A stretch of 64,000 bases of DNA from Collybia mongolica (Eukaryota > Basidiomycota > Agaricomycetes > Agaricales > Clitocybaceae): NCBI GenBank assembly GCA_013420905.1, contig JAAXNY010000013.1:496001-560000 (forward strand), read 5' to 3'. Positions 1 to 64,000 of the stretch are shown in pieces. The position numbers and the translations under genes were made by a program. Positions within the stretch are counted from its first letter, which is position 1; every line of letters starts with the position of its first letter. Under the pieces are notes generated by a model that saw only the letters and a list, made by a program, of their open reading frames with translations, ran no database searches and was not told the origin of the DNA.

Positions 1-3000
1 GAAGCACGGAGTTGTCAAGCCAGTTACTCAGGCGCAGTATAACCTTATCAAGGCCAAGTGGCCATAAATTTACTGTAGTTCCCGCATTGTACGGACTAAA
101 AACACGTTGCACGCTATCGACGGTTCATGGAAGGGGCCAGACTTCGCGATTATGTCTTTGAGTTTAGTCACGGAAATATCTCAGACCCCTTCAATCTACG
201 CTACGATATAATTTTAGAAGACGGGCATATCCCCTCCATCCAAAGGAGGTGAATGAAATGTAGGCAAATTTAGCCCTTCGCCCAATGATACTCCACTGGG
301 ATGCACCGCTAGCGGGTGATTTCAATGTCCACATGCGACGTGAGAACTCTGAGGGCTTGTTACAGCACGCTTCAGCAGGAAATATTGTGTACATACGGCC
401 ATCCTTATACTAGGAATCAAGGTATGTAACTCGCACGTTTCCCCATAACACGGCCAAGAAAAACAACATGACGTCCCGACCAACGGCAGTCCGTTTCTCA
501 GATACATGTTGTTCAACTTCATGTCATCTCCCCCCAGCAGAAGCCTTTGTTTTACTCAGTCGCCGCCTCCAGAATACCGATGCGGCTTGTCTTCCACCGA
601 GCCATGGACCGGCCTCTGGGACCGCAACTACGGGAGCATTTGCTTGAAAACCAACAGTGACATTCCCTGTACCGTTGGTTTTTTCTAATCGCGAAGGCGA
701 ATCACTTTGCATCAGTTATATTCCTAATCAACGATGGAAGTGTTTCCATGGGATAGGACTTGGCGAAATGTGCCGCTCGAGTAGTGGGAGAATTTTTGTT
801 CTGATTAGGCAACTCCTAGCCAGTGTGGTAATTTGTGCAGAATCGAAGCTTATGTGTAAAACTTCGATTTTGCACAAGATGGCAGTGTTGCTATCTTCAC
901 GCTACACGCAGGATTCGAGAATACTTTGACGCCCTACGCCCGAACGTTTATCCACCGCCAGTACATTGATACAGGCGCCTCTATTCTGAGGTCTGCTTGG
1001 TTGGGGCTTTCCTAGTAACTGTTTATTTTGTATGTGTTGTTCCGGAGCAACTGACTGGGTTATACACATTTAACCTTCTCGGCGATCATAGGCGTGTCCA
1101 TGAGGGCTTTTCATCTACACGGCAGCAGTTATGGACCTGATACGAGAAAGATATATCAGATTTACTACCCATACATCCTTCTCGCGGACCATCACTGCGG
1201 AATAGGTATCCACCTTGCATGACCTACCTCCAGGCCTTGCATGATAATTGCTACTCCCAGGAAACTATATCGTGAAAGGAATGGAAGCGTTACGGCAACG
1301 ATACGCGGTTGGTGGGCGCATCCGTTGATTCAATCGCGAAATGGCTATTTGAACGCCTGCAGGCAACGTGAGATTTCGATTCAGTTGTTAGAATGGCGGA
1401 TCCCCTTGCCGTTCCCAGGAGGAAGAGCGGGTACGGACGGAGAACACGAATTTCGGTCTCAGGATAAGCCCGATTCGGATTGCTTTGCTCAGTGCGGCGG
1501 GGACGGCAACTTGATAGAATACTGGTAGTGCCAACCGAGGCTGCAATCGTCTCTGTTATGACCTGGGGTTCCGAATACTCCATGCTTGCCTACTCTTACG
1601 CTGCCATAGCAGCAACAGATTTCGTCCGTGTTCATGATATAAGGGCGGTTTGGGAGACCGAGTTTGTCCAACAGATGGGGAAAGGAAGGGCACGTCGGAC
1701 GAAAGCAATCCTGTCGTTGTCATCATAGTCTAGGCCCCTCGGTCATTCCGCAGCAAGGTTTTCGACAGCTATTTCCTGACTCACCTTTGAATGATTCGTT
1801 GTCAAATCGAGATTTCTCGTCTGACAATTTCTGGAGATTGTTGGCCTCAAAGAACTCTTCTTCGCTTTGAGGACAATGCTGATATTGAACGCGTTCAGCT
1901 CATGCGCAGGCCAATCGCTGCTTGGCTCGGCGACTCTGTAGAGGTTTGACCGTAGTAGACTGGCATAAGGTTGAAGTTGAAAGGAATTGGAACGACCTCA
2001 AGTTGCCTTACATAAGCCTGGATCGACCTTGTTTCTTTTCCACGGAATTGTATTATACATCGTTCAATAAGCAATGTTCCTTGTAGTGTTTGTGCTCTGG
2101 GGGTGCATCCTGCTAAAGGGCTCTAACCTGCGATGGATACTATGGACTAGGTTGCTTTAGAGGAGTAGTTACTCTATCCTTTAATACATCCGTCTACGCT
2201 GTGTAAGAGAACGAGGAGAGATGTCTCCTTCTAGGTATTACTTGGATATTTGTACAGCCTTGGCGCGGTTAGGTCTGAAAGTACGAAGTTTATCAGTTTA
2301 TTCTATTGGGGGAAGCAACGGCACGAGTGTGCCAAAAAAGAGTACATACTTATGTCCGTGTTCATGCAATGTGTAAAAACACATCATCATGATCGTCAGC
2401 TTGCACGACGCTCTGTCGTGCATGAGGTTTGGAAGGTGATAGTCGTTCTAGGCAGAACTTGATGAACGCTCATAGGGAACGATTCGGAACACTTACCGTA
2501 GCTCTTGAAAGGTGAAGAGCTCGAAAGCCCCAATGAACTTCCACGGATGACAGTTTCGCCATCCACAGAACCATCAACTGTCTCCTCGTCAGACTGGACA
2601 CGTCTGAATTTGGGCCGGCGCGGCAGATGGATGGGAGATAGCCGTGGCCCTACGAAGGTTTTTTGTCAAGGAACCCCAATAAAACTGATAACCACGTACG
2701 TTTTGTCCCCTCACTATATTCATCCTCAGAGGAAGACATGATAACATTCCGTGAGCGTTTGAGTGTACCAGCTATGAATGGTCATGAGTGACTCTATGCC
2801 ACGCCATAATTGGCCCTTACCTCGAGAAGTTCTTACTGTATCCTCGCCGATAGACGCTTGCCAGGTCTTCATTTTCTTCAAAAGATGCTGGCGAGGAGGT
2901 AGCTCCACATAGCACCGATGGGCGGGCGTCTTATTCTGGACAGTCATCTTCCCTGGGCTTGCTGCTTTCCTCGAGCTGGCCCGGGTGGAGTATCGAGGGG

Positions 3001-3021
3001 GGGCTGGGAGATAAAAATGCA
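1..3021. other. gene-poor left end, no gene recognised
   Basis: Only short frames broken by stops occur on both strands and none resembles a known family. At the extreme left edge, bases 2-67 read as an open frame ending KHGVVKPVTQAQYNLIKAKWP (stop at 65-67). This could be the C-terminal tail of a gene lying mostly outside the window, but it is too short to name. Lack of long frames, codon bias or recognisable splice-joined domains suggests decayed intergenic or relic DNA. Confidence 0.4.
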
Positions 3022-5612
3022 TTAGAAAGAATCGACTTTTCGGCAGCTGAAAGTCATACTTGTAGGCTCTGGCGTACGGGGATTCGTAGAAGTCTCCACA
3101 GTTGACGTGGTCCGAAAATCGTCTGACTCGTCGACATCCTCCTCATCAGGAATGACGAAACCTTCGATGTCTTTCGTCCTGAGATTGTCATAAGTTGGGA
3201 AGATGGATCGACAAACGTTCATTTCTTGCCTTTGTTTTGCTTTTGCTTTCTTCCGCCGTTTACGAACCACTTCTGTGAGCGGTGGCGATGGGTATAGCGA
3301 TTTTCTGACGGATTTCGGATGACTGCTTTCCGTAGAAAATTTTGCTGATACTTCAGAAGAAATATCGTCAATTTCGTTCCGTCCATTCATGCTCTTCTTG
3401 TCTTCCTGGGAGTCGTCGCTGTTGACATCTTCATCTTTATCACTATTACTTCTATAGCTGCTAGTGGCATCTGAAATGTCTTTATTCTTGGCATTCCTCA
3501 ACCTAGCACAAGGTGGCGACAACGTTAGAAGAAGATCAATCAAGCTTTTCTGACTTCCAAACCTTCGTCGGGCGGCTCTCGGCGACTCTTCGAGTGAAGC
3601 CGACGCAGACGCATCATCGGATTGCATAGATTTGCGAAGTTTACGTGCACCCCTTGAAGTGAACAGTCCTTGGTTTACATTTCTAAATAATCAATCAATA
3701 ATGATTGTGGTATATTTCCCTTGTCACCAACCTTTGAGGCCGTTTTCCACTTTTGGGGGTCTTCTTGGGCTGGAGTTTGCTGGGACTGGACAGGTATCGA
3801 ACCTCGGGAAGATCTGAGCTGTTGGAGTCGGATATGGCATCTGCGTTTGCTATAAAAGCATGTTGACTTTTCCTGACCCACAAATCATTTAACGCAATAT
3901 TAGGAACACGGAGTCAACAAACTTTGTTTTGGCCGACCAGGTTGTGGCGGGGCCCAAGATGCGAGAAGATGGTCGAGCTTGAGGGCTATACTCACCCTCT
4001 GAATGCTTGTGCTTTGCTCTTCTGGGAGGCGCAGCCAGAGGTAAACGAATAATGTCCTAAGCATTGGAGAAAATTCGTCAACCGACCTTGTAGTTTCTTT
4101 CCCTTTATTCGGAGTTCTCTTTGTTGGTGATTTACTAGGACTGGAGATTGTGTGGACTTCTGGAGGGTTTGAATTATCTGAATAGAACGCAGTATTGACG
4201 GCCCCTTGATGATCACGTTGACTCTTCCTGTTGCTTCAAATATGAGTGGTGGACAGGTTGGGTTATAGACTTGACTAACCTAGTCTTGGAATGTCGGACT
4301 GCGGTAGAGCGTTGGATACGGGATGCTGGCCCGGCTTGAGAGCCATTCCCATCTTCTGAATGGTTTCTCTTCATTATCCTGAAAATAGAATGAGCCGGGG
4401 CTTTCTTGAGTTCGGAAAAAAAAAGGAACCTCTTTCGTTGTCGTTTAACCTCCTTAACAGGGAGAGGTTCTGGAGAAGACGCTCCAGATTCCGCGGTAGA
4501 CGCACTACTTTCATACCTAATCGGACCGTCGTCAATGAAGCTCCTCACGTCGTCAGAATCGTCAGAGTCGTCACTATATTGTGCCTCTCTGATAAACTTT
4601 GATTTAGTGATCCTCCTGTGCGTATATTCATAAGTATGAGGAAGACCGGAAAAACGGTTGAGACTGACATTGGCGTTGGAGAAACACTCTCCGACGTTGT
4701 GAGGTTTGAACGAGAGGTGCGCAATCGCTTGCGAGATCGGATACGACTTCGAGTCTCCACCTCCTCTTCAGAGTCGCTGGCGTTGGTGAACGTGGCTTCT
4801 GGGCTGGTGTCTGCCTCATTTCCTCTCCTCCCTTTGCCGCCATCGAGTAACTCCATTTCAAAACTGGTATTTGCACCACTGTTCGTTCCACGCTCGGTAT
4901 GGTAGGATTCGCTTCCATCATTCTCAGCCCCTTTAAACAGACTACTATCGTCCAGAAAGTCAATATCTTCCTGCGTAAGCTCCTCGTCATCAACTTCCAG
5001 GCCTTCCATGAGTTCAATGTCGTCCTGATACTTGCTTGCGTCCAAAAGTTCTCCCACGTCGCGTTGAACCCCTTGGCGCCGTGGGTGCGCCAGCCACTGG
5101 TCGACTGCACGAAGAAAATAAGGATACTACGATCACATGAGACTAAATATCAGAAACACTTGTGTTCATAGAGGGGGGAACTGACCTTCTCTCTTATGTC
5201 CTGTTTCCCCGATAACCATTCGAACCATGGCTTGTCACGGCACTGTACGATCGTCTGCCCCTGGTGTTTCTTGCCGAATGGTACAATGAAGTCACCGTAA
5301 TTATCTTCAGCGAAGTTTATGATACCTCCTAAGTACGACGAAATAACGCTCTGAAGCTAAGTAATCCCTCCGATCAGCGGACCTTCACAACGTAGACTGC
5401 AAGATACTCACCCGGACACTTCTCGTCAAATTTTCATGGCACCAGTCGACATAATGCAAGGGAACTTGATGCAACTTGTACCCATTATAAATTCCGAACC
5501 AAAGAGCGAGTCCGCCGGCATTCGCTCCATAGTACCAATCGTCGTCGCCGTCACCATCTTCATCACGAATAGGATCCTTAATTGGAGCTAGTGGGATTCG
5601 GGGCTCTCGCAT
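3022..5612 (-). CDS. acidic, Ser/Lys-rich protein with ExoX-C-like N-terminal motifs
   Basis: Multi-exon gene of unknown function. Exon 1 (5612-5412) starts MREPRIPLAPIKDPI and holds a GYKLHQVPLHYVDWC motif. Exon 2 (5350-5186) holds GKKHQGQTIVQCRDKPWFEW. Exon 3 is 5126-4696, exon 4 starts at 4615, and the last long exon ends at the TAA at 3022. The two 'G-K..-G..-(L/I)..(V/C)...-(Y/W)..W' motifs resemble the small exodeoxyribonuclease X C-terminal-like domain found in many Agaricomycete proteins of unknown role (inference). The rest is low-complexity: acidic clusters, Ser runs and Lys/Arg tracts such as RKRRKKAKAKQ, which suggests a nuclear protein. Junctions between 3.6 and 4.6 kb are uncertain because several short exons are involved. 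Two of these regions look duplicated (RKSQH...SSPSK...KTPKSGK and RKSQ...SSPSKSPTKRTPNKGK). Confidence 0.6.
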
Positions 5613-7039
5613 ATTATGCTGAAATGAGTTGGTTCAAAAGTTGAAATGACTTTAGGACAGGCTGAATTTTCGAACCTCGGAGTCACGGATCTCAACCTGT
5701 TGAATGACACGGTGTGCACGTGATGGGAGTCCCCACATCTCCCTATCATGTTCCTTTTACCACATCTTTACCTTTTCCATCAGATGTGAGCGTTGCATTT
5801 CATCAGCAATCCTGATGCCCTCGCAGCGGACGTTGACGATCCCAGAAAAGATTGCATGACTCCAAGGACCGTACCAGAGTACCTGAGTTCACCCTCACTC
5901 GAAAACAACCCCACAGTGGTCAAACTTTACATGCTTGACATGGGCTCACGGGCATCTCCATATGCAGTAGAGTCTTTCCAATCAGTAATTTCTTTTTACT
6001 AGACACCAGAAACCTTACCCCACCATATTCTCTTCTGGTCCCCATCTTTGTCGAGAGCTCTTGTTCCACATAGTCCAACCTTTGGTCTTCAGTACCGGAC
6101 ACCGCCAAAGTTTAAACTGTTCGGTCATCGAGTCACCCCCAGTGCAGACTTGGCCAGTACCCACCACCTACGCTCTTTCTCTGCTGCCTTTACGCTTCTT
6201 CCCAGGCCTCTATACGCAGCTATATAATAAGTCCTTCAATCTCCTCAAAGCATCCGCAGGACCCCCCAAGTGACCCATCCAAAAAGTCCCATTATCCCCA
6301 TCAATTGACTTTAGCGCTCAATCGGACGGCTGGCGTTGAGCAGGATAGGAGTAGGAAGGGTAGTGTGATGTATCTTCCATCGCCGATTGTTTTCATCCTT
6401 CTGGCATTTGGGCTTGGCTCCGTCGCTGTCGTTGAGCGGCCTTGGGCGGACGCTATAAAACAATAGGTGGTCGAGTTCTATCTGTTGTCTCGGCGTGCAA
6501 GTTGAAATGTGTAATATGGAATGTAATAGAAAAAGTCAGTTCTATCTAGATTACAGTGGCAGGTTTACCCTTATCTAGCTCACTTTCCTTCCGACTCACA
6601 ACTTACATTGTGTATTACAGAAACGATTTCCAGGCGCACGGTCTTATCTCCGACGTTAGCGTCGATCCCAGTCATAGTACTTGGTATACTAAGTAGGCTA
6701 TAGGGCAACGCGGACAATGCGAACGCTATCCACACCATGCACACGCGGGACAGCAAAGAAGAGATGAGCGCTTAGCGCTTATCACCCCAGTTCCTCAAGA
6801 AAATTATGTTAATGCCAGGATGCCAGGCTGGGACGTTTTTGTCAGCGGCAGTTTCATGGCGATCCGGTACGTGAAGACACAATGCCATCCATTTCGGTGC
6901 GACAGGTTTGACAAAAGCGTCGCTCTAAAAGAGGCTTGCTTCGTATTCGGAAATGAACTTCTAGATATCGGTAAAAATCATATGCTACTTGTGGCAGGCT
7001 CTTAAAATTCGCGCCAAGTCATGGGAACAAGTGTGATGT
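5613..7039. other. intergenic, no gene recognised
   Basis: Holds one copy of a dispersed repeat (5712-5914, listed separately). It is otherwise short frames without family resemblance. The probable promoter of the minus-strand gene starting at 5612 lies at its left edge. Confidence 0.4.
5712..5914 (+). repeat. dispersed repeat, copy 1
   Basis: About 200 bp that reappears in the same orientation at 13943-14142 with many substitutions and a few small indels. Shared blocks include GTGCACGTGATGGGAGTCC, GATGTGAGCGTTGCA and CAATCCTGATGCC, in the same order and spacing. No terminal inverted repeats are obvious. It could be a decayed transposon fragment or a duplicated promoter. Confidence 0.7.
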
Positions 7040-7042
7040 CGA

Positions 7043-9954
7043 CACTGTGCACCTGGTGGGGGAGGTTTTTCCCCCACTTAATGGATGAAAGCAGCATTTC
7101 CTAAGTTTAGTGGATGAATCTAAAGGGTATGAAATTGGGATGAAATTTCATCCCAGATATTTCATCCCTTGAGAGGATGAATTTCTGCTCTTATAATTTC
7201 AGAAATTTTCATCCCTTAGTGGTGTGAACTTTCATCCCTTTAGAGGTGAATTATATGGGACAATTTTAATCTAGTGAAAAAGAGGGGAATTTCATCCTAT
7301 AATGGGTGGGTTTTATTAGATCATTTCAATCTATTAGAGAGTGAACTTTCATCCCATAAAAGGTGGAATATGTGGGATGATTTAGTATGTACTTGAGTCT
7401 AAATTGTATTCAATATTAAGTACTTATAATGTACTGACTACATTTGTATAGAACTACTACATACTAGAAAATGACATTTACTTACCAAATTTATGAGGAG
7501 GCTGGGGAAGGGGCCAGGAGGCTGGGCAGAAGTAGCAGTGGGCAATGGTTGTGGTACAAGAGCAAGTGCATCTGCATCTGTCTTTGGTGTCTGTGTCTGC
7601 GTCTGTGTCAATGTTGGTGCCCATGCCAATGTCTGTGTCTGTGTCAGTGTCTGCATTGGTGTCTGCATGCGTGTCTGTGGCGGCGTCTGCATGCATGTTG
7701 ATGTCCATGTCCATGTCTGTGTCTGTGTTGGCATCTGCACCTGCATTGGCATGCATGTCTGTGGTGGCGTCTGCGTGTGTGTTGATGTCCATGTCCGTGT
7801 CCATGTCTACATTGGTGTCCATCATCAGCATCTGCACCTGCATCTGCCTGCGTGTCTGTGGCAGCGTCTGCGTCTATGTCAATGTCAGTGTCCATGCATC
7901 AGCATCATTGTCTCCATCCATCTTTGGCATCTGTGTCTGTTGTCTGTGCCTGTGTCTGTGTCCCTTGTCTGTGTCCTTCAGCATCTGTCCTCTGCATCCA
8001 TTGCATGTCTCGGGTTCCTGAGGCTTTCCTGGGGAGGTTGTGCTGTGTAGTGAGTGCATGTGTGAGTAGAAGTTTGCAACGACTCACCTCCCTCTGCCCC
8101 TCAGGACACCCTTTCCTTGTCATCCCCTCGTTCCACGTCCTTGTCCACCCTTTGCCCCACTCCCCTAGGTGTGCGTGCCCTCATCACCATGTTGTGTGTC
8201 ATTGTTTGCCTTTCATGTGTCTCTGGGAGCTTCTGGTGCTTGGGGGGCCATGCATTTGGTTTTGGTGTTTGCACATTGACATTGGGCGGTTTGGTGGGCA
8301 TTGCTGATGTGGTTGAAGATCATCAACAAAGGTATGGCAACAGTTATATGACCTGGTCACATGCTTTGTAACCATGTGACCATGTTTGTAGACTTGGGAC
8401 TACTTGTCCCCTCACTAAGAATGCCAGTCTTGCCCAGTGGTTATCCATGCCAAAGGTATTAGTATTACATAATGATCCTCCCTGTGACTGTTTGAACCTG
8501 GTGGGTCCACATTTTTCAGCCTCCTATTAATAATGAATAGTATACAATTTGAATAAATAAATAAAAAATATTTGTCAGTGTCCTCAGATTTGATCACATG
8601 GCTTTGTTGACTGAGATGCCCGATGGCTGAACATTCCGAGCTATATTATGTGTTGGCAGCCACTTTCACATGCTTTCCCTCTTGCTCTCGTACCACCACC
8701 ATTGCCTGTTGCTGCCTCCCATCCTCCCCCTTGTAGTAAGCACTCTTCATTGATAGATTACAATTAGTATAATGTTAGATTACAATTACTATAGTAATAC
8801 TTGTAGTAGTCATTTGATTTCCAATACAAACTATAAGGCTTCATTAAGAATATTAATAAATGCTAATAATGATCCTACGGGAAACCGAAGGACATAATTA
8901 GTATGCAGGATAAAACCATGCCTGACAATGTCCTCAACATGGTACACCACTTTGTTGACCTCAAAGTGCAGGTGAACAATGAGGGGGTCTCAGTATGTCC
9001 ACATTAACATTAACCCATTTTACAGATGACTTCATTACAACAAGGTCAACAAAGACAATGAGCAGTCTGGCAGTGTACAAAGACCAACAACTTCCATCCA
9101 TTACTTAACTTTCTTTTATCCCCACCACGCCAACCTGACCAGCCAAACTCACCACCTTATGTAAAATTGCTCATGCTAAAGAAAAAGTAGGGAGTCCTAT
9201 TCCATGCCCACTGTGCAGCATTGCTGGAAATGGGTTCTGTCTCCAGGTGCAGCTTCAGGATGACAAGGATTTATATAGGGCAATTTGGGTAAGTTTTCTC
9301 ATTACTAACCTCAATACATGATTCTAACAAATCACAGTGTTGCATTTGCAGTCTGGTTGGTAATGCTGGTGATCAGGAACTTTGGAATGAGGGATATGAA
9401 TCAGAGGTATACTAGTTGATAGAGCATTCAAATTACAATACCTTAGATCTTATGGATGTTAAACCTTAACTGTACAAAATGAACAAAGTGTGTTTATTGA
9501 TAACAGGGAAGAAATAATGAATTCAAATTTAAGTGACGTAAATGGCATGGAATTAATCCCCACAAAGGCTATTATTCTCACCTGTGATGGTATGAAATCC
9601 ATCCCTACAAAGGCTATTATTTTCACCTATCATGGTATGAAATTCATCCCATAGCCTCAAAAATTTGCAGTAATGTTACCCCAAAAAACATTGCTATTCT
9701 CACCCATCAAGGTAGTAGATTAATCCCATATTGATAGGAATTACCTCCCACAATGGTTGTTTTTTCCACCTATGGTGAAATGAAATTCATCCCATAGCCT
9801 TGAGAATCAGGGGGTATGAATACAGACAAATTTTGCATGAAATTCATCCACAGGATTGTTAAGTGAATGAATTTCATCTTTTTAATGTATTATTTCTATT
9901 ATTTAAGAGGATGAAACACAGGGTTGAATTTCATCTATTCTCAGTTTCACAGTG
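7043..9954. mobile_element. CACTA-like (EnSpm/CMC) DNA transposon, non-autonomous
   Basis: The left end reads CACTGTGCACCTG and the right end is the inverse complement CACTGTGAAACTG, about 11 of 13 matching. A 3-bp duplication, CGA, flanks it (7040-7042 and 9955-9957). CACTA/CACTG ends with 2-3 bp target duplications are the hallmark of the CMC superfamily. Many subterminal copies of a GAATTTCATCCC-type motif occur in the first ~350 bp (7139-7355) and the last ~370 bp (9590-9935), a typical CACTA arrangement. The interior has no recognisable transposase, but includes a TGTCTG-rich simple repeat and a more GC-rich block near 7.5-8.4 kb. It is 2,912 bp long and most of it is AT-rich. Confidence 0.7.
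7555..7990 (+). repeat. TGTCTG-type degenerate microsatellite
   Basis: About 430 bp made of imperfect 6-bp units (TGTCTG, TGTCCA, TGTCAA, TGCATC). It lies inside the CACTA-like element. All six frames stay open over parts of it, which produces spurious Cys/Val-rich or Asp/Thr-rich frames. I do not annotate these as proteins. Confidence 0.85.
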
Positions 9955-10131
9955 CGACTTGGGTGTCAAGTTGATTAAGGTTTAGGTCGGCACCCACAAC
10001 AGACTACTCCATGGGCTCTATTTCAACCTTCACCCACACAACTCCCTTCCCCCCCCCCACACATCACCTTTGCAATTGCCTCCCACATTGTGATCTTCTC
10101 CAAGACAGGTATACCCTCACGCATCTTTACA

Positions 10132-11318
10132 ATGAACTTACTCTCTATCATCGCTAACGTTGCGATCCATACGTTTGGCACCCGATCGGCCATCGTCCCA
10201 ATTTCCGTCAACTACTTCCCGCACCGGTGAGTTGTCTTGTTATACCTGTTCATGCCGTTGTAAATATCATCTTTGTCCAGCAAATGCAATTATTCCTGCG
10301 AGTTCTGCTTTCACACTACCAAAAATCTCAAGATTCTCGATATCGACAAGGCGAAGCATGGGCTTAAACTACTCGCAGACGCTGGCATGAAGAAGCTTAA
10401 CATTAGCGGTGGCGAGCCATTCCTGAAACCAGATTTCATTGGGGAAATTTTCAGGTACTGCAAGGAAGAGCTTTGTCTCGAATCATGCAGTGTCGTGAAC
10501 AATGGATCGAAGGTGACAGAGAAGTGGCTCGACAAATATGGGCGTTATTTGGATGTAATGGCTATATCGTGCGACAGCTTTGATGCGGATGTAAATGTTC
10601 GCCTAGGTCGGGCTGAAGCGGGTATGCAGAAGCCACACGTTGCTCGGGTATTTCTTGTGGCCGAGTGGTGCCATGCTCGAGGAATCAAGTTTAAGTTAAA
10701 CTCAGTCATCACTAGGTGCGCTCTTCTCCCTTGCCTGTTTGCTCGCAATCGGCAATATTAAACAGCATGGAAGGTATAACTGGGAGGAAGATATGAATGA
10801 GAGCATTGAACAGCTCATTCCATTTCGCTGGAAGGTATGTCCTGCACCTTCCTGTTCACCCTTGATCTGTGTGCTTGACGTACGAACAACTAGGTATTCC
10901 AAGTACTGCTGCTCGACGGGGAAAATGCAGGGGCAGATACCGGGTCCATCCGTGATGCTAGACATCTCACAATCAGCGATGATGAATTCAAAGCTTTCCT
11001 TCATCGCCATCAAGGTCAAGCCTCGCTCGTGCCTGAAAGCAATGAGGCAATGAAAGATTCATATTTGAACTTGGACGAAGATATGCGGTAAGATGCCTCC
11101 CCTCCGAGTCCTTATGTAACGGTGTGCCCGTTTTCTATAGGTTCCTCAACTGTCAAGGTGGAGGGAAAGTGCCTGGCAGATCCATCCTTGACGTCGGGGT
11201 CCAAGAGGCACTGAAGGACGCTGGGTTTGATAATCAAGCTTTTATTGATAGAGGTGGAGTATTTGACTGGGCGCGAGAGGCAGATTCATCAAAGGACCCT
11301 ATGGCATTGGAGTGGTGA
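10132..11318 (+). CDS. viperin-like radical SAM enzyme (ddhCTP synthase family)
   Basis: Fungal homologue of viperin/RSAD2. Animal viperin converts CTP to the chain terminator ddhCTP. Exons: 10132-10226, 10281-10715, 10774-10834, 10894-11087, 11141-11318, giving 320 aa. The radical SAM cluster motif is in CNYSCEFCFHTTKN (C-x3-C-x2-C, about residue 34). It is followed by NISGGEPFL (SAM-binding GGE motif), VVNNGS, AISCDSFDADVNVRLGR, FKLNSVITR, LLLDGENAG, LVPESNEAMKDSYLNLDEDMRF, SILDVGVQEAL and a C-terminal LEW, all in viperin order. The long N-terminal amphipathic helix of the animal protein is replaced by a short hydrophobic stretch (NLLSIIANVAIHTF). The gene lies 175 bp downstream of a CACTA-like element and about 140 bp upstream of a Nudix gene on the same strand. 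CTP as substrate is inferred from the family. Confidence 0.9.
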
Positions 11319-11456
11319 ACGGCCTGTCACCGTAGTAGTAAAATGTTTCATGTAAAATTACGTCATGACGTCCGGCGTCAAATGAATACAGGGCTTCGCT
11401 TTTAAAATTATTGGCACGTGTGCCATTTTACTTTTCTTTCTGAACCACTGCCGCTG

Positions 11457-12794
11457 ATGCGCTTAAGAGCGACTGGGAATCTTTTCAAGTTAAGGGCTTA
11501 CCAGAAAACATTACAGCTTGGTGTATTCGGACAGTTATACCACCATGATAAGCTCCTTTGCCCCGGAAAAATTCGGTCTCTCCACAGTCTCCTTCCTCTT
11601 GTTCGAACCTGTAACAACCTGGTATTGGCAAGAAATCCTGGGAGCCACTCTGTTCTAGCCGCAACGCAAACGGAACATGGAGAACTCACTTCGAAAGAAG
11701 ATTTAGTGCCGCTCTTTGTTGCAGACAGCGAAAAAGACTCGCAACCGACCCTATTCACATATCTTCGACCCCGCGTTGTAGAGGCATTTATGGATCATCG
11801 CTCTTCGTCTTCTTGGAAAATACACAGCCCTGGGAGCATACTTCCGTATAAAGGTCTCCCCAATTATCACCATGTCGCACTGGTGTCTCCCTCCAGTGCA
11901 TGGACTTCGGACTTCCACGAACTTGTCTCTGCGTGGAGGCAGGAGAGGCTCTTCAACGATATACTTTCCCGTGCGCATCCTCGGTCCGTTCAAGTATGGT
12001 TCTGCTAACACATAGATATGGTTTAGATTGGTCGGACGAGCCGTGTCCTGCTTACTGGCCACCAAGTCCAGAGAAGGAGTCGACGGTAAAGATGGTTGCA
12101 TTTTCAATAGAAAGGGCAGCACTTCCCCTCTTCTCCCTCCCAAACTACGGAGCTCTTCTCATCGGTGAGATAATCGTAATCCCTCAAGAGTTTCTGAGAC
12201 CAGTTCATTTATTTATTACAAACCTAGCGCACACAAAAACATCAGAGGCCGGAGAACTGAAGTTCTGGGTACCCCGTCGGTCGTGGAGTAAAAAGACGTA
12301 AGTGAACATATTCATGTACCGGAACCATGCCCACTCTCATTTATACTTGTAGCTTTCCGGGACGTCTCGACGTAACCGCGGGAGGAGGCATCGCGCTCAA
12401 CCAAACTGCCACGTCCGCCATCATCCGAGAGTGCACTGAGGAAGCGTCGCTCGACGAGGCGACTGTGCGCAAGTACATCTCTTGGACAGGAAGCATGGAT
12501 TACTACAATCGCTCGCCCGAAGGATGGCTTCTCCCTGGCAACTACAATCTCTTCACTCTTTCTCTCCCCTCCCACATTGAGCCGAAATTGAATCACGACG
12601 ATGGGGAGGTTGATTCATTTTCGCTGATGGACGTCGATGATGTTCTTCGCGAACTGATGGCAGGCGCATTCAAGCCGAGCTCCGCGTTGGTGTATGTGCG
12701 GTTTCTCATACAACAGGGGAAGATCAACGAAAATACCGATGCATCCTTTGCTGAACTTCGCAAGGCATTGAATCCCTCTCCAGTCCTGCTGTGA
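11457..12794 (+). CDS. Nudix hydrolase with DUF4743-type N-terminal domain
   Basis: Exons 11457-11970, 12027-12164, 12204-12297 and 12353-12794 give 395 aa. The N-terminal half carries LLPLVRTCNN, TYLRPRVVEAFMDH and FSIERAALPLF, which match the DUF4743 domain that precedes the Nudix fold in the yeast YJR142W / S. pombe Tnr3 family (hydrolysis of damaged thiamine diphosphate). The linker KFWVPRRSWSKKTFPGRLDV and the Nudix box GGIALNQTATSAIIRECTEEAS follow. In the canonical GX5EX7REUXEEXGU signature the first Glu is Gln here, while the REXXEE core is intact. The 39-nt intron at 12165-12203 is short and a multiple of three, so it may be retained. The start at 11457 is the first in-frame ATG; the frame continues upstream without one. 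Confidence 0.85.
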
Positions 12795-13271
12795 AGTGGG
12801 GTGTACATTTCGTTGCAACGTAGATACCTTAATGCGACTCCGAGCGAGTAGTGTCCTAACCTAGGTTGGATTTAAGCTTGAGGCCGCGACCCACCTAGTA
12901 CATCCTGTTGGAAATTTTAATTAGTACTTGAAGTCTCGGGAAGAAGTGGCAGTAAACTAAGTCAGCTTCGCTACTTGGTCGACCAGGTTTCAGGAATTCT
13001 GTATCAAAACTATCCCATGACGCGTATGTCAATGCCGTCGCGCTACACCACATCAGCTGGACCTTGCCAAAACACGCGGATACAATAACAATAAGATGTG
13101 AGGGTTGACGGCGATCTTAGAACATTCAATCACTGGCATCTAGACTACGCAGTCAAATGGGTTTATAATATTTTGAGTCGGTAGAAGCCCTTGGTACAGA
13201 ATATCATGGACAGTGGCACAAAATTCGCACACATCGATCACGAAGTAATTTTATCCCACAACCTCCCAAGG

Positions 13272-13552
13272 TTAGAGAAATCGACGGCGTGTTTCCTCAT
13301 CTTTAGCCAAGTATGAGAAACCTCCTTTAACCGTGCCTTCCCATGGTTCGTCTCGGACGCAAGGGAATCCGTCTCGACTGCACATATCGACGCAGCTATT
13401 CGCAAATTCTATGTCCATACCACCTTCCGAGAAAATGCCGGCTGTCAACGCCGTCAGTAGCGGCAAATTCGAATCTTCGGTCAACGTCTTCAATATCAGC
13501 GTTAACCCCGCATCAAGCCATGAAAAAAATGTGGGTCAGGATGAGCGGTTAG
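13272..13552 (-). CDS. possible exon or gene relic, unknown
   Basis: The minus strand holds an open frame with a plausible C-terminus, including TALTAGIFSEGGMDIEFANS and GTVKGGFSYLAKDEETRRR and ending at a TAA at 13272. No ATG with good context and no upstream exon could be joined. The opposite strand is also open (13333-13740) but low-complexity. I recognise no family; it may be a relic. Confidence 0.2.
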
Positions 13553-13942
13553 AGCGAGACACCATAAGTTTAGTCAATGATGGGAGATGGGGTGGAGCCC
13601 CGATGAGATCTTGTATACGTAGTGATCATTTTGCATCGATGTTAGGCGATATGGAGCTTGAAGTTGCAACGCAGTTGGAAGCAGCTACAGCCACAAGCAA
13701 AACGATAGACCCACCTTTTAAATATAAAAAAAACATATAGGTGGAGTTCTGATGCGAACACAAAAATTGCCTGGCAACGTGCGATCGTACGACCCCGGAG
13801 GTTCGTCAGAGCGAGCCCGTGCGTGTATCCGGTTTATAGGCCGTTTATACTGTCTTTAAACCCAAAAGATCCAAAGAAGATCATACCAAGATCATAGTTG
13901 TGTTTTCTTTCCGGGGTGGGGCCGACTCCACACATGACATGC

Positions 13943-14142
13943 GTGTGCACGTGATGGGAGTCCCAGATCTCCCGCTTATTTTCCTCCTCCACCTTTTTAC
14001 TTTTACCATAGATGTGAGCGTTGCAAATTATCTGCAATCCTGATGCCGCCGCAGTTGACGTCGCTATCCAAGAAAAGCTCGACTGACTCCAAGTGGCGTT
14101 CCAGCGCACCTGAATTCACCCTCCCATAAAAATAACCTCACG
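13943..14142 (+). repeat. dispersed repeat, copy 2
   Basis: Diverged same-orientation copy of 5712-5914, sharing the CACGTGATGGGAGTCC start, GATGTGAGCGTTGCA, AATCCTGATGCC and the block around CACCTGAATTCACCCTC. The similarity fades at both ends without terminal repeats or a clear target duplication. Confidence 0.7.
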
Positions 14143-15272
14143 AGACCCAGGACCAACCTCGCCCCCTTTGGACCAACATATCTCCGGAATTTGGGCCGTA
14201 CTAGCTCTCCCCTCATTTCCACTCTCCGTACTCTCACATCACCACACTCGTGTCGTAATCATCAATCCTGTTGTGTATACACAGCCGGTGCTCAATATCA
14301 ACGAAACATTCGTGTGCGACCCTCCCGACAGATCTATCGCAGTAATGGTTATATATAGCCTGTTGTCGAGAGGCCCTATGTCAAGCTCTTGACAGGTCCA
14401 ATCAGCCAGTACCATTGACCTGGCCCAGGGTTTTCACCGGATTTTCGCCAGTGCCGCTGTCCGGCGCTTAACTTCTTGAAACTGGAGGGAACAGGCCGAT
14501 TAAGAAAATAATTTTTAGGAACACAACCAGCAATATGCCCACCCACGCTGATCGCTCGTCTCATCATCAAAATCTTTTACGAGAAATGGACGCGCAGAAA
14601 AACAACGACTGTGAGCTAATCATGGACGGACGCTGATCATAGTATCAATAGGAATGATTAGTTTTTACCTAGCACTCAGATTTACAGCGACTTTGCACCG
14701 ATCTCGTTATCCAAGATATCAAGGCGCGAATATTTCGTAGGATTCCCCGAGATCGGACTCTCGCCGTTTCCTATCTGTCACTGCAAATCCGACATCGCTC
14801 GTTCGAAAATTCAGAAGGCGATTGACCCAGAAACATGGTAGACTCTCAATCTTAATTCTCAAAACAGCCCCTAGAATTCATTCTATTTTATCAAAGGCTT
14901 TATCCAACGGCGTTCGTGAGGTGCCAATTTCCGCAGCGGTGCCGACTAGTCGCTCGCGGATCTTACGATGCGCATGAAACAGCTCCAATGGGAGCCTGCA
15001 TTCGGGCCCGCACTCCCCGCATTTGCACTAGTCCATCAGTGCTGGTAGGATTTGACCGTGGCAGACAGGGACGGGGTTCTCGGGCTTTCCTCCCTTACTA
15101 CGAATTAATCCAACGGGAACGATACCCTCAAGGCACGATGTGTCGTTGCCATCATTCGCGACCAGTACCTGAAGGACGGTCAATGAACCGAGTTATTCCC
15201 ATGCTTCCCCACAGCCAGCAACTCTCTTCACCTGGATTGGCCGATGAACACGATTATGTTTAGATAAAACTT

Positions 15273-16790
15273 ATGGGATGCTGTCAACTTGGTGACATCT
15301 GCGGGAAAGCCTCGGGTCGCCAGGTTATAGCCAACGCCATTACACCTCAAAACAAATTTGGACTATGGGCACAAGGAATATACCTGCCGGATGATCAACT
15401 TTATCAACAGTACCCCAAGTACGGAAGGCTTATGTTCATCTGTCTAACAAAACGTCATCTTCAAGACCTCGACATCATCACACAGCAGGCGTCCTCTGAT
15501 CCCTATCACCACTATGGACTTACAGTCCTCCGTGTGCGCAACTCAATTGGATCCACCATCGCCATCATTCGATGGAGTTTTGACATATGTTGCAGACTTA
15601 TCATATTTGATCAGTGAACTTGCCGTTTGGAACGGCTCTGCATGCTCGAAAATTGGGAGGTGGTGCGGCATGTTATCCTGATCGGTGCACGATCAATGTT
15701 GCTTCTCTTTATAAGCATATCTCCAAATCTATATAACACTCCGAAAGCGAAAATCGTCCTTCAGCATCTCACGGCCACGTTTACTACGTCATCTCGCCGT
15801 CACTTGGTTTTATGTGTTATGTTTTGGGCTGTTCCAATCCATGATGCCAGAGATGGTCCAGTTTCGTGGTCAACCCTCCCCCATTGGTGGTGCTACATCA
15901 GCACCCTGCTAGTCTTGGGATTCAGCGGCGGCAAACATCTAGTTCAGTAGGCACAAACCCGGAATTCGGGATATTTGGTACACCCTAAATATATGCACCG
16001 ACTACCCCCCATGATACGGTCGCATCTCCTCTGGTAAACCCGTCGAGGAATCTCAACACAGCCTCCGCTCTCACACCAGAGCAGGTCACCTTCGCGTCGA
16101 GGGCATATTAATGTCGTGCATAAGATTCGATGACTACAATACCACTGTGGATGGAAAGTCGGCGCGGTATAACATGTACCTGGCGGTCTATATACATCGC
16201 CTCACCCGCTCTGCAATTACGACGGTTGACATTGTGATAACAAAATACATCTGGGCCAGCAACACCACAGAGCGACTTCCGAACGCAACCTGGACAAGCG
16301 ATGGCGCCATGAGCATGCCCTACCAAGTTTAATTCATATGCGTGATACAAAGGTCGCCGAAGGGGCTCAATCCAATACGCCTATCATGGCATAGATGCAG
16401 TGAGACTGACCCATATATATGTGTGGCGGACTCCGCGAGCAACGTCCGTATTCAGCTAATGGGGAGGAAAAGGGACTTCAGTGTAGGGAGTCAACTGCCG
16501 AGGCTTTGTACTTGGCCCGTTGACTCGATCTGGTGTACCGAGTAGGACAACTGCGCATTCAAGGAGAAAATGTGGTCTGAAACGGTGACCAGTATACTCG
16601 ACGCAATTGTGCAGATGGGGCACAGAAGTGTGGATACGACACAAAACCCTATCCTTCCCGTAGAAACCATCAACGCCGGGAGATGGTGGCCTCGGGCCCT
16701 AATCCTATTCCTCATCCTCACCATTTACGGGGTGGTGTTATGCTATACTGCTGCGCATCGGCCGGGGGCAGGGTGTGCTGGGGGGCTTTG
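15273..16790 (+). pseudogene. fragments of a possible membrane protein
   Basis: Several frames in this stretch look coding but cannot be spliced into one protein. One is a soluble frame at 15273-15617. Another (16111-16332) has Asn-x-Thr sites such as NTTERLPNAT. A third (16570-16791) carries a clear hydrophobic helix, ALILFLILTIYGVVLCYTA. The order, an N-glycosylated ectodomain followed by a helix, would suit a small surface protein. No ATG-led model survives. Either a decayed gene or chance. Confidence 0.25.
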
Positions 16791-19700
16791 ACTCTTACTG
16801 AGGTCGTCGGGTCTCCACAACGCGAACACGTTCGTAATCTTCCGGGTTCGGGAGCCTCGGAGAAAACTATGATGCGATATGAGAGTGAGACGGATGTCAC
16901 TATTCTTGACCACCACTTGTGCAACACCGCGGACGGAAGAATGCAAGAACAGTGTGGATTTTTGTTGAGCTTCAGTTTTTTGACTAAATGTGTTTGGATA
17001 CTTATGCCGTTACTGATAATTTCTAATCTTCATTGGCAGCCTTAGACCAGAAGCTTGTTAAAATAACCAAATCCTTCTGGCCGTATCTCATAACGACCGG
17101 ATTTTTTGCAGAGCTTGCCACCAATCCGGTTCGGTTCTGTCGTAAAGTGGCCTTGAGCTTTGGTAATTTGGATCGAAAGGTTGCAACCCTACGAGAACCA
17201 CCCGGCCAAGGGAGGTCAATCACAGGCCGTCACAAACATGAGTCTAACTAAACCAAGTATAAACGCTCTAGTTCCATGAAAGATAGGCTTTAGCCAATAT
17301 GCCTCGTTTGCTCCAGAAAAGAAGTCGCAGTTTCCCCACCGCCAGTTGGTTGGCCTCATCCTTAGTCCGTGGGGCCGATAGTTGTTCTTTGCTTTACATC
17401 CGCAAATGCCCGCAAACCATTGACTTCGGAAGCCCTGCCAGTGCCAAAATGCGACGAGGATGGCCGTGCGTATTCAGCCTTAGACACCCAGAGAACCTTG
17501 GCCGTCTTGAGTTCCCTAGACTTATTTACTCTGGGGAGCTACATCGTCGCGACCGAGTTAGACGGCGTCCTTGGTTTTAGGGGTTCGTTTTAACAGCGAC
17601 CTCGGGCGACAAGAACACCAGTCCGATAACGAGAGTGTGAATTGAGGCCACATTGTATGATCATGCCTTGGCAATTCATTCGAATTTCGAAGGCTTCCCA
17701 CGTATGAGTGACTTTTTTGCTGGTTATAGTCGTCCACTCTTGAATCCACCACGAGGAGCACACAATATGGCAGAGGGTAATGCAAATTCCGATACGAGAA
17801 TTAGCGTTTGGAGCTTTGGTTGGTGCTGGGGGGAAAGGGGAGATAAGCAAAAAGCTTTCGCTTGCAGCATGCCAAGTTACCTCGAGCTATTTGTGTGAAA
17901 ATATAAGGGTACCATCAGCATTTACAATCATGAGGCTTATGGGTCTTCTCCAGCGCTTACTTTTAATCAGGTACAGAGGAAGTATGATATAAATCCGACA
18001 AATGGACCATAGCCGGACTCAAACCCCGGTTGAATGAGGACAAACCTCTACAAATACGTTCCCGCCGGCATGTTTCCCGATCATGATCAGAGATCAGGTC
18101 GTCGACATTGGCTGACACCTCGGCGACAAGAGTGGAGAATACAAAGGAGAGCCGAGATGAGAATACCCAAAACATATTATGTGGTCTTGCTTCGTATGTT
18201 TTTTTTTCAATTGTTTATTCCAAGACAATCCGTAAGTGGAAGGATGGAAACATAAGAACTTTCTATTTCGGGATCCGTCTAGCTATACTCGTCGTACAGA
18301 ATCCCGGTCACAATTCTTGGCAACATCTATGTATATGGATAAGGGAACACCCAATATGTCTTCTTGTGGTCTCCAATGGCCGGCACGTAGAATTCAATTA
18401 TTAATGTATACATAATGAAGACATCATGATTATATACACATGATAAGCAAACATCACCGCTTTATTACCCCACACTCAGACAGATCATTGAGTAGTCTGA
18501 CACGTTCATCATATTAACTTTGTATCCATGCACTTGAAATCTTATTCATGTCCTATGAACGTTCACGTTGCATAGACAAAGTATGAAAGCGTCATTGAAA
18601 AGGGTCATGGGCACATCAGTTTCCAACGCAGCGAACCCCGATGTTGCGGTTAGAGCGGGATGCAGGGGGGCTATGTACCTGAGTCCTCCCAGGTTGTATT
18701 ATTAGTCCGGCCGTTCACACTATTCATGGTGTGGTCGTTTTCCCGAGGACAAGCATGGCCTTGAGGCCTCGTGCTTGGCAATTATGCTATCTACTACGCC
18801 CAGTAGACAATAAGAAAGGCAGTCTGATGATCCATTGAGGTGCAGTCCAAAATCGTCGGCTACGATGTATAGCCGGGTACGCGAAGCCATTCTATACTTG
18901 TCGTGAAGTGGCACATACAGTACATGCACTGCCTTCGTCAATCAAGCATTGTCAGTCAAACTCGGCAGTTGGGCAAAGGCATTCCTTTTTGTGGGGCCGG
19001 TCGTGAAGCGATGTCGCCCGTATATTTATGAAAAGGCCGGTGGAGACGTGCCGTGGAACAGATCATGAGGACTCGAAGGACTTCTTGGGAGGAGTCACTA
19101 AAGCGTTCCAGGAACATTTTTGGGCGGGTGCGATCATACCGCCATCCCTTGAATTGGTTACCCTTCATAGATTGTAACTCAAAGTGATGGAGGGCTGTTT
19201 GATGTGGGGTAAGACAAATGGACGAAAGATGGGGTGGGTAACAAATCAGGCGAATCTTGCTCAATCAGCTCTAGTCAAGGCCCCGTTTCTCCGTATGTGC
19301 CTCCGAATTCACGCGCGATGGCCACTGCGGGAGCTGCTCCACCTATCCCAACACCCCAGCGAGCATAGAGCAGTGCGCGCGGTTTCCACGATGAATATGA
19401 TCATCCCCGGTTGTTGTGATGGAGGTGCTCAAGGTGCTCCCGTAACCAAGAACCTTCGAGGATGGCAGCCTGAGATGCGAGATGAGAACAATGCAGTTAA
19501 GCGAGGACACCTTAAGCGGAAGCCTCCGGTTTGAAAGTACATGGCTTGTATGACACCACAAAGGTACGATTAATTATCGGCCCGCCTGTTTGGTCTCGTG
19601 GGGTGCAGTTGTGCTTGAATCCTTTCTCCGGGTGTTTGGAATACAAGAGGCAAGGGATCTAAATGTAACTGGATCCAGGGGGGGATGTTTCTTAAGGTCA

Positions 19701-21570
19701 CCGGGTATCTGGACATCTTTCCGATTGCACATTCTTCCTATGTGGTCTGGGTAGTTCGCCACCCCGAGTCGGAGTATGACGAATACTGTCCACCGAGCTG
19801 AGTAGCCCTTGGCACCGTGAACAGATTCCACGAACCCGCCCGGGCCACCCAAGGGTATTAGCATACCACTGGGGAAAGTTGCGTGACGTGCGCTTATTGT
19901 CATGTTTACGATGAAGCAAAATACCATGGGAATGTCACTCTTCGGTGTCGATCGTGGATTATGCGACGACAACTGAATGGAACCGGGAAATCGACGGAAG
20001 CGCGGTGTGAGATTCTGGAGAGGTCCGTTAACCACGTAAGTGAAGTGTGGTGGTATTCACATGTCTGTCGTGAAAGTAAATTTGCACTGTTGATCTTTGG
20101 ACGGGATCGCCGGTCTCCTTGTAGGTACGGATGTGCACCATTGGGGCCCTGAATTGAGATGGCGGCTTGGTGCTCCACTCTTCTTTACCAAACCAACCCA
20201 CCCAACCCCCCCTTCCCACAATAATGTGAAGGGTGGTAGCTGGAATTACACAAGAGGAGCCCTCGTGATGGGAGTTTTTTGGGGTGTGCTCTGCAAGAGA
20301 AGCACCGAAAATTAAAACGTTGACGTCTGTCTCAACAACTCTATCAATTCACGAAAACACAGGATCCGACCGACCTTTATCTCGTTTTCGTATGTATCTC
20401 GCAGCGGCAAGTAAACCCGAAGAACCTCAAGAACCTGACACGCGAGTGCAAGCTCGCAAACCGTAGCCTTGGCCGCCTATTCGGACATGAAATATGAGCG
20501 AAGCGCTGGCAGGAAGTATAACACCAATCCGAACTGTTGAGGATAAATCAGTACCCTGAGCTCCAATTTTACACTGAGGTGGATAGCATACCAATAAGCG
20601 TTAAATGAGGCGAGCACAATCTAAGCAATCCGCCGAATCCAGCCTCCACATCTACTTTTTTTCTCCGGCATGCTGTACCTCCCGTGTGATCGAAGTCCAT
20701 TAATATGACCATAACCGCCGGTATCTTGAAACAGCGGCTCCTGTCTGTTATTGAGAGGCCCGGTCGAGTTTACTGCGGGAAGTGAAGTGACTGGTGGACT
20801 TAAAAAAGAGGTGGTGGTGGAATGTTGAAGCGAGTTGAGCTGATTGTGGCACAAGGTGCGATCTAACCATTTTAGAAGAAATCATGCGCGCCAATTGGTT
20901 CTCTGACCTCATGATATGTCCCGGCGGCATAATTGTCGTTAGGCAGCGGCTCTAGATGTAGGGTATCATGATAACCTGAGCTAGTACAGAGAGAGTATAG
21001 TCTACCGCCAAGTAATCTCTCCCTCATCTGGCACTAATTGGTCTAAATTTTTGGTCCCGCTCAATGGCTCATCGGTGTTCTTCGGCTGTTCGCCAAAAAA
21101 AAATTTTGGCAACGGACCTACATATCAATCACCGAGAATCGGAAAAGCATCGACAGCGTGGTCGATTGGGCTCAAGCGCTCACAAGCCCTAGTTGGCACT
21201 GATCATGGGTGTGGCCTGAGCCATCATGCATCAGGCAGGAAACACAGCTTGAAATTTGGATGGCAGACGTGCACCCAGGTGCACCCCCATCGGGCACTCA
21301 AACGATCACCTGGTATCCCTGATCGCGCTGTACCTTCCTGGGGTTCATTTAGTTCCCCACCCGTGGTGCCGCGATCCCAAGTGCACCAAGCCGCCGGAAT
21401 GAAACTAGTCCCACCCCGTCATGTCCGGGATCCTGCAAACTCGTGTATGTTCAGATGGAGAAATTTATCCCAGATGGCGCCTATGTAAAGGACGAGTCCT
21501 ATCGACTGAATTCATTGTACTCCCTACAACCCACCCCCCCGTCTCCTCTGTCTCTCCTACACTAGTCACT

Positions 21571-22550
21571 ATGCAGATGTTTGGCGAGATCCCCGACTTT
21601 CTGTTTGCCTGGATCGAGGAACAGCAAATGTTCTGGGTTGCTTCCGCTCCCCTCACAGCGGACGGGCTCGTGAACATCTCTCCGAAAGGTGTCGAAGGTA
21701 CCTTTCATATTGCGGGCCCTCGCAAAGTATGGTATGAAGACTTGACTGGTACTGGTACATATTTTGTCTTTCTGTAATTGTCGAACATGCTTCTGATACC
21801 ATACATAGGTGTCGAAACCATATCACACATACGCGAGAACGGGCGAGCTACCATCCTCTTCAACGCGTACAAGGGTCCCCCCAGGATCACCCGGCTCTAC
21901 GGCAAAGGTTCGCGCCGCGCCAAAAGCTACTTTGACACGTCCCACTAACTTATCGCGTACTCGTTGTCTTCTAGGATCGGTCCACGAATTTGGCACACCA
22001 GAGTACGACGCCCTCTTGCCCGAAGGGACTCGGCACGCGGGTTCGCGAGCCGTCGTCGTCCTCGACGTGTTCAAAGTAGCAACTGTATGTTCCTTTTTAT
22101 CTGCTAAAGCCGTACGTCAATTAACGTTTCCCCGGTCTGCAGACGTGCGGGTACGCCGTTCCATTCTACGAATTCAAAGGCCACCGCACGCAGCTTATTG
22201 AGTGGGCGGCTAAGAAGGAAGCTGCCGACCGGGATACCGAACTGACAGTCGGCTTCTCGTCGTCGACGTCACCGCGTAACCAGAACGGCTTGAAGCGCTG
22301 GTGGGAGGAACGAAACACAACGAGTCTGGATGGCCTTCCCGGGGTCATTTCTGCTCATGTGTCCAACGAAATCTTCCGGTCGACGAAGATTCCCGACGGC
22401 GAAGACAACAATATCAAATCGAAACTGTCGAAGGCCGTTGGGCCCATGGACTTCAGAACCTTCATCGCTTTCTTGTTCGGAATAATATGTACAATACTCT
22501 TCGGGCACCTGAGGATCATTGCCCAAGAAGTTTTGATTATCACTTCATAG
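21571..22550 (+). CDS. PNPOx-like flavin split-barrel protein, copy A
   Basis: Exons 21571-21754, 21809-21907, 21975-22084 and 22143-22550 give 266 aa. The protein belongs to the pyridoxamine 5'-phosphate oxidase-like split-barrel superfamily, fungal branch. Signatures in order: QMFWVASAPLTADG, NISPKGVEGTF, VWYEDLTGTG, VETISHIRENGRATI, PPRITRLYG, VHEFGTPEYDALLP and TCGYAVPFYEFKGHR, then KRWWEERNTTSLDGLPG. Such proteins bind FMN or related cofactors; the substrate is unknown. The C-terminus adds a hydrophobic helix (FRTFIAFLFGIICTILFGHL), suggesting tail anchoring. A same-length paralogue with identical intron positions sits 3.7 kb away on the other strand (26240-27210). Confidence 0.88.
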
Positions 22551-23097
22551 TTTTGGACTTCACGCTTACCTACCTAACTTAACACCTAATACTTCGTTCT
22601 ACTAATAGTCTTGTATCTTGTATCTTTATCCTTAGGTATGATGGAACAACATTCTTATTTATGATAGCTATCGAATAGTAATACATACATTCATTGGGTT
22701 GGTGTTTCACAGAGTCCATATTCGTCAGGAAGAGAGATAAAGGTGAAAGAAGGAACGCGAGGAACTGTGGGTAGCGGTGGGTGAAACGGAGCTCCCTTGC
22801 AACTCGGAGAGGTTGAAATGGGAATAATGAGTGGCTTGTGCGTGTGCGTAGAGAATCCCTAAAACCCTTGTACAAAGTGAAGTGGTCAGGATTGCGACCT
22901 TGGATATCGGAAAACAGGTGTGCTTGCGGTGTTAGGCAAAAAGGGGTGACAGAGGAAGAGAAAAGGAAGGAGGAAGAACAAAGAGAAGATAAGAGCAACT
23001 TGTGGAAACTTAATTTCCTTGCGGATTCGGTGTGTGTCGCCTGAGAGAATGTTGATGTCCAATGACGAAGCAGTGGCGTCATGCGACAGGTTTGGTA
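22551..23097. other. intergenic, convergent 3' ends
   Basis: Space between the 3' end of PNPOx-like copy A (+) and the 3' end of the zinc-finger gene (-). It presumably holds both 3' untranslated regions. No further gene is seen. Confidence 0.5.
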
Positions 23098-25057
23098 TCA
23101 ATCCATGTCCATCTCCATCTCGAGACCATCCCATTCTGGTTCTTTCCGGTTGACCTTGGACTCGGCGATTACCACGTCATCCTCACCCTCATCCTCTTCT
23201 CTCACGCTGAACCCAATACTCAATTCGTCTTCCTCCCGCTTCCAGGACATCGCTCGTCGTCCCCGGCTATTCATTCCATATCTACCTCCGTATGAACTCG
23301 TGCTGTATTCGTCTAGATCATTATCGACATCGATCTCGAGGCTTTCGTCATCACTTCGGCTTCCGGAAGCTGACCCTGACCTGGAACGGGACTGGGACGA
23401 CACAGACACGGATCTCAAGGAGGACCGTGGCAGAGACCATCCACCTGCTCCGGTTCCCACACTACGCTCGTCAGAATGTGCGTACGGCACTGAATTGCCC
23501 GTCGATACGAACGACGAGCTAATCCCATTCTCGTAAGGAGAATGGACCCACGAGTCCGAGGAGGCGCTGCGATACCCCGTGAAGGAGTCGGCATGTCCGT
23601 GGTGGTTCGTTGGGACAGGAACGGGCATGGATGGCGTGGAAGCAACAACCACACCTGGGCCAGTAGGAACACTAATCAAGCCCGGTCGGAGTTGGGTGAT
23701 CCCTCCAGAACCAGCGTTGGAAGAAGGGATTGAGTAGTCATGGAGCCGCGGCCCAGTAGATGTCGAGCGATGGAAGTTACTTCCTCCGATCGCAGTAGCA
23801 GGAACCGAGCTGGAGACCGGATGAGATGGGTATGAGGAGGTAGCAGAGGCGGAAGTGCTCAAGTTGCCAGCAGAACCAGGCTGCGGTGTTGGCGTGCTTC
23901 CATCGGCCTTCGGTAAAGAACCACCTGACAAGAAGGAAGGCCACAGAGAACGGTCATCCGGGAGAGATGTTCCGGTGGACGAAGACGGAGACAAGTGAGA
24001 TAGAATGGCAGCTGCCTAAAGACACCCATTATTGGTCAGTGACCTTGGGGTGTAAAAATAGTATGAAGTTACGGACTTCCAATAATTGAACTTGTTGGTG
24101 CTTGCTAAGAACAAACTTCGAAGCTTCACGCCAGTGGGGAGTATGCTCCCAACGGTGTTTAATGAGACAGGAGGGATGGCGATATATCTGATAAGGAGGC
24201 GCGGGTTTATTTAAGTGCCGGCTGATAGGCGAGGCTAGGCACTTGCCTTAGAACAGCTTTCACACTTGTGGTCCATCCCGCGTTTCCGTCCGTTCTTGCT
24301 GATCGGAATGGGAGCTGCAAGGTTGCTCTTGGAGTCGTCTGATGTGACAGGTGGTTGCGAGGGAATATTAACCCCGTCATGGAGAGGCATGGGGACTGGT
24401 ACACTGGTTCCGTTGGTATGCACACCCGTCGTACTCGTTAAAGTGTTCAAAGCGGCGGTGAATGACGTAGATAGTTGAGGTGCAGGTGCAAGAGGCGGCG
24501 AGGATGAAAGCGATAGAGATGCCAAGGAGAGAGCACCAGCACTATTCTGCGGTATAGCAGGACTAAAGAACATTGGAAAATCATCAGTTGATTGTAATCA
24601 AAAAAAGTTCAGGGTAAATTAAACGTTAAGATAGCCAAAGTAAAGTTGGGAAGCATGGTCACGGACGAAAAAGAAAATTTACTAGTTTGACTGCGGAGAA
24701 ATGACACGTACGACGGCCTATTCGCGGCATCACGAGCATCGCTCAATCTCCTCCTGGCCTTGCCAGTGGATGCTAGTCTCCTGTGTTGCTTGGCCCCTAC
24801 GCCAAGACTTGTGCTGAGCGGTGGTGATACCGAAGCTGTGTGATTTACATTCATGCTGCCATTGGCCGCGGGGGAGCCCACACTTCCCACCGAGGGAGAG
24901 GATTCCAGTATTGGTATGGGAGCAGCAATGGCTGCTGCCATAGAAAGAGATAGCAAGCTCGATGCCGCATCAGAATGCTGGAAGAACCGGGTTAGTTAGT
25001 CAACGATTGAGGTTATTGTAAATTGTGACGTACAGTGAGAGCTGGTTGGGCGGTCAT
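23098..25057 (-). CDS. C2H2 zinc-finger protein, putative transcription regulator
   Basis: Five exons: 25057-25034, 24977-24712, 24562-24247, 24187-24077 and 24015-23098, giving 544 aa. A single C2H2 finger, C-x2-C-x12-H-x3-H, spans the exon 3/4 junction: HKCESCSK joined to IYRHPSCLIKHRWEH. It is followed by TPHWREASKFVLSKHQQVQLLEAAAILSHLS, a block I recall as conserved with this finger in basidiomycetes. The flanks are Ser/Pro/Gly-rich and disordered, with a very acidic C-terminal tail (around SDDESLEIDVDNDLDE), typical of regulators. The intron inside the finger begins with GC (AAG|GCAAGT), a GC-AG intron. The start ATG at 25057 gives an 8-codon first exon, which is plausible but unproven. 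Confidence 0.85.
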
Positions 25058-26239
25058 GGTGTTGTTGTGGGTGTCGGACCTAACGTGAATGGTAGAAAGC
25101 GATTCGCATACAAGTAATGAGGCTAATGAAGAAGAGAAAGGCACAGATAAAAAAACTACAAGGTGGAATACAGGCTCATGATAGACGGAGGGACAAAGAA
25201 ATCGGTCAGGGCGGCAACATGTGCTCGGCAAATTTTGCTTTTAAATTTCCCTTGCCTTATCCGGCTGTCTCGCTTTTCCCAACCATTTCCCCTCATGTCT
25301 CTTCGGCGCTCATGTCCTACTATACACTATTCTATCTAAATGGCGCTCAAGGATCCCAAGAGCTTCTGACTAGCTGTGCCCCAGCTGCCCACTTGAAAAT
25401 TATTTTGTTTGGACATGTGTCACGCAACCACCAGTCGGGCAAGTAACCGGTCATGTCGAAACGCTGATGCAAAAAACGCTGTTGTTACCCCGTGTGCCAC
25501 CCTTCTTTGTGGAGTTGGCAAGTCGGACCATCATGTCAACTATGGTGTACCAAGTATCGTACACTGCCGCACAAACGGACGCCAGGCAACCCACGACATA
25601 TGGGACAGCTTCTCACGGGCGACACGCGACTCACATTCATAGCGCTAACTAAACGACATGAACATTCATGAGCTTTCTATTTCACCTCTCATATGTTCAC
25701 TGGATGACCGCGAATACCCGAATATCTGTATTAATTAATGTGTGCCCCACAAGTGTAATAGGAGTAACAATAACCGACACACAAATATCGGGAGCTACAT
25801 GGAAGTACGAGTGTCCTTGCACTGAACACGTACGTGCTGTCTGAAATCGCTCGGCATGACCTCCGCTTTTAGTTAATCAAGGAATATGACAGATTCCATT
25901 CAGCTTTTTACGACATTCCTTGGTTTGGTTTAAGGTTTCCAGTGATCTAACCAATAAAGATGTAAACTTCCTCTATCTTTTCCTTGGATTTTGATTATCC
26001 CCGCAATCTGACACCACCACCGACATTACCAGTGCCGTTGCGCCTGTAAGGATATATCATTCAACAGTGTAAGTCTAACTTTTGCACCCTGAACTTAACA
26101 TTGTTCTAACAGCAGGACCTTTCAGTAGTCCTCGTGACACGAATATATTGTTAAGTAGAATACTTGTATCTAATTGCAACTACATGAATGTACAAATTCT
26201 ATAACAGGGAATTCAAAAAAATACAATATACATCTTGAC
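25058..26239. other. intergenic, no gene recognised
   Basis: It holds the upstream region of the zinc-finger gene and the 3' side of PNPOx-like copy B. Open frames near 25.1-25.7 kb are short and without resemblance to known proteins. A stretch at 25.7-26.2 kb is AT-rich. Confidence 0.45.
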
Positions 26240-27210
26240 CTATACAGTGAGGGCTACCAGGCCCTTCATGAATCTGACATAAGTGGTGGAGACCACTACA
26301 CCCAGCCCGAACGCAACTATCACCTTCGGGTCCATGAGTACACTCAGCCCACTCCACCGCGTCGAGATTCCTTCGTTGTCTTTCTTGAATGGAATAGGAG
26401 TGGGGGGGAATGACTTGGGCGATTCTGGGGCAGACACCACTCCAGGCAGGCCATTGATGCTCGTCGAATTCTTGAGCACCCAATACTGCTTCAGGCCGTT
26501 CTCGGGGCGCGGAGGCGTTGTGCACTCTGTCGGCTCAAGCCCACCCTCTGCTTCAATGTCGGCCGCCTCCTTTTTCCTGAAAAACTCCAGGAGACGGGTG
26601 CGCTGCGAATTGAACGTGTAGAAAGGGACGGCGTAGCCACATGACTGTCTCCGGCGTTAGGACCCTGGCGTAGAAGGCAAGAAAGTAGGGACACGTACAG
26701 TCGAAACCTTGCGCACATCAATCATGATCACTGAGCGCGACCCCACCTGGCGCTTACCGGGAGGGAGCAGCGCTTCATACTCCGGGGTACCGAACTCATA
26801 CACGGTTCCTATCGTCCATACATTAGCCAGCCAGCCCCGAGGCGGCGGAGCGACGCACCCGTTCCAAAGAGCCTGGCGATCCTCGGCGGACCCTCGAATG
26901 CGCTAAACATGATCGTGATTCTTCCGTTCTCGCGCAGGTGCGCGATAGTCTCGACACCTGATAGGAATCAGGAGCCGACGGTGAGCCGCGGTGTATGACA
27001 TGGTCCGGGAAGAAGAAACACACCACTCCCGCTTATGTCCTCGTACCAGATTCTGTTCGCATTGACGAGGTGGAAGGTGCCTTCGACACCCTTCGGTGAA
27101 ACGTTCACATAGCCGTCGGGGGCAAGTGGAGCGGAGGCCACCCAAAATAGCTTCTGCTGTGGGATCCACGTCGCCAAGAAGTCCGGAATATTGTCATAGA
27201 ATACCACCAT
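26240..27210 (-). CDS. PNPOx-like flavin split-barrel protein, copy B
   Basis: Exons 27210-27024, 26957-26859, 26808-26699 and 26644-26240 give 266 aa, exactly the length of copy A, with all three introns at the same codon positions and phases. Signatures: FYDNIPDFLATWIPQQKLFWV, NVSPKGVEGTFHLVN, IWYEDISGSG, VETIAHLRENGRITIM, VYEFGTPEYEALLPPG and SCGYAVPFYTFNSQRTRLLE, ending near NGLKQYWVLKNSTSINGLPG. A C-terminal hydrophobic stretch (VIVAFGLGVVVSTTY) again suggests a membrane anchor. The pair faces inward (+ then -) around the zinc-finger gene, so it arose by an inverted duplication or a later inversion. Function beyond the fold is not known. Confidence 0.88.
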
Positions 27211-29074
27211 GATTGTTGCAATGCCTATGAATGGCTTCGGGGGAGGTTATAATAGATGAGAGTAGAGACCACGTTGTGTGGAAATAAATAGACGAGTCTG
27301 CTTCTGCATTACATCAATGAGTCAAGAATTCGAACCCAGGAGATGATAAGATTCGGGCTCGAGTCACTATTTCCCTGCATGGTCTAGAGCCATGAGGTGG
27401 AATAAGATCCTTCCGCGGTCGAAGAACGCGAACTGGCCTGATACGGAACTTGACCAACGAATCAGACTGCAGATCCCCAGACTTTATGGTGTGTGCGTGT
27501 GATCCATGTGTGGTTGCGATTTCTGTCAGACCAATAGCATAGAGCACAGGACACCGGATCTAGGCAGACATCGATCCGAATAACTCCGAGTATCTCCGAG
27601 TCTATTCAAAGTCGAAGGGTCAGAAATGAATAAGAAAATAGAATTGATAACGAACCTTGGAGGTCGTATTGACACGACAAGCTTCTCTGAATTGGAGAAA
27701 ATTCAATGGACGTTCAAATACGCTTCGGCCGACGTTGCATAATGCGCGATGTTATTGTATGTGACGACTCGGGGGGCTGAATAACCATAGAATTTATGGT
27801 CGGGAACGTGCATGTCAGGCGTAGGAGTTCGAGTCCTTGATTAACAGGTAATGAAGACGTATTGTGGGTAAAAACTATGCATCATTGACTTGCACCAGCG
27901 AACCTGCAAGCCTCGCGTTAAGATTACATGGGCGTGGCAACCGTCGACAGATGCGAGCCTTTCTCAAAAGTATACCAGGACGAGAAGCCCTGGTAAGGGA
28001 GGCTCCTTGACTGATTTGCTGGTGAATTATCTCCTTCCGGATAGAACAAAAAGAGGCTGGTTAAGACACCTTGCTGTTGATCAAACCGAGATCAACCTAG
28101 AGCTGAGAGAAATTCAGGAGGAGTCGAGTTACATACCTAAGGGTGCCCCTTGTAGGTCCAGTGGGTGAAACAACACCGCGTACCATTTACCTTTCTCAAA
28201 CAAGTGTCGTCGGTCACTAAGTAGAGGGTAGCAGGGCTTAGCTCTCCCTTCTCGATATGCTGTGTGTAGAAGTTTGGCGAGATTTCCCAGTCCGCCGACC
28301 CGAGGAAACCCACTCATGATGATTGAAGACGGGGCAAAACACGGACCAGCCTGTGGCTTGGACACCATTCACAGCCACATGAAGCGCCGATCACGGATCC
28401 CAAGATCGCCTGCGTTTGAGTTAAAAGTCTTCTGATCCTCGTAATGAAAGCCAATCATGTCGGTGATGCAGCACTGTCAATAATGATCATCGAGTATATG
28501 AAGGATAAAACATGAAGGACCCACAAGAGATGCAGCTGGGTTTCTGGGGGTGAAATCATGCGGGGATAAGAGGCCTTTCATGTTCAAGTATCTGTCTTCC
28601 AAGTCGCCCACAATGGTTGATGTCTTTGATTGTCGGAAAGAATGACGCGACACACTGGGACAACCTATTTGGTTGCTCTCCCCTCTGCCTTTGGAGACTT
28701 GAACATAGAGAATAAACTCTCCATTCAGGTGGCGGAGAGATGGGCGAGAATGTCAATCTTTTTATAAAGTGGACCTTAACTGTAATGGCCTGATCCGCTG
28801 TGGCTTGAGTTCCCCCTCCGAGCCCGTCTAAGCTTATTGCGAGACCCTCTCGCGTCCCAGATGCGTGAAACGTTGGTGGCCGGAGAAACGTCGAAAAAAA
28901 AACCGTGGGGTTAGAGTGAACTGTCCATATCAGTCCAGTAATAGACGCGCTTCTTGTCGCTGGACCTTGTCAAACGAATCGGTTCCTGACGTGGCCGTCC
29001 CGTCCCTAATTGTGGTTCATTGCGGATTTTTTTCGTGAATGTTTGTTGTCGTCTTTCTTCTCCGATAGCTGGAT
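27211..29074. other. intergenic, no gene recognised
   Basis: Contains the presumed promoters of the divergent copy B gene (left) and the GT90 gene (right). Short frames only. Two short motifs resemble tRNA B-boxes (near 27330 and 27830), but no cloverleaf can be drawn around them. Confidence 0.45.
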
Positions 29075-31232
29075 ATGTTCGCTTCCTTTCGTCGTCGGTC
29101 GATTTGTCGGCCAGTTCTCATTATTTCCCTGTTTGGTTTCGTGGTGTTTTTGGCCGGATATTTGAAGGACCTCGCCGTCCTCTCCACCAACGTGACCAGA
29201 GTGGAAACGGTTCACGACCCGCCTTTTACCGTTACTCGTACGCGGATAGCGTGGTCGGAGACGACACGCGTTGTAGTTGCCGGAGCCAAGGGCTCCCGTC
29301 AGCAAAATCCGCTCTCCGATACTTTGGCATCACCATCAACACTTCAACAACATCGATATCGCTCGGATGGCCTTCTCGAAGTCAACCCGAACGGCCCCCA
29401 CCCTATATATGAGCTCATACAGAACGCAGAAGCAGAATGGGAGGCGAAGGTGGCTAAAGCGAGCAAGACGCTTGGGGCGGCAGTCGCAGAATATGAGCGA
29501 AGGTATAAACGACCTCCCCCTTTGGGCTTCGATGACTGGTACGTATGTGCACTACTGCCATGGCCGTGTCAATACTGACTGAAAAAAAGGTGGTCTTACG
29601 TCGAGGAAAATAACGTTCAACTCCCTGACGAGTATGACCAAATCTACTGGGACTTGGAGCCGTATTGGGGCATGAGCCCAAAAGACTTGCAAAACATTGA
29701 GACAGAATGGGAAGGTCACGCGGATACGTACACCATTGGGAAGGTGGCTGATGGACCTATCCAACTGGTGAACTACACTCTCCCAGGTCAGGAAGAGGCG
29801 CGGTTCAACTTGGCAGGTGGCGCGTTCCAGATCATAGAGCTGCTCGAGGACGTGCAAGAGTTCATACCCCCCTTTCGCGCCATCTTCAGCCCTCACGATA
29901 ACCCCAGTCTACACACGGACTTCCAGCTCAAGACAGAGGCGCTGAAACACGCTGCCGCCGGAACATGTACGCGCTGTTTCAGTCTTGAACATCTGTAAAC
30001 CTGCTTATACGAGATTTAGATCTGGACATAAACTCACCTCCCGAGGTGAAATTGAGCGGCTGGATTTCTGCATGCGATCCGATGTCGCCTGCTTGGAGGG
30101 ACCCCATCGACTGGGACGCCGATATTATCCCCCCTACCAAAAAGACGTTTATCTACAAACATCGTGAGGCAATGGACCCATGTCAGCATCCCTCTTTTCT
30201 TCTCCAGCATGGCCAGTTCTTGTCCCATCGCACCGGACCAGTTGCACACCGCAAGATGGTACCCCAGTTTTCATATTGCGTATCAATGCTCCACCACGAC
30301 ATCACGCCTGCGATGCCCATCAATTGGGTGGAAGACATCTCCCGCGCTGACGACCCACCTTGGGAACAAAAGACTGACGACCGATTGCAGTGGCGCGGTA
30401 GTAACACGGGAATATGGCATTCGAAGGAGACGAGGTGGAAGGATGCACAGCGGGGGAGACTGGTGTTATGGGCGACTCAATCGTTCGGCACCAACATTAC
30501 AGTTTTGCCACCTACGAAGGACGAAAAGCAAAGGGTCGGTAAAGGGAGAGAGGTGAAGAAGGGACGATACGCGGCCTCAATGTTGGATATCGCGTTTGCC
30601 GGGCAGCCACTCAACTGTCCTCCTGAGACGTGTGAGGTGTTAAATAAGGTCTTCGAGTATCGAAAACCTCAGAACCTTAAGACGGCTGGGCAGTATAAAT
30701 ATATATTAGATGTGAGTGCTTTACTTCTCGTGTCTGCCTTGCTTTGCTCATCTCCTCAGGTTGATGGTAACGGGTGGTCAAGCCGCTTCAAACGTCTGAT
30801 AACTTCCAACTCACTTATCTTCAAATCAACGATTTATCCTGAATGGTAGATCACGTCCATGCAAGTATATGGATAATTTAACTTATTCGTGTTGTACAGG
30901 TTCACTGAAAGGATCGCTCCCTGGGTGCATTACATCCCAGTACAAAATGACCTTTCGGACCTGTACGATTCCCTTGTGTTTTTCCGTGGCGAGCCCAATG
31001 GCGACGACGCCAATGATGACTTGGCGAGGAAAATCGCATACGCCGGTCGAGAATGGAGTCTAAAATTCTGGAGAAAGGAGGACTTGACTGCTTATATGTT
31101 CAGGTAAGTCCATTCACGCCCGTCATGCTGATATTCGGTGCTGACAGTAGGATTGATAGATTATTCTTGGAGTATGCCCGTGTTATGAATCCCGAAAGGG
31201 CTGTGATGAATTACTATCATGTGGACTCTTGA
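29075..31232 (+). CDS. GT90 (CAP10-domain) glycosyltransferase
   Basis: Six exons: 29075-29538, 29590-29966, 30020-30711, 30760-30845, 30900-31103 and 31160-31232, giving 631 aa. The N-terminus is a type II signal anchor (PVLIISLFGFVVFLAGY, about residues 13-29), followed by a stem, which places the catalytic domain in the Golgi lumen. Family signatures: PPPLGFDDWW near the stem end, GTYLDINSPPEVKLSGW, RLQWRGSNTGIWHSK, KYILDVDGNGWSSRFKRL, SNSLIFKSTIYPEWF, APWVHYIPVQNDLSDLYD and LFLEYARVMNPER. These match the CAP10/GT90 family, whose Cryptococcus members include capsule xylosyltransferases; donor and acceptor here are unknown. The 48-nt intron at 30712-30759 has no stop and is a multiple of three, so retention would stay in frame. 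Confidence 0.92.
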
Positions 31233-32182
31233 TGACTTTCAGGACTGTCGCTTTGGACCTTTGTGCTATTCTTGTCACCACGAGTTATATTGCTATGTAT
31301 TATATTGGTACTCAAAAGCTGCAGGCGTGATGTTCTTAGATGTGGTGTGGTGTAAGATTGACCAGTAGTTACCCGCATGTACTCTATAGAAGATCAATGA
31401 ATTTAAGGATCGACGAAACATTGTTGAGACTGGACATCTGGCTGATAATTTGCACGATTTGAAATGGGAAATTCAAAAGGTACAAACTACCTGATACAGG
31501 TGTACACGAATATTATGACATGTAACGACCGAGCATGTTTCAAGGAGAATGACAGGATTGCTCGAGTGCGATAACCACCCATCCCCGAAACAGGTTCCAA
31601 ATCTCAGTGAAGAATGACGATAGTGGCAATTGGTAAGCAAAACCGTGGCAGTCGCGGATTGGTTGATAAACGAAATTGGGCATTAGGGCACGGAGCATAG
31701 AATGGCGTGAACCATTCTAATAACGCAAGAAGGTCCAGAAGGACAAGGCCAGGTGCAGTGGTTCATAGTGTGCTGTTCGCGCGTTGGCGGTGTCTCCCAA
31801 TGGCGCAAAAAGCATCATATTGTGCTCCACACAAGGTGGGGGGTCCAATGAGCCATCGCTAAGAGGTATTGCAAGACATTAAGCGGTTTTCTGCTTGGGC
31901 GATGAGTTTCATTGGAGCAGAAACCTGTTATTTATTCCAAGAGCTCTTCCAATGTCCACACCATGAAATTCAAACGACCTAGGGATAGTTCGTATAGTAG
32001 GGGAGGCTGCAAGGCTTGTGGATCCGCGACAGTTCTAGCGCTGAACGTGCGGGTATCAACCGTCTTCCAGATACCGAAGCAGAACTTCCATTATGCCCCC
32101 GGGCCGATGCCTGAAAGCCTGAAAATGGGTTTATAAGGCATACCAGGATGTCTGTCGAGCTGTCAGCGTTCTATCATCCAAA
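31233..32182. other. intergenic, no gene recognised
   Basis: Between the GT90 stop and the proposed start of the methyltransferase gene. No supported coding or RNA feature. Confidence 0.45.
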
Positions 32183-34883
32183 ATGGTTAGAACTGAGTGA
32201 GACAGGCGTGTTTCGAGAGTTTGAGTTTTGAATTTTGAGGGCTCAAGGTGCCCCGTGTTCACGATCATAGTGTGGAAGGACCATGTAACAGCAACTAGCG
32301 AAGCAGCACCTGATGGTGGAATAGCTGTCTAGGTTGAAAATGGTCAAGAAAACGGCAATCGGGGTGGCTGGTTGAATCGCGTGTCGCGTGCGAACATCGT
32401 AATTTGTGAGGCTAACTGTGTTTACGCTAGTCCGATTGCGTTTTAGCCACTGGCACAACCACATTGTACTTGTCAACAAGCAGCTCTCTTCCATCGTCCT
32501 CCCACAAGGAGAAGGAATTGTCAGGATGTAAGCCATGACTAAAACTCAACGCGATAATCTTACCTCACGTTCAATCAATTAGGTCTTCGAGCGGAGATTC
32601 CGATAACATTGCCCTGTCCGACTTAGAAAGTGACCAGGAGGGTTCGCCTCAACAACTATGGAGAGGATCGGTGTCTCCTGTGGAGAGCTTTAACTCAGAT
32701 GGCGCAGATGAAGATGGAAACTGGGTAGTACAGATTATTGGAGAGGAGGTTGACATGTTGGGTCAGCTCAGGTACGCTTGTACATTATTTGCATTGCAGA
32801 GCTATGACAACGCTTGGGCTCTCCTAGGTACGAGGTATGCCCATATGATTGATACCCATCTTCCGGAATATGCTTCATCTCTAATTCTAGGCGCGCTGGC
32901 AAGACTGGTCTCGTGAAGATGGCAGCAATATTACTTGGAACAATGATTATATAGACCCTGAAGACATTCGTCCTTGGACCAAGGCGCAGAAGAAACGGAG
33001 GGCTGGGCTTGCGGTTGAATCCTTCGATATTGAGATCTGGGGGACAACGGACATAGTCAACACTGCTACCCGACTACGTGCCCAGGCTTACGAAGAAAAG
33101 CTTGCAAACCGGCGACGGAAACCCCTACCTAGCCTTAAATGGAAGATGGATAAGCTACTTGCTGAAAAGGAAGGTGAAGGAGAGGAGGTCGGGCCAACTC
33201 TCCGGGCTACACCTGCACGAAGGGAGCAAACACGACGCGCTATGTCGATCGCGGAATCGGTCGCATCAACACACTCCTCTGTTACCCTGCGATCTGGAAG
33301 TGTCTCGACTCTCTCGTCAACGTCCACGGTCTTCGGGACACCACCAAGTTCTGCCAAGTTCAATGAAGGGGAGAACGCGTCAACATACAAATCACATGCA
33401 GCTGTTCGTGAATCACGTGAGGCTTCATCAGGACCTTCGCGTGCTCAACCCGTACGAACACCGCGAAAAATATCTAAGTAAGAGGAAGTAGAACTTCACT
33501 TTCAAATTTCGAGACTTACTACAACCCTCAGACGCGACGAACTACAACGCAACTGGACTCAGGCTGCAAGGAGGTCTCGTGCGGCTGATATCACGATACT
33601 TAATGATGTTGACGATGAGCTGCTTCCGCCGCTGGTCCCAAATTTTGAATACCTCGAATCTGAATTCAAGTAGTAAGGGTTTTATTCCTTTCCCATCATC
33701 TGCATGCAACTAATGGGACGACGATATATCAGCTCATCTGGCATCCCCACTCCTGATGACACTGAGCTGTTTGTGAGCTGCGACTGTGATGTTTGCTCGT
33801 CAGCAGCGATATGTAGCTGCCAGGAACCATCTGACTTATGGGATGCTGAAGGAAACAAAACATTTGCATACACTCCTGAGGTGAGGACCAGTGATGTAAT
33901 TATTCTATTTGGCTCAGGATTTACAAACCAAGGGTTTGTTTGCATTCAATGTTTCTACAGGCATTGAAGTCATAGAGTGCAACAATGTGAGTGCTGGAGA
34001 GCAACTCAAAGCAACATCTTACCTGGTCATTTAAGCTTTGTAAATGTAACTTCAACACATGCCCTAACCGGGTTGCACAACGACCCCGTGATGTTCCCAT
34101 TGAGATATTTAAAACAGTGAATTGTGGATGGGGTGTTCGTGCACCTGTACGAATTCAACAAGGAAAAGTACTTGGTTTATATACAGGGTATTTTCTTGTT
34201 CACCACTCCTGGCAACAGCATACTGATGGAATACTCCAGGCTGCTGATGTATGATCATTCTGACACAATTGATATACATCTCTGACTCAAATTTGAATAG
34301 CCACAGAACAGTTGCTGATGCTCTGGAGGGTGATGATAGGGCATTTATATTTGACCTTGATGGTCAGGAAGACCCTGATTCAGAAACTCCTGAAGGTTTA
34401 GATGCATATAGTGTGGATTCTAGAAGATATGGTATAACTGATTTTCTTTGGATTGTCATCTCATCTGACCTATGTGTGCAGGGAACTGGACACGTTTTCT
34501 CAAGTAAGTGGTCAACATTTGTTACATGTATTGAGAGGCAAACAGTTGGATTACTTCAATGAAACTCTAGCCATTCATGCTCTCCCAACATACAGGTGTA
34601 TACTGTTGTCTTTGATACAATCCCTGAGGTAATTATTTTCATCAACCTGAAGCTTGTTCTTCAATTTGAACACTATCTTTCACTTACTGCTCAGAGAAAC
34701 ACACCTTATGTTGCATTTGTTGCACTTTGTGATATTCCTCCTGGCACAGAATTGACTTTTGACTATGACCCAGCAGCTGGGAAAGCATCAAAAAAGAAAG
34801 GTAAAGGGAAGGGCAAAATCACAATTCCTGAAGGAGCCAAGCTGTGTATGTGTGGGACAGAAATGTGTCGTGGTTGGATATGA
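32183..34883 (+). CDS. chromodomain + SET histone H3K9 methyltransferase (Clr4/SUV39 type)
   Basis: Thirteen exons give 571 aa: 32183-32196, 32583-32771, 32828-32834, 32891-33477, 33532-33672, 33733-33880, 33918-33986, 34036-34187, 34240-34248, 34301-34431, 34482-34503, 34571-34628 and 34695-34883. Chromodomain: NWVVQIIGEEVDMLGQL, RYEARWQDWS, SNITW. A Ser-rich linker follows. Pre-SET cysteines: SCDCDVCSSAAICSC, VIECNN joined to LCKCNFNTCPNRV. SET: IFKTVNCGWGVRAP, GKVLGLYTG, RAFIFDLDG, NWTRFLN joined to HSCSPN, ELTFDYD. Post-SET: CMCGTEMCRGW. This full set defines the heterochromatin H3K9 methyltransferases. The first exon (14 nt) and its 386-nt intron are the least certain part; no ATG precedes the chromodomain otherwise. 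Exons 3 and 9 are micro-exons of 7 and 9 nt. Confidence 0.9.
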
Positions 34884-36352
34884 GGTTTTTCTTGCTTGCA
34901 TTACTGTTCTCTTGCTTTTTTGTTTCTTTTTTGTTTTGGAACTTGTCTAGGACCCAAGATCTGGTAGATATCTTACTTAGTGCAACTATATGTAATTGCT
35001 CATTTTGTATTCATCTTGTCTGTACAATGGAGGTTGGATGCTGAATGGGTTAGAGTACATGTTTTGAAGTGATTGTAAATATAATGCATTTCTATGATAA
35101 ATATACACACTGTGCCAGATTCTGAGGTTCAGGTGATATATAAGGGTAAATAATGGCTGGTCTCTTCTAGGTTGTAGATATTTGAGAGAGTGGCCTTATA
35201 CATCCACGCAAAATTGGTGCCTCGAGTCGTTTTAGGGCAGAGAAGATACAGGGGGGGCACGTGTGATGCCGCCTAGCAGTGCCCTTAATTCGCCTGCAGT
35301 TCCTTGCCTTCAAGGTACATACTTACATTGAATTGGATCATAGCCGATGTATGTCGTTCTTCACCTTTTATGTATCCCTGGTCCTTGCCGACAGTAAATC
35401 ACAGAGACCCGCTCAGCCCGGCGTCCCCTGCTAGTACGTATTTTGTCTGGTCAAGATTTCTATCCGGCCGACTCTTGGTTCAAAGACCTTGGAATTTCCA
35501 ATGGACCGAATTCGAAGGTGCGCGGCGTCACGACAACGGGGCGGGAGCAGTGGAGCAGGACAATGAAATGGGGGCTTTCGGAAGGCTCAAAGGCTGGGAT
35601 CTTCTATATTATTATTTCGGTAAAATGTTAGCTTCAGTCTGGTGATACTTTTCTTGGATCTGGGGTCGTAGCACTTTTATTAATTCACTGGCAACTCCAG
35701 GCCCTTTGCGGGAGTTGCGGGCTGGCTTAGCTGTGCCTATGAAACGGTCGGTTAATAACCTGGCCTTCGCCAATGAGGCTGTGGCGTCAACATAAACCCA
35801 GCCTGGCAGCAGACTGTTTCTAAGCGCATATCCCTCCTCCCACGACGGCGGTTATGAAAATTTCAGGCTGTAACATCGTCTCACAGTATGGACATGTCCC
35901 CATTGATGCTGAATGATACAGGCTCAAAAGGCTACGGGTGTTGTTTTATCACATAGCTCCTGTCTGCTCCTGTCAGCCCCGGTCTTTCTAACTCGGAATA
36001 GCGCTTGAATGAACAGCGCAGCACCACAGCCACTTGGAGACCATATGAGACTCTTGGAGATGAGATTGATGTGCATCACTTGGCAGGGTCATTGGTACTT
36101 TGTCGACACCGATGAGCGACAAAAATCCGGGTTTTTAACTGCTCAGTGCAAGTGAACTCGAATTCGAGGCATGTTGTCATCTGAACAAACCCAAACAAAA
36201 CATTAGGATGGTTAGATGGAGGAAAGTCGATTTTTGCTTCCATATGATGTGGGTTACTGATGTCAGGGTTCGATTCAGGTACGCACAGGAACGGGACTGC
36301 TTGAGAATTTGAAACGGAATTGTCTTTTTTTGGACAACCACGCTAGTCCTCA
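34884..36352. other. intergenic, no gene recognised
   Basis: AT-rich near 34.9-35.2 kb (3' side of the methyltransferase), then ordinary composition. Frames at 35304-35645 and 35443-35631 show no family resemblance and no convincing ATG-led model. The right end is the promoter of the peptide precursor gene. Confidence 0.45.
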
Positions 36353-36358
36353 TATAAA
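36353..36358 (+). promoter_or_regulatory. TATA box of the peptide precursor gene
   Basis: TATAAA lies 50 bp upstream of the ATG at 36408. Position and sequence suit a strong, regulated promoter with a short leader, as is common for small secreted fungal proteins. Confidence 0.5.
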
Positions 36359-36407
36359 ACCTACCCGGAAAATGTTACGTGCCCTGCACTAATTCCCCAC
36401 TTCCAAG

Positions 36408-36967
36408 ATGCGTCTCCCAAGCCTTTTTCTCGTTGCCGCCTCCATGATCGTGCTCTCCAGCGCGAACTACGCTGTAAGTTCTCAATGTATTTGCTCTTTG
36501 TATCTACGGCCCTAATGATGGTTGTTTGGGTTGGTTTTCAGGCTCATGGTCAGATTGCACGCAGTGTCGAAGAGGGGCATGAGGCCCCAGGAGTGGTGGG
36601 TTTTTAAGTTGGATTACTCGGCCCAACAGTTTATTGATCGATCACTTCCTCAACATAGAATGCCCCTGCTTGGAAGAGAGAGGCAAAACCACCTGGCTGG
36701 AAACGAGTCGCCGAGGCCGCACCCGAACCAACACCTCTTAATTGGAAACGTGTTGCAGAGGCAGCACCGACTCCCCCTAACTGGAAGCGCGAAGCTGAGG
36801 CAAAGCCTCCCAATTGGAAACGCGAAGCTGAAGCAAAACCTCCCAACTGGAAGCGCGAAGCTGAGGCGAAACCTCCTAATTGGAAGCGAGAGGCTGAGGC
36901 AGCCCCTGCGCCTACTCCTCCCAACTGGAAGCGTATGGAGAAGAAAAGAGGAACTCCTAACTGGTAG
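36408..36967 (+). CDS. secreted Kex2-processed repeat peptide precursor (alpha-factor-like)
   Basis: Exons 36408-36473, 36542-36595 and 36659-36967 give 142 aa. Residues 1-22 form a signal peptide (MRLPSLFLVAASMIVLSSANYA). A short pro-segment follows, then nine short units that each end in Trp, eight of them followed by Lys-Arg: NAPAW, KPPGW, a PLNW unit, two TPPNW units, KPPNW three times, and a final GTPNW at the stop. Spacers are EA, EAEA or VAEA, so the repeat reads W-KR-EAEA-x. This is the layout of yeast alpha-factor precursor: Kex2 cuts after KR, a Ste13-type dipeptidyl peptidase removes x-Ala pairs, and a carboxypeptidase trims KR. Expected products are Pro-rich peptides of 5-9 residues with C-terminal Trp. 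Frame and both introns are supported by the repeat itself; the antisense frame is a shadow. Receptor and role unknown. Confidence 0.88.
36659..36950 (+). repeat. tandem repeat encoding KR-EAEA-KPPNW units
   Basis: Imperfect tandem array in the last exon of the precursor. The most regular part (about 36785-36900) has 33-nt units, each coding for EAEA-KPPNW-KR. Flanking units are longer or shorter through added Ala-Pro codons. Silent differences between the units show that they have been separate for some time. Confidence 0.85.
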
Positions 36968-37904
36968 TTGGCGGTCTCTGCACTTATGATATGCTAGGGG
37001 AGGGTGATACTAGGGGGTCATTTTACCCAGAGTATCGGGTCGCGACGACAAGATATCAACGGACTTTTTCTATTATCTTCAAGTTCGCGGAAGTTTCTTG
37101 GATGGAGGTGGTAGTTATACCCAGCACCTCAATTGCCTGTTTTCTTCTCTTCAATATGAGATAGCAGAAGTTGCAGAGCGGGTTTTTTTAAAAGGGATCG
37201 TCGCACCAGCAGCTAAGGACTCATTTCACGCCGAGTTCCGAAGCATGGTTGAGGCTGCGATAGTTACTTGTTGTACTTGGGACATTCGGAGTCGCATCTA
37301 TTGTACTTGATCGATTATTTAAATAAATTTTATTTCGACTTGTCAGTGCCAACCGGGACTCTTCAATAGCCCTCAAATTTGTTATTCTTGTCGCTGTCAC
37401 TTCATCGCCAAAATGCGCGCCTTTCTGTTACCTCCTTTTCTATGTCATCGGAGATATCAACGATGTCTTCAATGCTTCATAACAGGCTTAGACCGACTTT
37501 GCTGCCGCATGGACAATTGGCAGTCAGGGGTTCATCGACCAAGGATTGCGCCCCAGGGGCCAGGGCTGCTGAAGATGTGTGGTTTCCTTCGATTTTGGGG
37601 TTTCAGCACCTCCAATCTAACGCGATTTGAGAGTTTTTGAGCGTTTTCCTGGAGTGCTCGCTAAGGAAACCGCGGACTCTCGGTAATCATAATAACATGA
37701 TCATGGTGCCAAGTTCAACCTCCGTCGGTATCCCGCTATTTTGGCGCCGCTCAAGCTTTCTCGCTTTCTCAAGTAGGACTTCTGTCGCAACAGAAAAGAG
37801 GGTATGCCACAGACAGTACATTCTTGATCCTAGAATCTTCCGAACTCATCATTAGTTGTCCGCGCAGGACTTGGGATCACTCTCACACACCGTGTTGAGA
37901 GTCT
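36968..37904. other. intergenic, no gene recognised
   Basis: Between the peptide precursor and the bestrophin-like gene. Frames at 37098-37310 and 37379-37855 show no family resemblance. The right part probably carries the bestrophin promoter and leader. Confidence 0.45.
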
Positions 37905-40168
37905 ATGTCTTTCCAGACGTCGCCCGTTGCACTAGATGTGAGTTTCGTTCATTGTTCATCGCCGCTCAATCTCCCACTGAAATGCATTTAGAGGGTCGAG
38001 ACACACGTCTCGCACAAGGGCTTTAGTGTTCCTGATCCGTAGGTGCGAAATTTTCCACGCCGTCGGATTCTTATCGTCTGTTCGTGCACAGTTTTGCTCC
38101 CCGGCAAAGGCCTGGTGCTTCTTTTCTCAACGCATTAGCAGCGACCGCCCTTTTCCGCTGCTGGCACATTCTCCTCTTCTTTGCCGGATGGTCGACCCTC
38201 ATCACTATCCTGAACCACCAGGGCCACAAGCTGTTGATCCAACCCACACTGCTTACGGTGTAAACCCCATCGATATGTATTTCCCTCACTATTTCTAACT
38301 CTTGGGCTAGTATCGGTACCGTCATTGGCTTCGTAATATCCTACAGGACAACATCATCTTTTGAGAGATATAATGAAGGGAGACGGTTGTGGTCGCAGGT
38401 GATTTTGGCAAGCCGTACCTTTGCGAGGACAACTTGGTTTCATGTTCCAGGTATGAGCGTTCTATCTCCAACCACGTCCCTACAGGTCTGACGTGGCAGT
38501 GGTGTGGTTTCTAAGACCAGGAGGCGACGGAAAATGTGACGGCGGAGGAAATGGCGGCGCGGTCTATGATTGAGAAGAAATCGGTAATCAACCTCCTCGA
38601 GGCGTTTGCGGTCTCCATCAAGCATTACTTGAGAGGCGAGGACGGCATCTACTATCAGTGCGTCTTGTCTATTTCTTACCTTTGGCATTGTTAATTTGAT
38701 CTCTAGGGACCTGTATCATCTCGTTAAATTTCTCCCTGCATACGCGATGCCCGCTGGAATCCCACCTATGACCGACCATCCTGAGGCCACTACCTCGTTC
38801 AATTCAAACGCTGCCAGTCCCCGTGGCACCGATCCGCGGATCCCATCCTCTCCCGGACAAAGTTCATTCCTATATCAACGGACGTTCTCACCTGCTCCGG
38901 ATATCCTACCAGTGCCGGCCACGACACCGTCGCCGAGGAAACCCCAATTTGTGCGACCTACTCAAACTATTCTGGCACATGCAAGCCCTCGTGAAAAAGT
39001 CATACTCCAGAGGACCGATGAGGGTCTCCTCCTACCGGCCAGCATGCCCCCGAGATATCATATATTCGATTTGTTTCCGTTCTCGCTCCCGATCGAGTAC
39101 TTCACCAATAGAGGGAAAGAAATCAAAGGCAAAAAAGCTGCGAAGTTGAGGGCTAAAATGCGTCAGAAAGCTATCTCCCACAATCTCCCTTTGGAGATTT
39201 CACTCTATCTCGTATGTATCTAGAATGCGTGATACAAAGAGTCCCCTAATTAAATTTTGTGGCAGAGCTCATATGTCTCTGCCTTGCAGTACCGCAAACA
39301 AACCGATGTACCCACAATTAGTACAGCTTTACTCAAGGGCATGGAAAGAACATACTCAATCGTATTTTTGCAGATACTCTTCTCTTTTCATTGAACCAAC
39401 TCGTTGATTCATTGACAGGGTTAGAGCGAATCCTCACGACACCAATTCCATTTTCGTACGCGATTTATTAATCCTTGTTCCCTGGTTACCAACTTATCAT
39501 CTCTCGGTAGATATTCGATTCATCTCTGGGTTGTCACCATCGTCTATTGTCTGGCTCTGGTACTTTATGAGTGTGTTATTTTGGGATTGATACTGACGGG
39601 TCATACCAGCCCTTCCAGATTTGGGTCGCATTGGGCTGGGTAACGATTCCTGGAACGATAATAGCCGTATGTGTTTCTTTTCAAGCCGTGATCCATAGCT
39701 GACGGGCAAATCCGAACCAGTCGTTCATCTTCTTTGGTTTCCTGGTAGCTGGAGAGGAAATCGAGAGTGAACCTTCCCTCTATCTGCTTATATATCTTGT
39801 GGCACTGATACGAATACTAGACCCGTTCGGTTACGACAAAAACGACCTTGTAAGTCACTGTGCTATCTTGGATTGCCTCCACACAGTTTGACAAGCACTC
39901 CATAGAATCTTGACCATTTTACGAACAACATTATCCGTAAGCCGGTGACAGGATTGATGCTACCATTATCTCAAGTGTAGGATCTATAGGTAATGAGCTG
40001 AGGGCCATCACCTCCGCGCCCCCTCCTGATCCAGCCCGATGGGCTTTTGCCCCAGAAAATGATCTTATTTTCAGCCACAACATCGACGGTGAACGTTTCA
40101 CTCCCGATGAGTGGATGAAGAAAGGCCATATTCAAATGCAAAAAACAATGAGTATCATTCAGGTTTAA
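37905..40168 (+). CDS. bestrophin-like (UPF0187) anion channel
   Basis: Fourteen exons: 37905-37937, 37992-38038, 38092-38259, 38311-38450, 38516-38657, 38707-39211, 39266-39320, 39374-39455, 39511-39559, 39610-39666, 39721-39766, 39821-39849, 39906-39936 and 39990-40168, giving 520 aa. Family signatures: ALFRCWHILLFFAGWST, QPTLLTVIGTVIGFVISYR, TTSSFERYNEGRRLWSQVI, LASRTFARTTWFHVP, SVINLLEAFAVSIKHYLRGE, LPLEISLYL, LNQLVDSLTGLERILTTPIP, PFQIWVALGWVTIPGTIIAS, FIFFGFLVAGEEIENPFGYD and LNLDHFTNNIIRNELRAIT. The long loop in exon 6 is Pro/Ser-rich. It is an integral membrane protein, probably passing anions; the compartment cannot be read from sequence. All exon phases agree. The first two exons rest on splice logic only. 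Confidence 0.9.
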
Positions 40169-40480
40169 GGCATTCATGTTATGCTTCTGTATCGCGCATT
40201 ATGTCATTACTCATGGACATCGATCTCCGCATTTTCAGCATTCCCATATACCTACACGACCGCTTCGATCATTATGTTTTCGATGTTTTCGACCTGAACA
40301 CTCGCACTTACATAGTTTTTGTATCTTTAACTCCCCAAATAATATGAATGTCTATATAGTCTGATGTGTAGCCTCTAAGCGTCGCAAATCGTCCCTGAAT
40401 GGTTCAGAAATAAAATATTGTCGAAGTGGCTGCTTGAGCACAAAAACGATCGGAAAAACCTGTGACTCGATTTTACATGC
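40169..40480. other. short intergenic spacer
   Basis: 312 bp between the bestrophin-like stop and the first glycyl-tRNA synthetase ATG. It presumably holds a terminator and the synthetase promoter; no distinct motif stands out. Confidence 0.4.
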
Positions 40481-43021
40481 ATGCGCCTTGGCTTCCTTCC
40501 ACAAGCACTTATCAGAGCTACCTCTCCTTATCACAGGACCCCTTTCATTCAGCGCCGTAACATGGCATCCACCGTCAACAAAATCGCCCATCCGTTTGAC
40601 AAAGTCCAATTTGAAGCTCTGCTGAACCGGAGATTTTTCTACGCACCTGCATTTGAGATCTATGGCGGTACGTCTATCGGAATGGCATAGAATCACTTTC
40701 TTTGCTCACGATTTAGACATCGGATTACAGGCGTCGCTGGATTATACGACTATGGCCCACCGGGCTCATCGCTCCAGGCCAATATCATCGCGGAATGGCG
40801 GAAACACTTCATCATTGAGGAACATATGCTCGAACTCGATACGACAGTTATGACTCCATCCTCCGTGTTCGAGACTTCCGGCCACGTCGCAAGGTTTGCG
40901 GACTGGATGGTGAAGGACACCAAAACTGGAGACGTCCTCCGTGCCGACCATCTCGTCAAGAACGTGCTCGAGGCACGTCTGGCAGGCGATAGGGAGGCGA
41001 GAGGCATCGCTGCTGCACCTCCCTCCGCAGATGACAAGAAAAAGAAGAAGAAGAGCGCAAAGGCGGTTGCTGTGAAATTGGAAGATGAGGTGGTTAAGGA
41101 GTACGAGGTCATCTTGGCTCAGGTGAGTGATTCATAGATTGCCTGTCGGACACAATTTGAGAGGATCCCGTTAGCTGGACAATTATACCGGTGCAGACCT
41201 CGGTGAGCTATGCCGCAAACATACCCTCAGAAATCCCGATACCGACAACGAGGTTGGTGAGCCTCAACTATTCAATCTCATGTTCGCCAGTAGCATTGGC
41301 CCAACAGGCCAACATCCAGGGTAAGAGCCATACTTATATCTCTATTATCTGCGTTGCCGACCATCAAACCAGCTACCTCCGTCCCGAAACTGCCCAAGGC
41401 CACTTCCTCAACTTCTCCCGACTACTCGAATTTAACAACGGCCGCATCCCGTTCGCATCTGCTCAGATCGGTCGCTCCTTCCGCAATGAAATTTCACCCC
41501 GCGCTGGACTCCTTCGCGTGCGAGAATTCACCATGGCCGAAATCGAGCATTTTGTCGACCCCAACGACAAGTCGCACGAACGCTTCTCTGAAGTCCGCGA
41601 TGTTACTCTCGCTCTCCTCAATAGACACGTGCAAGAAGCTGGCAGCAGCCAAATAACGCACATGAGCGTTGGCGAAGCCGTGGACAAAGGTATTATTGCG
41701 AACGAAACGCTGGGGTACTTCGTAGCACGGATATCTCAGTTCTTAATCAAGATCGGTATCAATCCAGAGCGGCTAAGATTCAGGCAGCATATGGGTAATG
41801 AGATGGCCCATTATGCCACGGACTGCTGGGACGCTGAGATCCATAACTCTACTGGGTGGACGGAGTGTGTCGGGTGTGCTGACCGGGCAGCATATGACTT
41901 GAGCGTACACACGCAGAAGACTGGACACCCCCTTGTTGTGCGTCAGGCCCTGAAGGAGCCCATCGTTACAGAGAAAGAGGTCGCAGAATGGAACAAGAAA
42001 AACTTAGGCAAGACATATAAGCAGGATGCCGGCGTTTTGCAGAAGATCGTCGAAGCTATGGAGGAATCCGAGTTACTGAGGCTGAAGAGCGAGCTTGCTC
42101 AAGGGTATGTGCGATTTGGTTCCACCTTCGGAGCTGCTGATTCACGTCAACGTTCAGCTCAACCATGGTCAAGATTGATGGTAGAGAAATCCAGCTAACA
42201 CCCGAAGTTCTTGCCATTGAACGAAAAACGTTCAAGCAATCCAGTATGCATGCTGAACTATGTATATCTCCATATCTAACCCTACCCCTCAGTTCGCGAA
42301 TACACTCCCAACGTCATCGAACCATCGTTCGGCCTTGGTCGGATTCTCTACACGCTCCTAGAACACAGCTTTTGGAGCAGGGAACAAGATGTTGAACGTG
42401 GTGTGAGCCTCTCAGTTGTCCTTTTTCCCGTCGTGTGGCTTATCGTGATCGAATCATAGGTTTTGTCACTACCTCCCGTCGTTGCTCCCACCAAAGTTCT
42501 TATCGTTCCTTTGAGTGCAAGGGATGAATTTGCACCCCTTGTGCAGGAAGTTTGTGAGTGCTTTAAATCTTGCAGAACTCTCCACTGTCTCAACTGATTA
42601 TACCGCCTCTACAGCCTCAAAACTGCGCAGAGCTGGCGTCTTCTCCCGTGTCGATGACTCGAACACGTCAATCGGCAAACGGTATTCTCGCAACGATGAA
42701 TTGGGCACGCCATTTGGTATCACCGTGGATTTTGCCTGTATGTGATTTCTTCCTGACATCTTCAGGACCTATTGACATACGTTGTTACTATTAGCTGTTC
42801 AAAACCGTACAATGACTCTTCGGTAAACTCGGTTTCCTGTCTCGGAAAGATAATCCACTAATTTATGAACAACTCTCAGTGAACGTGACACGACAGACCA
42901 AAGGATTGGCTTTGTTGACGAGGTCATCGCCACAGTTACAGATCTCGTTTTCGGCAATATCACATGGGACGAAGCCTGTGTACGGCTGCCGAAATATGAT
43001 GGTATACAGGCCGTCGAGTAG
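40481..43021 (+). CDS. GRS1: glycyl-tRNA synthetase, probable cytosolic and mitochondrial forms
   Basis: Ten exons: 40481-40667, 40731-41122, 41175-41320, 41373-42104, 42158-42243, 42293-42402, 42460-42553, 42615-42737, 42795-42822 and 42880-43021. They give 679 aa from the first ATG and 652 aa from the ATG at 40562. Class II features: [40 protein letters not shown], motif 2 [38 protein letters not shown], motif 3 [17 protein letters not shown], and the anticodon-binding domain ending GIQAVE. The 27 residues between the two ATGs ([19 protein letters not shown] and on) are basic, Ser/Arg-rich and free of acidic residues, like a mitochondrial targeting peptide. One gene could thus serve both compartments, as in yeast, where GRS1 uses a non-AUG upstream start. 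A lysine-rich insert ([10 protein letters not shown]) sits in the usual eukaryotic insertion. Confidence 0.95.
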
Positions 43022-43412
43022 ACGTTTACTCCGTGAAAGAATATCATCTGTATAGAAATAATAATGTCACGAGCTATGAGGTCTCAGAACTGGTTGTGGA
43101 CCCCGAACACGCATTTTGTTTTCATTCTCCCACCTTGTAATCATGTTATTACGATGGCACCGCTCCATCATTCCGGCGAGGACATTAAGCGCGCTGTGCT
43201 CACAAGGCAATACAGGGTCGAAGCGTGCGAAACGAGAGACTGTCTTATGCATCGTTGTTCTCCTGTGGCCATATATCTAAACTATAGCTAATCCGTGTTC
43301 CTTCCTCGTCGTGCATCTTGTACTGCGCCAGCTCTCTTTCCAGACTATTCCCCCTTTTTTTCTCCAGATTTGAGCCCCAGAAAGCCCTTCAACAGAGAAG
43401 TTTACGAACGTT
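43022..43412. other. intergenic spacer
   Basis: 391 bp between the synthetase stop and the Ost-alpha-like ATG, with no supported feature. Confidence 0.4.
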
Positions 43413-45634
43413 ATGCCGAAACCGGCATGCCCTCTAGAAAACCGACAAGACATCGATGAATCCTCATTCTGGGACACAAATGGAATAAACTGGGATAGGC
43501 ACAGGATTGGGTGGGCCATTGCTGGAGGTTGTGCATGTCTAGTGAGTCTCTGTATCATTCATGGTAGTTCTGGAGAAAATCAATGCTGTGCACTTGTCTA
43601 GACACTTATCATTTCAGCAATAACAGTGATACGACACTGCAGGTGTGTCGAGTATCAACCATTGTAGTCGTTGGACTCGCTTAAGGGCTTGCAGGAGCTA
43701 TACCAACCACCGACAACAACGGCAAATGTACGACGCTTCACTTTCAAAAATACGGACCCTGACCAATAGACTCGTTCAGCCTGCGAATCTTGTATATGCC
43801 TCCCATTTACGCGATCATCTCGTTTTTTTCTTATCGTTTCTTTCGACACTACACATACTATTCTTTCATTGAAATCGGTATGTCAACATCTTCGCGTTTT
43901 GATGATCGTTCCTGATAACTCCTTCGTAGCATATGAGGTATGTGGATCTTTGGCCCCAACGAGGACTGTTCTCCTTACTTATAAGGCTTCTCACAGGCTG
44001 TAACTCTCAGCGCATTTCTGTTAGTCGAACCACTGGCCCGTGGCATTCTATTCTTGACGTTGCGCACTTATCACCTAGGCTTCTGTTGATTGACTATGTG
44101 GCGGCCACTGCATCCGGACATAGTGCAGAAAACGCAATTGCGCGGAAAGATAAGCGGGCATTACCCATTCCTGTATGAGTGCTCGTTCTCTATCTAAATA
44201 TCCGTACTAATACCTGGATAGTTTTGTTTCTGGAGATATAGACCGACCAAAGTACGCCGTGGGTTTTCTTTCTAGATGCTGTGCTCAGTTATTCTTGACA
44301 ACAGGCCTATTTCATGTATACTGTCAAAGTGAGTCCCCACATTTTTTCACGGCTCCCCTCATTTGCTCATACCAGTCATTCCAGTGGTCTGTTCTCCAAT
44401 ACGTAATAATTAGGCCTCGTGCGCTCCTAAACTACTCTCTTTTAACCCTACGATTCTCACCCTTTCGTGACAGTTGTCTCCCTTGTTGGCATCGTCTGCG
44501 AAAAGTTTGACGTCCTCTGCGAAGCCGCTGGTTTCAGTGTCCATTACGCGAGCGTTTACCTGGAAGCAGTTAATTTTGCCAGCATCAGGTCAGTGATTCT
44601 CCCTAATTGTATCGGGAGCCTCATAAGACTAACATGGCATGAATAACCTTGAAGTATTGCACTATATGGACTCCTCGTGTTCCATGGCCTTACGGCACAG
44701 GAGCTTAAAGGACGCCGGCCGCTTGCTAAATTCCTGTGCATCAAGCTAATCGTGATGTTCACTTTCTATCAATCTTTCGTTGTAAGTTGACGACCTGTGA
44801 AATGGTTGTTTTTCTAAGTGGTTTTCGCAGTTTCATGCTTTAGAAGGAAAATATATTAAGCGTAAGCAATTCTTTGTTATTGGCCTAAATACTCCGTGAG
44901 TGATTTGTAAGACTGATTCTGTCAGCGACACAATATTGGACTGCTACCAATATAGCTAATGGGTTGAATGCCCTTGCCATCTGCATCGAGGTGAGCGTCT
45001 GTTGAACTGAGCCGGTCGCATCAATACTCAAGACAGTGGTCGCAGATGGTGTTGTTCTCGGCGCTCATGATGTGGGCATATACCCCTGCCGAATACAAGA
45101 TCAAGCCTGGGGCCCATGCAACCAGCATCTGGCGACCACTCTGGGACTCGTGCGTACAATTTTTACCACCTTGTCTTTTTTCTGTCGGACCCATATCGTT
45201 TTACGATGCTTTCTAGAATCAATTTTTGTGAGACATTGTCTGCTCGCACTCCCCCGCTTTTGGCTGATTTCATGTTTCCCTTCCTCTCCACAGCCGACTT
45301 TGCCTTAGAAATCATTGGTTCCATTAGATTTTTCATTGAATATGCACGTGGAAAACCACACACCCGCGGGCATGGCCATCGCTTAGACGGAGATGACTCC
45401 GATAAAATGGGATTTGGAGAGGCTTTCGGCGTTAGCACCAGCCATGCTGCCGTGGCTACATCTCCTCCATCCGAATTTCTTGGTGGCAGCCGCACCGCGA
45501 CTCGACATGGGGGCAATGCTGCTCGCCCAAGTTACGACGAACATATCCATCTGGCGTCATATCCGAGCTACCCAGCCCGGGAACCCCTTCCCCACAGTAT
45601 TGATAGCACTCAGTCCCTGGGCCGTGCGATGTAA
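43413..45634 (+). CDS. Ost-alpha/TMEM184 (DUF300) family membrane protein
   Basis: Seventeen exons give 435 aa: 43413-43541, 43602-43642, 43695-43727, 43780-43877, 43930-43937, 43997-44019, 44079-44172, 44222-44251, 44305-44328, 44385-44418, 44474-44588, 44655-44781, 44831-44861, 44926-44990, 45046-45149, 45217-45227 and 45294-45634. Signatures of the organic solute transporter alpha family: HRQQRQILRILYMPPIYAI, ISFFSYRFFRHYTYYS, FLLLLIDYVAATA, FCFWRYRPTK, YFMYTVKWSVLQYVIIRP, FLCIKLIVMFTFYQSF, QYWTATNIANGLNALAICIE, FSALMMWAYTPAEYK and INFSDFALEIIGSIRFF. About seven membrane helices; a Ser/Pro-rich cytosolic tail follows. Fungal and plant members are linked to vacuolar or endomembrane function; the substrate is unknown. 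Exons 5 (8 nt) and 16 (11 nt) are micro-exons, each needed to keep the conserved sequence. Confidence 0.9.
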
Positions 45635-45982
45635 ATAATAAACTCGGGCTCGATATCGGATATATGGACCATCTTTAGTAATGTACCTTCCATATCTACT
45701 TGAACACGGCGGATGCTTTCAGTTTCCCGGATAATAAGCTTTAATCAGATCTGCTTAGCGGCTACGGAAGTCTGTGTTTGCCTCATGCCTTAGTACTTTA
45801 CTGCAGAAACGGGCGCCTATAATCATCACGATTCGGCGTCATCAAGGATTGGAAGCGCACGGTAGCCAAACCACGTTGCTGGCATTCCTGGGTCCTCATG
45901 CATTCCTCGTTTGTTTTCATCACGAGGGGATTGCTTATTGACCTTTTTCACACAAACCTCACCTTGGTTGTTGGTGCTAGGT
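45635..45982. other. intergenic spacer
   Basis: 348 bp between the Ost-alpha-like stop and the proposed start of the NLR pseudogene. Nothing further recognised. Confidence 0.4.
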
Positions 45983-48900
45983 ATGTTGTTGGGGGACTTT
46001 ATTCGATTTCTGGAATCCCTGTGGGACAGGCTGTGGAAGAGGAAGGTTGTGTCGTGAGTCTCGATCCCTGATTAAGAGTTCTTAATAAAATGGAATTGAT
46101 GACTTTGCCCATCAGGATTGAATCGAGTTCGTTGCTGCCTTGGGGCACGTGGGACCTAGATCCAGCCTTTTTCGCATCTCTTTCTCGCTGGACTCTCGAC
46201 CACCCGGAAAGCAGTTTAGATCGGGTTCTGGACAGGATATGTGGCGGCATTGACAGGGGAGTTGTAAACCACTGCTCGGTCTAATTCCAGACAGTCCTTT
46301 TCCCGCACGTGGGCTGCTTGGAGCATTGGCCCATCTCATAAAGCTTGGCGCGGTCGGTAGTCCTACTCGTATCCATGCTCAGGGCACCCAAGGAACTGAC
46401 GCCCCGCTGCACAACTCAGACCGTGACTAAAGCTCAGAAAGATGTTCAGCAGTTTGCTAAAGAAGTCATTCACTGGGTGGGCATGGTGAAAGCAACGATC
46501 GAGCGCGGAAAGCTAGGTCGCTTTTCATCCAAAATGGAGGAAAGCTTGGCAGAAAGAAAGTGTGTTTTGATATCGTTATGCTTTTTGATCTATTACTTTT
46601 GCTGATCATTATCATGCCATTTTTCCAAAACCTAGGGCATTAATCGACGAAATATGCAAATGGGCAAGCGCGAGGCTGGTATATATTATTCTTTCCTCAG
46701 AGCCCATGTTATGGCTTCTCAATGACTCTGTGAGATAGGAAGATAAGCGATGGTCGCGCTTGGAAAATGGGTTAACAATTGAGAAGGAAATTGGGGACTT
46801 CAAAATGCGACTAGTGGCGGCTAGAGGTGTTTTTCTGGTATGTAACATTAACTTCTACATTACCTAACACCCTGAAACTGTAACCTAGGATGTTGCCATG
46901 ATTAACCTTGCGCAAGGTCAAGACCATATTTCCCAAAACCAAGATACCATTCTTCAGAATATTCGTGATCTTATCACGATGTGCGTTAACGTTTTTACTT
47001 ACTCCCTCGTCTTGAACGTTTGTTTAGATACCCATCCTTGATGCCATAAACGAGCAAAAGCAGGCCGAAACTAGACGCCAATTCCTTTCTCACATCCTCG
47101 CAACACGCGCTGTGGCTAACACTGCTTACGATGTTCAAGGCAAACGCCCGTGTGACCCAGATACTCGCGTTGAGATTCTAAAGAGTGCCAAAGAGTGGGT
47201 ATATGATATCTCAGAAGGTGCCAAGAGCTTCCTTTGGCTGACTGGGGATCCTGGCTGTGGGAAGTCAGCGATCACCGCATCTTTAGCACGATTGTGCAAA
47301 GACGATGGAATTCTTTGGGCGCAATTCTTTGTCAACCGCAACTTTGGTGGTACTACAAACCCAGCATCATATTTCCCTTCAATTGCCCGCCAGCTCGCTG
47401 ATCATTCTCCAGTGGTTGCGCTAGCCATCCATTATGCACTGAAATTACAGCCCTCTTTGATGGATGACATATCTCAGCTTCAGGCAGGAAAGTTGTTTGT
47501 TGACGCGCTCAAGGTCGCATCAACGACCGAGCCTTATAGGCCCGTGGTCGTTATATTAAACTCTTGGGAGTTAGGCCACCTATTATCTCTAACCGAGAAT
47601 TAGTTACCAAGTTCTTGGGATGTCTTAACAAAACGATGAGCTGATTTATTTTCTATAGTTGCCAAACACAGCTAACGGCCAATCAGCGATGCCCCCGATG
47701 AACAGATACTGAGCAGATCCCTCACGGCTGAATTTCACAGCTCAAATTTTTTCCAAGGCAGTAATGGATCTCCCTAGTAATATTAAGATCTTCATCGCTA
47801 GCAGAACCGAAGATGATATTCGTAAACCGTTCACTACCACGTTCGACGTCGACCAAGTCAAACACGTCCATCTGGACACAGGTTCCCCATCTTCTATCGA
47901 AGACGTCAATAAATTTCTCGTGAAGAAGATACTCGAGATTGTTGAAAAACACGGCTTGGAGCTAAATAAATGGCCTGGAGAGGAACGAATGCATGCTTTA
48001 TGCAATCGTGCCGCAGGACTTTTCATGTGGGCTGTTACAGCGACGAAATTCATACAAGATCAAGTCGATATGTCAGGTCGCGAATATCTTGACTTTGTGC
48101 TAAATGAGCTCAGCACCAAAGGAATGGGTGATATCAATACCCTGTATGGGACGATTCTTCGTTTAACCCATAAAAACGCGGATGCCTGGGCATTGGAGAG
48201 GTTAAGAAGAATTGCGGGATGTGTTTCTGTCCTGCAGGAACCGTTGGGGCTCGGCGATATCGCATCTTTACTGGACCTTCAAAATCCTTCATACCACACC
48301 CCAGTCGATCTCGAACACTTTGTACGCCGAATGCGCACAGTACTAGTTGCTGGTGCAGATCCTATCGATGCCAAAACGATTCCTCGCCTTCATAAATCAT
48401 TTTTCGAATTCATCACTGAGCGAGCTGAAGAGCAGTTTCTCGTGAAACTGGATGCATCAAACGGAGAGTTAGCAGTGGCGTGCCTTCGTCATCCTGCAAA
48501 TCTAAATGCACAACCAGCTTCCATGGTGGAATTTGATATTCCCGTCGCTCTTCATAAAGAAGGAGAGGCACCGAAAAAAGGGATGAGGAATCCATTGAGC
48601 CCGCGTAGGCGACCAAGCACTAAAGAAGAAAGCGGAATTAATCCTGAAGCTCCTTAAACGGACCCCATTCCACGTCGGTTGACAACCCTCACTCGCTATG
48701 CATATAGATTCTGGAATGCACACCTTCCTGGAGCTGAAGAACAGATGGCGGGTCTGGCTATATTCCAACCATCTAGCCTGCCCGACATTCTGGACAAGTT
48801 CCGCAGAGTCTCAGACCACGATCTTCCCCAGCTATCTATGACTACTATTGATCCCATACCTGATAAGAAGCAAATTATATTCCCTTTCGAAAATAACATT

Positions 48901-50461
48901 CATCTTTGGGCCGACGACGGCACACATCTCACATATCCCATCAGTGGACACTCCGTGAAGGTTTCTTCTGTTACTTTCTCTCCTAACGGGAAATATATCT
49001 TGTCAGGCTCGTATGACGGGACTGTTCGCATGTGGGATGTCCACAATGGTCAGGCTATCGGGTCACCACTCCTGGGTCACGCTGGGTCTAAACCAGTACT
49101 GGCGGTCGCATTCTCACCAGATGGCCAATATTTTGTCTCCGGCTCAGCAGATAGTACTCTTCAACGCTGGAAAACGGACGGTGCTGTTCGTTTTGGATCG
49201 CTACTGGGGGGCCACTCAGGAGAAGTGATGTGCACAGTGTTCTCCCCGGATAGTAAACAAATAGCGTCTTCACCGAATGATGGGACTATTCGTCTCTGGG
49301 ACGTAGTGTCAGGACAACACGCTGGCTCACCGATCAGGATTCCAGGAGCTTCTAAAGGTCCCCTCCCCATAGTGTACTCCCAAGATGGTCGACAAATCAT
49401 TGTTGGTTCCGCTAACAACTCAATTCTACGATGGGATATACAAAGTGAGAAGAGGATTGGAGAGCCCATAGAGGGTCACACGGGACGAGTATCGGTTTTG
49501 TCATTGACGCCTGATGGAAGACAGATTGTTTCAGGTTCATACGATATGACTATTCGTCACTGGGACGTCCAGAGCGGTAGATCTATCAGACAAGTACTCA
49601 GAAGTTCTGACAATATGGTCGTGGGCATTGCACTTACGCCGGATGGGGGCCAGGTAATATCGGGCAGCGCAAATGGAAGAATCCGTTTCTGGAATGCTCA
49701 AACTTCGGAGCCCGTTATGTGGGCCTACGAAGGCCGCGCAAAGTCAATGACATCTCTTGATCTGTCACGCGATGGGAGGCAAATAGTAGTTGGTTCGGAT
49801 GATGGTCTGATAAGTCTCTGGGATGTTCCAAGTGGCCGTCCGTTCACATTTCCCATCCAAAGCCGCAACAAACCTGTGACCTGTATCGCTCTCTCGCAGG
49901 ACGGTAGGATGATCGCCTCTGTTTCTTTGGATAGGACTATTCGTACCTGGGATGCGCTCACGGGAAACGTTATTGGATTGAAGATAGATACTAAAGCCGG
50001 TGCTCCAGCGTCCCTTGCTTTCTTTAGAGATGCTAGCAAATTAGTGGCGACATACTCAAACGGGACCGTCCATGTATGGTCTATTCCGAGCGGCGAACAG
50101 CTCTCTGAGGTTTACAAAGACCACATTAACGCTTCATCGTCGATTGCTTTTTCATCCGACGGCGTTAACCTGGTGTCATTCAATCTAGATGGAACCAGCC
50201 ATATTGAACGCAATCAATGGACAGCCCGTAGAGGATCGACCTTCAGCTTCTGTAAAGTTTTTTGAAGAAAGCGAATTCTGGTCTTTTGGTGCAGATAGAG
50301 TATGGTGTAAAGGGGGAGAAGACGTAGCGCAGACTCAGCTGCGGTGGTACCCAGCGACAAATTCAGATCGTGGGGTCTGGGGATACGTCAATGGAGTGGT
50401 GGTAAGAAAGGAGAAAAGTGGATTCACGTCTGTATTCGACATGCGTCCGGCTTTGCGATAA
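45983..50461 (+). pseudogene. NACHT-WD40 NLR-type protein, disrupted
   Basis: Signal-transducing STAND ATPase of the fungal NLR type. A helical N-terminal region begins near ATG 45983 (LLGDFIRFLESLWDRLW) and includes DVQQFAKEVIHWVGMVKATI, GRFSSKMEESLAE and VAMINLAQGQDHISQNQDTI. NACHT (47.1-48.5 kb): P-loop WLTGDPGCGKSAITASLA, then NIKIFIASRTEDD, FMWAVTATKFIQ, LRRIAGCVSVLQEPLGLGDI and RLHKSFFEFIT. About ten WD40 repeats follow (48.9-50.2 kb), e.g. FSPNGKYILSGSYDGTVRMW. Four defects: a 132-bp block with a stop splits Walker B (47556-47687); 13 extra bases (47730-47742) shift the frame; an in-frame TAA at 48655-48657 precedes TRYAYRFWNAHL; and the frame shifts near 50195 before the C-terminal KFFEESEFWSFGADRV. 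I found no introns that remove these. A minority of the calls could be rescued by unusual splicing. Confidence 0.75.
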
Positions 50462-50844
50462 AAAGAGGGGGTGAGCAAGGGGTGAGTATCTTGGCTAGCG
50501 ATATAATATGTTAGTTATCAGATTAGATTATGCTCGGACGCGGAGTTTAAAATCAATAAGTAACTAGGCTTTCCCTCCGTTAACTGTCTTGCGAACTTGG
50601 AAAACTTTGGCCGCTACAAGTAGGGCCAAGCTCGAAATAAAACCTGTATCTCACGTTTTTATCAGCATTTGTTGTTCACTTTCAAGGCCCTTCAGGATCG
50701 AGCGCCGAGCTCTTGGCCCGCTGAACAGCGCGCAGCCTGAGAAATGATCGTTGCCTGATTGGCTGCCCTTGCATCCACGATCTTTTTTGGTTGGTTTCAC
50801 ACACACTTTCTGTAATCCCTTCACGACCCTCAACGGCGAGCAGA
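50462..50844. other. intergenic spacer
   Basis: Between the NLR pseudogene and the EXPERA-like gene. No distinct feature. Confidence 0.4.
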
Positions 50845-51693
50845 ATGGCGGTCAAGACACATAACTGGATCTCTTTGTGGTACCTTCTCACCGTACCGGT
50901 GATTGCATGGGATGTTGGATACTGTTTCATGCGGTAAGTTGGGATACCTCTGTTTTCGTTCGAGGACTCATACTCTTTCCCATAGACCGCGCTCGATGGT
51001 AGTGAGTTATAGACGCGATTTCAATCATCGAGGGTCTCTCAGCTAACTTTAACAGGGAGGTGACTTGCATTGGATCTGGAAACCCTATGCTCTCTATCAG
51101 AATGTGCGCACAAACAGTATTCGTCACTTGTACCCTTGTTAACATGCCAAATTACAGATAGACTATGTAACTTGTTAATTCGGATCTCGCAAGTACTGCT
51201 CCTCACATCTAATCTAGGTATATGGCCTTCCGTCATTTAACTCGGGAGACGGATTCACCAACGCCCAATGTGCGTTTACACGATCTCACATCAATCTTTT
51301 TACCTAAGAACGGTTGTTTTCAGCTATGCTCAATGTTATTGAGACTCTTTTGAACATCACTTATGTCTATCTCGCTCACATTGCCGAATGGCCGCCTGCC
51401 ACCCTTGTTGGATTTGCGTCCGCTGTCATGACCTTGTCGAAAACCATTCTATACTGGGCACAAGAATATTATTGTGGCTACTGCGCTATCGGACACAATT
51501 CAACCAAGGATCTGATCTTTCTCTGGATAATCCCCAATGGGTATGTTATTTACCAAGCATGGGAGCTCTCTTGATGATTTCTTCCAGGCTGTGGATTGTC
51601 GTTCCAGCAGTCATTGTGGTCACGCTTGGCAAAGACTTGGTACAGTCTCTCCACGTGGCATCAAAATCCTCGTCCTCCAAGAAGAACAAATGA
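50845..51693 (+). CDS. EXPERA-like (emopamil-binding/TMEM97-type) small membrane protein
   Basis: Seven exons: 50845-50933, 50986-50998, 51056-51103, 51158-51166, 51218-51269, 51324-51540 and 51588-51693, giving 177 aa. The sequence reads NWISLWYLLTVPVIAWDVGY, a polar loop with RSMVGGDLHWIWKPYALYQN and DYVYG, then helices at SMLNVIETLLNITYVYL, LVGFASAVMTLSKTILYW and LIFLWIIPNGLWIVVPAVIV. It ends in a Lys-rich tail (SSSSKKNK) resembling an ER retrieval signal. Four hydrophobic spans and the early Asp suggest the EXPERA fold (sterol isomerase EBP, TMEM97), but catalytic residues cannot be assigned. Exons 2 (13 nt) and 4 (9 nt) are very short. Confidence 0.75.
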
Positions 51694-52634
51694 CGAGGGC
51701 GTGGATAAATTTCTCTGTATAATGGATGGATGGATGTGTAGGCTTGTTTATGAACACGTTTTTACTGGAGAACTCATTGATTTTCATGGGAATTCATCAA
51801 CTCCACATTTATTATCAAATTTGTCACTGACGCACAGGTTGTTTTCATCTTTCTAAGAGCGTTTATGGGACCCTTGGCATCGCATCACCCTCGTTGTCAC
51901 CGTGTTGACATCTCGTCTTTTAAACAGGTCATCTAATTCGACGATAGGGACACAAACGGCTAAGATTGTTTTGCTACAAATCCATATAGCAATCTGCCCC
52001 GTGCTGTACATATATGGTCGATGGATCAGATCTCACCATGTTTATCTGTGTGAAGTCTGGGCGATTATCGAACTTCCGTCGTCTACTAGCCTCGGCGGTA
52101 TCTGCCTGTCGAAGTTCCTACACATTCATGACATGGGGTCTGCCAGCCACTTCAAATGGGCTAACGATCGCACCGTCAAAGTTCTTATCAAGGTCTACTC
52201 AATGGGTCGACAACGTCAAATTTCAAGGTCTAAGATTGCGGGGTGTATGGCGGTGACACGACGGCTTGTATCGACCGATAACTCGGCATCACGGCAACTC
52301 CACGAGCCCAATTCGCCTATGGATTTGTCAGGTCGTTTGAAGGTGTTTGAAGGTGCAACGAGCGTCATCTCCCTTGGCTGACCTCTACCAAAAGCATATC
52401 AGGAAATTCTCAACACTGCTTCCTTGCCTTGCAAATGTTGTTAGAAGCGAAATAGCCTTGACCGCACCATCACCACTTTGACTCAAGCAGCGGCTTCACT
52501 ACACTTTGACTCCCCATCATGATTTCGGTGCTTGTCATGGTTATTTCGCACATACACAAGCTTACTAGTCGTATGATAGCTGGGACGCTGATGCACGAAA
52601 TTCGGGTAGGTCTCATTCTATGCCGAGTCCCACA
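51694..52634. other. intergenic, no gene recognised
   Basis: Frames at 51902-52381 and 52014-52256 have no family resemblance and no good start. Nothing else is supported between the EXPERA-like gene and the MITE. Confidence 0.4.
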
Positions 52635-52641
52635 GGTTGCT

Positions 52642-52885
52642 CTCAGTAAAAAATAAAGTCAAACTTTAGTCGCGAGTTTTGACATCACCCAAATGTAATG
52701 GTCAAGAGCCAGCCCAAAGTAGTCAAAAATCATTCATTTCCTCCCAAATGGCCAAATCCACATTGAAAGTTGACAAAATCATAAGTTTGAATTACCGTTT
52801 TTATTGACTCTTGTAAGACTTTTCGTTGACTTTGTCATTACTGCTGAGTTTACACTGACTAAGCATGACTTTATTTTTTACTGAG
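52642..52885. mobile_element. MITE, 244 bp, perfect 20-bp terminal inverted repeats
   Basis: The left end CTCAGTAAAAAATAAAGTCA (52642-52661) is the exact inverse complement of the right end (52866-52885). The 7-bp sequence GGTTGCT flanks both sides (52635-52641 and 52886-52892) as a target-site duplication. The interior is AT-rich and non-coding. Small size, perfect ends and intact duplication point to recent insertion by a DNA transposase supplied elsewhere. The superfamily is not clear: hAT elements make 8-bp duplications. Confidence 0.85.
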
Positions 52886-52959
52886 GGTTGCTGCTACCAC
52901 TAATATAGCATGGGCACATCGAAATAATTTTTTCCGATCCACCACTCACTAACCTCCGA

Positions 52960-54818
52960 TTACAATACGATCTCAAAAGCATACGCCGTCGATGTATCAG
53001 TCTGGAAGATAGGGAACGTAACCGAGTCTCCAGAATACGTATGGGCAACAATCCCGAGGTTAGTGGGGGCGTCCAGCCTTCCAAAGTGGCCTCCAGTATT
53101 CGGGAATCCCCACGTTTGGATGTTGACACTGCCTGAGGTTGCTTTTCCTATGGCAGACAAACCTCGGAGGGTAAGTTGCCAAGTTCCGGTCTTGAGCCTT
53201 ACTCCGCAGAGCACACGCAGTCTGTCAGAACCGATAGTCGCGTATACATCGAGGAATCTATCGGTAGATCCAGAAGTTTTGACCCGTCGTCCTAGTAATA
53301 GGTTCAAGGATGAGTAAAAACTTTTATTATTTGGAGGTTATAGTCCATACCCGTCATGCTTGTTGCATAATACTGATAATCATTCAGTCGAGGACTAAAG
53401 CTCTATTTGACATATACACACCTTGTACACCTGATAAAAGGGTATCAGCCAAATATATGTCCTGTTAGTGAACAAGCATACCTGGTATTCACCATTCGGC
53501 CAATAGCCGCCTGCAGTCGGGTCATACGAGCCCGTTCCAGCGTTTGGCTTTCCTAACAAGCTCGCCATGAAGTCGTGCAGTGCAGCCCCGCCGAGCCAAT
53601 TTCCGCGGAGCCCCCGCACATTGTAGCGTTCGAGACGAGAAATCCACCAAGCAGCCCCAGCGGGTACCTGCTCGTTGACGTTGCCGTACTCATTGACGTT
53701 GATGGCTGGATTTGTGGGGAGGCCAGCGGCGCTGAGCATGGGATTTAGGTTGGCCATGTTTGTCTGAAGGTCGTCGTTCACATCTGCAGAATTTCCTTCG
53801 AGATGCCATACATATACATCGGGAATACTAGCATTTGAACGGATGAACTGAAGAGAATGGATTAGCAAAGAAACTTAGTCGTCGCAAGGTGCCAAGACAT
53901 ACCGAAAGGTATGATGTCCACCAGCTGTTTGATGAAACCGGTGAGCCCGCGAGCGTGGGGCCATAGAGGGGCATGGATGGGAATGCGCTCCTGCATAGAT
54001 CATCAATGCCTGAAAATCCATTGCTGCATCTCCAAGCCTACCTGAATCTGTGATATGTTCTCCCGTACATTTGCAGCCATTGACTCTGCGATCTCGCCCA
54101 GAAAAAAGATAAATCTGGCTCATTCCAAATGTCGATGGCAATGCCTGAAGTCATTCCATTCGCATTCATATCCGAAAAGACTTGTGTTAGGTACGAGTCC
54201 CAGGAGCTCCAGTTGTTGTTGTCGCCAGGGTAGATCGCGGAGGAGTTTTGTGAGCCGTCGGCACCCCAGAGATCATGGATCAAAAAAATGAATTGGGCAT
54301 TGTATTTGCGAGCTGTCCGGTAATTCGAAAGGGCAGATGCAAAGCGGTTCTTTGGCCAGTTGTGAGCATCTCATACATCAAGTGAAGGGACGTCATTACC
54401 CTATACTCCGTAAGTCCTACACAAATGATGAGTTAAATACGACAAGGTATAAACATAAAGTAACAAACCCCAAATCCAGCCTCTTCCGGGCGCTCCAACC
54501 TGGGCTCCGCCTGCTCGAGCAAAATTGAAGCCCTGAAGTAATGAGCACAAATATCCCTTGTGATACGAGTTCCCTCACCATCTGAGTGTAAAACGAATCC
54601 GCGATCTGATTTGCGGTATCTGGAATTCCATAGATGAATCCAGACGCAAGGTGTGACGGCGTTCCTATGCTACTGGATAATGTTACCGTTGCTGTGAGGC
54701 TCGCGGCCTGCCTTTTCACAACAGCAGAGCCAGTGGGCATTGGGGCGGCCGTGATGCCATGATCGATGGCAGTGGCGGAAACATATGCCACCAGTGGTAG
54801 GAGGGAGAAAATATACAT
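52960..54818 (-). CDS. secreted glycoside hydrolase, clan GH-A (GH39-like)
   Basis: Nine exons: 54818-54579, 54532-54469, 54416-54400, 54349-54042, 53990-53903, 53847-53482, 53430-53422, 53372-53351 and 53291-52960, giving 481 aa. A signal peptide (MYIFSLLPLVAYVSATA) and a KR site at about residue 36 suggest secretion with a Kex2-cleaved pro-segment. The barrel carries FNFARAGGAQVGAPGRGW, NAQFIFLIHDLWGADG, AIDIWNEPDLSFFWARS (the NEP Glu as probable acid/base), VYVWHLEGN and PAINVNEYGNVNEQVPAGAA (probable nucleophile Glu). The last exon is a beta-rich domain. Fold class is supported by the NEP motif and barrel-like order; the exact family and substrate are not. Exon 7 is 9 nt (Val-Tyr-Lys). 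Confidence 0.8.
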
Positions 54819-55610
54819 GGTTAACTTGGGGAGATCGACTTGACGCCTGGGAATTTTGTTTCTATAGTGTATGGTGTGACGGATAGGATAAATAGAAGGA
54901 CCAAGCAAAGTCGTCTGATAGAATCAGGTGCTGTATATGCTCAACGCGGTAGCCAACTTCGAAGATATGTGCAGGCCCGTTACACGGACCGTAGCTCTTC
55001 TGTGGAATTGGAGGGTGACAGGCGAACCATGGGATGGTTCTTCCAAGCATCGGGCCGTCGATTGTGGACGTGTCGGAAAATCGGCTCAATGAGAACCGCG
55101 ATCAGCCTCTGGACCAGCTTCGTGGATAAGAATCACAAGTCGCTTTACCTTACTTACCCGAGCAAACCGTACCGTCACGTGTCTTACAGAACTCGCGCAC
55201 GTTGCAATTAATGGTCAACAGTACTCGTTCAGTCCTCGCCGAGGTACCTCCACATATCCGTTAGAATGGTACGTGGACTCCTTAGTAGGGCATGGTTGGG
55301 ATTAGGTACCAACCTCATTCTGGAGTCGGAGGCCCTCGTGGTGGGGGGCCGAATAGGGTTCGCAGACGACGATGATAAACACCATTGCTGAAAGAGAAGC
55401 GCCGATGTTTACGGCGAGCCCTCATAGCTGAAAAGCGAAGGGCGTGGATAACGGTCCGGGGGCTACAGGTGACGCCTCGGTTGGGATTCCTGATAAAAGC
55501 TGCGCTCGAATCCCCGCAAAAAAAGGCGGTCTAGAGTTTCAGATTGAGTAAAACGGCGCGAGTAAGTATTGAAATCTGAAATGAGAAAACGTACTAGGAG
55601 GGCAGTGGCC
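54819..55610. other. intergenic, no gene recognised
   Basis: Upstream region of the glycosidase gene. The plus-strand frame 54840-55211 is overlapped by the probable leader and promoter and shows no family resemblance. Confidence 0.4.
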
Positions 55611-55988
55611 TCAGCTATATGCATAATTTGGCGGATATCTGCGAATTCGACGGCGAGTTGCCGAGTATGATTTAGAGGTGGTCATATTCGGGGGAGGCGA
55701 ACGTCGGGTAATGGGCCTTGGACGAGACGTCACAAGTTGAGAAATGAGGCGAGGATGAAGCAGTGGGTTTCTGGTTAACGCCCAACACCACAACTTCTCT
55801 CCCTGCACCAATCGGAATACATTATGTCGAGCGCGGTCCAGGTGGTTCAAGATTAGGTAGCGAGAGTTGAGGTCGATAAAATCGACAAGGCGGCGCACTT
55901 GAGGTCGTTGACTGGGACGGCTTCGAGTATTGGGAGTGGGGGCTTGCTGGCGAGACTGGGAGTGACGCTTGGGCAACGGACCCGGCAT
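55611..55988 (-). CDS. hypothetical protein, low support
   Basis: An ATG-led open frame of 125 codons (MPGPLPKRHSQSRQQAPTPN at the start) that is Arg/Pro/Ser-rich, with one less biased stretch, RLVDFIDLNSRYLILNHLD and ARHNVFRLVQGEKLWCWALT. No family is recognised. It may be an exon of a longer gene, or chance. Confidence 0.3.
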   Translation of the reverse strand: MPGPLPKRHSQSRQQAPTPNTRSRPSQRPQVRRLVDFIDLNSRYLILNHLDRARHNVFRLVQGEKLWCWALTRNPLLHPRLISQLVTSRPRPITRRSPPPNMTTSKSYSATRRRIRRYPPNYAYS

Positions 55989-56363
55989 TGATGAGGGGAG
56001 AACTTAAAGATGGATTTAGCTGAGCGCCAAGAACTTATATAAAGCACACGATCCAAACGGCCGCCTCAGGACTCGCGGTTGCCCCTACACACGAAAAATA
56101 GCTCGGGTGTCAAATATCCCTTATTTCACCCTCCACCTGAGGCCCAACATTCCCTAAAACAATCAGGCCTCACGAACAACATAAAGTCAGCCCACCCACC
56201 AGATAGGACTATCCGTCCATGCCTGTACCCGTCCAGCCCGGCTCGTCAGGTCCGCGGGCAGTGGTTCGATAGAGTACAAGCGCGTGCTCGTTTTTTGGCC
56301 TGACAACACGCTCTTTACGCGTGGCAACTCATTTGAACACTTTCATAACAAGACTCGGATACG
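55989..56363. other. intergenic spacer
   Basis: Between the low-support minus-strand frame and the NACHT protein start. Nothing recognised. Confidence 0.35.
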
Positions 56364-57359
56364 ATGTCGTTCCCTAACGCGAGTTGCCTTGCCTTCCACA
56401 ATAACACGTTCAACGATGTTCAAGGGAACCTTTACAACAACTCACTCAGCGACCAGCCAGGGGAACAGGGTGAGTTTCCCCAACTCACAGCGGACGTCGC
56501 ATCCTGATTGCGCGCTCCAGGATTCCGTGAACTGTCGAGCAAGGTGTATCCAAGAACTGCATATAATACACATAGCCATCTTCCAGTAGCTCCTCACTGT
56601 CAAACTACCCGGGACCTGGTTCTTACAGAGGTGTTCGACTGGATTGATAGCGAGACAGCCAATATATGCTGGCTTTATGGAGCCCCCAACACAGGGAAGT
56701 CGACCATTGCGCAGGCCACGGCAGAGCAATGCTCAGAGCGCGGAACAAAGCTCGGAGCCAGTTTCTACGCTCAACGTTCACATCCTCACAGTGCTTCGAC
56801 ACACCTCATCCCTAGCATTGCGTACCAACTTGGGGTTTCTCTTCCAGGGATGCGAATCGCGATTGGCGAGGCCGTGGAGCGTGACGTGACGATCCTACAT
56901 AAGCCGCTTGAAGACCAGATACAGGAGTTGATCGTCAAGCCGTTTTCCGCGGCGTTCCCTTCCAATGATCATGATGGATCGAGGACCCCGGGGAAGTCGA
57001 TCCTCATCATAATCGACGGACTTGATCAGTGCTTCGATTCCTACTACCAGCTCTATATACCTCGCTTTCTCCATGCCATCGCCAGTACCAAAAACATCCC
57101 TACCAGGTGGCTGATCACAAGCCAACGTACGTATCAAATACGACGATCCTTCGATGCCATCTCTAGTTATGTTCACTCTATATCTCTCAGCACCATCGAC
57201 CGACGCGTTGAGGTAGAGCACGGCATCTCTACATACGTCTACCTGCGTCATAGGCTCAACGAGATCTATGAGGATTATCCCACTGTGATGGGGATTCTTG
57301 TGCGGGCTGTCCAGGTGGGATTGTTCATCACTATTATCACATTATTGGGAGGCATTTAG
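56364..57359 (+). CDS. short NACHT-domain protein (truncated NLR)
   Basis: Two exons, 56364-56469 and 56521-57359, give 314 aa. The N-terminus has the FNDVQGNLYNNS-type linker seen before NACHT domains in Agaricomycetes. Then come FDWIDSETANICWLYGAPNTGKSTIAQ (P-loop GAPNTGKST), FYAQRSH, LIPSIAYQL, Walker B KSILIIIDGLDQC and PTRWLITSQRTY. It stops soon after the nucleotide-binding core with LVRAVQVGLFITIITLLGG, with no winged-helix region or repeat domain. Either a remnant of a full NLR or a stand-alone NACHT protein. It is only distantly similar to the NLR at 46-50 kb, so it is not a simple tandem copy. Confidence 0.75.
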
Positions 57360-57847
57360 CACTGAGCAGGGCGGCATCCCCTTGCGTTCGACCGTATGTT
57401 TGGACTGGTATCAACCACATACCCTACGTCACTTGATCCCGCGGGGGCTCTTGTGTGAAACGTCGTAAATTCCACACCGAGGTGAAGTCACGACGAATAC
57501 TGGCTTTATCCCGGAGAAAGGCGAGAACTTGATGGATATGGACAATTTGAATATCGCCCTTTCGTATTGTCTTCCAGCGGCCTGCCTCTACAAAAATATT
57601 TGTATGTTACCACAAACACGAATCATATGTCATAACAACGTAAAATGGCTTGCGCGCACCGACCAATGAAAATTTCGTCGCGGCACCAATATGGCACTCC
57701 CCTCGCCATCAGAAATGCTGACAACGTCAGTAAAAGACCGCCGCAACCTTCCCACGTTCCGCAACCAGCGATCTCAACGACGCTTGAATTTTGGCTTGGA
57801 TCCTCATCGATTTCACATTTCTCGAGTCTGCCTCCATCCTCACTTGA
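57360..57847. other. intergenic, no NLR C-terminus seen
   Basis: I looked here for WD40, ankyrin or TPR repeats that would extend the NACHT protein and saw none in any frame. Confidence 0.4.
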
Positions 57848-58780
57848 CTACAGCCTGATCACCTGGTGCTTATATCTGGCGGCCCTGACCCTCTCGAGCC
57901 ATACATTACCTTTCCCTTGCTCATTTGCGGAACTAGGTATCATTTGCTGCTCTCCCAACCTCCTGTCTAGCCCGAGTTTACTTACTCTCCCGACCTTGGT
58001 ACTTCTTAGGCGGTGGTCGGGATGCCTTTGCGCCATCCGCGCGGTTTGCACCTCAAGTTGCCGAATCTTTTCCTCGGCCGCTTCTGCCGCTCTGTTAGTT
58101 GCGTCTTCTCTCTCCTCAGCCGCCTCTGCCCTCCTTCATAGTGTCCACCTTCTCGGCAGCCTCCCTCTCCTCCGCGATGCAGTCCTCAATCTATCAGCTT
58201 GATCAGAATGGGAAAACTAGTGACAGAATTGAAGCGTACTGTGCTTTTGAATGCTTTCTGACGCGCTAAGGACTATTCCTTCCACTCTCCGAGTGTTTCG
58301 TTGTCAGCATTATAGATTTTGATGCCATGGAACCCGCCACCAGTCCCACTACCGACCTTTGGTGTCGAGCCAGCATTTTTTTACCCGGGGTGGCCCCAAA
58401 TCATGGTCGTGTTCTTGAAGAACACGTATGAAGATGCCGGCGAATTAAATAGCGCTGGTAGGAGGCGATCCGGTAGACTGGCATGACGTCATGAAAGTGT
58501 ATTGGCGTTGAACGTCACCTCTTCAATTTCATCGTCACCGGGTTGTCCTTCCTTGCCTTGTTAGGGTCTGCGGGATCATTATCTTACGTACTGGCAATGA
58601 TTGTGGATCTGCAGTGGCCCCTGGCGACGTTGTCTGACAGGCAGATAAATTCAATGAAGTCGTGCCAGATGTTCTCCATTTACAAGTTCCCTGGGTGGTG
58701 GTGGTTCCGTTTCTAGGTACCGGAGAATGGGACAAAATACTGCAGAGAGTGTAGATGCGAACTTGTAACGTTTTGTAATC
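57848..58780 (-). pseudogene. decayed copy of the coiled-coil gene at 59241-60536
   Basis: At its 5' side (58600-58780) the minus strand matches the start region of the intact gene: TTCTCCGGTACCTAG versus CTCTCGGTACTAGG, and TGCAGTATTTTGTCCCATTC versus its counterpart. A DPQSLPVRKI remnant equals DPKSLPVHRI. At its 3' side (57848-58180) it encodes an Ala/Glu-rich coiled coil, AEAAEEREDATNRAAEAAEE then KIRQLEVQTARMAQRHP, like EEIRQLRAQLEMERR of the intact gene. Frames are broken and most of the middle is missing or unrecognisable. It lies directly downstream in the same orientation, so an old tandem duplicate. Confidence 0.6.
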
Positions 58781-59240
58781 CTAGTCTGAAATTATCTAAA
58801 TGAAAAGGATGGGGGGACCCGCGCTGGGCAGTTCAGGAACTCATACAAAAATATCGCAGAACTTCATTTAAACTTCCGCCGCTGCCAGGACGGAAATCGA
58901 AAAGAAGCCTTGTGTGGCATTGTCCGACAAGACTGGAGGGGCTCTTACAATACTTTACATTCTTATTGATCACTCGCAACAAAACCTTACAGGCTGTTTG
59001 CAGCCCGAACCAGGATAATAATACACACAGAAATTGGACAGCAAAATTTCAAGATGAGCTATTGGAATACATGGGAACTGACGAGAATAGACCATCCTGT
59101 CGGGAGAAAGGGTAATGCAGAGGGCAGCTATGTGCGCGAGCCTAAAAACCATGTCCCAAGACTGAAGAAACCATAAATACCAGTGGTCGACTGGAGAAGG
59201 TATGGACCGTTTACGAAGCACTTGGTCCCATGTGGAACTC

Positions 59241-60536
59241 CTAGGTAGTGGTCGCGACGCCCCGCCTCTCCATTTCAAGCTGCGCCCGGAGTTGTCGAAT
59301 TTCTTCTTCTGCTCTCTTTGTCTCCTCTGCACGGAGGCGCTTCTCCATATCCGCTCTCTCTGTCGCCTCTACACGGAGGCGCTTGTGCATATCCGCTCTC
59401 TCTGTCGCCTCTACACGGAGGCGCTTGTGCATATCCGCTCTCTCTGTCTCCCTTTCCGCTCTCTCTGTCGCCTCTACACGGAGGCGCTTGTGCATATCCG
59501 CCCTCTCTGTCTCCCTTTCCGCTCTCTCTGTCGCCTCTACACGGAGGCGCTTCTCCATTTCGATTTCTCTCTCCCTCGTAATCAAAGTATAAGCCTACAA
59601 CTTGGTAAGAATGGTAGAAATAATGATAGAACAAAGGCATACTTTTTTTTTGAATATCTTCTGTTGTTTCCCATACAACTCCTCAAGCTCCTTGAGATAC
59701 TTTTCTCTGGCCTCGTGTATAGGAATTCCATACCACTTGCTGGTACTTGAGGGGTTGTAGTGTCCTTCTTCTACTTTCCATAACTCCTCCTCCATCACAG
59801 CATTCAGTGATTTCCGCTTCGAACCAGCGTCGCATTTAGCAAGGACACGTACAATGACATCGGCAAACCAATGACATTGGCTTGAATAAAGTTCATATTC
59901 TGGGTTGTTGACATGCAAAGTGTAGGCGACAATGATAAGATCATGAATAGTGGTATTCTTGAATGACATCTCCTCGATGATTGTGATTTTCTCCTTCGCC
60001 CCAGCAGCCCGTGCGCCAAACATTCCTTTTTGAGCAGCTGGCCAACGAGGAATTTGTGTAACCCAGCCACGAACCGCCGGCCATTCCCTCAAGGAATGTG
60101 AACTGGAAGATGTGGAGGTTGGGCTTGGAGAGGCGGGCGTCGTGGCGGGAAAGCGTCGGGGGGAATCGGTGTCACAATCAGGGCATGAGAATGGGGCAAA
60201 ATGTATAAACTTTGATGTTCTCGACCTTTCCAGCCGTAGATATGCATGCGGGCCGCCTTTTGGAATGACTTCTGCTACGAGGTACTCATGCTGGGAGAAT
60301 GATGATGATGACTCCTTGTATCTCCTGATTCTGTGCACGGGCAGCGATTTGGGGTCATCGTAGCGCTCTCGGACAACAGGGTCCGCCGCGCAAAGCGTCC
60401 CGACGAGGTTGTACCAACTGACAACATCTCCGGTGGATATCTCGCACCGGTCTGGTTGTGTCGCCATTCCTAGTACCGAGAGGATGGGGTGAAATGCTGC
60501 AGATAGTGTAGAGGAGAGCCAGTGAATGAGTGACAT
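59241..60536 (-). CDS. hypothetical protein: possible LRAT/NlpC-like core with repetitive coiled-coil tail
   Basis: Two exons, 60536-59643 and 59594-59241, give 415 aa. The N-terminus MSLIHWLSSTLSAAFHPILS is hydrophobic. The middle contains HEYLVAEVIPKGGPHAYLRL, a Ser/Pro linker, and TTIHDLIIVAYTLHVNNPEY followed by ELYSSQCHWFADVIVRVL. The last block resembles the 'Y-x-L-x(3)-N-C-x-x-F' catalytic-Cys motif of LRAT-type NlpC/P60 proteins, with Gln for Asn, and a His lies upstream in the order expected for a permuted fold (inference). The tail is a strongly charged coiled coil built from ADMHKRLRVEATERAERETE units. Similar proteins are expanded in Agaricomycetes as far as I recall; function unknown. 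A decayed copy lies downstream. Confidence 0.7.
59325..59565. repeat. 42/66-bp minisatellite coding for coiled-coil repeats
   Basis: Five near-identical units within exon 2 of the gene at 59241-60536. The basic 42-bp unit contains ACACGGAGGCGCTTGTGCAT. Two units carry an extra 24 bp, giving 66 bp. All lengths are multiples of three, so copy-number change keeps the frame and only lengthens the coiled coil by 14 or 22 residues. The near identity suggests recent expansion. Confidence 0.85.
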
Positions 60537-60790
60537 CTTGGCCTGAAGAGGGTAAAATGACTACGCAGAGAGGTTCAGGGATAGAGGTGAAGGATGCATG
60601 CCCATTTATAATTACCGGTTGGTGCGTTCAAATACATCTGCATCAAACCTCATAAACAAAAAAAACACGACCCTCACCGATTACACGTGTCCGGCTTTCA
60701 AAGTGCATCCGAATCCAAGAGGTCTTCCGATCCCGGACATCAAGAGGTGTCAGATCTTCCGATCCTGGACATCATAGCCGAGGCCCCCTC
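60537..60790. other. upstream region with short repeats
   Basis: Holds a TATA-like TTATAAT-type sequence about 70 bp upstream of the minus-strand gene at 60536. It also holds a short direct repeat with core CTTCCGATCC(C/T)GGACATCA (near 60724 and 60756) and ends in a run of 15 C residues (60790-60804). Confidence 0.5.
60741..60773 (+). repeat. short inverted repeat, left arm
   Basis: About 32 bp that match the reverse complement of 61417-61448 with one difference (CGATCC versus CAATCC). It lies next to the poly-C run where base composition turns AT-rich, so it may mark the edge of an insertion. Confidence 0.75.
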
Positions 60791-63021
60791 CCCCCCCCCC
60801 CCCCAAATAAGGAAACTGTTGTGGGTTGTGTTGGCAAACGGCATCAGATGGCTACACCTCAACTGAGTAAGTGAAGTTTTTACATCGGCCTCGACATTAT
60901 CTTAACAATATTGGACGCATTTTGCTTAATTCTAAGCTCATTAACATGCCTACCCCAAGATATCATTCCTACAATGGTCTGTATATAGACTATGTGTGGT
61001 TTACCTCAGCTCACACCTACTATTTATACTCTCTCTGTACCTTCTACTGCACCACTCAAAAAGGATGTTTCCTTTATTGATACCTGACCTCTTTGCAGTA
61101 TCCATCTTCTACTGTTCCTCACAAGGATAGCTTAGATGTCTTTTGAGTTGACACTACTGTCTTATAAGTGTACCATGCTGTACATTATCATGCCTATTAT
61201 TTCTTGTATTCATCATACTGCATATCTTTCTTGTGTTTCTATGGCCTACATCTAATATAAGTACTTATAGACTTTTATCTGCACTTGAGAAACAACTCAA
61301 ATACACTTTCTGTCAACAGTGAGGGTTGCTGAAGCTAGCTGGGTTGATTTGGTTGATGGCTTGCCGTCCTACTGTTCTTTGGATATCACCAACTTCCAAA
61401 TTGGGATTCAGGTTGAATGTCCAGGATTGGAAGATCTGACACCTCTTGCCAGACATCTTAGCCAACATGACGTGCATGGGCTGATATCTTGATGGAATCA
61501 CAGGATCAGGACCACTATTTGTGGAAGATCCTGCTATAGTAAATGAGGAGAGAAATCAAACTATTGTCAGGATTTCCATGAAATGGGCACATTGATGAAC
61601 AGGCAAACTTTTGTTTATAAGATTAATGATAGAAATGGATGCATTTTCTTCCCATGGCAGGGCCCAGTTTAGGCCGAGAATATTATAATCTTGCTTGAAC
61701 TTTCATTGGCTAGGAAAGGCCAAGGAAAGTTATTTGTCATAATGCAAAGGAAACATTAGGATTTGTGGCACAAAGTTTTCTGCCACACAATACAACATCA
61801 ACATCTGATATTTGCTTTGACTGGCCCCAGCTTGAACACACAAAGGAAAGGAATAGATGGCATTCACCTATCCTCCCCATGAAAACAATGAATTTCAACT
61901 AGCTTAGCTCAGCAGGGGCCATTCAAGGAAAGTTAAACATGGCCTCCAACTATCCTTATTGTGAAAACAATACATGACATCCACCTGGCCTTGAAAAGGG
62001 CAGACTATGATAAGAAAAATATGTTGCATTGTGTTCAAGGCCAAGAGAGGTTACTTTTTGCCAGCCTGGTAAGCAGAAGGGAACAAAATCAGGCCTGGTA
62101 CTTTCATAGTCACAAAATGTTAATTAATTTCTTGGAGGAAAAGGAAAACCTCTTGGTAGGAGATTTGTGTATTGTTTATACCAGAGTCTCAGCTACATGA
62201 AGATATGGGTGGACACAATGTATAGGCCTGCAAAACAGTGGCACACAGTCATTGGTGACAATTGAGTAGATTAGTGAATTCTGCCAATATAACAGTTCAA
62301 CCAGTGCATTGCAAGGATTGAGGTCAGTCAACCTACATACCATTGGTGAACAGATTTACTATGCATTCATGGATGAATGTGTTCATGGCTGTGGTTGGCT
62401 TGTGCAACTCTTCTGTCCACAGGCCTGCTGTCAGGGTGACCCTAAGTCAAAGCACACATGATCCACAAGTTGGCCAGCTTCCAACTGATAGGGGTAATCC
62501 TAAGTATATTGTTATAAGTACAAGTCTAAACTACTCACCTGATAGGGGAAATCCTAAGAGATCAATCTAAGGAATCCCCTACCAAGTGGTGGCTACTATA
62601 TACCTATCCTACACAATACCACTATGTACTGCTATTGTTGCCACATGTCTCAGGGTTGAACAATAGGGTTGGTAATACAATAGGTATGTTCACATGATGG
62701 GCTGACATGATTTCAACAAGTGGCATGGTCATTCGCCATGCAACCAGTTGATGGTATGAGCTTCAATATGCAGTGATGGTGATAGGGCCCAAAATTGTTT
62801 GCACTTGTAAAGTCAACAAGTAAGGCTATTAGTATCATTTCTAATAGAGGATTAGAGTTGAGCTCCAAGACAGCTAATCAGAGTGAACTAGTCTAAATGG
62901 TTAATACACTATCAGTACAGAGGACTATGAGTACAGACTATTATTAGTCCTATTCACCATGCCTAGTTATAACCCCAGTATCTTAAATCATAAGTAACCA
63001 TTGTAGTATGATATCATTAGT

Positions 63022-63393
63022 CTGGGGATCATCATTAATAGGAGAAGTAATTGTAAATTTGGGACTTGCACAACCTGAGCCTAATCAGGGGCACTTGGTG
63101 TTAACTACTGGAAGAGACGGGACACCATAAATAACAACTGCAACAATCAGGAGAAGTAAAAGACAGTGCTGCACTGTTTTAAAAATAACCAAGCATGCTG
63201 TTGAGTGTTGATAAGAGTTTAGCCAGCTCTTTTGATATTGGCCGAGTAATAAGTAACAACATAATTGGCATGTATGGTGTGCACACCAAGTTGTAGAGGA
63301 CAAGTCAGCATTAAACACAAGACCCTTGGCACAGGAGGGCATTGTTCCATATAAAATTACAATTCTTTATAATATTTAGTTTGTACATTATAC
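63022..63393 (+). repeat. large inverted repeat, left arm
   Basis: About 370 bp that pair with 63629-64000 in inverse orientation at roughly 85-90% identity by eye. Both arms can be read as the same short peptide with CCYLLLGQYQ and SWLNSYQ, which is the same DNA seen from opposite strands. The arm may extend left of 63022, since its partner reaches the window end. Confidence 0.85.
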
Positions 63394-63628
63394 ATAATTC
63401 CAACAGACAATATGAGTACTAAGTTCCAAGTGAACTGAACTCTTCAATTCTGCAATGTCTTAGCCAAGTGCTTTGAGACAATTCTAATCAAGACAATTGA
63501 AGCAATCTGATCCTTAATTTGTGTGAGCAATAGTATTTCAACAAATATGGTTTGTATATCCTATAGTAATGCAAAGTGGGGGCAAGATTCCTTACCTCTG
63601 CACTACCTATCTATGGTCTATTTATAGT

Positions 63629-64000
63629 GTACAAACTTAATATTATAAAGAGTTGTAATTTTATGTGGAACAAGGCCTTTCTGTGCCAAGGGCTTATGTT
63701 TTAATGCTGACTCATCCTCTATGACTTGGCACATACAATATTCACACCAATCATGTTGTTACTTATTACTTGGCCAATATCAAGAGAGCTGGCTAAACTC
63801 TTATCAATGCTCAGCAGTGTGCTTGGTTATTTTTAAAACAGCACAGCACTGTCTTTTACTTCTCCTGATCATTCCAGTTGTTATTTATGGTGTCCTGTCT
63901 TTCTGGTAGTTAACACCAAGCACCCCTGATTAGACTCTGGCCTCAGGTCATACAAGTCCTGAATTTACAATTATTTCTCCTATTAATGATGATCCCTGGA
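63629..64000 (-). repeat. large inverted repeat, right arm (cut by window end)
   Basis: Inverse partner of 63022-63393, with an unpaired centre of about 235 bp (63394-63628). The inner ends match as GTTCCATATAAAATTACAA versus the complement of its partner near 63660. The repeat continues past the window edge, so arm length and the nature of the element remain open. Confidence 0.85.

Follow-up and report, generated by a model that had tools for sequence, protein, structure and literature searches.

A candidate Kex2-processed precursor of short Trp-ended peptides in the basidiomycete Collybia mongolica

Results

Gene model and repeat units of the putative precursor

The window, i.e., the whole 64,000-nucleotide stretch of Collybia mongolica DNA that was analyzed, lies on contig C13 (JAAXNY010000013.1) of a 46.0-Mb genome of 26 contigs, and all genome-wide searches cover this assembly. 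Positions 36408–36967 of the plus strand hold an apparently genuine gene for a secreted protein, which would be cut, by the route of the yeast mating factor, into many tiny peptides ending in P-x-W. The predicted product comprises 142 residues with nine Lys-Arg (KR) sites and is encoded by three exons, separated by two phase-0 GT-AG introns. Exon 1 (36408–36473, 66 nt) encodes a signal-peptide-like start of 22 residues, MRLPSLFLVAASMIVLSSANYA, with a hydropathy peak of 2.89 over 11 residues, which by hydropathy only agrees with the N-terminal signal peptide expected of a Kex2-processed repeat protein (KEP). Predicted intron 1 (36474–36541, 68 nt, GTAAGT..CAG) is followed by exon 2 (36542–36595, 54 nt), which encodes an 18-residue propeptide, and predicted intron 2 (36596–36658, 63 nt, GTGGGT..TAG) by exon 3 (36659–36967), which carries the repeat region and the stop codon. 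Intron 2 needs to be spliced because the unspliced frame hits a stop after three codons. The exon model and the signal peptide were derived from DNA sequence and hydropathy alone. By pattern only, a possible TATA box (TATAAAA, 36353–36359, plus strand) is located 55 nt upstream of the ATG. The Pfam search of the 142-residue precursor returned no family up to an E value of 10, and hence neither MF_alpha nor MF_alpha_N. There was no match to the precursor in the PDB, and scans for bacterial-type promoters and terminators, Rfam families, and tRNAs gave nothing relevant.

Exon 3 encodes nine units that end with Trp. Unit 2 is EA-KPPGW (36680–36700), unit 3 is VAEAAPEP-TPLNW (36707–36745), and unit 4 is VAEAAP-TPPNW (36752–36784). 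They are followed by three units of EAEA-KPPNW (units 5–7, at 36791–36817, 36824–36850, and 36857–36883) and by unit 8, EAEAAPAP-TPPNW (36890–36928). The sequence-only reading of this locus had described nine Trp-ended units joined by KR. The number of units is correct, but the two terminal units are set differently: unit 1 (NAPAW, 36659–36673) closes the propeptide and is only followed, not preceded, by KR, and unit 9 (GTPNW, 36950–36964), the C-terminus of the protein, is preceded by MEK-KR (36935–36949). With nine KR sites, three identical KPPNW cores, and close variants of this core, the protein shows the similar peptides between KR, RR, or KK sites that define KEPs.

A 33-nt tandem array was detected by TRF at 36782–36901 (plus strand). 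When this array was compared with itself at period 33, 12 mismatches were found, and all 12 were synonymous changes at codon position 3 (29 sites per codon position; binomial p 1.9e-6, in units that were duplicated from one another, where neither these counts nor those of the spacers are independent events). The spacers, defined as everything from KR to the last five residues and counted for the eight units that follow KR, are 2, 8, 6, 4, 4, 4, 8, and 0 residues long in units 2–9, i.e., all of even length. Ala or Pro occupies the second place in 18/18 spacer dipeptides and the first place in only 4/18, which is the XA/XP signature of Ste13 substrates. This register was matched by 3 of 200,000 within-spacer shuffles. 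When each distinct spacer was counted once, Ala or Pro was at the second place in 14/14 dipeptides, and this was matched by 50 of 200,000 shuffles. Even spacers with Ala or Pro at the second place give the register that trimming by a Ste13-type dipeptidyl aminopeptidase requires. The view that the precursor gene is real is borne out by the three-exon model with its 142-residue product, the purely synonymous array differences, and the dipeptide register.

Neighborhood of the gene

The precursor gene lies between an upstream SET-domain gene (SET at 34563–34880; a Pre-SET match at 33677–33964 was below its cut-off) and a downstream bestrophin-like gene (38264–38488), followed by a piece of a class II tRNA synthetase (41161–42195). 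No receptor, UstYa, or peptide-modifying enzyme was detected in the window when 21 of the 30 listed ORFs of at least 150 residues and 8 shorter pieces were searched against Pfam; the list omits ORFs largely covered by longer ones, and such an ORF-wise search can miss spliced genes. Genome-wide profile searches also placed no STE2, STE3, or UstYa match on contig C13, which agrees with the earlier statement that neither a receptor nor a modifying enzyme is adjacent to the gene.

The array at 59307–59561, whose translation contains KR, was considered as a KEP and rejected, as it is a charged repeat that ends a minus-strand gene, and no signal-peptide-like start was seen in frame. This gene (59241–60560, minus strand) consists of a 321-residue frame without Pfam match and a highly charged MHKRLRVEATERAD-like repeat with periods of 42 and 63 nt, which is perhaps a coiled coil. 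Elsewhere in the window, an NPHP3_N (NACHT-like) ATPase piece is followed by a long WD40 array (47028–50262, plus strand), and a second NPHP3_N piece is located at 56508–57356 (plus strand). We take these pieces to be NLR-like, as in fungal self/non-self recognition. Two further tandem repeats were observed: a GTGTCT-rich repeat of 84 nt (7587–7808) inside the ORF 7475–8047, and a 45-nt repeat (9542–9650) of 2.4 copies with 85% match.

A second Trp-ended precursor in the genome

The KR version of a tandem Trp pattern gave 41 matches in the genome versus 35 in the reversed control. Seven matches at C13:532671–532933 and two at C16:1336597–1336940 were kept, and the other 32 were dropped as chance. 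The RR version (431 matches versus 380 in the reversed control) was at chance level and was dropped entirely. A stricter tandem pattern, P-x-W-[K/R]R, gave 11 matches versus none in the reversed control. Five of them belong to the window gene on C13 and two fall on C16. The four at other places were rejected as chance: one is out of frame, two have no dibasic site, and the one at C1:750034 is in frame but unrepeated. All these patterns required a dibasic site after Trp and could therefore overlook KEPs whose cores are different or whose sites are RR.

The matches on C16 belong to another Trp-ended KEP of this genome that is unlinked to the first (minus strand, C16:1337148 to 1336426); it has 148 residues and the cores GAPGW and AAPPW. 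Its gene model has six phase-0 exons of 66, 15, 93, 81, 93, and 99 nt, separated by introns of 54–56 nt, and its exons coincide with its repeat modules. Both precursor genes begin with a 66-nt first exon that ends at a phase-0 intron, followed by a short exon and then by the repeats. The second residue before Trp is Pro at 8/9 Trp residues of the window gene and at 12/12 of the C16 gene (20/21 together). The C16 gene has no EAEA-type spacers, several of its KR-bounded pieces exceed five residues, and its match to the window precursor is weak at the sequence level (E 0.17). The common layout and motif suggest that the two precursors may be homologous, which falls short of proof.

Processing enzymes and predicted products

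Two P-domain matches ~3 kb apart on contig C9 were found by a profile search of the genome and represent Kex2-like loci. In one of them, the only locus scanned for this arrangement, Peptidase_S8 and the P-domain are in a single frame. The same search found one dipeptidyl-peptidase gene on contig C8, with DPPIV_N and Peptidase_S9 pieces. Upstream of these pieces, an acidic tail and a transmembrane stretch (19-residue hydropathy of 2.98) were read in separate frames. If joined to the pieces, they would match the type II layout of Ste13. Domain content, rather than activity, establishes that Kex2-like and Ste13-like genes coexist in this genome. The alpha-factor-like processing grammar that had been read from the repeats is thus supported by the KR sites, the even spacers in Ala/Pro register, and both of these genes.

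The following processing steps are likely. The precursor would enter the secretory pathway, where Kex2 would cleave behind Lys-Arg, and a Kex1-type carboxypeptidase would take off Lys-Arg and bare the C-terminal Trp. The dipeptides EA, VA, AP, and EP would be removed by a dipeptidyl aminopeptidase of the membrane-bound Ste13 type, and this trimming would halt at a core with Pro as the third residue, which the enzyme would be unable to cut, here termed the proline lock. DPP-IV is reported not to hydrolyze peptides with Pro at the third position (PMC11050885); the source of this rule is the literature on DPP-IV and not on fungal Ste13, to which we infer that it can be transferred. The third-position Pro may set the end of the mature peptides because the DPP-IV rule leaves most units as pentapeptides. 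When the rule was applied to the eight units that follow KR, six ended as [K/T]PP[N/G]W, one as GTPNW, and one as LNW.

The predicted main products are therefore the pentapeptides KPPNW (three copies), TPPNW (two copies), and KPPGW. GTPNW would be released from the C-terminus of the precursor. Unit 3 violates the rule, and its APEPTPLNW may be trimmed to LNW. Among the mature forms named by the sequence-only reading, KPPNW, KPPGW, and GTPNW agree with this prediction, whereas APTPPNW should be trimmed further to TPPNW. The proline lock is a specific and checkable prediction of the Ste13 stop point, e.g., on EAEAKPPNW and EAEAAPAPTPPNW.

Receptors, transporters, and tailoring enzymes

STE3 gave 39 exon matches genome-wide, which we grouped into 12 loci. 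Six of these loci lie within 40 kb at C11:2501555–2541348, and the others on C1, C4, C11, and C15. Clustered STE3 genes are typical of the B mating locus of basidiomycetes. The C11 region is probably the B mating-type locus, with extra receptors elsewhere. No STE2 match was found in the genome by a search with no positive in its control set. According to a 2026 review, Ascomycota are the only fungi with class I (Ste2) receptors (PMC13308352). Both STE receptor searches fit the basidiomycete setting in which the peptides had been placed.

Oligopeptide transporters (OPT) gave 41 exon matches, about ten loci by our grouping; OPT genes are common in fungi. The UstYa search gave seven exon matches, which form three groups (C16:114339–119576, C5:941801–945502, and C9:160372–163929). 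These are possible RiPP clusters unrelated to the precursor gene.

Discussion

The window gene is a further member of a class that is already known in basidiomycetes, the Trp-ended KEPs with a Ste13 signature. Alpha-pheromone-like KEPs with this signature were described in Basidiomycota in 2019 by Le Marquer et al. (PMC6339444), and the processing of basidiomycete KEPs, with many relatives ending in C-terminal Trp, was demonstrated by mass spectrometry in 2022 by Vogt et al. (PMC9769878). The earlier proposal of a separate class is not supported. The additions made here are the core sequence, compared by printed cores only, the C16 precursor, and the prediction of a proline lock. Among the literature matches listed for PPNW-type strings, no title concerned a fungal peptide.

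Like the basidiomycete KEPs 490115 (C. cinerea) and 1091723 (Pleurotus), the window precursor combines a putative signal peptide, dibasic sites, XA/XP dipeptides, and short linear Trp-ended cores. KEP 490115 was cut and Ste13-trimmed by Pichia to QMRPPSW and QYKAPSW (PMC9769878). Its endings, P-P-S-W and A-P-S-W, are near the P-P-N-W of the window gene when printed cores are compared without alignment, although the window cores differ, are mostly five residues long, and are bounded by KR, in contrast to the RR site named for 490115. KEP 1091723 yields SGVAADW; peptides of this -AADW type were found for Lentinula and Pleurotus, in mushrooms or their medium (PMC9769878), whereas the window cores mostly end with P-x-W. 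The P-x-W ending is shared with C. cinerea KEP 447393, whose peptide GPPAPSW was detected in native culture medium but, unlike the window cores, derives from a non-repetitive C-terminus (PMC9769878).

With ascomycete alpha-factor and alpha-pheromone precursors, the window gene shares the grammar of Kex2, Kex1, and Ste13 processing. It differs from them by the absence of any Pfam match and of Cys, and by its basidiomycete host, in which no Ste2 match was found. The alpha-pheromone-like KEP described for Trichosporon oleaginosus, also a basidiomycete, has a Ste13 signature and a core that ends with G-T-P-C-W, to be compared with G-T-P-N-W of the window gene, but this core is 14 residues long with two Cys (PMC6339444).

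Taken as a whole, the best explanation, which we consider reasonably probable, is that the gene encodes a KEP whose product is a non-mating secreted signal. As to function itself, such a signal is the most likely single reading of the peptides, though we hold it tentatively and at less than even odds. The linear peptides would carry signals among the hyphae of one fungus or to its neighbors. Instead of Ste2, their sensor would be an orphan receptor at the surface or an oligopeptide transporter that takes up the peptide, as for Cryptococcus Qsp1. Qsp1 is likewise a secreted, Trp-ended basidiomycete peptide, and it is described as a self-signal that is imported through an oligopeptide transporter (PMC7537855, PMC5959073). 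The likeness implies no demonstrated sequence kinship; unlike the window cores, Qsp1 has 11 residues, does not end with P-x-W, and is secreted as a pro-peptide that is matured extracellularly by Pqp1 (PMC7537855, PMC5959073). Hormone or effector roles were proposed for KEPs by Le Marquer et al. (PMC6339444). Six kep knockouts of C. cinerea, however, are reported without apparent phenotype, and the authors prefer a role toward other organisms (PMC9769878). We count this result against the self-signal reading. Also counted against the best explanation are the absence of STE2, STE3, and UstYa matches from contig C13, the departure of unit 3 from the proline lock, and the printed -AADW (PMC9769878) and XSDW (PMC6339444) cores of other basidiomycetes, which have an ending other than P-x-W.

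The same knockouts, silent in axenic culture, support the possibility that ranks close behind: after identical processing, the peptides could act on other organisms, i.e., a plant partner or host, bacteria, or rival fungi, as small effectors or antimicrobials. Vogt et al. prefer biotic interaction (PMC9769878), MiSSP8 of Laccaria is a repeat precursor with Kex2 sites that is needed for mycorrhization (cited in PMC7329392), and the paralogue with GAPGW cores would suggest diversification. On the other hand, the core of the array is invariant at the protein level, as for a recognized ligand rather than a fast-changing effector, although this is seen in one gene only. Pentapeptides without charge clusters or Cys are also poor candidates for membrane activity. 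An outward role is somewhat unlikely but not far behind the non-mating signal.

Far less probable is a dikaritin-type RiPP precursor with cores cyclized by UstYa oxidases. Precursors of dikaritins (ustiloxin, phomopsin, and asperipin) have the same architecture, a repeat precursor cut by Kex2, and the genome contains the seven UstYa exon matches noted above. None of the seven, however, is on contig C13, and where dikaritins have Tyr cores and UstYa genes nearby, no repeat unit of the window gene contains Tyr. We take DUF3328 to be the old name of UstYa. Umemura counted 1680 basidiomycete KEPs, 103 of which (6.1%) are near DUF3328 (UstYa-type) genes, and Tyr is the residue that was checked against neighboring DUF3328 genes (PMC7329392). 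Precursors of toxic cyclic tetrapeptides and of epichloecyclins are described as lacking the Ste13 signature (PMC6339444). Still, among the 76 KEPs with homology to the six putative alpha-type pheromones of basidiomycetes, 17 had a DUF3328 gene nearby (PMC7329392). This is at odds with any general rule that modification does not occur in Ste13-type KEPs.

A true mating pheromone, i.e., an alpha-factor orthologue read by Ste2, is just as improbable. The Kex2/Ste13 grammar is the same, and the P-x-W ending recalls the P-C-W ending that Sordariomycete alpha-pheromones can have (PMC6339444). Against this stand the 39 STE3 exon matches with none for STE2 (in a search whose control set lacked a positive), the statement that class I receptors are confined to Ascomycota (PMC13308352), the absence of MF_alpha in a precursor without any Pfam match, and the location of the precursor on C13 and of the STE3 cluster on C11. 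A role in structure or at the surface, as for Rep1 of Ustilago, a Kex2-processed basidiomycete precursor whose peptides form amyloid-like fibrils (PMC9769878), can practically be dismissed, as Rep1 is described without a Ste13 signature (PMC6339444) and products of five residues would hardly form fibrils.

A broader and quite speculative reading can also be formulated. Basidiomycetes would maintain secreted pentapeptides of one family, defined by a C-terminal pharmacophore, x-[P/A/T]-P-x-W, and protected from over-trimming by a built-in proline lock. The two unlinked precursors of this genome (KPPNW/TPPNW and GAPGW) would both belong to it. As the P-x-W tail is common to Sordariomycete alpha-pheromones, these pentapeptides would be descended from, or convergent with, alpha-pheromone after the loss of Ste2, and would serve a non-sexual purpose through another sensor.

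The KEP papers raise the question of why alpha-factor-like peptides are made by mushrooms, which do not use alpha-type pheromones for mating (PMC9769878, PMC6339444). With a second precursor in the same genome, redundancy might explain the silent kep knockouts. The window gene otherwise adds another example to a known class, but it is a very clean case, as the short synthetic peptides KPPNW, TPPNW, and KPPGW are easy to test.
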